A stretch of 64,000 nucleotides of DNA, taken from positions 1-64,000 of the forward strand of contig RCNN01000045.1 of assembly GCA_003667245.1 (NCBI GenBank), in the 5' to 3' direction. Of the stretch, positions 1 through 64,000 are shown one piece after another. Both the position numbers and the translations under genes were made by a program. Within the stretch, counting starts at the first letter, position 1, and every line of letters begins with the position of its first letter. The notes below the pieces were generated by a model. The model was not told the DNA's origin. It saw only the letters and a list, made by a program, of their open reading frames with translations, and searched no databases. The stretch comes from Heterostelium multicystogenum. Lineage: Eukaryota; Evosea; Eumycetozoa; Acytosteliales; Acytosteliaceae.

Positions 1-192
1 GAAACACTTCCTTCTAACAACAACTAATGATGTGTTAATCGAAAGGAGCAATCAACAGAGGTCTGTGCTGTGGCAAGGAAAACCAAAAAAAACACAAAAA
101 CCAAAATGAATGTGGAATTTGCAAAAAAAAAAAATAATAATTAAATTTTAACATTGATCATCAAACACATTTCATTGTTATATTGAAATTAC

Positions 193-226
193 ATTATTAG
201 ATTATTAGATTATTAGATTATTAGAT
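193..226. repeat. 8-bp tandem repeat ATTATTAG, four copies
   Basis: The octamer ATTATTAG is repeated four times head to tail, ending about 20 bases before the prohibitin start codon. It lies in the presumed promoter or 5' leader. It is probably a simple-sequence expansion in AT-rich DNA; no function is visible. Confidence 0.8.
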
Positions 227-245
227 TGATACAAATAAGACAAAG

Positions 246-1207
246 ATGGCACAGAGTTTCTTAAATAAATTGATTCCTACTGCTCTTGGGTATTGGGTAC
301 TTGCTATCTCTTTGATTGATAGCTCAATATATAATGGTAAGTAGAGAATGGTAGTACTTCAAACAGTTGACATAAGTTAACCATTGAATATTATGATACT
401 CTTTAGTTGATGGTGGACAAAGAGCAGTCATCTTTGGATAGAATTTCCGGTGTACAAGATAAAGTAGTTGGTGAAGGAACCCATTTCATTATTCCATGGT
501 TACAGAAACAGTACATCTTTGACGTTAGATCCACCCCAAGAAACATTAGATCTGAAACTGGTAGTAAAGGTAATGATCTAGATCAGTGATCATTTCGTTT
601 AGCGCATTCTTACTCAATTTGGTTATTAATATATAGATTTGCAAACCATTAATATTTCACTTAGAGTCTTGTTTTAAACCTGATGTTGAGAAGTTACCAT
701 GGATTTACAGTAAATTGGGTATGGATTACGATGAAAGAATCTTGCCATCCGTTGGTAATGAAGTTTTAAAGTCAGTTGTTGCACAATATGATGCCGGTGA
801 GCTTATCACCCCAAAGAGAGGCTGTTTCACGTGAGATCCGTGAAGCATTGACAAAGAGATCAGCAGAGTTCAACTTGCTTTTGGACGATGTTTTCCATCA
901 CACATTTGAGTTTCTCTCAAGATTTTACAAGTGCTATTGAGCATAAGCAGGTTGCACAACAAGAGGCTGAAAGATCTAAATACGTTGTAATGAAGAACGA
1001 ACAAGAGAAAAGAGCAGCTATCATCAGAGCAGAGGGTGAGTCTGAGGCCGCCAAGCTCATCAGTCAAGCTTTACAATCAGGACCAGGTTTCATTGAGCTT
1101 CGTAGAATCGAAGCTGCCAAAGAATTGCTGAAACTCTTTCAAAATCAGCTAAAGTTACATATATGCCAAACACTGGTAACATCATGATGAACATGGAACA
1201 TGGGTAA
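246..1207 (+). CDS. phb1: Prohibitin-1 (three exons, five apparent frameshifts)
   Basis: This is prohibitin 1 of the SPFH family. With prohibitin-2 it forms ring complexes in the mitochondrial inner membrane that stabilise respiratory subunits and regulate m-AAA protease. Exons are about 246-336, 407-569 and 637-1207, with GT-AG introns. The N-terminal membrane anchor ([18 protein letters not shown]) is followed by the SPFH motif [10 protein letters not shown], then [19 protein letters not shown], and a coiled coil around [15 protein letters not shown]. Conserved sequence continues only by changing frame: one extra base near 436, 672-675, 809-812 and 891-894, and one missing near 1127. After those corrections the exons total 274 codons, the normal family length. 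No substitution-type stop was seen, so sequencing indels are more likely than a dead gene. It converges on the PGM gene. Confidence 0.9.
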
Positions 1208-1283
1208 ATAAGCATTTAAATAAATTATATACTATTTTTTTTTCAGATAAATTAACAATAGGGTTTAAGATAATAAAACTATA

Positions 1284-1360
1284 ATTGCTATTAATTCAAA
1301 GCTGGTATATTAATTTGTATTATTGCTATTAATTCAAAGCTGGTATATTAATTTTGTATT
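1284..1360. repeat. 38-bp tandem duplication
   Basis: A 38-base unit starting ATTGCTATTAATTC at 1284 is repeated immediately at 1322, with only an extra T in the terminal T run of the second copy. It sits between the converging 3' ends of prohibitin and phosphoglucomutase. It looks like a recent slippage or unequal-exchange duplication, or a local assembly artefact. Confidence 0.8.
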
Positions 1361-1418
1361 GGAGTTAAAAATTTATGTGATAACATTTGGTTCAGTTCTC
1401 TTGGTAATTGATTGGAGA

Positions 1419-3077
<1,659 letters not shown>

Positions 3078-3505
3078 TTATAGTATACAAATAGCTATAA
3101 GTATAAATAAATATCTATCTGTTTATTATTATTAAAATAGTATTAAATAAATTAAAATGAATGATGAAGTGTGATGATGCTCATACTTTTTTTTATATTA
3201 AACTTCTTTAAGTTCACTCATTATAAAATTTAATTTTAATTTAAACCCACACCACTACACACCCACAAACCTTGGGAACCACTTAAAAACAAAGATATTT
3301 TCTTTTTTTTAATCCAAATTAAGTTGTTATATGTTCATTGAATCCAATAAACAACCAAAGCTCATATGTTAAGACTTATCCTCAACATCCAATCTGCAGA
3401 GTAGGAGACAAGACAAAACAAACCTATAGAACATCAAAAGTTCAATAATAATATTATTAGTAATATTAATTATTTCATTATTTATTTATTATCTTTAATT
3501 TAATT
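3078..3505. other. Intergenic region between PGM and U2 snRNA
   Basis: AT-rich spacer holding the PGM promoter. It contains ACCCACAA at 3261-3268, which fits the dictyostelid upstream element seen before small-RNA genes. No recognisable RNA follows at the expected distance. Nothing else was found. Confidence 0.5.
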
Positions 3506-3719
3506 GGGGTATGAGGTGTACCTTAGTATCTCTGAATTGGTGCAATACAGAGCAAATACATGATCGAAACGATTAAGGCAAGCCAAAATCATGATGTTTC
3601 AATCCCTCTAGATAAATTAGTTTAATCAATAATGCGATCAACGTGTGATCGCAGAAAGAGATTAAGCTTTCTAGAACAGATACTACACATGATCAAAGCA
3701 ATATGCTTTGAGAAGTGAT
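3506..3719 (-). ncRNA. U2 spliceosomal snRNA
   Basis: Read on the minus strand, the RNA begins ATCACTTCTC, close to the canonical U2 5' end, followed by stem-loop I (AAAGC...GCTTT). Next comes the branch-point-recognition region GTGTAGTATCTGTTCT (complement of 3673-3688), identical to the conserved U2 core. The Sm site GATTTTGG is the complement of 3583-3590. A terminal stem-loop CTCTG...CAGAG has the TATTGCACC loop expected of U2 stem IV. Length is about 214 nt; the 3' end is set at the ATACCCC run and is approximate. The upstream motif AACCATAA (complement of 3770-3777), about 51-58 bases before the start, resembles the dictyostelid small-RNA element DUSE with one mismatch. U2 pairs with the intron branch site during splicing. 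Confidence 0.9.
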
Positions 3720-3758
3720 TTGTCTGAATGCTCAGACTGACTATTTGTATTTCTTTTG

Positions 3759-3777
3759 CTGAACAAATTTTATGGTT
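3759..3777 (-). promoter_or_regulatory. DUSE-like upstream element of U2
   Basis: On the minus strand the 19-base sequence AACCATAAAATTTGTTCAG lies 40 bases upstream of the U2 start. Its first eight bases are one mismatch from the dictyostelid upstream sequence element (consensus about TCCCAYAA) that drives snRNA and other small-RNA genes. The same 19 bases with one change recur at 46394-46412. Confidence 0.55.
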
Positions 3778-4500
3778 TTTGAAAAGTTTTCAAGTAGTTA
3801 GCAAAAATTTTCAACAATACAATTAAGAAATATTAGGTGAAACAAGTATTTTGTTATATATATATATTTGATTTCCTCCTGTAGTAATTATCTCTTATTG
3901 TATTTATTTAACAAGAGGAAGATTCTTAGTGCTTCTTTGAAACTCCTCTTAGATTATGTATGACTTTGCTCATAGGCAATCAATAGAAAGATGTGATTGC
4001 CGGGACAGTAAAATGAACTGTTTAGACTTATCTGGCTCATGTTTACCTAAATGTAGAACATTTGTGATGTGTTGATTAGGCTTCTTTTATTTTATTGATT
4101 ATTATCATTTTTGTATTTGTTTATTTGCGCCTATATTTATTTTGCTTGATTGTGCTTAGTTACAAAAGTTTAGAAATTCTGTCTATTGGTTCGTTAATTA
4201 ATTGTCAAATCATTGTCTTTAGTTTTATTAACGATCATATTATCATGTAAATATAAATATAAATATATGTAACTTTGAACCAAATAGTATTATATTTGAA
4301 TCTAATGTTTTTCATTTCATTGCTGCTATGAATGAATTGTAATTTGCAAATCATCGTGACTCGACTTTTTTTCACACAAATCTGATTTTTATGTTTGTTA
4401 TTGCTTCTCTAATTTATATATTGGTGTCATTAAACAACAACACAACAACTGTATAATATAAAATTGAGCAGTTTAATCCATAGTTTTAAAAGATCAAGTC
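3778..4500. other. Intergenic region upstream of TOM40
   Basis: AT-rich spacer with (TA)n near 3855. The stretch 3900-4080 is less AT-rich than its flanks, but no tRNA, snRNA or ORF was recognised there. The TOM40 promoter should lie at the right end. Confidence 0.5.
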
Positions 4501-5522
4501 ATGAGCTATTTTTGAAACAACCACCTCACCAGGTCCATTCAATGAGATCGATAGCTTAACAAAGAGTATGTTATATTTGTAGATTTGATTAATCATAATA
4601 ACAACAACTACAACAACAACAACAATATCAATTACAAATGCTAATGATAATAACAACTAACACTTAACCTACCTACCTACTTATCTACCTAACCCAACAT
4701 TATATGATTGCAGAGAACATCGATTTCCCAGATCATTTCCAAAGTGGTGTAAATTTGGTTCTCAAGCGTTTAGTTAGAAACAACTTTGTCACTGGTTTGG
4801 AGTTCTCTCCATCACCAATGTTTTTCAGAGGTTCACTCACTGGACGTTTGTTGAATGAATCAACCACTGTCGAGGTGGCTATGGACAACACCAATGATTT
4901 GGAGGTCGAGATCAACAGCGAACTCATGAAGAACGTCTCTGCAAAGTTCTTTGCCAACTCTAACATCAACAAGATGGGTACTACTCGTCCAGATTTGATC
5001 GGAACTATCTGCTACAGATCACCACGTTACTTCTCTGAGCTCAAGGCTACCAACAAGAACGACGGACTTGTCGGTGTCTCCCACTTGCACTCTGTATCTA
5101 GAAATGTCGCTGTCGGTTTCGAGGCCTACTACAAGGCTTCCCAAAAGAGCGGTGGTGGTTCTCTCGCTGCTCGTTACCAAGGATACCGTGGAAAGCAGCC
5201 ATTCCAAATCTGCTCGTCCTACAATGTCATGGGTGACCTCTCTATCTCCTTCTTCACCTCTTTGATGCCAGCTTTTATCGATTTGGCCACACGTTACACT
5301 TTGAACACCAACAATCTCCAATCGATGTTTGAGTTTGGTTCCAACATCGACTTCCAAGTTAAAGTCGGTCAACGTAACGTCCCAATTTCACTTTTACTCC
5401 GTACCAGCTCCACATTTGTTCACTCTGCTCGTTTCCAATTCTACCTACCAAACGGTACCATCTCCATTGGAACCGTCATATCAAATAAGAAGCCATCATT
5501 CGGATTAACTCTTTCATTTTAA
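4501..5522 (+). CDS. tomm40: TOM40, mitochondrial outer-membrane import channel
   Basis: This is a beta-barrel of the eukaryotic porin (Porin_3) superfamily and the translocation pore of the TOM complex. Exon 1 (4501-4565) encodes the N-terminal PGPFNEIDSLTK motif typical of TOM40 rather than VDAC. The intron is 4566-4713, and exon 2 (4714-5522) encodes the barrel from NIDFPDHFQSGVNL to the C-terminal GTVISNKKPSFGLTLSF, which ends in Phe as the beta-signal requires. Alternating beta-strand patterns occur throughout. Exon 1 has one extra T in the 4509-4513 run; without it the two exons total 291 codons. VDAC is the alternative, but the N terminus and the PGP motif favour TOM40. Codon use is biased to C-ending codons, consistent with good expression. 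Confidence 0.8.
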
Positions 5523-5874
5523 ATAATAATAATAACATTATAATATAAACAATCATTCGTTTTTTTTAAACATCCATTATCTAAAGTCATATGACTTGCA
5601 TTTATATCGAATCAATCAAAAAAAACTTTAGATATCAAAGCAATCAATCAAACACAATCTTAATATCAAACTTTATTATCAAATTCTAGGCATTTCATGG
5701 TATGCTAAGGACTGCCGAAACCTTCCGACTTTTATTTTGACGCTACATTTTTACATGGAAAATACGCACCATTATAATCATAATTTCAAGTGAAAAGCTC
5801 CTCCTATGGATTTTTTTTCTTCCTTTTCCTAATCTTTTTTTGATATTCTTTCTACCTTAGCAACAGTGACAAAT
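5523..5874. other. Intergenic region
   Basis: AT-rich 3' flank of TOM40 and promoter side of the next gene. Nothing specific is visible. Confidence 0.5.
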
Positions 5875-8800
5875 ATGGTGTATTATTATTATTATTATTA
5901 TAAGGTTAAGATTGTATTTTTAATCTTATCTTTAGTTATTTGTCTTGCCCATACTACTACTACATTATACTCTTCCGACCAATACCAAAGAGATAGATTG
6001 CATAATGAAAGAGTTTATCAATCATTGGAAGTCTCACTAAGAGTTCCTCAATCAGTTAGAGTACCTTTTCTTGTAAAAGATAGTATTAATAATTTAGTTT
6101 GTCAATATTTCTCAGAGTCATATGACAACCCTTCTATTACAAAATTAAAAAGTAGGTACCAATCATTTCTCTTGTCTAAACATTAACACTGACTTTATAT
6201 CTCCAATTTACAATAGTCAATAGCTTATAAGATATCAAATCAATCAAATATTAATTCACCTCCACTATTATTATTTGATTTCTATCAGAATTGTTTTGTA
6301 GACAATAATGATACTCAACTGCAACGTGGAAACAATTTGAAAACCTGTAGACACACTTTTCCATTTTCAAAGTGTACAACATATGATACCCCAAATAGGT
6401 AAAGTAGATGATAATAATCTAATCTCCATGAATACATTCAATCTAATTCACTTTTATTCAACTCCCTGAAATATTTAATAATATAGTGATTATAATATTG
6501 TATCAACTTTTGTTGACAGATTCACTAGTTTTCATAAAAACCTCAACAATTATCAATCAATGAAATCTAAATACCTTATGACAAAAGGTTTCAATCAGCA
6601 ATTCCAAGAGAGCTCAGGATTAGCAAATGAATACAATGATTTTATATCTTCTTTCGGAACCTGGCTAACTAGTATTTCCGAACTAAATCCTCTTTCTCAG
6701 CAAACAATAGATAGCATTTCCATTTCTCTCCAAGCAATAGATGAATCAGTACTTTCCTCCACCAGCAAACAGGTTTATAACACAAAAGTTAACTTTATCG
6801 ATAAATATGTTAGTATCAATCTTGAGTGAAATTACATCAATTTACATAGACTGCAAATCTAATCAAAACAATAATGATATTATACAAAATGTAAATATTA
6901 GTAGTTGAGTTTATCCAAAAACGAATAACTAATCTCACCATCCTATAGGGAATAAGTAAACTACAAACTATTCTTGGAAACCTTAATAATAACTTGGACC
7001 AATTGATATCAATGATGGATACCTACTATAAGGGTATTTCATCATTTTCAAATGTAAATTCATTATTCATACCAACTCAAATGTAATATTATAGATATAA
7101 TTTTATTTTGATATAACAAATCCCAAATTACTAATTATTTATTCATATCCACAACAGGTTGTTAGAAAGTTATAATTTAATATTGAGCTCATCAATGTTA
7201 CATAATTTATTGGCTAATGAACTTATATTGATCAGTAACTATCAAATTGGAAATTTCGATACATACATATATCAATCCAAGACAAATCAGATCACAACTT
7301 TTATTGGCAAAAATACTTTAATTTCACAACAGCTGACTGATTTAATCAGAAATTATATTGGAATTAATGTTGCTTCCTTGACAAATGCAAGTATCTCATC
7401 AATGGCACAAAGTCCATTCGAATGCCACTACCAACATGCCAGCAGGTCCAGCATCTCATGGTCGAAGTATTCTCTTACTGGTACGATCAACAGGGTGCCG
7501 ACTGACCAAAATGACATTGGATATTGCCGTGATTTGTATAATCGTCGTTTGAAGTTATTCCAAGAGTTTGTTGTTACTACACCTATCGCTACTTTAAATT
7601 TCTACGGAACCAATGGTGCAACTTTTGACTATGGATCATTATCATATAAACTTTTGTCATCTAGTACTCTAGCCAGGACATATCAACTACTACTACAGCA
7701 ACAACCTAGTAGTTTTATCAATGATGGAGGTTGGGTTCTCAACATCATAGGTGATGCTCCAGATACTTTTGTGACATACTACTCACCGCGTTCATCAAGT
7801 TCACCATCATTGTTAAGGTCCACTTTGAAAGCTGCTTTTGCAGAGCCTACTTGTAACAAAACAAATTGTATCTATCCAAATTGTTGCTTTACTTTCCAAG
7901 ACCAACCAACGGAGTGCATACTTGCACCTGTATATACATTTGTCGATAACATTACAGCAACATGCGTTAGATGTAGCAATGGTCCCTCACGATGTGTCTA
8001 TGAAAACACCAATCCAAGCAACAAGATATGTCCTTTTGTATGCACAGACGCTGGTTATGAGAATTCTGTAAGTTGACAATCAGTTTTCTTTATATATCAA
8101 AATATCTAATTATCCAATATAGCTAGGACCAGGTGTCTATGTAGATGCAGATTGTGTACCATGTCCCATTGGTAACTACAATGGAGCAAGATCTAAAGAC
8201 CGATGTAAACCATGTACAATGCCAACTATATACTCACCTCAAGAGTACTTTGGTTTTCTCAATCGTTCTGGTGCCGACAATTGTTTAGTGAACACTAAAT
8301 ACTCTGGTATCTTTGTAAACAGTCAGAATATGAAATTACCCGATTTAGTTTCCCCTCGTTCCCTTTTAAACAATCAGAGGACCATCGAGTTTAGATTCTC
8401 AATCTTGAGCTTGCCAACAAAGAATGAATCGACTCTGTATGGAGTTTCAGGTGTCGATAAATCAATTATGTTTGGATTTAAATACGGCAACTTTCAGCCT
8501 GGCTTATTTAGACCCATCATCTACAACACTAGTACATCAAGCGTACTCTACGAGTCTTTGACATCGATTAAGCTTGATATCAATGTGAACTATCATATGG
8601 CCTATGTAGTTTCCGATACCATGGTTCTATTTTATCTGGATAGAGTAAAGATCTTCCAGACTCCTTATTCACCATCCTTCCAAGGTAATGCTGCGGATGG
8701 AATTCATTTTATTGGTGGACCAGTCTATCAGAGATTGAATATGACCTTAGACGAATATCGTGTATTTCATGTCCAACTTACACCGCTATCGCTTGGTTAT

Positions 8801-11800
8801 GGAAGAAGCGATGCAATGGTGAAAGCTAGTTGTGATCCTGTGAATGAGAAGCAATGCTCCGGAAAATGCATAAGCTGCAACAGTGACTTTGGATTTATTC
8901 TTGATAATTCTACTTGCACATGTAGTTGTCCAAGTGGATCAGAGATGCTCAATGGAAGATGTGTTAACACCTGTGCAACTGGTTCCTTCAGAAATTTTGA
9001 TGGAACTTGCCAGTGTGTAAATGGTGAGCATCTAACTTGGAATCCTAGCTACATAACTCTATCTTCCACTTATTTATTCAACACACCTTTGAACTCATAT
9101 CCTGGCAATCAAATGGATGTCATTGGTTTGAGATCAGTATCTTTCCTCAATTCTCGTGGCCAGACAATTACTCCTCTGTCTTGCATATCAAGCTCCAAGG
9201 AAAACTTTGATTGTAGTGTTCTCTATGGCTCCAATAATAATATCTTTTGGACCACAGCCAAAGGCGCCGGATTTGGATGGATAACTTTTTCAATGCCAAG
9301 CTCAACCGACGAAAACCTTGTGGAGCGAATTGACATTATGCCACTGAATAATACCAAACAATGAGAGCAATAACAATTTACTTTTCACAAACTAATCCTA
9401 CACCCAATTCCAACTCTCTTCCATCAGGTGGAGTTACAATATTCTATGACCAAGCATTGCCCTTAAGCGATACTCCTCAGGCAGTATCTTTTGATCAGCA
9501 TGACCCAACTTTGCCTGGATCATTCCTGGTTTGCTCTACATGTCCTTCGATGCCATCAAGCAGAGACAACGACCAGTCCCCGATATACTCTGGTCCTCCA
9601 CAGTCAAGTATTCCACAATCATCACTAGCCTCCTGTGGATGTGTTGGTAACTTTAAATTCTACCCGCCTTTCTTTGGATGTATGCCACCTCTTCCCACAC
9701 CAGTGCCATCTTTCCCACCCGGAGACTATCCTATCAACACGGTAATAACATTCAGCACCAATATGAACAGCTCACTATCGAATGGAGTCACCATTAAATA
9801 TACAACCGATGGATCCGATCCTTTAGAAAACAGTCCCGATGACACCCTTGATCTTAGTTCTCTTGGTGTATTTAACATCAAAGCTAGATCGTTCCAAAAA
9901 GATAGACTTTCAAGTGGAATATTCTCTGGTATTTACTATCTTCAAGGCTTAATCAACTGTTCTGTAACACCCACAACCTTAACAAACTACAGTCAATCAG
10001 CAATTATTAGTAAGTACAGGTGTATCACTCTTTAAAGGTCTAAATTACTAATATAACTTCTTTAGCTATACAATGTACTCCTATTCCTCAACCACCGAAC
10101 TCACCACCCTCATGGATATACTATAGTACCGATGGCTCAGTTGCATCGACTTACTCACAATCCTATAATGAGCTCTATGGTATTAAGCTAGTTGCCAATC
10201 CAATCTATGGTGTAAACAACATTACTTTGAACATTCTAAGTAAAATTGTATGATAACTTTTTGAAATTATGATTGTAAACCTAAAAGCAATACTAACCAA
10301 CCATGAACAGTCAGGATACTATGACTTTAGAACAACTTTAAACTATATTGTTATACCGACCTTACCTCCACCAGAGATTCAGCCTAAAGTTACCAATCAC
10401 CAAAACAAAGTAAATGTTGTTATTAAATCTCCATTTTCAACTTCATCCAACTATTCATTGCAATACGATATCATTCAAAATGGCGTAGTAATAGGTAATA
10501 GTTTACCGTCTGGACTCAACCCTCAGCAACTCCAAGTGAAATGTGAATCATCTACTGGCTCGTGTATGATTCACATTCGAGCAAGAGGTAACATCGGTAC
10601 ACTCTTCTCATCATTCTCCAATCAAAACTGTAGGTATTCATAATTACTCTACTAATTCAGCCTCCATATGAAACTAACTAAATCTAACCATTGAATATTA
10701 ATCATATAAGTTTTAATTACATTTGATGTACAAAATCTACAACCTGTAATATCATATACCTACCAAAGATCTAATGATACAATGATTGTGGCTATTAATA
10801 AGAATACCGATATTGAAGATGTCATCACCAGATATATCATTGACTATTTCCCTTCGAACAATGGACCTATCAACTGTAATGCAAGTAGATTCCAATCAGA
10901 TGAAGATGGTCTGATATATTCAACTAGCATTAGGCTAAGCACCAAAGGATTCTATTATGTTTATGCCAAAAACCAATTTTCAACACAAACCAGTGGACAA
11001 GTATGTAAGCTGGTTATTTACACTACACAGATTGAGTCACCTTTTATTTTATCTGATGATACGGTCTTCGTGGACACCAAGCTAAGTGTAGTTTTCGCAG
11101 AAAACAACTCTACCTTCCTACATCAAGGAAGATTCTATTACAAGCTAAACGGTGGAGTTGCAACTCAAGATGGCACATCTTTGACCCTCTTTAGCTCCCC
11201 TTTTGTACTGCTAATTCCAATTATCGAAAGAATTGCTCAGACTATTGAAATATCAGTGATTGACTGCCCAGACAACTATGGATGTTCCGAGCCTACCTTC
11301 AAAAGAATCAATGTTATTCCAAGAGTTAAACCGCCTATCTTGACACCAGAAGGAAATACAAACTACTATGGAACCACTGCAGTGAGTGGAACTTGTGAAG
11401 TAGGAATACCAGTGTACAAACTTAATGGGGAAATACCCAATGTAAACTCACCCAAATTTCCTAATCCTCTAATACTCTACGATACCTTTGAAACACAAAT
11501 CTATGAACTTTCCGTTATATGCCTCCATGATTCTCTTGGTCCAAGCCAACCAACCTCTGCCTTCTATAGGATTGAGAAATACAGACGTCCCAATGGTCCA
11601 ATGATCATTCCTTACAATGGTAATGTCAAAGTCAAAGATGAATCAATCCAAATTATCTACAGCAACCAATCCGAACCCCATAGAATTTGGTTCCAAGCAG
11701 TGGATTCAAATAATTATCGGCCAGTCAAATTATTAAATTACGAACCATCAACGCTAAACGTATCTTTCCCATATCAATATACACAGCCAATTAAATTTGA

Positions 11801-12618
11801 AAATCCAGGTCCAGTTACTATTAGTGCCATCGTAAGATCCTCTCTCCAATCATATCAAAAAGCAGATTCCAGTCCATCATACTCAGATAGTAAGTTAGTT
11901 CATTAACCAACTAAAATTTTATTATTTACTAATATTAACTTATAAACAGATAAGATAAAAAGCTATCCTCCAACAATAAAGATTGGACCAAGTAATGATA
12001 GTAATTTCTATCCATCGACAAAAGTTATGTTATACACCGATGAAATAGAAGTTCCAGATCAAGTCATTCATTACTACCAGTCCAATAGCAAATTACCTGA
12101 GAATATGATATCAATAGATCAAATTCCATTCAAAGTATTTGAACTACCATTTGAAATCATTCAAACAACTCATATTTATGCCATTGTAAGCAAATAATAA
12201 TTGTAACTTCAGATTCAATATTTAATGACATTTATCCACTATATAGGTTTCTGGAACATTTTACCTAGCAAATAATAATAATATTCAATACTTTGTCTTG
12301 AACTGGGACCTTTCCCTTATATCAAACATTAATAGTGTTGCCTCAGAATCAAACTCTAAACTGGTATGTTGCAATTGATTGATGCATAATCTTTCATAAC
12401 TTTACAACTTTTATACATCTCCATAACATACAACATCACTTACTAATAATGATAATAAATAATATTAATATTTATAGGGATATCTTGGATTTTTAGGGTT
12501 CCTTATGGTAGCACCAGTCATTTATATGGCATATAAACACTATGCAAAAAAACAACAGCTAAACAGATATCATAGACTTAAGGACATCAAACTACCAAGA
12601 ATTGGATTTGAATTTTGA
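5875..12618 (+). CDS. Large multi-exon type I membrane protein with Cys-rich, LamG-like and HEX_C-like modules
   Basis: Surface protein of unknown function, roughly 1,700 residues once spliced. It starts at ATG 5875 with seven consecutive Tyr codons (TAT repeat), then a hydrophobic signal (VKIVFLILSLVICLA). An alpha-helical region is followed by a Cys-rich part (7840-8240, ephrin-receptor-like CxxC pattern). A concanavalin/LamG-like segment (about 8370-8800) comes next, then EGF-like cysteines (8840-9030). At about 9700-9960 there is a chitobiase C-terminal/Fn3-associated motif (IKYTTDGSDP...), repeated more weakly afterwards. The final exon (about 12479-12618) encodes one transmembrane segment (GYLGFLGFLMVAPVIYMAY) and a basic tail. 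At least ten GT-AG introns are visible; exact boundaries between 6150 and 7160 are uncertain. One base seems to be missing at 9358-9361. No named homologue was recognised. Confidence 0.75.
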
Positions 12619-12690
12619 CCGACATCTTAAATAAACGGCCAAATAGTATTGGAACTATTAAACTTTATAAATGGGCTTTATTTACCTAAG

Positions 12691-12972
12691 TTACTCTTTA
12701 GTGGTGATACTACCATGAACACTAGGCTTACCAATTGTTTTATCACTTTTCTTCCATATAGCATTCAGAGAACATTCAAAGGATGCACCTTCAACCACAA
12801 CATCATCTTCTTCATCTGATGAAGTCTCATTATCAACCATTTCCTCAACAATGTCAATTTTGCTTCTTTTGCTGTTGTCACCTACAAGCACAACCATATA
12901 AATATCTATATTTAATGTATATTTTTTTCCAAATGAACTATTTAGGCTGTTATAATAATATTTGTTAAACAT
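12691..12972 (-). CDS. Small acidic hypothetical protein
   Basis: A 93-residue ORF from the ATG at 12972. Its middle is acidic and low in complexity (ETSSDEEDDVVVEG) and is followed by a more ordered tail (SFECSLNAIWKKSDK). The first third is AT-rich and may instead be intron: a TTGTAG acceptor precedes the GDNSKRSKID segment, so an alternative upstream exon cannot be excluded. It is tail-to-tail with the large membrane protein. I do not recognise the family. Confidence 0.45.
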   Translation of the reverse strand: MFNKYYYNSLNSSFGKKYTLNIDIYMVVLVGDNSKRSKIDIVEEMVDNETSSDEEDDVVVEGASFECSLNAIWKKSDKTIGKPSVHGSITTKE

Positions 12973-13198
12973 TGTATGAAAATATGGCGACAATTAAGAA
13001 TTCTAATTTTTTAAGGTGGGTGAATTCCTCGACATGCATTGCGTGCACCTAAATTTCTGACTCATGAAAATAACTGTCTACTTATGTAATTGCTGTCAAG
13101 TATAAATATGTTTTCTAATTTAAATGAAAGATATATATACTATTGTTTTTGATACTTGATTAAATAATATAAATCCTTAAACATATAAACTGTAATAG

Positions 13199-13835
13199 AT
13201 GGAGTCCTTTTTAGGTTGGCTATTCTATAACTATAGAGGAAGAGATAGTGGATTGATAAATAATATACCGGAAATTAACAGCATTCCTGCAACAATTAAC
13301 TTGACAAGTGTAGACTTTAATGATAATGAACAAATGCCACTAAGCAGTTCCTCGGCAGTGGCTGAAGGGGGAAAAAATATATCTCCACAATTACAGTGGG
13401 ATAACATTCCTAGTGAAGCTAAAGAGTTAGTTATCATCATGGAAGATCCTGATGCTCCTCTTCCAACACCAGTATGTCACTTCCTCGTAAAAGGAATCGA
13501 TCCAAAAACAAAGACTTCTTTAAATACTGGTGAAATAGTAGTTTCCAATACCGCTCTACAATTTGTACCTGCTATATTTGGTAGAACTGGATATCATGGT
13601 AACTATCATAGACATTCCCTCTTCAAAACTAATCTAATTATCTCTTACTTCTCTATAAATACCTGTAGGACCTAGACCTATTAAATCACATGGACCTCAT
13701 CGATATGTGTTCCAAATATATGCTCTCTCCGACAACATCACCCAACCTACACCCAACAAAGATAAACTCATTATGCAAATGAAACCATTAATTATATCCA
13801 GAGGTGTATTAACAGGTACTTTTGAAAGAAAATGA
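13199..13835 (+). CDS. PEBP family protein (YbhB/YbcL-like)
   Basis: Phosphatidylethanolamine-binding protein fold. Exon 1 is 13199-13598, the intron 13599-13668 and exon 2 13669-13835, giving 188 residues with the frame exact. Conserved anion-pocket motifs are present: SPQLQW, the DPDAP motif (MEDPDAPLPTPVCHFLV), and GPRPIKSHGPHRYVFQIYAL across the splice junction. The compact form with GPxPxxxHGxHRY resembles the YbhB/YbcL branch more than the kinase-inhibitor RKIP branch. A likely role is ligand binding or kinase modulation in the cytosol; the substrate is unknown. No signal peptide is seen. Confidence 0.85.
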
Positions 13836-14444
13836 TCAAATATAAATAAAAAATAAAGGTGAAATAATAAGGGTGCACTATGATATGAGGAGATATTCAA
13901 AGAAATTTCTTTACTCCCATTAGTTTCTAATCTTTTTGTTTTGTCTTGTCTGGTATCCATTTTAATTTAAGAGATCCTCAATCCATCATCTATTTTTCAT
14001 TTTCAAAAATTTCTTAAAACTAACCTATTAAACTGTTTAATCAATCGAAAGTTGAGATTTAGAAAATTTGATCGCAACAAATGGATCAATTTGATATCAA
14101 AGCAAAACGACATCAGTTTTTTGGATCAAAACTTTTTATTTTTTGAGTCCTTCTAAAAACAGATCGTTGTTCAAATTAGATTTTTTTTGGTATGATCTCT
14201 GTTGATATCGCCCCATTTTATCTAGGTTGTTCGAAATTTTGTTACTAGTGCAGATATTATCTAAGAATTCAGCGAATTGGAAATAAATTGATATTTATAA
14301 TATTATTTTTATTAGGTAATCTCAGATGGTTGGAAAAGGTTGTTTTGGTGATGTGGATAAAAGCTCAGGTTTCTGTTTTCCTCACGTCATTCTTTTATTT
14401 TTTATATATTTAATAAGTAATCTACAATCAACAACAAACAAATA
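13836..14444. other. Intergenic region
   Basis: AT-rich spacer. It must include the promoter of the strongly codon-biased gene that follows. No RNA gene or ORF was recognised. Confidence 0.5.
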
Positions 14445-15333
14445 ATGCCATTGCCATTAGTCACCAGAAAATCCATCAGAGACAACCAAGAGCACTTGGA
14501 TTCAGCTGTCGAGTTGATCAAGAAGGTCACCGGTGCTGACTGGACTTTCGAAATCGATTTCGAAACCATCTTCTCCAAGATGCCAGAGGGTTCTGACTAC
14601 GTCAAGAATGATGCTGGTGATTTCTTCTACAAGAACGTTGCCAACAACATTGCCGATTGTGTCGAGAGAGCATGCAAGCAAGAAATGACCAAGGAAGCTT
14701 TGGTTGAGGCCAACTCCCAATGCAAAGTCATCATCAGAGTCAACGAAGACAAGAAGAACACCTCCTACTGAAATATATGTTTGAGTCTGGTTCATTGGTT
14801 GTCATTTTCAGAGCTCCACCATGCAACGTATGTACTCTTGGATTCATAGGAAAAATATTCAGAGATTAATTTTTTATTAGGTTTCTGATTTATGCTACTT
14901 CGATCTTGCTTCAATCATCCCATCCCCAGGTGCTTTGTCATTGAAAGCTAGATTAAACTTGAAGAACAACCAAGAGGCCATCCAAGAGCAATTGGAAAAG
15001 ATCAAGGAAGTCACCAAAGTCGACTGGTCATACGATGAAGAGGCCCTCGAGACTGTCTACACCACCATTGACAGCAACAAGGACTCCATTGGTGACATCT
15101 TCAAGGATATCATCACCAATGCTGCCAGTAACATCACCAAGAGATGTGCTGACGATATGGTTTTGGAAGCTTTCAACGAAGTTACCACCGCCGGTAGATT
15201 CATTTTGAGACACAACCCAAAGCAATCCAGCTATTGGGAATGGAAGTTTGAGAACCAAAGTTTGGTTGTCTCCTTCAAGTCGATTTGCAATATCAGTGAC
15301 AACTGTTACTACGACTTTGAAAAATTGTTGTAA
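14445..15333 (+). CDS. Tandem two-domain protein of unknown function, strongly codon biased
   Basis: Exon 1 (14445-14827) and exon 2 (14881-15333) encode about 278 residues. The protein is two diverged copies of a domain of about 139 residues. Each copy has an N-terminal KxxIRDNQEHL / LKNNQEAIQEQL helix, then VTGADWTFEID / VTKVDWSYDEE, a second helical block (NVANNIADCVERACKQEM / NAASNITKRCADDM), and a terminal beta segment with the pattern SYW.(5)E..SLVV.F(4-8)C. Exon 1 has one base missing near 14770; adding it restores SYWK and a total of 279 codons. Frequent ATC, AAC, AAG and GTC codons suggest high expression. I do not recognise the family. No signal peptide or membrane segment is present, so it is probably cytosolic. 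Confidence 0.8.
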
Positions 15334-15499
15334 ACTAGTAGATTTTTATAAAATAATAACGAACCAAATATATAAATATAATAAAAGATCATATATAATA
15401 TAAATACTATTTCTAATATATAAATATGGATGGTGTCAATCTTTATTAATATTACATTTGGTGATTTAGAATAATTGAACATTTGTTTTTTAGTTAAAT

Positions 15500-17606
15500 T
15501 TAGGTACTGGAATTAAGATTTGTAAGATTTACATTTGGATCCTTCTTCGCTGTCATACTAAGATATCTAAGATAGAAATACTTTCTTCTTGAATATAAGA
15601 CTACGCCTATTGCAATCAAAATGGCTCCTCCAACGAGTCCGCATATCAAGGCAATTTTCCATACTTCAAACTCTACTTTGCTACAAGAGCTATTATCTGT
15701 AGAGACCAGTGCTGAAAAATCTGGATCCAATTGGCATTCTTTACACTGTGGAAGATTGATTCCAATTAAAGCAATCTTTGATTCTGGGTCTGCACTAATT
15801 AATTCATTGTTTGAGTAGGTTTCTCGGCCATCAGAAATTGAATAGTCTAAGAAACGTCCATAGTAAATTACATTGTCTTTTACAATCATCAAAGATTTAA
15901 TAGAGCTCTGATCATCAGTATTAAATGGATCAATTTCATCACCACATCCAATCTTTTGATCTGGATTGTATCCTGTTGCGAAAACCACACGCAAGTAATT
16001 CAAACTTGAGGCAAATGCCCAATTCGACACATTTACTCCAAGCTTCACAGCGTTTGGTGGTAGGTTAAAGCTCTTGGATCCAAATGTAAATGTCCTTGCT
16101 TGAGATGAGAAAGATATTCTTGTTCTAACTTGGAGCTGTTGTTGCGCAGATGAGTTACTTAAAACCATATCATAGTCAATGGTGGTGAGTGAAGTGGAGT
16201 TGTCGACCGTTGTGTTTTTCCATGCATTTGGTTTTATCTCTAGCTCCAGTGATCCGTCGCCACGAATCTCCTGAATCGAAAATATTGAAAATTTAAAGAT
16301 GTATCCATTATACTCGATATTGGCGGATGGATCGGTGTAATTTGGTTTGAAAACACCATTACCATCGCTTTTTAAATTACATTTAGGACCATAGTACTGG
16401 TCATTGCAGTCACAAACTCCGGTAATCTCATTGCACTTTCCATTTCCACTGCATCCCTCATTCAGACATTTAGAGTAGTCATTATTGACTATGGTAAGCA
16501 GATTATGAGAAACAAAGCTATAACCATCAACGCTTACACTAACACTTGCTTTTCCAGGTTTGAGTTGAGAACTTGACAATGAGCAAATAATTTCAGAAGA
16601 GGAAATTTTAAGTATTTGGCATTGGACTGAAGAATTCAAGACTACTGAGGGAGCAGTAAGGTTGAGACCAAAGTTTCCAGAAAGGGTTAGATTTCCACCA
16701 TTCACTGTTAATTGACTGGCAGCAGTGACTAATGGGTACTTTAGAACAAAGTTGTTAATTGAAAATGGGTAGTCTGGTATTCCAATAGCACTTTTACTGA
16801 AAATTCTAACTTCATAAGAAGCTCCATTTTCAAGTTTCAAATTCGGAAGAATACATTGATAGGTACCAGTAGACAATGTATTATTGCATTGTATACCGTT
16901 TACAGATACAAAGTAAGTTGGTTTAGATTCAACATCGAAAACCTTTAGGATCAGAATAGAGGCACTCGTTGGATATTGTTTAATTTCACTCGATATAACA
17001 CTAGGTCGTCTGCATGCATATGGAGTAACCATTTCCACTTGATATTGGCAATAGGGGGAACTGTTTTCGTATACTTTCAATGTAGTTGTATTTAAACCAC
17101 AAGATAGATTGACTGTTGTGGTTCTTGTCTTTTTATTGGCACACGTAGGACCACTGGTTGCATTATAAAATACAGAGATTGCTGTAGTATTGGTTTTCCA
17201 CAAACCAGGTTCTTGACCGGTATTCAACCACGAATTGTCTATAAACTGACATGTTGATATACCAGTCTGTCCTAAATTGATTGAGCAATTATTACTTGTT
17301 CCACAAACTGTCCAGTAATAAATTGACTTTAAAATATATTAATATGGTCATTTCTAGTTGTAAGAATTAATGAATATGGTTAAACCTACAGGATAATTTA
17401 CAAAGGAAACTCCGGACATATTGTATGTTATACTAGTAGTAAATAAAAGACCCCTATTAGTCAAGATATAAAATATAATTCAAGAGATAAATATCATACT
17501 TGACCAAAGGAGAAAAATCAAAATAATCATATTTGCAAGTGGTTAAGCTATTTACAGAGGTAACAAAGAGTAATAGATATAATATATATTTGTGTAACAT
17601 ATACAT
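15500..17606 (-). CDS. MRH-TIG-EGF-ComC type I membrane protein
   Basis: Starts at 17606 with a signal peptide (MYMLHKYILYLLLFVTSVNS). Two introns are removed (near 17390-17515 and 17335-17395), then comes a mannose-6-phosphate-receptor-homology lectin-like region: CKYDYFDFSPL, YYWTVCG, CSINLGQTGISTCQ, TVNLSCG and the closing VEMVTPYAC. A TIG/IPT immunoglobulin-like segment follows (about 16450-16750), then an EGF module (CLNEGCSGNGKCNEITGVCDC). The ComC-type domain has KLGVNVSNWAFASSLNYLRVVFA and YYGRFLDYSISDGR. A transmembrane helix (IALICGLVGGAILIAIGVVLY) precedes a 25-residue cytoplasmic tail. The C-terminal half matches the three receptors at 30.5-43.5 kb, but here an MRH head replaces the leucine-rich head. 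It probably binds glycans or partner surface proteins in cell communication. The 575-codon exon is free of frame breaks. Confidence 0.85.
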
Positions 17607-18359
17607 TTTGTTGTATTGTATTTATGTGTTAATACTAAATTAATTTACACTATGGATGATTTTTCTACTTCTACTGATGAAATAATATGGAGTTGAAATT
17701 GAGGATTGTTACCAAAGTTTTCAGATTGAAAGAAGATTTTGGATATTGCACAGTAGTTGTATCATTGTATTTGGAATGATCGCAGTTTGATTTCATTTTG
17801 TCCATGGATTGTTTGTTGTCAAAGAGGAATCAGCCCTGAACGTGGTTGCAAATATGATGAACAATAATTTTGCCTAAATTAATAAGCATTCATCAAGTGC
17901 ATCGCCCACTCCTATCCTATGACTTTAATTCCTATTTACTAATTGTAAAAACACACAACATGTGACAGATTTTTATTCTTAAATCATGTTAAAATCAATA
18001 AAATTTATCAAGATGGAAATTTCTTTGCAAAACTTTGATTCAGATTTTTTGGGTGATTGATCAATACCCCATTATAGTAATACAATGTTGTCAAAGACAA
18101 TTTCCACTGAAGGTCTCCTATCAACTATTTTAATATCTTTTTTTTGATGTTTGTATTACAACACTCACTGTGTTGTTTGTAAATATTGTACTTTAATATA
18201 TTAAAGGAATGCTAAAAGAGAGATTATTCATTCTTGATGTTTATCTCAAGATCACATCATATAAAGATGATTCCCCTAGAATACTTTATTTGGGCTAAAT
18301 GATTTAATGGATTAGAAATGAAATTATGTTACAAAAATACTTCATAATGTATTTATTTT
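17607..18359. other. Intergenic region
   Basis: AT-rich DNA with no ORF above about 40 codons that looks coding. It holds the promoter of the MRH gene at its left. No RNA gene was recognised. Confidence 0.5.
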
Positions 18360-18665
18360 TCATTTATGGTGGTCAATTGTTAGAACGTAGGCATTATTGA
18401 TAAATTGAAGTTTGGCAGAGATATCGTGCTGTTTCTCAGACTTTCCTCCGACCTCTACCGTAAGAGAAGCCAACAGCACATTCTGGTTGAGCCATTTGTC
18501 GGCATTGCTAATGAAAATTGCGGGAATGAATTTGTAGATATCAATTGGTGGATATCTTTCAAGGATCTCTTTGCAAGCAACTCCGCTGATGACCAAAGGG
18601 TGGTGATAATGATCAGCAGCAATCAAATTTAAGGTATAATGTTTGTAACAAGTTGGTGTAGTCAT
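18360..18665 (-). CDS. Hypothetical 101-residue protein
   Basis: Intact ORF with an ATG at 18665 and a balanced amino-acid composition, unlike random AT-rich ORFs in this window. It includes YTLNLIAADHYHHPLVISG and LLASLTVEVGGKSEKQHDI. No signal peptide, membrane helix or known motif is present. The alternating hydrophobic pattern suggests a small alpha/beta fold. I do not recognise it. Confidence 0.55.
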   Translation of the reverse strand: MTTPTCYKHYTLNLIAADHYHHPLVISGVACKEILERYPPIDIYKFIPAIFISNADKWLNQNVLLASLTVEVGGKSEKQHDISAKLQFINNAYVLTIDHHK

Positions 18666-19258
18666 TTTAAAATATTAATAAAAAAAGATTTAAATAATAT
18701 GTTTAAGAAAACAAAAATAGGAATGTCAATTTGATTTAAAAATGATATGTAGTACTACTATTTTTATAACTAATGTATTTGTTTATTCATTTTACAATTG
18801 TAAAAACTTTTTGACTTAATGTAACCCATATATAACCTCCTGAAATATTAAATTCAAATAAATTTATAGATTGACGAATAATCTACCGACAAAAATGGTT
18901 CGCATAATTATTATCTATCTATCTTTAGTTAATTAATTAATTTCATTTCATTTCATCATTCAATTGGATTGATTACCAATATATTTATCTGAGTGAATGA
19001 ATCAATTAAACTAAACTTTTTATTTTGATTTTATGAAACTGAAGTTTAAAATTGTGGCAGTTTTTAATTGATTGAAATGGCGCACTTTTTAAATTCATCC
19101 ACTTTTAAATTAGAATATTATTTCCCACATGTTTATTGTAGGTTGCATTCTCAAAGTTGTTAATATTTGCCTATTATATATATATATATCGTCTATATAT
19201 CACACATTGGAAAAAAGATAATCAAACTTAGAGATCTATTCTATTTTTAATCTAAAAA
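18666..19258. other. Divergent promoter region
   Basis: Spacer between the minus-strand 101-residue ORF and plus-strand APC7. AT-rich with a TA-repeat near 19175-19190. No further feature was seen. Confidence 0.5.
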
Positions 19259-21416
19259 ATGTTACCTCCAATCAGTGTAGATTTAATGATATCTAATATG
19301 AAGATGCTATTAGATGCAAAGCAATATTCATCAGCAGAATTACTTGTAATCTATCATGACCATTTCAATTGGTCGATTTTGAGAACACTCACTCAAATCA
19401 TATAATTATATAGACTATAGGAACTGGAAATAAATTAATTTTAGATAATCTTTTGTTTTTTGTTAATCTTTAATAGGGAAATTTCATTGTTTCACTGCCG
19501 ACACTATGCAAATCCAATAATAATATAAGTAGCATCACCTCCTATTATACTTCATTGGTTATGTTTGCCGATGCTATTTCCGCGCAGCTTCAATATGCAC
19601 GGGCAATTAAATATTATAAAGCAGCGTTGGATCTGGTTAACAAGGCATTGACAATGTCTGCTGCTGGACCCACCTCGCTGTTCAGCAACCAGTCTATCAA
19701 ACAGCCAATCTCACAAAGCCAAGCCGCAAATACAGCCACTCTCAAGCAGCAGGAATATGACATCCGATATAAAATGGCGGTCTGCCAGATCAATCTCAAA
19801 AAATTCAACCTTGCCGTTAGTTATGTATGTGTGCAATTTTTCATCGACTAGCTCTAGAGCAGCAATGCCAAGTTGCTAACATCTTTCTATTCTTTTAGTT
19901 GGAATCGATTCCAACATCAAGTCGAACATTGGCTGTACATTTAACATTGGCAAGATTATACAGAGACTCTGGAAATGTAATGAGAGATAAAACAAAAGAT
20001 GCTATATTTTGTTTTAAAGAGGCACTTAGATTGTGTCCTCTTTGTATAGAAGCATATAATGCATTGAAGGAGCTAGGTGAGGAACCAGAGGTGTTTCTTC
20101 ATCAGCTTCTTGCCAAGCAATCCACCATCAACGCCAACATAGATTCAACATGGATACCTGCATTGGCTCAGTCACAAATAGAACTTAAAAGAAATCAACC
20201 CCAAAGTATGTTTTTCTATTCATTAGTTGAGTGTCAGCTTGCTAATTTAGATTGCTTTATCGATAGAATCATTATATTTATTAAAGCGATTGGAGTCACG
20301 GTTCAGTGGCAACCTCTATTTGTTGGAAAAGTTGGCTATCTCATATTTGAACAATGATGAACCATCAATTATCAATACGATGAACACTTTCCACAAGTTG
20401 AGAACCATTGATCCATTTTATGTTGGATCCATGGATGTATATTGTTCATTACTTAAAAGAAGACAGTTGGTACTTGAGCTTAATAAGTATGTATTAATAA
20501 TTAATACTCGATTTCCTTCGGGATGGATAACTTATATATTTTTTGGAACATTCAATACAGAGTCTGTTCAGATTTAGTTAATAATAATCCAAATTCTGTT
20601 GAAAGTTGGACATCGGTTGCATTGTATCACTCTCTCAAGGAGAATAATGAAAAAGCATTGGAAAACGTCGATCGTGCACTAAGTATCAAGGAAAGTCATG
20701 CTTATGCACATGCTTTGAAAGGAGATATTTTCATGTCTTTGGAAGAGCCAAAAGAGGCATTGCCCTCCCTGGAACGTGCATTTGCACTGTCGAAAACCAT
20801 TTTCAATGCACGTGAGTTGGTACGTTGTCATCTCTTCTTGAATCAGCTGAGCGAAGCTTTAAATGTAGCTCGTACAATCCACAGAATGAGTCCAGACTAT
20901 TCCAAATCGAAGGCATTGGTTGGTATGGTTTTGGCGAATCAGCCAGAGGAACGTGATAAAGCCAGGGCAATCTTAAATGAAGCACTCACCATCTCACCTC
21001 ATTGTATTGACTCTGTTCTGACCATGAGTAAACTCAACCTTGTAGAAGGAAAAACCCAAGATGCCATTGACTTGTAAGTGGAACTTTCATAATGAAACAT
21101 TATCAGACATACTCACAAGCTAATTACATCATTTAGATTGCAGAAACAGTTGGACTATCAAGAAACAGATTTAATGCATACCGAGATGGCAACTATTTAT
21201 ATGTCTAAAGAAATGTATGACGATGCTATGAAGCACCTAAATGCTGCATTGGAAATCAATCCACAATACGAAGCTGCAAGAAATGGTTTACATAGATTGG
21301 ATTTAATACTCAAAGGATTCGACCCCGATCAAATGGAAGAAAGTGTAGAAGAAGAAGAAGAAGAAATGGAATTGCGGGATGAGGAAGAAGAAGATAATCA
21401 AGAAGACTGGAGTTAA
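19259..21416 (+). CDS. anapc7: Anaphase-promoting complex subunit 7 (TPR protein)
   Basis: APC7 is a tetratricopeptide subunit of the APC/C ubiquitin ligase that helps bind activators and drives mitotic exit. The gene starts MLPPISVDLMISNMKMLLDA and has about six exons. TPR-like helical pairs run through most of the protein, for example YARAIKYYKAALDLVNKAL, AIFCFKEALRLCPLCIEAYN, ALENVDRALSIKESHAYAH, and the last pair DAMKHLNAALEINPQYEAA. The C terminus is acidic (EEEEEEMELRDEEEEDNQED). Introns visible with GT-AG ends include ones beginning near 19349, 19820, 20205, 20490 and 21073. The exon before 20205 reads correctly only if one C of the run 20199-20202 is extra. Confidence 0.82.
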
Positions 21417-21456
21417 TAAATACATTTTAAAATATATAGAATATAGATTGTGTATT

Positions 21457-23207
21457 TTATTTATTTTTTGCTTTGTAAGCCATAATGTTTTCATAGAGCT
21501 GTTCTGTGCTGTTTATGAATCCTCCTCGACCATCTGATATGCACAAATAGGTGGTATCACTTATTCTTCTTAGTCGGAATGGGTAGACTACTACGGTTTG
21601 TACTTCTAAAGGTAGCTCTTCGAGTGAATTGTTTTTAAAGTAATCTAAATCCACATTGAGCTCTAAACTGGTCTGAATAGTTTCCGATGGTATGAAGGCA
21701 TAAAAATCAAGGTATATATCTTTAACTTTTAGATAGGTAAGTGTTGCTGGAAGTGAATGTTCCTGAAATATTGCTATATTGGGATCAGAAGCCATCCATA
21801 TGAATTTTTTTAGATAAGGTGGGAGTACTCCTGGTTCCAATCTATACTTATAAGCATAGCCAAGGGTTAGTGAAGTGATTGATTCTGGCAAGATATCTCG
21901 CTCGATCTTTGGACCGAGTGAATAGCTTAATGATTTCTACAGTGTCTGGAATAGAGCCAGAGACAAGTGGATTGCTAGATTTGAGAGTAATACTAAGTGA
22001 AGTAACCCCATGTGGAATTACGCCAGGCTCATAAGCATGATTATAAGATCCAAGAGTTAAAATTTTGACACTTGATGGAATACTACAACTGTCCACTTGA
22101 AGTTAGAAAGAGAAGAAGTATCTAACGAGGTTATAGATGGCGGGAATGTGTTTGGAGCAATTTCTCTACCACCCAGACTCATAGACACAAAGGACAAAGA
22201 TTGGACGGATGTTGGTAATACTGGAGATGATCGAATCTAAATCCACCAACATCGACAAGTCGATTGAAGCTAGTGAATGATGAAAAAATCGTATGTAGGA
22301 GTTTTCTGAAGGTGCCACCTGTATATATTGGAAATAAAGGTACTCCAGAGATTTTGGAATGTATTGCATATTTCTTTGGAACAAATCTAGAGTTATAGTT
22401 AGACTATTTAGATTTGAATGTAGTGAGCCACTAACAAAAATTACTGCTGTAGCCATTGGGAATAATGAGAGTCTTTAGCGATTTTGGAAGAAGGTTTTCT
22501 CGAAATTGCTGATTGTTGTCACCGGTCATTGTAAGTGCTTCCAAGCCCTCGTGGAACATACCATCATTGAAAACATCTTGCACTTGGGCACAGATGGTTA
22601 AATACTTCAATGACTTTGGCAAACTATCAATGACAATCTTGTTATTATTATTTCCAATGTAAAGTGATACAATATTTGAAGTTGAAACGGCTTTCGGTAT
22701 CGAAGTGAAAACCATCTCCACAAATTGAAATGGTATTAACATTAGATGGAATAGAAAAATCTAAATTATCCTCTAGTAGTTATTTTTGTGGTGTAAGTAA
22801 TCCTTGAGAGTAAATGATTGATGGTATATCATTTCATACATACTGAAACGTTCTATGATATTGTAAATTGAAAGATCACTTTTTGTTGGGCTGCTATCAT
22901 AATAGAGAATCATTCTGCTGGGTAGTGTCAATCCATTTTCCACAAACTGATTATATTGAGATGCAAATGATTTCATAGAGGTTTCCGATCTTACTTTCTC
23001 CCTCACATAGTTTGTATAGACATCGTAATTGAACACCAGATACTCATCTCTATTTTCATAGAATCTCTTGCAAGTAAGACTGAAGCATAACAAATCGAGA
23101 ATCGAGAACTTATAATCTATTGACAGGATACTAGATTTCAACAAATGAAATGGTAGACTTTTGATACCACTTTCCGTAGTGCCACATTCTTCATTTATTT
23201 CATCCAT
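21457..23207 (-). CDS. F-box-like / FNIP-repeat protein (several apparent frameshifts)
   Basis: Starts at ATG 23207 (MDEINEECG) with an F-box-like N terminus (LPFHLLKSSILS...LLCFSLTCKRFYENRDEYL). FNIP repeats follow, a dictyostelid-expanded leucine-rich family with the pattern P-SLxxLxLGxxYN/F-x3-GxIPxxVTSL; here SIPSSVKILTLGSYNHAYEPGVIPHGVTSL is spread over adjacent lines of reading. The repeats are split over five frames, with shifts near 22765, 22700, 22435 (one T too many), 22185, 22100 and 21890. Each is a single base. Either the gene is decaying, which is common in FNIP families, or the sequence has indels as in neighbouring housekeeping genes. F-box/FNIP proteins are likely adaptors in ubiquitin ligases; the target is unknown. 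Confidence 0.72.
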
Positions 23208-23385
23208 CTTTAAATACAAATAAATATCTGTTGATTAAAAAACTAAACAATACTTTTTTTGTGATCCAAATAATCATCAAAATTTAGTGTATTTTACACC
23301 CTGTTAAATTAATTAATTCGAGATATTGGTTTAAAAATAACTTAAAAAAAGTGGTCTTGATCAAATTTTATTGGTAAAAAATCTT

Positions 23386-26300
23386 TTAAATCTTCTGAGA
23401 AGGAGTGGCTTTATGGTTGTTGGAATGTAATGATGGTTGCTTTGTTGGTTGGTTTTGCTTATCGATTGTTCCACTTAAGGAACCCAAACGAATTAAAATA
23501 TCTCTTAATGCTATTCTTACATCTTTGCTGTCATTCAACAATAGCTGAATCATTAGATCATAAAATATACTCATGTTTCTCATGAACTTATCATCGCTGA
23601 ACTGTGACAGTGACTTGAGTATCTTTATCATTGTGTCTGTTTGCACAATGGTCTCGTTCTGGTTCTTAATATACAACTCTGTTAATTCTCTGAATAAGCT
23701 ATAGATTCGGAAGGTTAGAGATATGGCTGATTTGATAAGCAAATTTTATGACTTACTTTACTAATCTATGCTCAGAATGTAATGTTCTTGTTGTAGCATC
23801 GATACATTGCTCGGTATATAATACAATAAGGAGATTTAAATAACCGGTGATTGTATTCTGTTGTAGGATCTTTAGTACAGTGCCAATTCTAGTTATCAGA
23901 GGATGGAGTTTCTCATCTTTGAAAACACTGAGACAAAATTGATATGAGATTTCAAGACAGTCACCCAAACACAAGAGTTGGGATGTATTCAGGAACTCAT
24001 AGTGTGAGAATGCAATGTCGTTGATTGCCTGTACCATTTGGAGCTGAACTGAGCACTTTGATTGAATTTGTTTGAGTGCATCTAGTTGTGGTGCGCCACC
24101 AACACTGGTAGTTCGTGCATGTTGTTTCTTAATATTGATCAATGTTGGAATAGTTGGAGTTGAATATGATCTACTATGGTGTGTGGTTGTGCTATGACCT
24201 TGATTGTTATTGTTTGGCGAAGTTTGGTGGTCATCGTTTCTCACTGACATTACTACTATTCTCAACTGACTCATTATTATTTTGCTTATGCTCCTCGGGT
24301 GACGAGGATTGCATGTTTTCGGTTGAGTGGACTCTGGAGATCGGAGGAGTCAGAGAGAGTGGTGTGGTTGGAAGCGATGTTGATTGTCGGAGTTGAATCT
24401 GTTCTGAAGTTTGATTGCTGTTATTGACATAGGGGGTACCATTCAGTACAGGTGAAATTGGTGCTGAGATAGGCTTTACGTTGAGTGTTTGAGTATTCAA
24501 TGATTTGACACTGCCATTGAGACCATTTTGATTCTGCTTGGTAGGAGTACCAGGGGGTTGTAACTCATTGATAGTAGAAATAGGAGCTGTAGTAATTACA
24601 GTAGGATTAACTGTCAACAACAATGAGGAAGATTGGTTGAAGATCTCGACAGGAGTGTTTGATTGGAAGATCTTGAGGAATTGATGACAAACATTTGACC
24701 ATTGGACATCAGAAAACTTGTTTCCATTCAGTGTAACTAGTTGGATCAAGGAAAGTTCCTGCAGTTTTGGCAAGAATTTCATTGTCTTGAAGGATACAAC
24801 AAACAAAGAGATCGAGCATATCATCGAGTAGGAAGCAAATGATATCGATAAAGTTGATAAACATTTCAGTAAGTGATTTGAATGCACGATCTCCAGTATG
24901 TATCAACCACTTGGTATCCTCAAGAATTGTTTCTGGAGCACCTTTGGAATATCCAAACATTGTCGAAAATTGGTAGTAAAAATCCACGGAATATTAATTC
25001 CCATAGCTTGGGGGAGAATGTGGATCCAAAGAGTGCGAGCACTCTAAAGAGTGTGTCCAAAGCATAACTACGCAGTTCGCTGTCTTCGTGAGAGATAACA
25101 CGGGCAAGACCTGTCAAAAGTGGGAACCACAGGGAAATATGTTGTTCAGAGTCAGTGAACAAAGTAGAGTTGCTACCATTAGCTCCCTCCTCACGAGACA
25201 ACTGACAAACACGTCCGTTAGCAAGTTGTACACCACAGTAGCTCAGAATGTCAATGGCCTTGAGTGACAAATCCTTGTGACGTGAGTTTGCGTATGTGGA
25301 CAAACAATTTACATAGTCGATAAAGAATGTTTCTGTGATATAAGTGAAAATCACGGATAAGCTCGTCAACAAAGTCAAAAGCTTGTGCAGCAATCTGTGG
25401 CTCTGCAAATGAACTTAGTGTAAAAATGGTGAAAATAGGTTTCCATCCAGACTTTATCATTGCATTACGTCCGTTTGTCAGTTGGAAAATACACTTGAGA
25501 ATGAGTTCTCTTACATCTGGGTGATTGTTGGCTGAGAAGATGAGTTCAAGAGGACGAAGGAAATCCTTTTGTGATGAATCCTTGTTGGCCTCTTCAAGAT
25601 CGAGAAACTTTTGTGCAAGTTGTTTCAATGAATCAATGACCAACGAAGAAATATTAGACGTTCTCTGGTTGTGATCCGATCTTTGTCAGGTGATCAGAGA
25701 CCAATTGCCATATCAGCTTGATACGACTTTGATTGTAAATCGCAACTTCGACAAGTTTCAACAATGAAAAAGTGGATGGATTGGTGTAGAACGAATTTCT
25801 TCAAAGGAGATCTGAGTCAATGCCTCAACAAAAAAGACGATTGCACTGTCATTCAAGCTGCTGCTGTTTACATAGAGATGGTTGGCCATGTCCAGATCTT
25901 TGGTGATCATATCGATAGTGATACCCTCTGCAATGATTGGAGTTGATCTCTGAGACGACTTCAACTGGAAAGAAATCGGCCAGTGCTCATTGTCCTCTTG
26001 AATTTCTCAGACTCTGGATTGGGGTTGTTGACCCCAAGATAATTAATTCTGAGACGCTCCAATTGTGAAATAGACTTTAGGACTGGGTGCCATGATTTTT
26101 GAAGATAGTTGCCATCGATTTCTTGCAATTTGAATCATCTTTTCGAGTGACTCTATGTTCTTTGGCTTCAACTCTTTGATTTTATCGAAAATAGTAAAGT
26201 TTGCCAAAGAGGAAACAAAGGCTTCCTTCTCAATAGACATGGACAGAAGTGAGGTGATATTGATTGCACACTTGAAACCTTTCAAGACAAACCAATTGTG

Positions 26301-29290
26301 GGCTCTTTATCCTCCACATTCTCGAGCACCAGAGAGAGTGATACGAGAACTGGATGCCAAATACATGAAAGCATTGCTTTGAGTTGCTCCAAAATATTTC
26401 CATGGTGGAAACGATCACGTGTATCGACAATAGGCTTTTGTGGGTCATCCAAATTGAATGCTGATCTCATATTTAAACTTGGCTCGTCAGAGACATCAAT
26501 CATCGTCCTTGAGTGATAGACGCTGCATTGAAATACGATCATAAATGCCAAGTAGATATTGCTCATCAAAGTTCTTTTTTGTCGTTGATTCCTGCATTCA
26601 TCTTGATCCAATCAGCCTTGGTCATATGTGTCTTGATAGCGCTAGAGTGCAAGTCTGTTGCCAACATAACAATAGCAAAAGAAAGAATAAAAGCAGCGTC
26701 GTCGTTAGCAAAACTCAAAGTTGGGCGAATCTTTGTTGTCAAGATAGAAACGTTTTGCAAAAGTTTGTACGACACGGTCCACCTTTTGTGCTTCACCTGG
26801 CAGACGGAAGTATGCAGTGAAATAACGAAGTGCATTGTCGAGTGTATATCCAGTAAAGTTGAAGAGTGCTGTGTATGCCTCCAGGATTGGCAAGGTTTCT
26901 CTCTCTGAAATGTATACACCAATGTTTGTCTTGTCGAGTCCTTCGGTGTCCCTAAAGAATTTTGCAAGCTGAACATTGTCACGCTCCACTACACCAAGAC
27001 TCACAAACTGGTCAATACCTTTCTTGGGACTCGTCTTAAACTTGAGCTTTGCTTCTTCAATCTTCAATTTCTTCTGTTTGGCGAGTGTGTATTGATTCTC
27101 TGCAGGCAAGCTGGCGAGTTTAGCAGCCAGTCCTTCTTTCTTACTTCGCAGTCCATCGTCCAAACTTTTAAGTAAGAGGGCAATACACTCTAGTGCCAAA
27201 TATTTGACTTTCATCTCATAAAGCTTGTTGTCTGGTACGACCATTTGTGCAATTTTAGAGAGATTCTCAACTGTTCTCTGGAATATATCTTTGGAGCCGA
27301 TGGAGCAATCATAGTTGACATAGAGATCGATGAGAATCTGAGCACTCTCGCAGATGTTTCTGAGCACTTGCAATACCATCCAACGATGTTGAATGGAACT
27401 GGTTCCAGACTCCAAAACACGCAAAATAATAAGTGAAAAAGTATTGTCCAATTTCATCCTTGAGGAACTCTCGGTAGTGCACAGCCAGATAGAGGAACAG
27501 AGTGAGGGATATCTTGAAAATAGTGTTGTTTGGCGACACTCCAGACATCAGAATCGAAGGAAACAGTCCTTCTCTAATCTCATAATTTACAATATTAGGG
27601 AAGTTCTTCAAGCATCTTCCGTAGTCCTCGAATATCGATGATAAAGCTCCAAAGAGAATACTCTAATTTTAATTTCAGGTGGTGAATCATAGCTTTGATT
27701 GAATTGGGAATGTAAGTAATAGAACTCTATAAGCTCGTGCCGTTCAAATATACATACTCTGTAATCTCTCTCAATGATAGTTCACAGAGCAATCTAAATA
27801 TTAAGATGGCATCACGTAGCAAAATATCATATTCTTCTTTTTCGTTGTCGAGCATTGTCATTGTAGGTGACACTGTTGGATGAACAATCTTTGAACTGGT
27901 GGAGTCTTCGGATTGTTGTGATTGATGTTGCTGTTGTGTTGGTTGACTTGCGTTATTGTTATTGTTGGTCGAAGCTGATGATGATGCTGCTGCTGCTGCG
28001 TCTTTTTGTTCATCGGTGGTAGGATGAGTAGTATTAACTGCTTTATCGATTATTTCATCAATGATATTTGAAACCTGTTCAACTGTTGATGAAGGTGTCA
28101 GTATAGTCGGGAGTGTCGAAGGTGATTGAAGCTCGGGTGGCAATGAAAGCGATAGATTAGTTGTGCTTACACCTGAGATATCAGGTGTATTGCTGCAGAT
28201 GACATATTATGATCACTGTTGTTGCTGTGGTTGTTATTATTATTATTACTATTATTGCTGTTTGGATTCAGCGTTGGTGTACTTGGTGGCTTAGCTGTAT
28301 TAGAGGAGGTATGATGAACAATGTATTTCTGATTCTTAAACTGAGAGAATAACCTGTTCAGTAGCTGAGTGATCGATGTCTTTGATGCGTTGAATAGATT
28401 TGAGCCTGATTTCGAATGTACATAGATATAAAAGAGTGTCTTGACTGCCAAAACCAATGTATACTTGTGGAACTTAGTGGAGACAGTCACCACCATCTTG
28501 ACTATCTGCAGTAGTGTCATCTCATCGCCTACGTCGAGACTATGTACCAGAGTCGGCTCCAAGAACATATCAATCAACGGCTTCTTATCTGAATTCAACA
28601 TGCTAGATATAATATAGTTTGCTGCAATCAATTTCTAGAGATAGGTTAGTGGCAATCTAATCAACTTGAAGGTAGCCAATAACATACTTCTACAAGCTCA
28701 AGGGAAGGGTTGATCAGCTTGGTCAGTCGAGACTCAAATGATTGGCGATAGATGTTTGAAAGCTGCTGCACGATTGTGATCCAAGTTGGGTTGCGTGTTA
28801 TCTGGTCGGGGTCGGTAGTCTTTGTGAGCAGATTTGGCTGCTGTTTGAGTGTCTCCAATATGTTTCTGATCTCTTCTTTGATGGGCTGTTGCTTCTTTCC
28901 ACAGTCTGCAAGTATCTTGTTGAGACCTCTGTTCAGGAGGTTTGCTATTGGCTCTGGTGTGCTTGGTGGTGTCTGGTTGGTGCCACTGCTTGACAGACCA
29001 CCACCCGACGAGCCACCACTCACATTCAGCAAGCCGACCAGTGGCGACGATATTGGTGTCGAGCTGGTGGTTGATGGCTGGCTCGACTGCTTCGATGGTG
29101 TTGAGGGTGTAATTGATGGCGAGGGTGTGGTAGGTTGTGGTGGTGATGGTGTTGTGGCAGGTGTAACAGATGTGGTAGCTGGCGTACTACCATTATTAGC
29201 ATCTATGGATACACCACCATTTTGGCTCTGTTGTTGTAGTTGTGGCGATTGTTGTTGTAGTACTTGAGGTTGTGAATTAGGTGTTGACAT
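23386..29290 (-). CDS. BIG/ARFGEF-type ARF guanine-nucleotide exchange factor (Sec7 domain), fragmented by indels
   Basis: Large ARF-GEF acting at the trans-Golgi/endosome. Starts at 29290 with a low-complexity Gln/Thr/Pro/Ser leader. The DCB region follows (LLNRGLNKILADCGKKQQP..., LIAANYIISSMLNSDKKPLID), then Asn/Gln tracts and the HUS region. The Sec7 domain is at about 26980-26500; it contains the glutamic-finger loop FRLPGEAQKVDR, then FANDDAAFILSFAIVMLATDLHS and MTKADWIKMNAGIND. Helical HDS repeats run to the C terminus (LWELIFRGFLLPIFDNV, CHQFLKIFQ, DDKFMRNMSIFYDL). The order matches BIG1/BIG2/yeast Sec7. At least nine single-base frame changes occur, e.g. near 28170, 27436, 26721, 26575, 26500 and 26286, plus an intron near 28635-28670. 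All conserved blocks remain, so I infer sequence errors, not loss. Confidence 0.85.
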
Positions 29291-30461
29291 TTCTTCATAT
29301 AGCTATCAGTATTGTATGTAAGCTTTTAATAACCAATATTAATGTCTAATACCCTAAAACAACTCAAAAATATCAAACAACACAATTGATATATTCAATA
29401 ATAGTTTTAAAATATAATTATTATTATTATCTGACTAATAAATAATGATACTAACTGATATATACTATTCTTTGGTTTATAAAAAACATTTAAACCTATT
29501 TTTGATGTTGTTTATTTTAGTTTGCCTGATGTTGTAATAAATATTTATCAGTTCCCCCACATACAATGCAACAACTAATAATAATTAAAACAATAAATAA
29601 ATAAATCAATGTTCAAACTAATGTGTATTTTGTTTTTCTTTTTTTTATTTTTATTTAATTTTTTTAAAGGCAGGTATGCAAAAACAGCACTGCATAAAAT
29701 TTATTACTCTTGTTTTTTGTTTTTTTGTTTTTTTGAAGTTAGAAAAAAAACACAATAATAAGTTCATTTATAAAAGTAATAAAAAGGTATTCTTTTATTA
29801 AATGAAATATAAATAATAAATATTATTATTATTATCTAATTCTATTTTACTAAATCAAAAACAAAAGAATAATTTTGTGACCCAAGTTCTTTGATAGAAA
29901 AGATTGCTGTTTTTGGATTCCATGAAGATCATTGTTTGTTGTACATCGTTGATTATTTGCGACTCAACATATTATCATGTTGATGTTTTACAAAAATGAG
30001 AACAGGGAATAGATAGCAACTGGTTTTGTGTTTGGCTAAAAATGGTTGAACCTAATCTGTATGAAATGTTCAACCACGATAGGAGCTATTAAATTTGCAG
30101 TACAAAGATGACGATATGGCAATGAATCTTTAATTTCGATCCCGCTATCAAAAAAATCTAAACAAGGTCGGAAAAAATTTGGATTTATCACAAGATATTT
30201 GATTTTCTAAATCAAATAGGGTTACACTAACTTTTAGAATAGTAATAGTAAAAATCATCGGATATTAATAATAATAATATTAATATTTTTGTATAAGATC
30301 AACTTTTGTAAGATTTCTTTTTGGTATTATTTATTTATTTATATATATATTTATTTATTTATTTTTGTATTTTATATCTTTGGTTTATTGTTGGCGACAA
30401 ACTGTTGCTTGAATTTTGTAAATTTAATAATATTGTGGTTGGAGAGATACACTTGGAAGAA
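29291..30461. other. Divergent intergenic region
   Basis: About 1.2 kb between the minus-strand ARF-GEF and the plus-strand receptor array. Very AT-rich with T and A runs (29640-29750). The stretch 29880-30240 is less AT-rich, but no ORF or RNA was recognised in it. Confidence 0.5.
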
Positions 30462-33400
30462 ATGAATTATTTCAAATTATTAGCGACAATATTAATGTTG
30501 TCGTTGGTGATAACATTTACCAACGGTGCTGTGTTAAATGAACCCGATTGTAGGTATTACTAATAAAATGAAATATTTCTAGTTCCTGGCTAATAAATCA
30601 TTTCCAAAACAGTGACATCTATAAGATGGATTTCCCAACAATTTCAATTTGGTTGGCCACTCAACGAGACTGATTGTGCCAAAATCACTCCTCGAATCAG
30701 TTGCACCAATAATGGCACTCATCAAAATATTTCATCAATGTAAGTAAGCTGGATCATTCATTAGCCAATTATATTAATTGTCTATTCAACACCAGTTCTT
30801 TATATTTAAATACTGCCATTCGTACCGTAGTACCACAAGGCAATCCGCCTCAAATAGACGGACTTTACTTTAATGAATTGTTTTTACTATCTCTTGATAC
30901 TACTAATCCTACTGTTGATAAAAGTCAAAATTTGCTTGAACTTCTTCATAAACCTAGTAATAGTAATCTTCAAAAACTCTAGTATGTGATCCAATTTTTC
31001 CAGTGAAGTATCCTACTAATTAATTTATTAGCTTGTATAATTTCAATGATCCAGTCTATGTGCCCAATAATTTTGGAATATTTTTTCCTAGTTTGAGTCA
31101 AATGTAAGTAAACATATATTATATTACTAATATCTTGAATATTACTTTGTTAACGTAAAATTTCTGATATTTAAAATCACATTTAGAGTTATGATTAATA
31201 TGACTTTTCAGTCAAGTCTTCCAAGATCTATGGTAACTCCAAATTTGATGTCCTATACTTGTTCTGATTGCAAGTTCACCAATGAAAGTTATTCCCAAGA
31301 CATTGATTTCAATCAGAAGTATCCATATATTGATTCTTTGTAAGTTGTAAAATGATAGTTGGATTTATTTACCTCTTGTATTAACATTCTATTTTTATTT
31401 TAGAGACCTCTCTTATCCTCAAGAAACACTTTTTGATTTCACAACTGGTAACTTTCCAGTACTCAGAAGATTGTAAGTTTATAAATTATTCTTTTAATTA
31501 TTAATTACTAATGTCTAATCAAAATTTAGTGTGCTTCGCACCAAGCAACCAGTCAATGTAAAGTTTAATGGTTCAAATCTTTTGTCTTATTTGTATGTAT
31601 AATAATATTTTAAGGTTATAGTATACGATTGCAATATATTAATACCATTTAATAAATAGGAAAGTAGTCTCAGACTTACTGGATACTAGAAATATCACTA
31701 ATATAACACTAACAAACTCTTATCCACTATTGGCTGATTTGTAAGTTTCTTTGTTCACAAATGATAATAATATAATAAACTAATATTTATTTAGGTATGC
31801 TACTAATGCCAATATAGTGCCTTCCGACTTATCTCAATTGTCTTTGAAATCAATGTAATTATTAATCATATATAAATATATTTTATTACTAATATGATGA
31901 TAACATTTATATTAAACAGATATCTTCAGCAATCAAGTCCAATAACCAATCTTAGAAATGTGAATTCTATATCGATTATTGGTTCTTTTGCACCAATGAA
32001 CTTCCCTCAAGCGTCATGGATGCAAAACAATTCCGATGTGTAGGTTAACAACTTTATTTAAATAGAAATAATATTAATTGAATCATTGTAGAGTGTTAAG
32101 TAATAACGATATTTCTGGTGAACTACCAGATTATCCATCAATGGGATACTATCCAGTCAGATTAGTATTATACGATAACCCTCGAATTGTAGGTTCAGTT
32201 CCAGAATCTTATTGTTATTCATCAAATTTAGAAATGAGCAATACTTCTGTTACTTCTGTTCCTGACTGCTTTTATTGTGCATGGAATATCTTTTATGGAA
32301 GCTTTGGAAAAGCAGTAAAACCTAGTAATTTTCATTTGCAGTAAGTTTAAATTACATTTATTCCAAACTATTTATTATTAATAATGAATAATATATAGAT
32401 TCAACTTTGTTTCAATACTTATTTGTATTCACTCCATCCAATCCTTTCACAAGAAATATTACATTAACTGGAAAGAATTTGGGTTTTAATAATATTCCTG
32501 GATTGATAACTGTACTGAGAAACAGCCAGTATATGTAAGTAATATTATCAAATCAAAAGAAGAAATTTATCATATTAATAGTATATTACTTTAGTTTTGA
32601 TACCCTTGGAGAACAGTCAGGACAATTTACATTTCAAGTCTATAATAAGAATCATACTATAACCTGGGTCTATGATAGTATGTATTGTATTTAATTAGTA
32701 AATTATTATTCAAGTTAATAATTGTTATAATTATTATAGAAACCGTAATTCACAGTGCTAGTGCTTCATCAAGCACGGAAGAGGGTTTAATTGTATCCAT
32801 TAATGCCACTATAGATGTTGGATTTGATTATTCTATCAACTTCAACGGACAGCCATGTATTATAAGTTTGAAGATAGATGAGGAAATTAGGTGTACTATC
32901 AGCAATTGGGTTGCATCATCCAATAGAATGTTATCAATCAATTCAACCTATCAATTATTTAGTGTTCCATTACTCATACAAAGTAAGACAAATTAGCTTC
33001 AATAGAATCAGTTGCCTGAGTATTAATCAATAATCTATTAAAGATACCCCTGTTGTTACTTCAACCTCAAAACTAAATGAAAAGGGAGGAGATTTAATAC
33101 TTTATGGATACTTCCAAACAAATATCTATACAATAGATATTACCATCAATAACATTCCTTGCAACTATACCAATGGTAACGAGTCAGTCATTGAATGTAA
33201 TATTAACAGCAGCCTTTCTGTTGGATTTGCTGAACTAGTTGTAGTTGTAAATAGTGTAGTATTCAAGTCTAAAACTGTATTAATCATTTGTAAGTAAACT
33301 TTATATAATTATTGAACTATATTAAATCTTATTAAACTTTGATTTAAATTAGATCAACTCTTTGAACCATATAATTGTATTGCACCTGGATCTAAAGATA

Positions 33401-34350
33401 ATGCAGACTGTAGTAATAGAGGAGACTGCCTGGACAATAAATGTATTTGTAACAATGGATTTGGTGGATACTATTGTGAGTCGGAATTGACACCAACAAT
33501 CGTATTCCAACCTAATACAACATCACCTGACATAGCCATTGCCAAAAATAATACGCAATTCAGTTTCAATGTTATTGGAATTGAAGAATTAAATGATTTA
33601 AGAGAAACTGTTACCTCCTATAAAGTCAACCCCAAAGACTGGACCTATTCTTCATCAACTTCTAATGATACCGAAAACCACAAGTATATCATCTCATCGA
33701 GCTTCAATTTAGAGACCAATATTGATCGCTTTACCAAATCAAAGAATATCACTTTTGGTGGATTGACACAAGGTTATCCTGAAAACTCTATTAAGATGTC
33801 GATCACAATCAGTGGATGGTTGTTCTCATCAAACTTGAACACTCTCAGAATTCTATTTGCAACAGAATCATCGTTTGAGCAGTTGGATGATAAATGTAAA
33901 TCAGAAATAGAAGAAAGTCAACAATTTGATTCTTTCAACAACTTGAAGTATTTGACAATCAGCAAAGATGGAGTTAAGTACTTTGGAAGATTCTTGGACT
34001 ATGTGCTATCAGACAACAGACCTGCTTATTCGATGAATGAGATCATCAGTAACTCCACAACAGATCAATCACGATCTGTTGTTATTGGAATCAACATGCC
34101 ACAGAGTAAAACCACTGTGATTGACCCTGATTTCTCTGTTTTAGTAGATTCAGCAAGCGAGCCCAAGGATTGTAAAGAAACACCATCATCTGTATCATCA
34201 GAGTCTTGGAAACTAATTGCAATTATAGTCCCAGTAGGTGTTGTTGCAGTTGCATTGGCAACAGGTATCATTGTTTACGTTTTCAAACGTAAGCAAAGTA
34301 TAAGACAAAATAAACTTATGCAAAGTAGACTTGCAAGACTAAATAAATAG
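30462..34350 (+). CDS. LRR-TIG-EGF-ComC surface receptor, paralogue 1
   Basis: Type I membrane protein starting MNYFKLLATILMLSLVITFTNG (signal peptide). A WPLNETDC cap follows, then about ten short leucine-rich repeat exons, each ending with the first two bases of a Leu/Met codon before GTAAG. One later exon holds a longer LRR block (VLSNNDISGELPDYPSMG) closed by cysteines (VPESYCY...VPDCFYC). Two TIG/IPT modules come next, then an EGF module (CSNRGDCLDNKCICNNGFGGYYC) and the ComC domain (MSITISGWLFSSNLNTLRIL, YFGRFLDYVLSDNRPAYSMNE). A transmembrane helix near 34205-34285 precedes a short basic tail. This is the first of three tandem copies. It is probably a cell-contact or recognition receptor; the ligand is unknown. 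The ComC family name is used by architecture. Confidence 0.85.
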
Positions 34351-34790
34351 TCTTGATAGCTAATTTTGGCTCTTACTAAGTATTGCAACTGAACTCCATA
34401 TTGCAGATCATTACAATCCGTTATTAATTGAATCACACATGATATAGTTATGATTCTTGATTTCTCTATAATAGTCTGCCATGCAAGTGACCTACACTGT
34501 ATGCCTGTTCCTGATCAGGCAAATTTATTTTCTTAATGATCAAATAGAGATGCTTAATATGGTTCCTAAAGCCATTGGTGATGTTTTGAAATATTGTGAA
34601 ATTAACTTTTTCTACTAAAAACTGATAAAGTGAACCCTCCCATTAAAAAGATAAAAATCATGAGATTATCAAAAATATCAGAAGTTTGTTGATGTCGATC
34701 AAAATATCTTTGTTCATGTGGAGTGTAAGGTAATTAATATTAAATAGGGTTCTCTTTAATTAAATTAAATCAATTTTATAAACTGAGAAA
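34351..34790. other. Intergenic region between receptor paralogues 1 and 2
   Basis: AT-rich, with a small hairpin GCCTG-TTCCTGAT-CAGGC near 34501-34518. No ORF or RNA gene was recognised; it must include the promoter of paralogue 2. Confidence 0.5.
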
Positions 34791-37700
34791 ATGTTAAAAA
34801 ATAACATTATTTGTATATTATCTGTATTATTATTTGTATTTTTAAATTGTAGATTTTATGTTTGTCAAAGTAATCCTGTATTGACAGAACCTGAATGTAA
34901 TGTTTTATTAATTTTAGATAAAATATTAGATTAAATATTAATTGGAATTTTGTTATTACATTTTTATATAGTAAGCTCACTAAGATGGCTCATTGTTCAA
35001 TATAGATTAGATTGGCCTTTGAATGAGACAGAGTGTTCAAAAATAAGTTCTCAAATAGGTTGTACTAATACTGGAACAGGCATTGAGAATATTAATTCAA
35101 TGTAATAATATTAATTGTATTTCATCAATAACATTTGTTTTCTAAGTTAACATCATTCTTTAAATACTTGTAGAGTTATAAATGATTCGCCTGCTGTTGA
35201 ACAACAATTATATTTACCAACGATTTCCTCATTATCATTTCCAAAGCTAATTCTGTTTAGAGTTGAAAACAAGAATCCTGTATTCGATAATACTAAAAAT
35301 GTTTTAGATCTATTTAATAATGCTGATAATGCCAACATTTCCTTGCTATAGTAAGTTTATAAAAATTTCTACAAAACAAGATTAAATTAATAATTTTCTC
35401 TTTAGTTTTATTAATGTCTATGATCCTGTCGTCTTTCCATCAAATTTTGGACAGTACTTCCCTAATCTTAAATCAGTGTATGATAGAAAAGGAATTGGGT
35501 CAAATTAAATATACTAATAATATTATTATTACTATTATTAAGGATGTTGAACTTATGTACCATAGGATCGGACATACCATCTTACTTGCTAAATTCAAAT
35601 ACTATTTACTTTTCAAATCTTTTATCAACATTTCTACCAGGAAAATTCAAAATTAACTTTGACTTAGATTTAACTTATAGTAGTTTGCAAGTATTGTAAG
35701 AAATAACTAAATATGTCATAATCCCATTATTATTCTAATGAAAATTATAGAAACTTAGTTTTTTCCAACAGACTATGTTCAAACGAAAAACAATTACAAC
35801 ATAAACAGCTCAAATTTTCCTTTGATTCAATCATTGTAAGTATACTATTTTTCTATATAAATTGAATAAAAATATTTATTAACCTTTTGGAAAGGACTTT
35901 AACTTTTAATCAAGATGTTAAAATTGTAATTAATTCAACAAGTTTAACCAAATTGGTAAATTTCATAAACATGAATATTACTATTAAAAATATTAACATT
36001 GTTAACCTAATAGTCAAATTTGGGATCAATTAATTATTTGTCAAATAACTCCGCTCCTTATACAATATTAGATATATCATTGGCCCCTTCTATTTCAAAA
36101 TTGTATGGAATAGGTTTCATATGATCGGAAAGATAATTTATTACTAATAGAAATCTAGAGAATTACAAAAAACATTGTATTACCCTAAGGATTTATCAAA
36201 TTTTCAAAATTTAGCTGATTTGTAATTATACTAGATTAGGAATAATATGTGATTATTTTTAACTTTACTAACTATTTTTTAAAGGAGGTTAACTCAATCT
36301 AATATCCCTGAAAATGTGTCGAATTTAATTAATCTTGAGGTCTACGAATCAATCAGCCCATTTCCACCCAAGAAATGGTTTAAAAAATCAATTTATTCAT
36401 CATTGTAAGTTTGAATAATTCAAAACGAAATCAAATTACCTAATTTATATTTAAGAACCTTAAATCAAAATGGTATTAAGGGACCTATAAAAGACTATCC
36501 TGGTGAAGATTTTTTATTTTTCGAGACTTGTACTTATGGATAACCTGGAAGTAAATGGAAGTCTACCGGAATCATATTGCTATATAAATGCCATTACTAT
36601 AATGAATACCAATATTTCAAGTATTCCAGATTGTTTTTATTGTAGATGGGATATGTTCAAAAGTAGTTTTCCAGGTCTAACACTGTCGTCTAACTTTTTA
36701 TGTGGTAAAGTAAAACATTTACTTTACATATACAACCTTTTACTAAATTACCTTATCATTTTTAACAACTACAGTACCCAAGTTAGAAAAGACTTTATTT
36801 ATTTTCAATGAAAAGAATCCTAATCCAATCAATATGACAATTTATGGAAAGAATTTAGGATGGGATCCAATTCAAAATATGGAAATGGTCTTAGCTAATT
36901 CCAAGTTTATGTATGTATATCGAGATACTGAAAATAATTTAATAATAATTCTAATGTTTTCATTTAGCTACAATAATAATAATTCTTCAAGTGGATCTTT
37001 TTCGGTTTATTCCACTACACTATCATTTAGATGGGTTTATGATGGTAAGCTGATCAAAATTCTTCAAGAAAACTATTTTATTAATTAAAACAAAGTTACT
37101 GAGCTTTTTAGTGCTAATGGAAGAAGAAGCGGACGTGATATCTCTATAGTAATCTATGGAATATATAATGAAACTATGACTTATTCAGTAAAGGTAGATC
37201 AAGTTAATTGTGAGGCAGTTTCAATATCCAAAAACTTGTTGATATGTGCTTTACGAGCTTATCCAACATCTAGATACCCTATTGTTTTGGTAGAAAATGA
37301 ATATCAATCTTTAAATACAACTCTAACTTTCGACAGTAAGTACATTTTATCTCTCAATTAGAAAATTCACTAAAACTATAACTTTATACCAAGACATTCC
37401 AATTGTGACTGCAACATCCAGGCTTTACCAAAATGGTGGCGAATTAATGTTATATGGAATATATTTTGAAATTATTAATCAAATCCTAGTCACTGTAAAT
37501 GATATAAATTGTACTATAACTAGCTCCAATTCATCTTTAATAGTTTGTAATATTGAAGGTGGACTCTCAGAAGGTTTTGCAAATCTAACACTTATGATGA
37601 ACGGAAATCATTTCTTCTCTAACAGTTTATTAATAATATGTAAGTTCATCCAATTTGGTTATAGAAATAATTACTAATTTTAAAGTAGATCCCTCTGTCA

Positions 37701-38677
37701 GTAACAATGACTGTAGGAAAGAAAATACCTTGATTGATTGCAGTGGAAACGGAAAATGTTCAAACAATCAATGTATTTGTAACAATGAATTTGGTGGATA
37801 TTATTGCGAATCAGAACTGACACCAACAATTGTATTCCAACCAAATACAACATCTCCTAATATCAAAGTAATCTCAAACAACACTCAGTTCGAATTCAAT
37901 CTGATTGCTATTGAAGAACTGAATGAATTGAGAGAATCGAAAAGGTCATACAAGTTTGAGAAATCAAATTGGATCTATTCTACTTCATCATCGAATGATG
38001 TTGACAATCATAAATACATCTTGGAAGATAGTAATATCGAACTTAATGCCGAGATCAATATTGATCTATTCAAGAATGACAAGAATATTACCTTTGGAGG
38101 TATGGAACTAAACTATCGATCAAATACATTGAAGATGTCGATCACAATCAGTGGATGGTTGTTCTCATCAAACCTGAACACTCTCAGAATTCTATTTGCA
38201 ACAGAAACATCATCCGATGATAATTGTCAAACAGATATCAAAGATAACCAACAATATGATGCACTCAACAACTTGAAGTATTTGACAATCAGCAAAGATG
38301 GAGTTAAGTACTTTGGAAGATTCTTGGACTATGTGTTATCAGACAACAGACCTGCATATTCAATGAATGAGATCATCAGCAACTCTACAACAGGACAATC
38401 ACAATCTGTTGTTATTGGAATCAACATGCCACAAAGCAGATCAACAACCATTGACCCTGACTTCTCTGTACTGATTGACCACGAAAGTGAACCAGACTGT
38501 ACCGGATCAATCTCATCTAAACCAATCAAATTGGCAGCAATTATTACGCCAATAGTGATTATTGTAGTTGCAGCTGCCATTGGTACGACTATCTATCTGG
38601 TGAGACGTAAGAAATTCCACAGGCAAGATCGAAAAGTGCAAAACAAACTCAACAAACTTAAGAAATTAGATGTATAA
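34791..38677 (+). CDS. LRR-TIG-EGF-ComC surface receptor, paralogue 2
   Basis: Same architecture and exon plan as its neighbours. Signal peptide MLKNNIICILSVLLFVFLNC, WPLNETEC cap, a series of short phase-2 leucine-rich repeat exons (34975-36400), and a Cys-closed LRR end (LPESYCYINA...IPDCFYCRWD). TIG modules lie at 36780-37650. The EGF module (CSGNGKCSNNQCICNNEFGGYYC) and ComC domain are in one long exon (about 37686-38677), with a transmembrane helix near 38540-38600 and a Lys-rich tail. The exon 37736-38470 is almost identical in nucleotides to 42502-43237 of paralogue 3, while the LRR parts differ strongly. One or two LRR exons (35470-35760) show possible frame problems. Confidence 0.82.
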
Positions 38678-38838
38678 TAAATAAACTTTAGATAACCTTC
38701 AAGTATCTCTTTCAAACTTTTAAAAACCTTGAAAAACTCAAGTTTTCCCAAATGTTTCCCAATTTGTGATGGAGTGGTGGTTAGTCTTTTGTTCAAATCT
38801 GAAGGTGTTTTAATTTGAATTTAACAACACATACTTCA

Positions 38839-39183
38839 ATGGATAATTTAGAAAGATTAAAACAAATTCAATTAGAAATCGAGATTTGTAGTCAATCTCT
38901 TAACTATTTACAAGAGAGAAACATTAAAAGAAATGAAAGATATGAAAAAGAATTAGATCATAGACTAAAAGTAAAAGAGAATAACTATGTAAGAAGTCAA
39001 AGTGAAAGACAAAATGAAAAAGATAATAGAGAAAGAGAAAAAGAAAGAAGTGAAAGGAAAAGAGATAGTGAAAGAAGTGAAAGAGAAAGATATGAAGGAG
39101 AAAAAGCCAAAGAGGAAACTATTAGACTTCAAAAGAGAATTAACGAACTTGAGGCTGAACTTATCACAATGATGGGAAACTAA
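38839..39183 (+). CDS. Short charged coiled-coil protein
   Basis: Intact 114-residue ORF beginning MDNLERLKQIQLEIEICSQ. The centre is very rich in Glu/Arg/Lys/Ser (repeats of the SERSERER type) and the end has leucine heptads (IRLQKRINELEAELITM). It would form a single long helix or coiled coil. It lies between receptor paralogues 2 and 3 in the same direction. The downstream 10-bp hairpin at 39381-39405 could mark its 3' side. Function unknown; a chance ORF is less likely because the heptad pattern is regular. Confidence 0.6.
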   Translation: MDNLERLKQIQLEIEICSQSLNYLQERNIKRNERYEKELDHRLKVKENNYVRSQSERQNEKDNREREKERSERKRDSERSERERYEGEKAKEETIRLQKRINELEAELITMMGN

Positions 39184-39568
39184 TATTTAAAGGTCCAAAT
39201 GCATGCACCATCTGGAAATCAGAAAGCAATATTCTATGATTCATCATTTACAAATTATAATAATCAAATTTTTAGTATAAATTATTCTTATTCACCCAAG
39301 AGAACACAGATCTTTATAAATGTATTTTACTATCTATTACAATAAAATAGAATTCTTCACAAGAATAATATCTCAAGTTTATTGATGAGATCTTTAATCT
39401 CATCAAAAAACACTAGTACTTTTTAACCCCTACTTAAATTTTCATTCCTATGGATATAGATTTTTTTAGATATTAATATTCGAACAATCACTTCTTAACC
39501 TTTGTTTTATTAAAATCAATGAACAATAAATTTTTGTTGTTTTGTTTCCTACCATTTATTATCTATTA
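39184..39568. other. Intergenic region with a perfect hairpin
   Basis: Contains TTGATGAGAT-CTTTA-ATCTCATCAA at 39381-39405, a 10-bp perfect stem followed by six A. Otherwise AT-rich and without recognisable genes. Confidence 0.6.
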
Positions 39569-42500
39569 ATGAAATCCTCAACAACCATCAAATTTATATG
39601 TTTTATTTTGATATCTGTACTTTTCAATCAGATTGATAGTCAACTTTATGAAACAGATTGTATGTACATTGAGCCATTAAAAGTAACAATCATCATCATC
39701 ATCTTATTTTAATTAACAAATATTTCATACTTTCATAGTGAGCTCTCTGCAATGGATAATTCGACAATACCAATTGGGATGGCCTCTGAATGAGACAATT
39801 TGCGGGAACATTAATTCAGGTTTGAAATGTATCATGGATGGAACTGGTGAGAGAATAGAAGAATTGTAATAACCTTAAATTTAAATACTAGTGAAAAATT
39901 TACCAATAACTAATACTTTCTGTCATTAAGAAAAACAAACATTGTTTCGATTGCAAAACCACAAGGATCCCCAGGCAATATTCAAAATTTAAGTTTTCCT
40001 TTTATTAAAGTACTATCTTTGGACATAAATTTCCAAGTTTATGATTCTTCTAAAAATGTATTTGAACTTCTTCATTTTGGAAATAATTCAAATCTAAATC
40101 AGTTGAAGTTTGTATAAAGTGTAGAGCTATGGTATTATAAGCTAATATTAATTCCTATTATTTCATAGAATTACTCAACCTCTCGATCCAATAGTATTAC
40201 CATCCAATTTTGGACAAAATACTAATTTAAATTATGTGTAAGCTAATCGCTTTAAAAATTTCGAAAATTTAACTAATTTGAGGGTTAAATAGAGAGTTCA
40301 AATATTGTAAATTTAGATCAAATATACCACAGACCTTATTTACACCATCAACTATATATTTTTCAATGTCTAATTCCTTATTTGATTTAGGAAACTATCA
40401 AGTTTACTTTGATCCAACTCAATTTTATCCTAATTTACTTCAATTGTAAGGAGTACTCAAATTATTTTAAAATTCTTTTAATTAATCTTTTTTATCATAG
40501 ATATTTGGTTTTCTCTGATGGGGCCCCAATGGGTCATACTATTTTTAACATAAATGATACTAACTATCCTAGTCTTCAAACTTTGTAAGTAGACAAATAT
40601 CATTTTAAAAAATTATTACCTAATAGATCAATAAATTTAGTGAAATCAAGGTATCTCAACCAGTTCAAGTTTTTATTAATTCTACTTTAATTAAGAAGAT
40701 GTAAGTTTAGATTTTTATTAGATTGGTAAATTGCTAATTATTATTACCATAGTGGAATTAATTCATATAGTTCTTATTTTTATACTTTGATAAAATCATC
40801 TTTGATAATATCTTATGCTCCAATGGTTTTCAGAAATGTAATCTAAAAATTAGTTAATTAAAATATTCAATTATTCTAACTTAGTATTTTACATTTAGGA
40901 TTTTAGAAAATATTATAATATCTCCACTGGATTTGACATTTCTTCCATCAATTAGAACATTGTAGGTGATAAAATAAGTAAATAATAACAATCAATATTA
41001 ATATTTTCTATAAATCATAATAGAGTGCTTACTAAAACAAATAACATTACAAATATTACCAATCTATCCTCCATTTCACTGTATGAAGCACCCTATAGTT
41101 TTCCTCCGGCAAATTGGTTTGACAAGAAAATGCTTGCGACAATGTAATAATTATTTTATCCTTTTATAATACTATAATAGGTTACTAATTTGAAATCTAA
41201 AGAAAAATGAGTGGAAACAATATTACAGGACCTATCCCAGATTATTCAAAACAAGGACTATATTTGAATTATCTCAGTATTTCTAATAACTACCTTTTAA
41301 CAAATGCATTCCCCGATTATTTTTGTTACTTGTCAACTATTTATGTAATTTCAACAAACATTACATCAGCCCCAGATTGCTTCTATTGCTCGTGGAATTC
41401 TTTCAAGCCAAATTTCCCCCCAGATGTATCACCACCTAACAATTTTAAATGCAGTAGGTTAAATTTAAATGAAAAAAATCAAAGACTTTGATCTAACATT
41501 TTAATAACAATATAAATAGTCCCTAAGTTGGATGTAGATAGGTTCATTTACAGTCCATTGAATCCAAATCCAATAAATATGACAATATTTGGAAAGAATT
41601 TGGGTTGGGGACCATATCCTAAAATTCAAGTTATCCTCGCAAATACTCAGTTATTGTAAGTTAATTCTTTTTTAAAAAATCATTCCTATATTAATCCTAC
41701 AATCATAGATTCGATAACAAAAATATGTCCCGAGGCTCTTATACATTCACAACTATGTATTATACAAATCTAACTTTTAGTTGGGACTACGATAGTAAGT
41801 GGTATTTTAAATTTAGTTTAATTACTTAATGATTACTAATTTTCTATGTTTAGTTACTCAACTTTTTAGTGCTTATGGGGTTATAGAGACTTTTCCATCA
41901 AATATCGATATTTATGGAGTTTTTTAATACTTCGATGAATTATTCTATTTCAGCCAATAGAGTAAATTGTGAAGTAATTTTATTGAATTCCAACTTATTG
42001 ACATGTTCACTTGTATCGGCATTACCTTCTGTAAAATTTCCTTATGTTACTGTAATGAATGATATTCAATCATTGAATACAACTTTAAAATTGAATAACA
42101 GTATGTAGAATTAAAACAATAATTGGAAATCTTATATATTAACTTATTGAATAGATATTCCTTTGGTGACATCCACATCAAAACTATACCAAACAGGTGG
42201 AGATCTGATACTTTATGGTTATTTTTTTAAAAATGTTACTGATATCTTAGTAACTGTAAAATGATATCAACCCTACCATTGTAAATTATAATGAAACAAT
42301 GATCCATTGTAAAATAAGTGGAGGATTATCTGTTGGTTTTGCAAGTCTCAAATTGATCATGAAATAATAATCAATTTACTTCCAATACGATATTAGTAAT
42401 TTGTATGTATACTACTTTAATTAATTATCGATACCAAAGATAACTAACTGTTAAATAGATCCTACTTTCACACGAAATTATTGTAAGAAATATAATATGT

Positions 42501-43456
42501 CAATGGACTGCAGTGGAAACGGAAAATGTTCAAACAATCAATGTATTTGTAACAATGGATTTGGTGGATACTATTGTGAATCAGAACTGACACCAACAGT
42601 TGTATTCCAACCAAACACAATATCTCCTAATATCAAAGTAATCTCAAACAACACTCAGTTCGAATTCAATCTGATTGCTATTGAAGAACTGAATGAATTG
42701 AGAGAATCGAAAAGGTCATACAAGTTTGAGAAATCAAATTGGATCTATTCTACTTCATCATCGAATGATGTTGACAATCATAAATACATCTTGGAAGATA
42801 GTAATATCGAACTTAATGCCGAGATCAATATTGATCTATTCAAGAATGACAAGAATATCACCTTTGGAGGTATGGAACTAAACTATCGATCAAATACATT
42901 GAAGATGTCGATCACAATCAGTGGATGGTTGTTCTCATCAAACCTGAACACTCTCAGAATTCTATTTGCAACAGAATCATCATTCGATGATAATTGTGAG
43001 TCAGATTTCAAAGATAACCAACAATATGATGCACTCAACAACTTGAAGTATTTGACAATCAGCAAAGATGGAGTTAAGTACTTTGGAAGATTCTTGGACT
43101 ATGTTTTATCAGACAACAGACCTGCATATTCGATGAATGAGATCATCAGCAACTCCACAACAGGACAATCACAATCTGTCGTAATTGGAATCAACATGCC
43201 ACAAAGCAGATCAACAATCATTGACCCTGACTTCTCTGTACTGGTCCAAAGTGATATTGAGCCAAAGGATTGTAAATCACCTAAATCATCCAATTCAATT
43301 AATTTAGTTGCCATTATTGTACCAATTGCCATTGTCGCTGCTTTCTTATTGGGAGCAACGATCTATATAATACAACGTAAACGATATCAAAAACAAATGA
43401 AAAACATGAATCACAAACTCAACAAACTTAAAAATAATAATAAATCTATTAAATAA
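39569..43456 (+). CDS. LRR-TIG-EGF-ComC surface receptor, paralogue 3 (several apparent frameshifts)
   Basis: Third tandem copy, starting MKSSTTIKFICFILISVLF (signal peptide). The WPLNETIC cap, short LRR exons, MSGNNITGPIPDYSKQG block and Cys closure (FPDYFCY...APDCFYCSWN) are as in its neighbours. TIG modules follow at 41520-42410, then an uninterrupted EGF-ComC-transmembrane exon (about 42460-43456). By comparison with paralogue 2, single extra bases occur in the runs 41920-41925, 42258-42261 and 42362-42364, all within the TIG region. Either this copy is starting to decay or these are sequence errors. The transmembrane segment is near 43300-43370 and the tail is Lys/Asn-rich. Function is inferred as for the other two. 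Confidence 0.8.
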
Positions 43457-43827
43457 AGATCGTTTTGCCAATGCTACAAATAGACCATTTTAGGCGCATT
43501 CTTTGTATTCTATTTAAATGTGATGTAATTAATCTATCATAATATTACTATCTTTGATATTACAGTTGACACTCTAGCTGTTATTGCTCACCTAAGCAAG
43601 AAACAATTGGTTTGACTTTTTTAAAAACTAGTTTGATTTACTTTTTTTTTAGAATTGCATGTGTGATGATCATTTAATTTTTAAATAATAATATATTTAT
43701 TTATTTCTTATTGTTTATGTTGTTGTTGGGAATAAATAATAATATCAATTAAACAAGATTAACATTGCGATATAATAATAATAATAATTAATCAATATAG
43801 ACATATAAATCGATAAAGATAGATAAG
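43457..43827. other. Intergenic region
   Basis: AT-rich spacer with an (ATA)n tract near 43771-43788 before SRP14. Nothing else was recognised. Confidence 0.5.
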
Positions 43828-44409
43828 ATGTTGTTTTGAGGAAAATGACTCATTTTTAAATGCATTGACCAAGATGTATCAAAATAAGAGAGCTAAAGGA
43901 AGTGTTTGGGTAACTGTAAAGAGATGTATGTAAAAGTGTTAGTCAAGATTGTAGACTTATGATGCTTGTTATTAATTCTCTTTGACTAATTAAATGAATC
44001 ATCATCATATCATCAATCAAATCAAATCAATCAAGATATACCAGCTGATAAAAAAAGGAGAGACTAAAATACCAGAGGATGAAAAAGAGCCAAGATGTTT
44101 GATTAGAGCTACAGATGGTTATAAGAAAAAGATTTCAACAATTGTATGTTTCCTACTATATCTCATAGGATACTCAAATTCGATTCATCTCATCTTTAGA
44201 TGTTGCAGCTGTTGTTATTGTTGATGATATTAACATGCACTCATAATATTTAAATACGACTCTAGGTTTTTGCTAAAGATATGGTTTCATTTCAACAGAG
44301 TATTAAGAACATTTTGCTGATTAGCGCAGATAATTTAAAGAAAGAACCAAAAGAAAAGAAAGAAAAGAAACAACCAGCTGCTGTCAAGAGAGCAAACAAT
44401 AAAGTGTAG
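43828..44409 (+). CDS. srp14: Signal recognition particle 14-kDa subunit (SRP14)
   Basis: SRP14 forms the Alu-domain heterodimer with SRP9 and slows translation elongation during ER targeting. Exons are about 43828-43925, 44036-44143 and 44266-44409. Conserved pieces: FLNALTKMYQNKRAKGSVWVT, then PRCLIRATDGYKKKISTI, then the helical FAKDMVSFQQSIKNILL and a Lys-rich tail ending AVKRANNKV. One extra T in 43834-43837 and one extra A in 44050-44056 break the frame. Removing them makes all phases agree and gives 116 codons, the family size. This is the clearest case that the frame breaks here are sequence errors. Confidence 0.88.
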
Positions 44410-44637
44410 AAAAACAATGACTATAGTTAATATTAATATATATTTAAGAGACTCAGATCCACAAACATCATACAGATGGTATTTGTACAAAGCTAATCTT
44501 TATTCAAATGAAAACTTGATTGTTGGCTATTCAATTTGATTATAATGGTTGTTTATTTCTAATTGATTCTTTGGTTTTATGGTGAGATGATGATGTATAG
44601 ATGCAGGTTGATAAGTAGGTTTGATATGGCTGTTTGT

Positions 44638-45620
44638 TTATACAATTCTTTCAAGTTCTTTAGCATAGTGAATAGTTTGGTGAATGAGTTGGGTGGATGG
44701 AATTTCGACTTGTTGAGGTCCAGAATCAAAGAGAATCTTCTCACCATCAACCTTCCAACCTCTCTTTTTAATATATTCGTTCAATTGCTCTACACTTGAA
44801 ACTTGCAATACCTTTTGTGCCTCTTTAAGTGTAAGATATCTAAATGATTTCTCAATGCAATTAGCAATATCCTCTCTAAAAATGAAGAGCATTAATATCA
44901 TAGTCTACCATATTCTCAAAGTGGTATTACTCACCTCATAGAACTTGATAGCAATTCAACAAATACAAGGTAGTGTTCAGATGGTACTTGGGATCTTGAT
45001 GATAATACTTTTTGATAACTACCCTCAGCAATTGACTTTTCAACTAACAATGGGAATCTATATATTAATAATGAATGAGCAATCTGTTAATATGTGCTAA
45101 GTACTATGCAACTATAAAGATGAAATCATACTTGATGAATGGAATTATTTAGCATATCGAATGGAATCAACTCTAGCTCAGAGTGGAATTTTGGTGTGTT
45201 GTTGGTTGCTAAACATTTCATCAAGTGCAAACCAATGATGTTATATTGTAATGCAGATGGTTGAATATATTTCTTATAGTCTTGATAGTAGGTGGTGAGT
45301 TGAGCATAGAATCTCTCGAATCCATTGATATCTCTAATCTTTACACTATATAATGCAGCTGTTTCTAATATATCTCCTACAAAGCAGATGTGTCAGTATG
45401 ATATTAACAAAGCTATCCTTAGGAGCTGTAGCAACTTACTAGCAAGCAAACATTCTTTCAATACTTTCTCGCTGTGGTCGGCTGGAGAAGGTGAGGCGAG
45501 ATGAATTAAAGCAATCTTGAGTTGATTCAACAACTCCTTGGTCTTGACAAGGTCTGGAGTTGATTGCTCGGCCAACTGCTTGAAATGTGTAAAGTTCTTT
45601 TGAACTTGTGAAATATCCAT
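44638..45620 (-). CDS. psmD8: 26S proteasome non-ATPase regulatory subunit 8 (RPN12)
   Basis: Lid subunit of the 19S regulatory particle, with helical repeats and a PCI/winged-helix end. It starts [19 protein letters not shown] at 45620. Exon 1 ends at 45440, and the next begins [20 protein letters not shown]. The conserved series continues [37 protein letters not shown] and [22 protein letters not shown] at the C terminus, matching RPN12. Four exons are inferred, with introns near 45376-45434, 45060-45140 and 44885-44935. No frame errors were noticed. It is divergent from, or tail-to-tail with, neighbours without overlap. Confidence 0.88.
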
Positions 45621-46393
45621 ATTTTATTATTTATCTCTCTTTCTCTTCTTTTTAATTTGAATACTACAACAATATATAATATAAATCTTCGACAATATCT
45701 GTATATATATATATAACTATATAAAAGGTGAACTAATTGGCTTTTTAATAATAATTTAAAAAATAATCAATCAAAAGTATAAAAAAGAAAGTATAAAATT
45801 TTTTTTTGAAGATCACAAGTTCATGTAATTAAAGAAATTAAAAATTAAATTAAATTCTAAAAATTGATGTGTTTGTTGTTAAAATTAAATTTATAACAAC
45901 ACGTGATCATAAATGTTGATGATCAAATAGATAGAAAGATAGAAAGATAGAAAGATAGATAGATAGATAGATGCGAGGAAATAAGGGGTGGTTTTACCCT
46001 TGTGTAGAATCAAAATATTATTACCTTTTTAAAACAAAAATCCATTTACCAATTAAAATTCGTTGACAAGAAGGAATGACCATCAAAAAAACACTTTTAA
46101 AATAACAAATACAAATCATTTCATTGACATTGACCATATAACATGCTAGTAAACTGAATTTTTTGATTTTATTGTTGGGGTGGAAAGGACAAATAATAAT
46201 GAAGCAAAACCTATTTTAAATCAAAAGTTTGATCATACTTTTAAGTTAAATAATATTAATTATATTTAGTACCTTTAAGCAGTACCTGAAGATACCTCAA
46301 CTATTATTTTATTATTTATGCAATGTTGTCCTTTTTTCACTAAATGAAATATTAGATTTATTATTAATATTATTTTTTAAAAAAACATTTCAG
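45621..46393. other. Intergenic region with a GATA/GAAA microsatellite
   Basis: Very AT-rich. A tract of AGATAGAA and AGAT units lies at about 45930-45972. A short GC-richer patch (GGGGTGGTTTTACCC) is at about 45985-46000. No ORF was recognised. It contains the RPN12 promoter on its left. Confidence 0.6.
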
Positions 46394-46412
46394 AACCATA
46401 AAATTTGATCAG
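46394..46412 (+). promoter_or_regulatory. DUSE-like element matching the U2 promoter
   Basis: AACCATAAAATTTGATCAG differs in one base of 19 from the element 40 bases upstream of the U2 snRNA gene. The spacing to the first predicted stem of the downstream hairpin locus fits a small-RNA promoter. In AT-rich DNA the T/A part is weak evidence, but the CC and TCAG positions match too. Confidence 0.5.
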
Positions 46413-46451
46413 GGTCAAGAATATCAAAAAAAAACGAATCGAGTTTCAGAA

Positions 46452-46606
46452 AAATTATTGTTAATTCATACCGTATTTTCCATAGAGTCTCTTTCTCGTT
46501 GTGTAAAAGATGGCAAGAAGGCGCTATAAATACGGTATAATCATAGGAATTATCTGTCCGATTGACTTTACGAATGATTTTAAGGCTAGTAGTTTTCCTA
46601 ACACAC
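46452..46606 (+). ncRNA. Candidate small RNA with two hairpins (H/ACA-like)
   Basis: No protein is recognisable here. An 11-bp perfect inverted repeat (ATACCGTATTT at 46468-46478, AAATACGGTAT at 46528-46538) would close a 71-nt hairpin. Just after it, TAGGAA (46544-46549) and TTCCTA (46595-46600) would close a second hairpin of 57 nt, followed at once by ACACAC. Hairpin, short hinge, hairpin, ACA is the H/ACA snoRNA plan, although no perfect ANANNA hinge box is present. The U2-like element lies 40 bases upstream of the proposed start. The start is inferred by analogy with U2. It could instead be another DUSE-driven small RNA, or nothing. Confidence 0.35.
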
Positions 46607-46821
46607 AAATCCCAATAATTTAAAACAAAGATAAAAAAAAAAATTACATATAGTTTAGTTATTTTTATTATTAACTATACAGATAGGTTTCTAGGTTTAT
46701 CTATCTATGTAAAAATCATCTGATGAAACAACTGAAGATATGATCTTGTCGAATGAATAGTATCTATGAACTAAGTTTCAATCTAGACTGCACAGTGTCG
46801 AATAGCAGCTTGAAGGAAATA

Positions 46822-47749
46822 CTATTTCTTTGTACTGCCCTTTTGTACCAATTTCTGTTTTAGTAGTGCTTGCTTTTTCATGAGTTCGATTTGTTTGAGT
46901 CTGTCTTGTTGTTGTTGAAGTACTTTTTCTTTTGTGTCTTGATGTTTAGTACGATTCAATTTCGTGGTTTCTTGGTCTTTGAGCATTGTCTTAATCTTCT
47001 GTTCTTTGGCCTCTGCCTCTTTTCTATCAATTTCTTCTAAATCTTCAGTAGACTGACTTTCCCAGAGTCTTCTCATTCTTTCTCTTTCTATATCGGGATG
47101 AAACATATCATCAGGTAGTTTTTCATATTGTCTTTGCTGTTGTTGTTGTTGCCGTTGCTCCTCTTGTTGCCGCAGTTCATTCTCTTTATCAATGATCTTT
47201 TGATGGAAATCAATGATGTTATCCTCATTATCTATATTTAAAAAGTCGATTGGTTTCTCGTGTTTACCTCCAACTTTTGACATAAAAATAAGTAACCTCA
47301 TCACCAATATATTGCTTTCAACGTTTAACATACCTAGTTGTTCATAGATATTTGCCTTCTCTCGTAATATCTTTTGTGCATTTTCATAGGAATTCCTATC
47401 TTGCTCATCTTTGATAGCGTCTAAGTCTCTTTGATTCCTCTGGCCAACTCCACTGTTGGTAGATTTTTCATTAACATCACCACCACTCTCTCTATCTCTA
47501 TGACTACTACTATTCTTTTGTTGTAGAATTGATTTCAATGATTTGTTTGGTCTCTCTACATGTGATTCTTCTTTGCTCGACGCTCTTCTCTCTTCATTTA
47601 AAACACTTGATTTTAATGCTACGATCTAATTTATTAAATGCTTAATAATTAGCACAAAGGACACACAAAAGAACCAATAATTACAGTAAAGTAAAACTAC
47701 ATACACTTGCATTTGAAACACCTTCAATTTCTTTCTTTCTTTTCCACAT
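46822..47749 (-). CDS. CCDC174-like coiled-coil protein
   Basis: Starts MWKRKKEIEGVSNAS at 47749. One intron lies near 47630-47705 and another near 47282-47335. Like CCDC174, it has an N-terminal block that ends NAQKILREKANIYEQL, then NIIDFHQKIIDKENELR, which parallels the VDFTQKIIDK motif of that family. The rest is Glu/Gln/Lys-rich coiled coil (ERMRRLWESQS, EEIDRKEAEAKEQKIKTML, LKQIELMKKQALLKQK) with a poly-Gln run. CCDC174 is nuclear and linked to the exon-junction complex in animals; here the role is inferred. The protein is about 270 residues, shorter than the human one. Confidence 0.65.
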
Positions 47750-47865
47750 TATAATGTTGAAAGCGTGCGTTCAGTTGTCCAAAGAAGTGTTTCAAAAACA
47801 CACATTGTCTAATAATTTGGCTGTTTCTGTTTTATTATTATTATTATTATTGTTTCATTAATTTT

Positions 47866-49558
47866 TTAATTAATAATTGGAAATAATAAAGTAGCTAGCT
47901 CGAGCTTGGAGATCTCTTGTTGTTGACTCAGTCGTAGTTGTCCAGTTTCGAGAGTAACGAGTGGTAGGTTTTGTGTGAGAAGTGGTGCGGCATCTTCAAT
48001 GTCTTCGATGTAGTTTGATTTCTTATCGTTCATATTTGGTCCAATGGTGAGGAATATGGCTTCGATATTGAATTCTTTGGCTGCTTTAGATTGCTGATCT
48101 TTGATTGGTACAGCATAGATGTTGCCTGCTGCACCAGGGTTGGGATATCTCTGCTTGACCTCAGCGTCGAATGTGGCATCACCAATAATGTCATAGAGTA
48201 TTTTGTTTTGAGGTGTTCTTTTCAGACGCCATGTTGTCTCGCTGGCTACAAATCTACAGTTTACATTGAATTGGTCGATCGAGTTGGCGGTATCGCACTG
48301 CACAATCGAGAATCTTTCATCATTGATACCCTTTGTCAGCTTTGTCGCAATAGCATCGCTGTAAATCGATTTATCTATATACATTATCAATTTAATATCA
48401 TCCTCTCCTTTGTGATAATCTAAATATCCTTTGATTTCCTTTTTGATTATATTTACTTGGTTAATAAGAGTATCTAGTATGCATATTTTTATATATGGTC
48501 TATAATATATACATACTTTAATAGCAATATCGGATGCTAAATCTACTTTAAAATTATAGATGTAGGTCGAAATGAAAGGGAAGTACAAAGTCCTTTGTTT
48601 ATCAGTAGCAACTTGTTTCTTTTTTTTGTAGTTTGGTTTTCCATTTGTTGTTTGATTGGTAGCATTAGATGTCGAACTTGTTGCTGAAGATGAAGTTGAT
48701 GATGTCGGTGTTATAGGTTTGCTTGTTGTAGTTGTGGTGGCTGTGGTATTGGTAATATTAGATTTCGTTGTAGTTGTTGAACCATTCTTATCATTTATAT
48801 CATCGACTGCATCTGCTGCTGTTTTGGTAGAAGGTTTCTTTTTATCATCTTTCCATGGATGTGCAAATTCACTAAAGTGTTCAGAATTCTATGTAGAGAA
48901 CAACGGCAATTGACTAACTAGTTAGCATATACAATTAGGAATCAAATAGAAGGAAACCTACCTTTCTGTAGCATTTTGTTCCATAGGGACATTCTGGTAA
49001 ATCACTCTTTTGCTTCTTTTTACTATCATTGTCTTTATCATCGCTCGTGGTGGTGGTGGTATTGGTGCTTTCCGTTTCCTTTCTTTTGTTCTTTTGCTGT
49101 TTACTGTAGTCAACAAAGTTGGGATTTACTTCAATCGATACGCTAAAGGTCAACATTTCATAGAGCAAAGAGAAAGAGTCACCATCTTCCAGCAAATAGT
49201 CCTCATCTTTCGTCATCTGTACGAAGTAATCTTTATCATATTTTTTTAGATAGGAAGGGTTGATTCCATTCTAAAGTTTGGCAATGTGAAGCGCTGTTAG
49301 CAACTTGGTAGGCTGGTGTAGGGACGTCCTATTAATAGGAAGGAGGACTATACATACAGAAGTCAAAAAGTAGTTTGAGTGGTCATCTAACTTGATGAAC
49401 ATTTGCTTTCTGGAGCATTTCTTTTCGGTGATGCCAAGTGAGCCTCTGCCTAGATCGTGTGTTCCAGTTGTTTTGTAGGTATGTTCCAGTAGATTCTCAG
49501 CTTTGTTCACAGGCTTCAAGTGAATAAGGTGTCTAGTCGGTACACTTAGGGTTGCCAT
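47866..49558 (-). CDS. FHA and PBZ zinc-finger protein with macro-like C-terminal domain
   Basis: Three exons (49358-49558, 48962-49270, 47866-48888) give exactly 511 codons. The N terminus is an FHA domain of the PNKP/aprataxin/APLF kind: LGRGSLGITEKKCSRKQMFIK followed by GINPSYLKK. That type binds CK2-phosphorylated XRCC1/XRCC4 scaffolds at DNA breaks. A linker leads to an APLF-type PBZ finger, CPYGTKCYRKNSEHFSEFAHP (C-x5-C-x6-H-x5-H), split by intron 2, which binds poly(ADP-ribose). After a Thr/Ser-rich linker comes a folded domain of about 220 residues (FVASETTWRLKRT, YPNPGAAGNIYAVPI, EAIFLTIGPNMND). I tentatively call it macro-like, i.e. a second ADP-ribose reader, but recognition is weak. 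A DNA-strand-break repair role is inferred. Confidence 0.8.
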
Positions 49559-50094
49559 TCTAGTTTATAATAATAATAATAATTTAGAAATACAATATAA
49601 ATTTATACATAGAATAGTTATAACTATACTAATAAACTTATATTAATCAGGAAGCACTTCCCTCATGATCACCTCAAATTAGATATTTTAGTTTTACTGT
49701 AAATTCATATTTTGCCAAAATGAAAATAATCAACCCTCTTTGTATTTTTGATGAATGATTATTTTTGGATCAACCTGATACTAGTTAAACTTCTTTAAAT
49801 GTATAACATGCTGGTTTCAATAAAATGATTCCGGAGAACAATATCTAATTTGGTATTTATCATTTACATTTTGGGTTAACCAAAAATCATCTTGAGGTTG
49901 TTAACATTTTAAACTTTCTTTTGAATATATTCACTTTAAATTATAGGAAAATTAAATTTGTAATGAAGTTATTATTCATTACTAGTATTCTATTACATGA
50001 GATGTAAAAACTCGATAAATAGTCGAAAGTAAATTAAATAACACTTTTTGTTTTGGTGTCGCATATTGATTCAAAAAACAACTTTTCATCAATT
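49559..50094. other. Intergenic region
   Basis: AT-rich. Contains the FHA-PBZ promoter at left and the 5' flank of tRNA-Asp at right. No gene was recognised. Confidence 0.5.
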
Positions 50095-50167
50095 TCCCCT
50101 TTGGTCTAGTGGTGAGGATTTTTCGCCTGTCACGCGAAAGGCCCGGGTTCAATTCCCGGAAGGGGAG
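50095..50167 (+). tRNA. tRNA-Asp(GTC)
   Basis: Complete 73-nt cloverleaf. The acceptor TCCCCTT pairs with AAGGGGA and the discriminator is G. The A box is TGGTCTAGTGG. The anticodon stem TTCGC/GCGAA has loop CTGTCAC (anticodon GTC), and the T arm is CCGGG TTCAATT CCCGG. No intron. The inverted-repeat element begins 47 bases after its 3' end. Confidence 0.97.
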
Positions 50168-50214
50168 AAAATGTTAATTTTAAATCAGCTCGCCTGCGGG
50201 AAATCGAATTTTAG

Positions 50215-50383
50215 AACTGCGACGTGGTTAACCAGCCTCATGAGATTAACGACGCTTTCTTTACGTACCGTACTACAAGCTCATCGTGAACCGAAGAGTC
50301 ACAATCCGCCTCGGTGTACAAGTTCTTGTAGTATATAAGAAAGCGTCGTTAATCTCATGAGGCTGGTTAACCACGTCGCAGTT
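50215..50383. repeat. 169-nt long hairpin: 47-bp perfect inverted repeat
   Basis: Arms 50215-50261 and 50337-50383 are perfect reverse complements over 47 bases. The stem resumes inside with TACTACAAG (50271-50279) against CTTGTAGTA (50325-50333), and ACCGA (50290-50294) against TCGGT (50311-50315), leaving a 16-nt loop. Outside the arms, imperfect pairing continues (GGGAAATC..GAATT on the left, GAATTCCTGATTTCGCC on the right). Base composition is near 50% GC, in strong contrast to the flanks. It carries no ORF and no flanking direct repeat right next to the arms. It could be a MITE-like element, a hairpin-RNA gene or a palindromic insertion; its position 47 bp after a tRNA gene is typical of dictyostelid mobile-element targets. 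Confidence 0.9.
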
Positions 50384-50825
50384 GCAGAATTCCTGATTTC
50401 GCCTATAGGAGGCTCAGACATTCTTCTTTTAAGGGCATTTAGTAAACTTTGATAAACTTATTATTTATGCCACTACGAGTATCCGAGAGGTTTAATCCTA
50501 TTCTCTTTATCAGCAAAGTATAATATAGCTTTGTGCCACCCGTTCAAGGCTTCTGACGATAGTACATACAAATTATAAAATGATATAAAATAATAATATC
50601 TAATCATAATATATTAGAACACATGTTGACATTGATGGTTACACTGCAAAGTTTAGAAACAATCACTATAGTTGCTCTGGAGTGTGAACAATAACTTTGA
50701 TAAACAAAAGATTGTTGATGATCTACATTAATGTAAAAGTTGGACTAAGGGTACATTTTTTTGATTTATTTTTTTACTTTTTTTTCTCATGTTTACAAAA
50801 TAATGGTGTAGCTTTGTAATGGATA
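50384..50825. other. Intergenic region right of the hairpin
   Basis: The first 170 bases are GC-richer than usual (for example GCCTATAGGAGGC and CCACTACGAGTATCCGAGAGG) and may belong to the inserted element. The rest is AT-rich. AACTTTGATAAAC occurs twice (near 50447 and 50693). No gene was recognised. Confidence 0.5.
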
Positions 50826-51331
50826 TTATTGTTGGAAGAGTGCACCTGGATAATTTAAAGTCTCTAGTAATTTAACGAGAGTAGTGATATTATTTATTCT
50901 ATTTTGATTCTTTGTGTGGATTTTGGCGATGGAATTGATGTACGAAGAGGTGATAGGTCCTCCAGATAATGTTGTTTGGGGGTGACTATTATCCAATCTA
51001 TATTCTTTCAAATCCAATGAATAATGTAAGTAAATATGATATTGATGGTTTAAAGAGTGTTATGGTTATGATACAAACCAATTGTAAATGTCTTTGGTTG
51101 ACTCAAAGCATCCAATGCATTCAATGTCAGATTATGAACTCCACTTGTCATATTCAATGGAAGGTTGAGAGTTGCACTTGTTTGTGAGAAATTACTTGTT
51201 GAGACTTGAATATCGATTCCATCAATACTTGATTTCAACCAAGTTGAGTTTGGACAATATCCAACACCTGATATCATGAGATTATCTGGTGTGATTTGAA
51301 TATTTGAAATCGATGGTGCTACAATCATAAA
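50826..51331 (-). pseudogene. Fragment of a TIG-like secreted/surface protein
   Basis: Exon-like segment 51050-51331 follows a clear TTGTAG acceptor and encodes PSISNIQITPDNLMISGVGYC and later LNMTSGVHNLTLNALDALSQ, resembling a TIG/IPT-type beta domain. A second open segment, 50826-51010 (SYINSIAKIHTKNQNRINNI to the stop), may be the terminal exon. No start codon, signal peptide or transmembrane segment belongs to it, and the sequence immediately 5' is a coiled-coil ORF. It is therefore probably a truncated remnant. The alternative is the 3' end of a gene joined to 51282-52131 through an unrecognised splice. Confidence 0.4.
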
Positions 51332-52131
51332 TCATTAATATCAAGACTTCTTGGAACAAGTCGTCGTCCCAACTGTGTTGTTTCTTCTTTTGCAACCATA
51401 ATTGTTTCGCTTGGGGATTCTCTTTAAACGCTGAAAACATGACAGTCAAAGATCGGATTCTGGTATCAGGTCCAAAGACCATCTTGCAAAGCGCCTTTTC
51501 GACTTGTATTGCAACTTCTCCTAACACGAGGCGTTCATGTGATATCACCTTTTTCAATGTAGCGATCATTGTTTCAAGTTTAACTATCTTTCCCCCAAGT
51601 CCATCTATATGGTCTAACAATTGTCCTATTGAAACTTTATCTTTCTCTACAATCTGTGTCAACTGTTCTACTTTCTGTATAAGCTCTTTGTTCTTTTCCT
51701 TTAACCCATCAACATCTTTCGTTCGATTCTCTACTTCTTTAATAAATTTATCTCTCCATTCTTCTCTTTCCTTCTTTGTATTCTCCAACTCCTTCTGTAA
51801 CTCCTCAATTTCTGTGTAATTAATTAACAAAAACTTGTTTATTCATAATTCAAGTGTTCAATGAATGAATTTATTGTACAAATTTAAATATATAGTTTAC
51901 ATTCAAAGATTTATTGGTATGATAACTCCTTAGATATTTCTAATAATCAAATATTCACTACCCAAAGTTAGTAGAATCCCTTTATTAATTAACCATTGTT
52001 CCATCACCAAAGTCTTCAACCCAAAATAATTCACTTCTATCTTTAATTTGTAGAAATTCCATAGAGAACTCAGAAACCCCAGTGACAATTACAGATTTCT
52101 TCCAGAACCGCAATGATGTCCAACCGATTGT
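51282..52131 (-). pseudogene. Coiled-coil protein fragment, 5' end missing
   Basis: The main open segment 51282-51811 follows a TTACACAG acceptor and encodes a regular coiled coil (EIEELQKELENTKKEREEWR ... KNKELIQKVEQLTQIVEKDK), then HERLVLGEVAIQVEKALCK and FSAFKENPQAKQLW. A likely upstream exon at 52008-52131 (LRFWKKSVIVTGVSEFSM, DRSELFWVEDF) can be joined in phase through GTGATG at 52007. Open sequence stops at 52132, and the SINE-like element starts 36 bases further on. No ATG was found for the chain. It may have been truncated by mobile-element insertion, or the first exon may lie beyond. Family not recognised. Confidence 0.4.
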
Positions 52132-52158
52132 TTACCAGGATGGATAAAACAAAAAATT

Positions 52159-52167
52159 ACACCAAAA
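52159..52167. repeat. Target-site duplication, left copy
   Basis: ACACCAAAA, identical to 52573-52581. It abuts the poly(A/T) tail of the SINE-like element on the plus-strand left side. Confidence 0.7.
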
Positions 52168-52572
52168 TTTTTTTTTTTTGTTTTTTTTGTTGTTATAACC
52201 ATCAGTTGTTTATTTAAGGTAGGGTTTAGAAGCCTACAGATTTTCTTTTTACAACCACAGGCCGGTTGTGATGACCATCATTTTATAGAGGCATGACTGC
52301 CTATTATTATTTGGAGCAAGGTGTTTCAACAGTGGACTGTTAAGTATTTCGAAGCGACAGAAGATTTTAAAGAGTACACCAATGGTTTACGTAGTTGAGG
52401 GCTTCGCTTGTCAATTTACATATTCTTCATGGCGGGATGGTATCATACAGACTTGAAAGTCATGGGTTCACTGGAAGTGTATGGGGAAAAACTGGAAAAC
52501 CCGGGATTCGAACCCACGACCCAAGGCGTCACAAGCAGACTACCATACCACATCAGCTATTCTGCCTTGGGC
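52168..52572 (-). mobile_element. tRNA-derived SINE-like retroelement
   Basis: Read on the minus strand, the element begins GCCCAAGGCAGAA. It has a Pol III A box TAGCTGATGTGG (complement of 52548-52559) and a perfect B box GGTTCGAATCC (complement of 52504-52514) at tRNA spacing. The head also resembles a tRNA in its 5' and 3' acceptor bases but cannot form D or anticodon stems, so it is not a working tRNA. A body of about 300 bp without ORF follows. It ends in AACAACAAAAAAAACAAAAAAAAAAAA (given here as positions 52168-52194 complement), an A-rich tail. The whole unit is bounded exactly by the 9-bp direct repeat ACACCAAAA. It lies 40 bp downstream of tRNA-Tyr. No reverse transcriptase is present, so it would be non-autonomous. 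Confidence 0.7.
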
Positions 52573-52581
52573 ACACCAAAA
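52573..52581. repeat. Target-site duplication, right copy
   Basis: ACACCAAAA, identical to 52159-52167. It directly precedes the tRNA-like 5' end of the element on the minus strand. Confidence 0.7.
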
Positions 52582-52621
52582 CAATACAGTTTTACCCGCA
52601 TACGGGGTATAAGAATATAAA

Positions 52622-52711
52622 TCCGACTTGCCAGACTCGAACTAGCAACCTTTTGATATCTCTTGTGATACAAACTACAGTCAAACACTCTACCACTTGA
52701 GTTAAAGTCGG
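52622..52711 (-). tRNA. tRNA-Tyr(GTA) with intron
   Basis: On the minus strand the acceptor CCGACTT pairs with AAGTCGG, with discriminator A. This gives the C1-G72/A73 identity set of eukaryotic tRNA-Tyr. The D arm is ACTC/GAGT. The anticodon stem is TTTGA/TCAAA with anticodon GTA. An intron of about 17 nt starts one base after the anticodon, as in all eukaryotic tRNA-Tyr genes. The T arm is GCTAG TTCGAGT CTGGC. Confidence 0.95.
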
Positions 52712-53396
52712 ATATGAAGAAATTTTTTTGTCGTTATTGCCTATACTTATTCCTTTTCAAAAATAACTCTGACCAAATAAACAAACTGTTATCACTCATT
52801 CCAGAATCCAAACTGAGAGGCAACAATCAACTGGAAAGATGATGATCCAAACTATTCAGAACCGACCACTCAACTGACTATTATAAGATTGATATACTTT
52901 TCAATTAATAATAGATTCAATAAACTAGCTTTTGAATTTGAGATGGTTATAGATGATAACCATCCTATTCACTTGTCTCAAAAAAAAAAAAAATCATTTA
53001 CAAAAAAAAAAATTTCTTCCTACACAATAAAATACTCTCCTAATTGCACCGTCCCCAGTATCCTAATATTTGCTGAAATATTTCATGAAAAAGGAGTGCC
53101 AAACAATATGGCAATCGATTATGAGAGTTGTCTTCAATAATATCTTTTCTGCATTATAATATGACTGAACCTTGCTCTTTCCATGTAGTGAGTAAAGCCA
53201 TTCTCAATGATGATCTTCCAACCATTAAATTCTTGGATCAAAAAAGAATTGAACATGTTAATCAGGATTTTCTGCAATTTAAGTCAAAAAGATGCATATA
53301 ACTACACTTAGCTTTTTAAACTGATTAAACTTGGAGTATAATCATTTATATTAACAACAAGTTTCATTTTAATAAAATATTTTAGTTTATTCCCAG
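52712..53396. other. Intergenic region
   Basis: AT-rich with long A runs (52980-53012). An open stretch at 52889-53140 has no coding character. No feature was recognised other than the 5' flank of tRNA-Tyr. Confidence 0.5.
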
Positions 53397-54677
53397 TTCA
53401 TTGAATCATATTCATCTTTTTCTAATACAAGTGTACCATTTTTCTTAGCTTCTAGGTATTCTCTTTCTCGAAGATTAACCAACTCACTACCTTGAGCAAT
53501 GAGTTCTTCCATTGAAATCTCTTTAAGAACCTATAAACGATAATAGATATTAATCTCTGGATTGGTTTTTACTCCCTATATTACTTTTCCCTTTGATCTC
53601 TCCTCTTTAAAATCTTTTCATTACTTACTTGAACTGGAAATTGTTTCTTGATTTCTTTTCTGACCAGATCTACTACTTTTTTGATATTTCTTAATTCCAC
53701 CCATTCAGCTATAGCTTGATCTTTGGCATCTTTTGGTGAAGCACCCTTACTAAGTAAATCATTGGTTTTTAAATTTACCCATTCTTTAGGTCTTTCCTAT
53801 AGTTTAACAATAAATGATTATATTAGCTTACTCAGACCATAACAAATATTACTTTGAAAAACTTACTGGAAGTTCCACAGGTTTCAAAAGTGTTTCAACA
53901 GCGGACTTTTTTTCTTCTAATTCTCTCTTTTCTTTTTCTTTGGCTAGCTTTTTGGCTTCAGAAACCTCTTTAGCAACGGACTTCTTTAAATCTGTTATTT
54001 CTGGATGTCCTTTTAGATAGCCACAATGGTCAAAACCACCGACACATTCCTTGGCACAAATATCTTTATGTCCTGGAGATATATTATCATGGCAATCCTT
54101 ACCTGTAAGTTGTGAAAATTGTTAGAATTAATTATTAGAAAACATATGTATACCACTTACATGTTTTTCCTTTGGTAGTTTTGGTTAAACTGGCAATAAA
54201 TTCACTTGAATCTTTTAGTTGGGAACCTAGGGTAGGACTTGGTGCACTACTAGTTATAGTGGATTTCGATGCGAATGTTAAGGTTGATTCTTTTGGGGTG
54301 GCAAGAGGTTTCTTTTCTACTTTAAAACTAGGAGAAGCTTCTGCCTTAGCAGCTTTGGGAGTTTTTGCTTTTGGTTTCACAGCAACAGAAGATGGAGCTT
54401 TTGGATTAAGTTCTGCAAAAGATTTAGGTGGGGATACTGGATTTTGAACAACAAGAGAAGTAGTAGAAGCTTCATTATATTTTGATAAATTGTTTTTAAG
54501 ATGAAAGATAGCCATTCTTATTTTTTGAATCGAATCTTTGTTTGTATATAATTTACCAACTATCTCATCAGATATACAACTTATGGCCATATAAGAATTG
54601 AAGCCACCTTCGATCAGGATATTGAGTTCGCCTGGATAGATGTCATAATCTATCATCCATGTCTTGAATTTTTCCAT
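53397..54677 (-). CDS. Hypothetical protein with Cys/His cluster and coiled coil
   Basis: About 330 residues in four exons, starting MEKFKTWMIDYDIYPGELNI at 54677. The N-terminal 60 residues look like a small helical (SAM/SAP-like) fold. A low-complexity Pro/Ala/Lys/Ser linker (KPKAKTPKAAKAEASPSF) follows. Intron 1 splits CKDCHDNISPGHKDICAKEC, which opens a Cys/His-rich cluster (C-x2-C-H...C-x3-C...H-C) that could bind zinc. A Lys/Glu-rich helix (KLAKEKEKRELEEKKSAVE) and helical C-terminal part end in YDSMNWE. Intron donors and acceptors fit GT-AG. I do not recognise the family; a regulatory or nucleic-acid-associated role would be a guess. Confidence 0.7.
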
Positions 54678-55286
54678 TATAAAATTAATTGTAAAGTTAA
54701 TAATAAATAATTATTTACAAGTATAAGAAAATGATTAGTAAAAATTTAGGTGAAGACCATTTTTCCAAAAGAACAAAACCATTTTTTTTATTTATCAAAT
54801 ACAATTTCTATTTTGTTTTTTAACAAAAACAATTTTAACTTTGTTGATTTTCAAAGTGATTGGGATCTTTTGAGTTGTTTTTTGTTTTCACATCTTGCGA
54901 TCTTCACCAGATTGATAATTTTTGAATCAGGTTTCGGGCAATCAACGACCAATAAAATTATTTCAAAATCCTTAGGACCTTTTCCTTTCTTAACAAAAAC
55001 AATAAAATTTTTATTAAAAGTTAATCAAAAATTGTAACAGGTAATTTTTGTATGGTTGATGTATAAATTTTTTGTCAATGAGATATACATAAATATTATT
55101 ATTTTAGTTTGTATGTAGTTTAAATTAATTAAATTGTGAAATCCATGTGGGGGCGGTGGATTCCTATCTAGGTTTTCCCGGAAAGAACACGAAACAAATC
55201 AATGAAGTTCTTAATAGGATTTCAAATATCTACAATCATAAAAACTCTAGTACAGTACTAAATAAATACATGATTCGTTTATTGGA
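54678..55286. other. Intergenic region
   Basis: AT-rich, with an open stretch 54750-55037 of Phe/Leu/Ile/Asn composition typical of non-coding AT-rich DNA. Nothing else was recognised. Confidence 0.5.
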
Positions 55287-56884
55287 TCAATGGTTGTTGA
55301 TTGCTTCTTTATCAATGTTGTCTGGCTCTTTGTTGTTGTTGTTATTGTTGTTGGTCTTTGATTTCTTTGTCGTTGATTTCTTTGCAAACTTAACCATTGT
55401 ACTGAATTCGGAAACTGTCTGAAGTTTATGCTTGACATATTCAGGATCTTCGTGTAGGTTGGATCGAATGTTGACACCCTTGGTTTTAAGTACATCCTCT
55501 CGCTTAGTCGATTGTGCAGTACGGTGATTCAGGAGCAACTCCTTATAATGCTTCAGCTTGTCAGGCTGGTCCCTGTAGATATTCATCATCATTCCAAGTA
55601 ACGCTTCATACGAGTACCTTCTCTGCATTCCACCAGCGCCGCCAGAGTTTAGCGTTGACACAGTATGAAATATACGCTCAGCCATATCGTAGTCTTTATA
55701 TTTTCCACACATCAACATCACATCTTGTATAATATTTGGTTGAATTGTACATCCAGTTTGCATGCAAAATATCAGAAACTGTCCTGCCATCTAGATCGAT
55801 ATAAATAAATACTCGATTAGTACAAAAATATACTACTATTATCAATGTTGCTGAAGATATCAAGATACATTTAAATCACCGAGAGCCAAACATAACTTGA
55901 TTGAAGTTAACAAATAAGAAGGTTTCTTTGAAAGATGTCTATTGGCATACATAATCTTCTTTGCTTCTTCGTAATTTCCTATTTCAATGAAAGCACTGAC
56001 CATTACATTGATTAGATGTGATGTAATCTCTTCGGGTTTCAGCTTGTTGAATCTTCGAAGTGCTTCATCGTAGTTGTTGGTTGAAATATATCCTCTTAGT
56101 ACTGCACCCTGTTCCATCGAACCTGCTGGAATAAAGTCTTCACCTGATCATAATCGATTCAAAGGTTAATACTCTCATCAACATAATGATCTCATTCGGT
56201 TCAATCAATAGACATACCTCCAAACTCTTTTAATATATGATCTAATTGGATGAGATGTGAAGGTCTTGCTTCCTCAAAGAGTGATTGGAAAACTTCGAAA
56301 TCCTTTGGGATCTCCATATCTCGCAGGAACTGCAATATGTCCTCCATTGGATATTTTTTCTGTATGAGTCTGAGCATGACAATTAGAAAGTTGGCTGTAT
56401 CTTGTGCTTCTTCCTTTTGGTATTCATGATCATTTGTGTAGTTCATTTGATAATCTGGACGACTCTTGATTCTCTTTAGTTCAAGAAGAGACTTCATGGC
56501 CAAAGTCATGATCTTTGGTGACATTTCTATGTTGGACCGATGCAGCGTAGAGATAAGCTCCTGGTATTGACCCTCATCATAGAGTGTTTGTACAAGTACA
56601 TCCCATTTCAATTCGCCAAACGTCTTAGTTTTACTTGTCACATCACCAGTTATATTACTTCTATTAACAAATCGATCGCCTTTACTACTATTATAACCAT
56701 TATTGTCATTATATCTCTGATTTCTACCATTTGAATATACAAAACTATCGCTTATTGACCGCTTTTGTTTATAATTAGTACTATTATTACTACTATTACT
56801 ATTAAAATCTCTAACAAAGTAGGCTAAACCAGTACATCTCGAATGAATCGATACATTTCTACCTATAACTTTAGATAAGTACAT
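55287..56884 (-). CDS. PPR-like mitochondrial protein
   Basis: About 480 residues in three exons (introns near 56120-56215 and 55793-55865). It begins MYLSKVIGRNVSIHSRCTGL, a basic, amphipathic, likely mitochondrial presequence. After an Asn/Ser-rich linker come helical-hairpin repeats resembling pentatricopeptide repeats: WDVLVQTLYDEGQYQELIST, YISTNNYDEALRRFNKLKPE, MVSAFIEIGNYEEAKKIM and DVMLMCGKYKDYDMAERIF. The tail is Lys/Asn-rich. PPR proteins bind organellar RNA for processing, editing or translation; the target is unknown. The repeats are degenerate, so a TPR-like assignment is the alternative. Confidence 0.68.
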
Positions 56885-57064
56885 TGTTATAGATATATTT
56901 ATATTATTCTAAGTATATATTATGATGAATACTTGAATGCAACTGTGGTCAAAAGTCGTTCGTTTTCCAAACAAAACTGTGTTTAAGGATAGTTTTTTAG
57001 TTTTTTGCAAACCTGCAAAATTCCTTCTACATCAATCATTGATAAAGATATATATCCAATACAT

Positions 57065-58788
57065 ATGATGATTGATTTACAGTCAATTATACTTGGTATT
57101 TCATTATGGGTACTCTATGTATGTTAGCACATATTCTAATGTTGTAAAAGATTATTATTAATTATTAGTGTATATATATAGATAATTATAAATAATAGAT
57201 TAGTTAATAAATCAAATAAATATTTACCAGATGGACCGTCTTTCTTCTTGTGGTTTATCAATTATCTTATGAATTACTATGAATGGAGAAAATCAGGTGA
57301 TGTTATCGATAGAAACAATGGTGATGTTATCGATAGAAGCATGTTTGATAGTGGCAGTGAGAATACTGTATTAAGATGGTTTAATGAATACAAATGCGAT
57401 ACCTATTGTGTTTCATTCTTTGGTTTACCAATGTTGTTTACAAGAGACCCGAAAATTGCAAATCAAGTCCTGCTTTCCAATGCTGATGACTATGAAAAAC
57501 CACCCGATAGCTCTGGTGTCCTCATTAGGCTTGCGAGAAATGGTATACTTATGGCTGAAGGCGAGAACTGGCACAGACATCGCACTATACTGGCAGCGCC
57601 ATTCTCTCCTGTAAATGTTAGAAAGATGAAGCCAACCATACTCTTGGCAACCAGTGAGATGATTGAAAATATGGATGGACAGTCTGAAATTGAAGTTCAT
57701 TCATTAATGACATCGCTTACCTATGATATTATAGGTATGCTTTCAATTGGACACAAATTCAGCAGAGATGGTTCAACTTCCAGCTTTGACTATATTCTCA
57801 ATGAGATGATAAGGCCAATTCGTCGACTCTCAAAATACATTCCACTACCATCAGATAGAAAACTAAACAGGCTCATTCAAGAATTGGAAGATTTGATAAT
57901 CAAAGAAATTCATCAAAGAAAACAGCAGAGAAAAGAAAAGAAACAAGAAAGCGAATCTGGTGATTTATTGGATCACCTTTTAAATGTAGAATATAATGAT
58001 ATGGAGCTGACGCAAGATGAATTAATTGGAAATATAATGACATTTCTGCTTGCTGGACATGAAACATCGGCCAATGCCCTGACATTTACATTGGCACTAC
58101 TATCGAAACATCCAGAGATACAAGAAGAACTATACCAACAACTAAGCCAATCTAATTCAAACAACTATCAAAATGTACAACTTTTGGAATGGACTTTACT
58201 CGAGACACTAAGACTATTTCCACCTGCCCCAATGATTGGGAGAACATCAAAGATTGATTCTACATTAGACTCAAATAATTCTAAAGATACATGGAAGATT
58301 CCACCGAAAGTAAGTAAACAAACAATATAGTACTTATTATTATCAAATATTAATATTGACTCTAATTAAAGAGTATGGTGTTGGTATCTGTTTATGCAAT
58401 GCACAGAAATGAGTCTGTATGGGAGCAAGCAAATCGCTTTAATCCAAGTAGATGGGGTGTTGCCTCAGCGAATGACTCTCATTATTTATACAACTATCTT
58501 CCATTTTCATCTGGACCCAGAGTGTATGTTCACCACATCATGATGTATACAATTGCGAGATTAACTAACTTTAGATAATTTAATTTATCTTAAATATCAT
58601 TGGAACCTTGATATATGTTTAGATGTCTAGGTCAGAGTTTTAGTATGACAGAGGCCAAGATCATCATTGCACAACTTGTCTTAAATTATAGGTTCACATG
58701 GAATGCGAAATACCCATTTGAAATCTACCAAAGAGCAACACTTACACCTAAAAATAAGGTGATATTAAATATATCAAAAAGGTGCTGA
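57065..58788 (+). CDS. Cytochrome P450 (first of two)
   Basis: Four exons (57065-57118, 57182-58309, 58372-58523, 58623-58788) give exactly 500 codons. An N-terminal membrane anchor (LQSIILGISLWVLY) precedes LPDGPSFFLWF. The helix-C motif is WHRHRTILAAPFSP, the I-helix oxygen-activation motif LLAGHETSAN, the K-helix ETLRLFPPAP, and the PERF-like motif NRFNPSRW. The haem loop FSSGPRVCLGQ is split by the last intron between Val and Cys. It is an ER monooxygenase needing a P450 reductase. The substrate is unknown. The general character (AGHETSA, LRLFPPAP) is CYP3/CYP4-like. Confidence 0.93.
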
Positions 58789-59116
58789 TTGACTGGTTGG
58801 TTGACTTGTCGATTTCTTTTCAAAAGAATCCTTTTTTTATAATTTTGTTCGCGACATCCGGTTTGAGTTTTTATTGATGTTGTTATTTGATCATGATCAA
58901 AGTTATCGAAAAATATTCAAATTAGGAATTGTCATATGATTTGAAATTGCGATCAACAAGCCTGATGGTGAAAACAATAAAAGCAAACCTCTGACCAGTT
59001 GCACTTGTTGTTCCAACCCAAAATAAAGAAATCTATTTAAACTCTCTAGAGAGAGAGAGACTTCATTCACTTTAATAATTTATAATCAAATAATAATAAT
59101 AATAAAGATAAATAAA
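58789..59116. other. Intergenic region
   Basis: Spacer between P450 and the dehydrogenase, with a CTCTCTAGAGAGAGAGAGAG tract at about 59042-59060. The dehydrogenase promoter must lie here. Confidence 0.6.
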
Positions 59117-59932
59117 ATGGAAGGTAAAGTTGTTGTTGTAACTGGTGGTGCTTCTGGTATTGGTAGAGCTGTTTGCATAGAGTTGGCCAAGAAGAACGCC
59201 AAGGTTGTTGTTGCTGATGTAAACTCATCAAGTGAGACCGTCAAGTTGATGAAAGAGGTCAACGTCTCCTGCGAAGCTGTCGAAGTCATTTGTGACATCT
59301 CCAACGCTGAGCAAGTTAATGCTATGGTCCAAACTGCCGTTGACAAATTCGGTAGAATTGATTGTGCTGTCAACAATGCTGGTATCCTAGGTATGATGGC
59401 TCGTATTGGTGAATATGAAGAGTCAATGTTCGACAAAATGGTATGCATCAAACTATCACAAATATGTAAAGTCATTATACTTATAGGTTGTTACCTTTGT
59501 CAGATGGCTATTAATGTTAAAGGAACATGGAACTGTATTAGAGCTCAAGTAAGAGCTATGGAGAAGCAAGGTGCTGGTAAATACAGTATCGTAAATGTAA
59601 GCTCAATTGCTGGTGTCTTGGCATTCCCATACAACTCTGCCTACAGTTGTGTTAAACACGCTTTACTTGGTTTGACTAAGAGCACTGCTGCTGAGTATGG
59701 TTCAAGCGGTATCAGATGTAATGCCGTCTTGCCAGGTGCATCCGATACTCCAATGTTGAGATCATACGTTCCAACCGAGGAGGCTGTTGCTGGACTCAAG
59801 GCCATTACACCACTCCACCGTTTCTCTGACCCAGAAGAAATTGCCAAGCCAATCTTGTTCCTCTTGTCCGAAGACTCATCATACGTCACCGGTCAAAATC
59901 TCATTGTCGATGGTGGTCTCTCTGTCGTCTAA
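59117..59932 (+). CDS. Short-chain dehydrogenase/reductase (classical SDR)
   Basis: NAD(P)-dependent oxidoreductase with a Rossmann fold. Two exons (59117-59440, 59504-59932) give 250 residues, the classical SDR length. Motifs: cofactor loop TGGASGIGRA, acidic end of strand 2 ADVN (suggesting NAD preference), CDIS, NNAG, catalytic Ser in IVNVSSIAG, catalytic YSCVK, PG at CNAVLPGASDTPM, and the C-terminal SSYVTGQNLIVDGG. The 63-nt intron (59441-59503, GTATGC...CAG) has a length divisible by three and no stop, so an unspliced reading adds 21 residues just before the helix MAINVKGTWNC. Codon bias suggests good expression. The substrate is unknown. Confidence 0.93.
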   Translation: MEGKVVVVTGGASGIGRAVCIELAKKNAKVVVADVNSSSETVKLMKEVNVSCEAVEVICDISNAEQVNAMVQTAVDKFGRIDCAVNNAGILGMMARIGEYEESMFDKMVCIKLSQICKVIILIGCYLCQMAINVKGTWNCIRAQVRAMEKQGAGKYSIVNVSSIAGVLAFPYNSAYSCVKHALLGLTKSTAAEYGSSGIRCNAVLPGASDTPMLRSYVPTEEAVAGLKAITPLHRFSDPEEIAKPILFLLSEDSSYVTGQNLIVDGGLSVV

Positions 59933-60148
59933 GCAATGCACTCCTCAACCAACTGTACAACCAACAACCAAATGTATTATTATAATTTAAAGTCATTCAA
60001 TGATCATTGTACGAATAATAGGATATTATTTCAAGAAAAAGTATGGTTCGATGGTATTTATTTATAATAATAATAATAAAGTATTTATGTTTCTAATCTA
60101 ATATTAGAATCAATTAATAAATAGGAGAGTGTTTGTGATGCATATTTC

Positions 60149-61726
60149 TTATCTCTTAGAGACTTTAACTTGGTATTTCTTGTATTCAAGAGCAATTCTT
60201 GATACACCTTCGTCATCAATTGGTTTTCCGTCGATAGAAGTCCATTTGAAGTTCATCAACATTTGAGATGCTGCGTAGTAGAGTTCGTCTTTGGCTACAC
60301 CCATTCCAACACACATTCTTGGTCCAAGTCCAAATGGTATGTATGAGTAGTCAGAGGTGTTAGACTCTTTAATCCATCGATCTGGTTTGAACTCCTCAGG
60401 AGCATCCCAAAGCTTCTCGTCCATGGCCAATCCATAGACTGCCATCAGTACTTGAGTACCCTTTGGAATTGTGTAGCCGCCGATTTCAATATCCTCAACG
60501 GCAGAACGTGGTAAAGCAAGTGGGGCAGCAGTACGAATTCTCAACACCTCCTTCAAAACGGCATTCAAGTAGGTGGTTGAGTTTCTATGATGGAGTAATG
60601 GACGGTTGCCTTTACCTACAACTTGGACCAACTCCTCATAGACCTTATCTTGCATCTCTGGATTATTGACCATGAAAATAATCAACCAACCCAAGGTAAT
60701 TGCAACTGTCTCATGACCTGCAACGATCAAATCAGTTAAACATTTGGCAAGTCCATCGTCTTCATAGAAGTCCTTGTCTTCTGATTTGTCCCACTCCATC
60801 AAGAGTAAATCGAGCAAATCTCTTGGCTTTTCTGCATTAAGTGACTTACGATGAATATTGATGGCTTCTTCACAGTAGGTCCAGACTTGTCCAACAGCAG
60901 TAGCTAGAGCCTCTCTCTTAGCAGTATAGAATGGCTTCAAGAAAGGAATATAATCATGTGGGTTACCAGTTGCAAGAATTTCCTCCATAATCTCTGCAGC
61001 CTTAATAACAATGTGATCAGTTTCAGATTCATACTCAACAAAATCACTGAAAGAGTAATCAATAACACCATTTAAACTATATCTTCTAATATAGTCATGT
61101 GGGTTCAAAGGTTGTCCGGATGCAGCATAGGTTCCAAAATAATTGTTCAAGTTTACAGCTTGTTGCTCAATTCTGGATGCAATATTATGGGTTCTAGCCT
61201 TAGCCATAGCTCCAGTAAAGAGGGTTCTATACTTCTTCCAATATGGTCCTTTAGCAAATAATAAATTCTTTTCCTCTAATTTTTAAAATAATTTGTTAAT
61301 TATTTATAATACATTTAGTTGATAAGATGAAAATACATACGTCCAATAATTTGAGCAGAATCAGAATTATATCTATCAATAATTTGATCAGATTTTGTTA
61401 TAATGAGATCTTTTAAAATAACTGGATCACTGACTAAAACAGTTGGAACACTTCCCAAAAAGATGGTTGTAAGTCCACCATATTTTTCTGAGAAGGACTT
61501 CAAAGCTTTATGTGGCATTTTTCCAAGTTGGTGCAAATTACCCAAAATTGGCAATGGGAAAGGACCAGGTGGCATACCCTGAGTTCTTTTCTTATGGTGC
61601 TACATAAATAATAAAATTATTGTTATTATTATAATTTTTAATAAATAATATCGATAGTTATTTTTTATAACATACAACCAGGTAGACAATGAATAGAATT
61701 AAAATTGATAAAATGAAATAATTCAT
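60149..61726 (-). CDS. Cytochrome P450 (second of two)
   Basis: Three exons (61676-61726, 61341-61599, 60149-61275) give exactly 479 codons. The N-terminal anchor MNYFILSILILFIVYLV is followed by the Pro-rich hinge MPPGPFPLPILGNLHQLGK. Helix C is WKKYRTLF, the I helix LIVAGHETVAITLG, the ExxR motif KEVLRIR, the PERF region FKPDRW, and the haem loop PFGLGPRMCVGM. The CYP2-like hinge and substrate-recognition regions resemble the large dictyostelid-specific P450 families (CYP508-type). It is an ER monooxygenase with unknown substrate. It converges on the SDR gene, 216 bases away. Confidence 0.93.
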
Positions 61727-64000
61727 TTTCCAGAAATATAATTATAAATATATAAATAAGTTAAAATAAAAAGTAGGTTTGTTGTTTTAAGCTTCTGTCA
61801 ATGATATTTATATTAATTTTTAATTAAAATATAAATGTAAATAAATTATATTAATAATTGTTTAAAGGAAATTTAATATTAATAAATATTATTATGAAAA
61901 TAAGTTTTCAAATTCTTGGTGTTATCTTTATCTTTTTGAAGATTGATTGTTAGATAGATTAAGACTAGTTGATTTTCATTCAGATTTGGATTTCCAAAGA
62001 ATGATTATCTATTTTGTTAATTAATGATAAATCATCTGTAAATTAATAATAAAATGGTATTTTTAGGAGTTGGTTTGTTTTTATGGATGATGGGAAACAT
62101 ATTAACCAAACCCTAAAAAAGAATTCGAACAAGTTTATTTTTGGGTGTGGTATTTGTGAATAATAACAATCACTTCTATTGAGGGCATTAATTGTTGCTT
62201 CATGACTTTACTACATCAAGTTTACTCTAAACAGAAGCCATCTCCCCAAGTAAAATCAATTGTTATTTTTTAATCTAAACAGAACTATCAAATACCAATA
62301 CAACTTGTCAGGATTTTAGTTTATTGATATATCCAACTGTTTATTATTAAAGTAAATCAATAGAAGCCAAAAATAAAAGATATAATAAATGGCACGCAGC
62401 CATACTGGAATGTATACCCAATCAAATCACTTCTACCTGTAAACTATTTTAAAATTTCGACATAGGTGTTGTTGGTGTTGTGTTATTGAAGACAGTGTTG
62501 AAGGTGGTTAATAAAGTAAGTGAGATTAGTATTACTCCAGATTGTTTTTGTCAAAATGTAGATTCCTAAATGAAGAGAGTTGCCAAGCTTTTACTAAAAC
62601 CAATACACATGAGCTATGTATCTACAAATAAAGAGGTAGTGAAGATTAATTTGGTTAGGATATTTGAGTATCGTTAGGAAAGTGGAAACTTTGAAATTTT
62701 GTAAACTCCAGATTTGGATTGAGAGATTGATTGTATGTTATGTGGGAGGTTTATTAGGATGATTCATTGTTAACAAAATACTCACAACTAATTGGTGTTA
62801 AGGTTAAAATTTATGACAACATTGGGTTAGATATGATTTAGTTTTAAAAAGTATATTGATATTCCACTTCATCATTTATAATATTGATTACATGTTGTTC
62901 GAAAATCTCTACTAAAATATCAATGACGACCAGCTTTCAATCAATCAATCAAATCAAATCATTCAATCACTCAAATAAACAAACAACCAATCAATTAATC
63001 AATCAATCAATCACAAATATTTGTAAAACTACTCTAACCTCCAATCCTCAAACAACCAAAACCTCACCATGTATATTTCGATTGAGAAAGATGACCTTTA
63101 ACTCATTAAAACCAATCTTTTAAAAAGATAACTTAATAAGCTTATTTCTACACACCAAACTAACCAACCCACATTACCATAATCAAACACTACCCCTTTA
63201 CCACCTTACCACCACCCAACTCATTATTTGCCAATATAACCACCATCTACCACATTGGTTAATTCGAGATTATTAAATCAGACCAGCATGATATCATTAG
63301 TAACCATCAACCTACCTCCAATACACCCAATCATATCATTTTGTATTATATTATTTAACTTCCAACAATTATTACTCACCATCTAAACAACAACAACAAC
63401 AATAACAACAAGTAATATATAGAAGTTGTTGATCTATTAATATTAAAATCTGCATTTGCGAAACTGACTGCTGATTGTGGTAATATCCCATCAAACTTGA
63501 AATATTAAACACTGACAGACAGATCTAAAGTGTTTGTATTTTAACATTTATATTTGTTTTATTTATTCATCTATGTATGTTAATGTTGTAATATTATTAT
63601 TATTATTATTATTATTGCTATTATTGATGTTGGTTGTTGTATTTATATGGTTGATTGATTTCTACTGTATTGAAGATGGGATGCGATATGATATGATTGT
63701 TTTAAAATGTATAATAATCTTATTTATTTATTCACCTATTTCAATTGAGCAAAAATCTTTGGTGCAGCCTGTATGTATGTAGTATTAAGTTAGGTGTACA
63801 GAGAAAGTATTGTTAAGTTTTGTTGTTGGTTTGATGGTTTATTGTTTGAACAAATAGAGTTATAAATAGATTATATAAATATAGAAAGAGAACATAATTA
63901 GTAAATCTGATCATTATATTATTTGAAATATCAATGTATAGGGGTGTGATGCTGATGTGGAAACAGAATAAAAGTGATGTAGAATGATGCAATGATGTTA
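61727..64000. other. Long intergenic region without recognised genes
   Basis: 2.3 kb, AT-rich, with (TCAA)n/(CAAT)n simple repeats at about 62936-63015 and an ATT-repeat at about 63592-63625. Open stretches (62884-63123, 63534-63782) have no coding character. No tRNA, snRNA, DUSE or element termini were recognised. It may be the 5' region of a gene beyond the window. Confidence 0.5.

Follow-up and report, generated by a model that had tools for sequence, protein, structure and literature searches.

The ‘window’, as the term is used here, is the whole of the analysed stretch of Heterostelium multicystogenum DNA, i.e., 64,000 nucleotides. One protein encoded there is 92% identical to its counterpart in Heterostelium album PN500 and 83% identical to that of Acytostelium subglobosum. 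The element of concern lies on the minus strand, behind a tRNA-Tyr gene of the same orientation, and starts with GCCCAAGG (Table 1). A preliminary description, made from the letters of the window alone, had proposed that this is a tRNA-derived SINE, and both the coordinates supplied for the element and those for the 9-mer which abuts its two ends turn out to be exact. Present as well, as had been claimed, are an A-rich tail and A and B boxes of Pol III type, spaced as in a tRNA. The body, described as ORF-free, is more precisely one without a sizeable ORF: of the six ORFs overlapping the SINE that start with ATG and reach 30 amino acids or more, five (34–87 amino acids) cross its ends, such that the only one found wholly inside is just 36 amino acids long.

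Table 1. Position of the SINE, its parts, and its neighbours within the window.
Feature	Position	Strand	Basis
SINE, full-length copy, 405 bp including A-rich tail	52168..52572	-	Sequence read, genome matches
Target-site duplication ACACCAAAA, copy adjoining SINE 5′ end	52573..52581		Sequence read, flank test
Target-site duplication ACACCAAAA, copy adjoining A-tail	52159..52167		Sequence read, flank test
A-rich tail (element ~383–405)	52168..52190	-	Sequence read
A box TAGCTGATGTGG (element 14–25)	52548..52559	-	Read from sequence
B box GGTTCGAATCC (element 59–69)	52504..52514	-	Read from sequence
Inverted repeat, 5′ arm CCCAAGGC	52564..52571	-	Sequence read, shuffle test
Inverted repeat, 3′ arm GCCTTGGG	52520..52527	-	Sequence read, shuffle test
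TTTT and TTTTT runs 3′ of B box, where Pol III might terminate early	52487..52499	-	Sequence read
Palindrome CCCGCATACGGG, variant of tRNA-flank motif, between tRNA and SINE	52595..52606		Sequence read
tRNA-Tyr(gta) gene with intron, presumed landing target, 48 bp upstream of SINE	52621..52712	-	Gene call

The genome assembly totals 29.72 Mb in 528 contigs. Scanning it with three short patterns, allowing up to 3 mismatches, reveals 63 heads, 61 middles, and 80 tails, versus none at all given reversed patterns. A search with the whole unit yields at least 40 matches at 97–100% identity, plus shorter ones, with 40 of 102 candidates scored. These dispersed copies rule out the alternative that the window sequence is single copy. 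Within the collected loci blastn then recognizes 116 SINE fragments, 84 of which retain the 3′ end and 54 of which are full length, where ‘full length’ describes a match that, out of 382 positions, begins no later than position 4 and reaches at least position 370. Some copies are without the 5′ end: 30 of the 84 fragments retaining the 3′ end start after position 4, in part as these are the far sides of an insertion. The full-length copies diverge from the column majority by a median of 0.53% (range 0–3.2%), with at least 5 of the 54 identical to that majority, and this near-identity implies that the family has been active recently. Tails vary in length as well as in scattered C residues.

Dispersed copies should possess distinct target duplications, and many do. 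After leaving out the 16 of 79 copies that were without flank sequence, exact flank repeats containing at least 5 non-A bases are found with 29 of 63 copies, versus 4.8% of swapped-flank pairs. Under a laxer limit of at least 4 non-A bases, 32 copies display duplications of 5–13 bp (median 9), given a control value of 14.3%. Copies stop at these direct repeats, which rules out the alternative that they run on past them. The remaining 34 of 63 copies fail the stricter version of the test, some of them having extra bases at the 5′ junction. The tRNA-derived SINE reading consequently is borne out by the scans along with the copy ends, and the window element is one copy of a dispersed, non-coding, tRNA-headed, A-tailed SINE family of approximately 400 bp.

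Two kinds of irregular copies may be mentioned here. On C135, C38, C473, C49, and C92, a SINE that is otherwise complete is immediately preceded by additional short segments of its 5′ end, which may be products of template switching at the 5′ junction. At L023:1436-1777, about a third to half of a SINE, i.e., its 5′ part, stands inverted ahead of the 3′ half, like a twin-priming product, and no target duplication is seen in the flanks of that copy.

The head of the SINE is related to a tRNA, as judged by its alignment score. ARAGORN calls no tRNA within the SINE, and Rfam returns a single, weak match from the tRNA clan (tmRNA, 14.9 bits, E 0.0017), which falls under its cut-off. Aligned to its best-matching tRNA (Val), the head nevertheless scores 54, versus a maximum of 52 among 200 shuffled heads, with Val, Lys, and Cys all scoring within one point of each other and so precluding the naming of a parent. 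The T-runs after the B box, which are recognized in 51 of the 54 full-length copies, could serve as an early Pol III stop. As to the preliminary suggestion that the element’s own stem replaces the tRNA fold, the inverted repeat on which this was based is real, as only 58 of 5000 shuffles of the head contain one equally long, and 45 of the 54 full-length copies preserve its core. The minimum-energy fold of the window SINE, though, leaves the CCCAAGGC and GCCTTGGG arms unpaired with each other, and the predicted stability of that copy is no better than that of its shuffles (z 0.03). A stable fold is thus rejected for the window copy, and a replacement of the tRNA fold by this stem finds no support.

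The preliminary description did not include what is the most important property of the family, which is where its members land. For 41 of the 54 full-length copies, the 3′ end of a tRNA gene on the same strand lies 48–152 bp (median 77) upstream of the SINE 5′ end, with just one copy standing at 152. These 41 tRNA genes bear at least 21 different anticodon labels, a few are unnamed by ARAGORN, and one is recognized by Rfam only. Within the DNA examined, the nearest upstream tRNA is on the opposite strand with 0 of the 54 copies. By arithmetic, random, oriented insertion would place about 0.04 of 54 copies in this interval, assuming 418 tRNA genes, that is, the number given for D. discoideum (PMC5633606).

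From a different perspective, such a distribution might reflect survival, with SINEs inserting at random, absent any targeting, and only those copies found behind tRNA genes persisting within a compact genome. Dictyostelid genomes indeed are gene dense (PMC5006619), so harmful insertions should be lost. We consider selection of this sort to be highly improbable as an explanation for the pattern, given a strand which never varies, so narrow an interval, a chance expectation that is so small, and copies which are too nearly identical to have had much time for sorting. The loss of all but harmless copies might have thinned the distribution to some extent; as the whole cause it is disfavoured by the unvarying strand and by how young the copies are.

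Alternatively, blocks containing a tRNA gene together with a SINE might have been duplicated, resulting in spread that does not involve retroposition. A flank between tRNA and SINE is in fact shared by the copies on C492 and C493, as expected should one block have been copied, or assembled, twice. These two copies may represent a single event, and the count then becomes 40 of 53. Among the 54 upstream flanks, however, only 4 pairs are more than 70% alike, with 3 of those pairs consisting of LINE-C tails (for which, see below) or SINE heads, and distances, isoacceptors, tail lengths, and duplications all differ between copies. Block duplication accordingly has next to no chance of accounting for the family.

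Scanning the genome for reverse transcriptases (RTs) results in 60 matches, with two groups, here LINE-B and LINE-C, having a longer, LINE-like RT match along with poly(A) ends. LINE-B is represented by a 4.55-kb copy inside of a SINE on C458 (L070), with a 298-amino-acid ORF that has no Pfam match, followed by an endonuclease match that is weak (22.0 bits, given a cut-off of 24.5) and then by RT. The 3′-region pattern of LINE-C is present at 23 sites, and the piece examined holds an RT. The best named relatives of LINE-C, with 7993 candidates scored, include RT proteins from Dictyostelium, Heterostelium, and Acytostelium at 34–51% identity. Both groups appear to be ‘TRE3-like’, an expression which refers here to likeness in terms of position, RT, and database neighbours.

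LINEs and other repeats are also what is seen with the remaining 13 of the 54 full-length SINE copies, each of which is directly preceded by repeat DNA of another kind. At C2, C23, C55, C56, C70, and C92 this is LINE-C, although at C70 the two are separated by about 250 bp of different sequence. At C77, C80, C168, and C217 it is the 3′ part of one repeat family that directly precedes the SINE, with a same-strand RT match of a 477-bp class found 2.5–3.7 kb upstream. At C340 the upstream stretch matches that of C168 at 99% across 305 bp, and an RT match of the 477-bp class lies on the other strand. The upstream repeat at C27 is found at other places after a chromodomain (Pfam Chromo, 34.3 bits) and therefore probably is an LTR. 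At C159, lastly, it is a dispersed repeat of ~390 bp that is upstream. A piece of this same ~390-bp repeat also is seen beside the window SINE, at 52072-52146, where 75 bp are 92% identical to the C159 gap.

Beyond the intervening repeat, a same-strand tRNA can be found for 7 of these 13 copies (C2, C23, C27, C159, C56, C70, and C92), and for C92 it is a tRNA-His located at the place predicted from the length of LINE-C. No tRNA was located for 6 of the 54 copies (C55, C77, C80, C168, C217, and C340), with that of C55 absent from the place predicted behind LINE-C; the genome-wide tRNA scan is one in which 63 of 1723 candidates were scored.

LINE pieces also occupy the zone behind tRNA genes more generally. 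Considering those at least 60 bp long and starting within 200 bp of a tRNA gene, there are 8 matches at 7 tRNA genes, starting 51–198 bp behind the gene, and 7 of the 8 are on the tRNA strand. Three of these 8 lie inside of a SINE copy. Nested insertions, that is, LINE-B or SINE found inside of older SINE heads behind tRNA genes, are observed at L070:1115-6000, L016, L011, L027, and L033, and their existence implies repeated use of this zone.

That several insertions are found inside of SINE heads (C60, C186, C458, C61, and C44) might be viewed instead as an indication that these heads are themselves preferred targets, or that Pol III machinery bound to the SINE’s own head brings it to its site, as opposed to the address of a LINE being used. 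All five of these heads, however, lie no more than about 140 bp from a tRNA gene, so the tRNA would be target enough, and LINE pieces are found in the same zone. A head-based address seems quite unlikely, therefore, with the head as a landing target of its own being inseparable from the tRNA gene nearby.

A different sort of connection between SINE and LINE would be a 3′ end that is common to both. For LINE-B this is rejected, as its 3′ end and that of the SINE display no match. The SINE and the LINE-C tail match at 14 of 19 positions, which is reached by 0 of 60 A-run flanks, filtered to remove those with SINE- or LINE-tail words, and by 2.8% of shuffles. There is also an 18-of-20 match (0.4% of shuffles), which is situated about 0.47 kb inside of the LINE-C 3′ region and not at its end. 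A tail that is shared between the SINE and LINE-C may be viewed, as judged from these alignments, as a weak candidate.

The DNA separating tRNA gene and SINE has a feature of its own. Behind 76 of 82 tRNA genes examined is a 10-bp palindrome, either CCGCATGCGG (60 genes) or ATGCGCGCAT (16 genes), given up to 2 mismatches, that starts 15–27 bp after the gene. In addition to the one listed in Table 1, the window contains a further palindrome at about 50190-50199, and others are present at L093–L110 as well as at the SINE loci. Outside of SINE loci, the palindrome is seen with 17 of 18 additional nuclear tRNA genes versus approximately 1.3% of shuffled flanks. Two of what were 20 such extra flanks (L091 and L092) were judged bacterial by eye and left out of the palindrome counts. 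These flanks, on C523 and C510, respectively, are GC-rich, with CCA encoded, and their bacterial look suggests that the assembly probably holds contaminating contigs. The genome holds the exact 11-mer ACCGCATGCGG in 28 places (41 matches, counting both strands), versus 13 matches for the reversed word, and at least 8 of these 28 places are at tRNA genes identified in this analysis.

The palindrome may be a Pol III terminator or instead a boundary. T-runs of at least 4 precede it in 46 of 76 cases; in a stretch of the same length after it, they occur in 34 of 76. Its use as a ruler from which insertions are measured finds no support, since the distance from SINE to palindrome is equal in spread to the distance from SINE to tRNA gene (SD 23.8 versus 24.0 bp). 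No description of this palindrome behind tRNA genes was found in the open-access literature.

Dictyostelids are a main model for the study of retrotransposons to which tRNA genes offer safe sites. Their TRE3 LINEs (TRE3-A to -D), which end in poly(A), share the orientation of the tRNA gene and lie 40–150 bp downstream of it (PMC5911963, PMC5006619), which is to say in the zone that the SINE also occupies. TRE3 elements, however, are autonomous, several kb in length, and encode an ORF1 as well as an ORF2, with APE, RT, and zinc finger, of which none is present in the ORF list of the approximately 400-bp SINE. The element thus is a SINE by the features tested and is TRE3-like in its landing only. 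TRE5-A.2 is similarly non-autonomous, dictyostelid, and tRNA-gene associated, being an ORF2-less variant of TRE5-A that is mobilised in trans (PMC5633606). It consists, though, of LINE sequence and lands upstream, whereas the SINE possesses a tRNA-like head, has no proven LINE sequence, and lands downstream. Skipper-2 retrotransposons, too, are found behind tRNA genes in dictyostelids, P. pallidum included (PMC5006619, PMC5911963), but these are LTR elements with integrase and chromodomain.

Outside of the dictyostelids, tRNA-derived SINEs with poly(A) tails make use of L1-type LINEs (see also PMC3414825). Like the present family, they have a tRNA-like Pol III head, an unrelated body, an A-tail, and target duplications, and need no tail in common with the LINE, but those usually cited are dispersed rather than located behind tRNA genes. 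The R2 and R2/R1 SIDEs of Drosophila are also short and non-autonomous, and keep the target of a site-specific LINE; they differ in that their target is 28S rDNA and in being R2/R1-derived, co-transcribed with rRNA, and without a Pol III head (PMC3414825).

That dictyostelids are not known for SINEs, as had been supposed initially, holds only in part: RepeatMasker ‘SINE’ counts of 88 for D. discoideum and 57 for D. purpureum have been published, and no family is named in the passage with these counts (PMC4683709). In five dictyostelids, P. pallidum among these, Spaller et al. surveyed the 3 kb surrounding every tRNA gene, and the word SINE is absent from the main text of their publication (PMC5006619). 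Either P. pallidum is without this SINE family or the family went unreported. In a search of the open-access literature, no SINE landing at tRNA genes was found.

Landing behind tRNA genes, on the same strand, suggests that the SINE borrows the tRNA-seeking machinery of larger elements. Probably this tRNA-derived, non-autonomous SINE owes its insertion to a TRE3-like LINE that acts in trans, by way of the poly(A) tail. RNA polymerase III would transcribe the SINE from its internal A and B boxes, and the resulting A-tailed RNA would be taken up by the proteins of a TRE3-type LINE found in the same genome. Those proteins, presumably drawn to the zone behind tRNA genes, would nick the DNA there, with the SINE RNA then copied in by target-primed reverse transcription. 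Weighing against this account are the T-runs after the B box, the absence of a 3′ end clearly common to the SINE and either LINE, the 6 copies for which no tRNA was located, and the 34 that fail the stricter duplication test.

More tentative, and on the whole somewhat doubtful, is a stricter version of this proposal. Here the SINE would land specifically behind tRNA genes owing to the target choice of a TRE3-type LINE with which it shares little beyond a poly(A) tail. The address then would reside wholly in the LINE protein along with the host Pol III apparatus, and the zone would start just behind a palindrome that, as Pol III terminator or boundary, may shape the landing of retroelements. 

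If A-tailed RNA without proven LINE sequence is indeed carried to tRNA genes, then the address is in the protein. A gene-less SINE at tRNA genes in this way allows what RNA contributes to the choice of target to be told apart from what protein does. The use of safe sites, furthermore, would itself be open to parasites, ones which, going by the youth of their copies, have recently been active.

Elsewhere in the window are three tandem, paralogous ORFs (33343-34350, 37637-38677, and 42455-43456) that, by eye, display EGF-like along with membrane-anchor-like stretches, and the stretch at 15500-17338 looks, also by eye, to be akin to these three.
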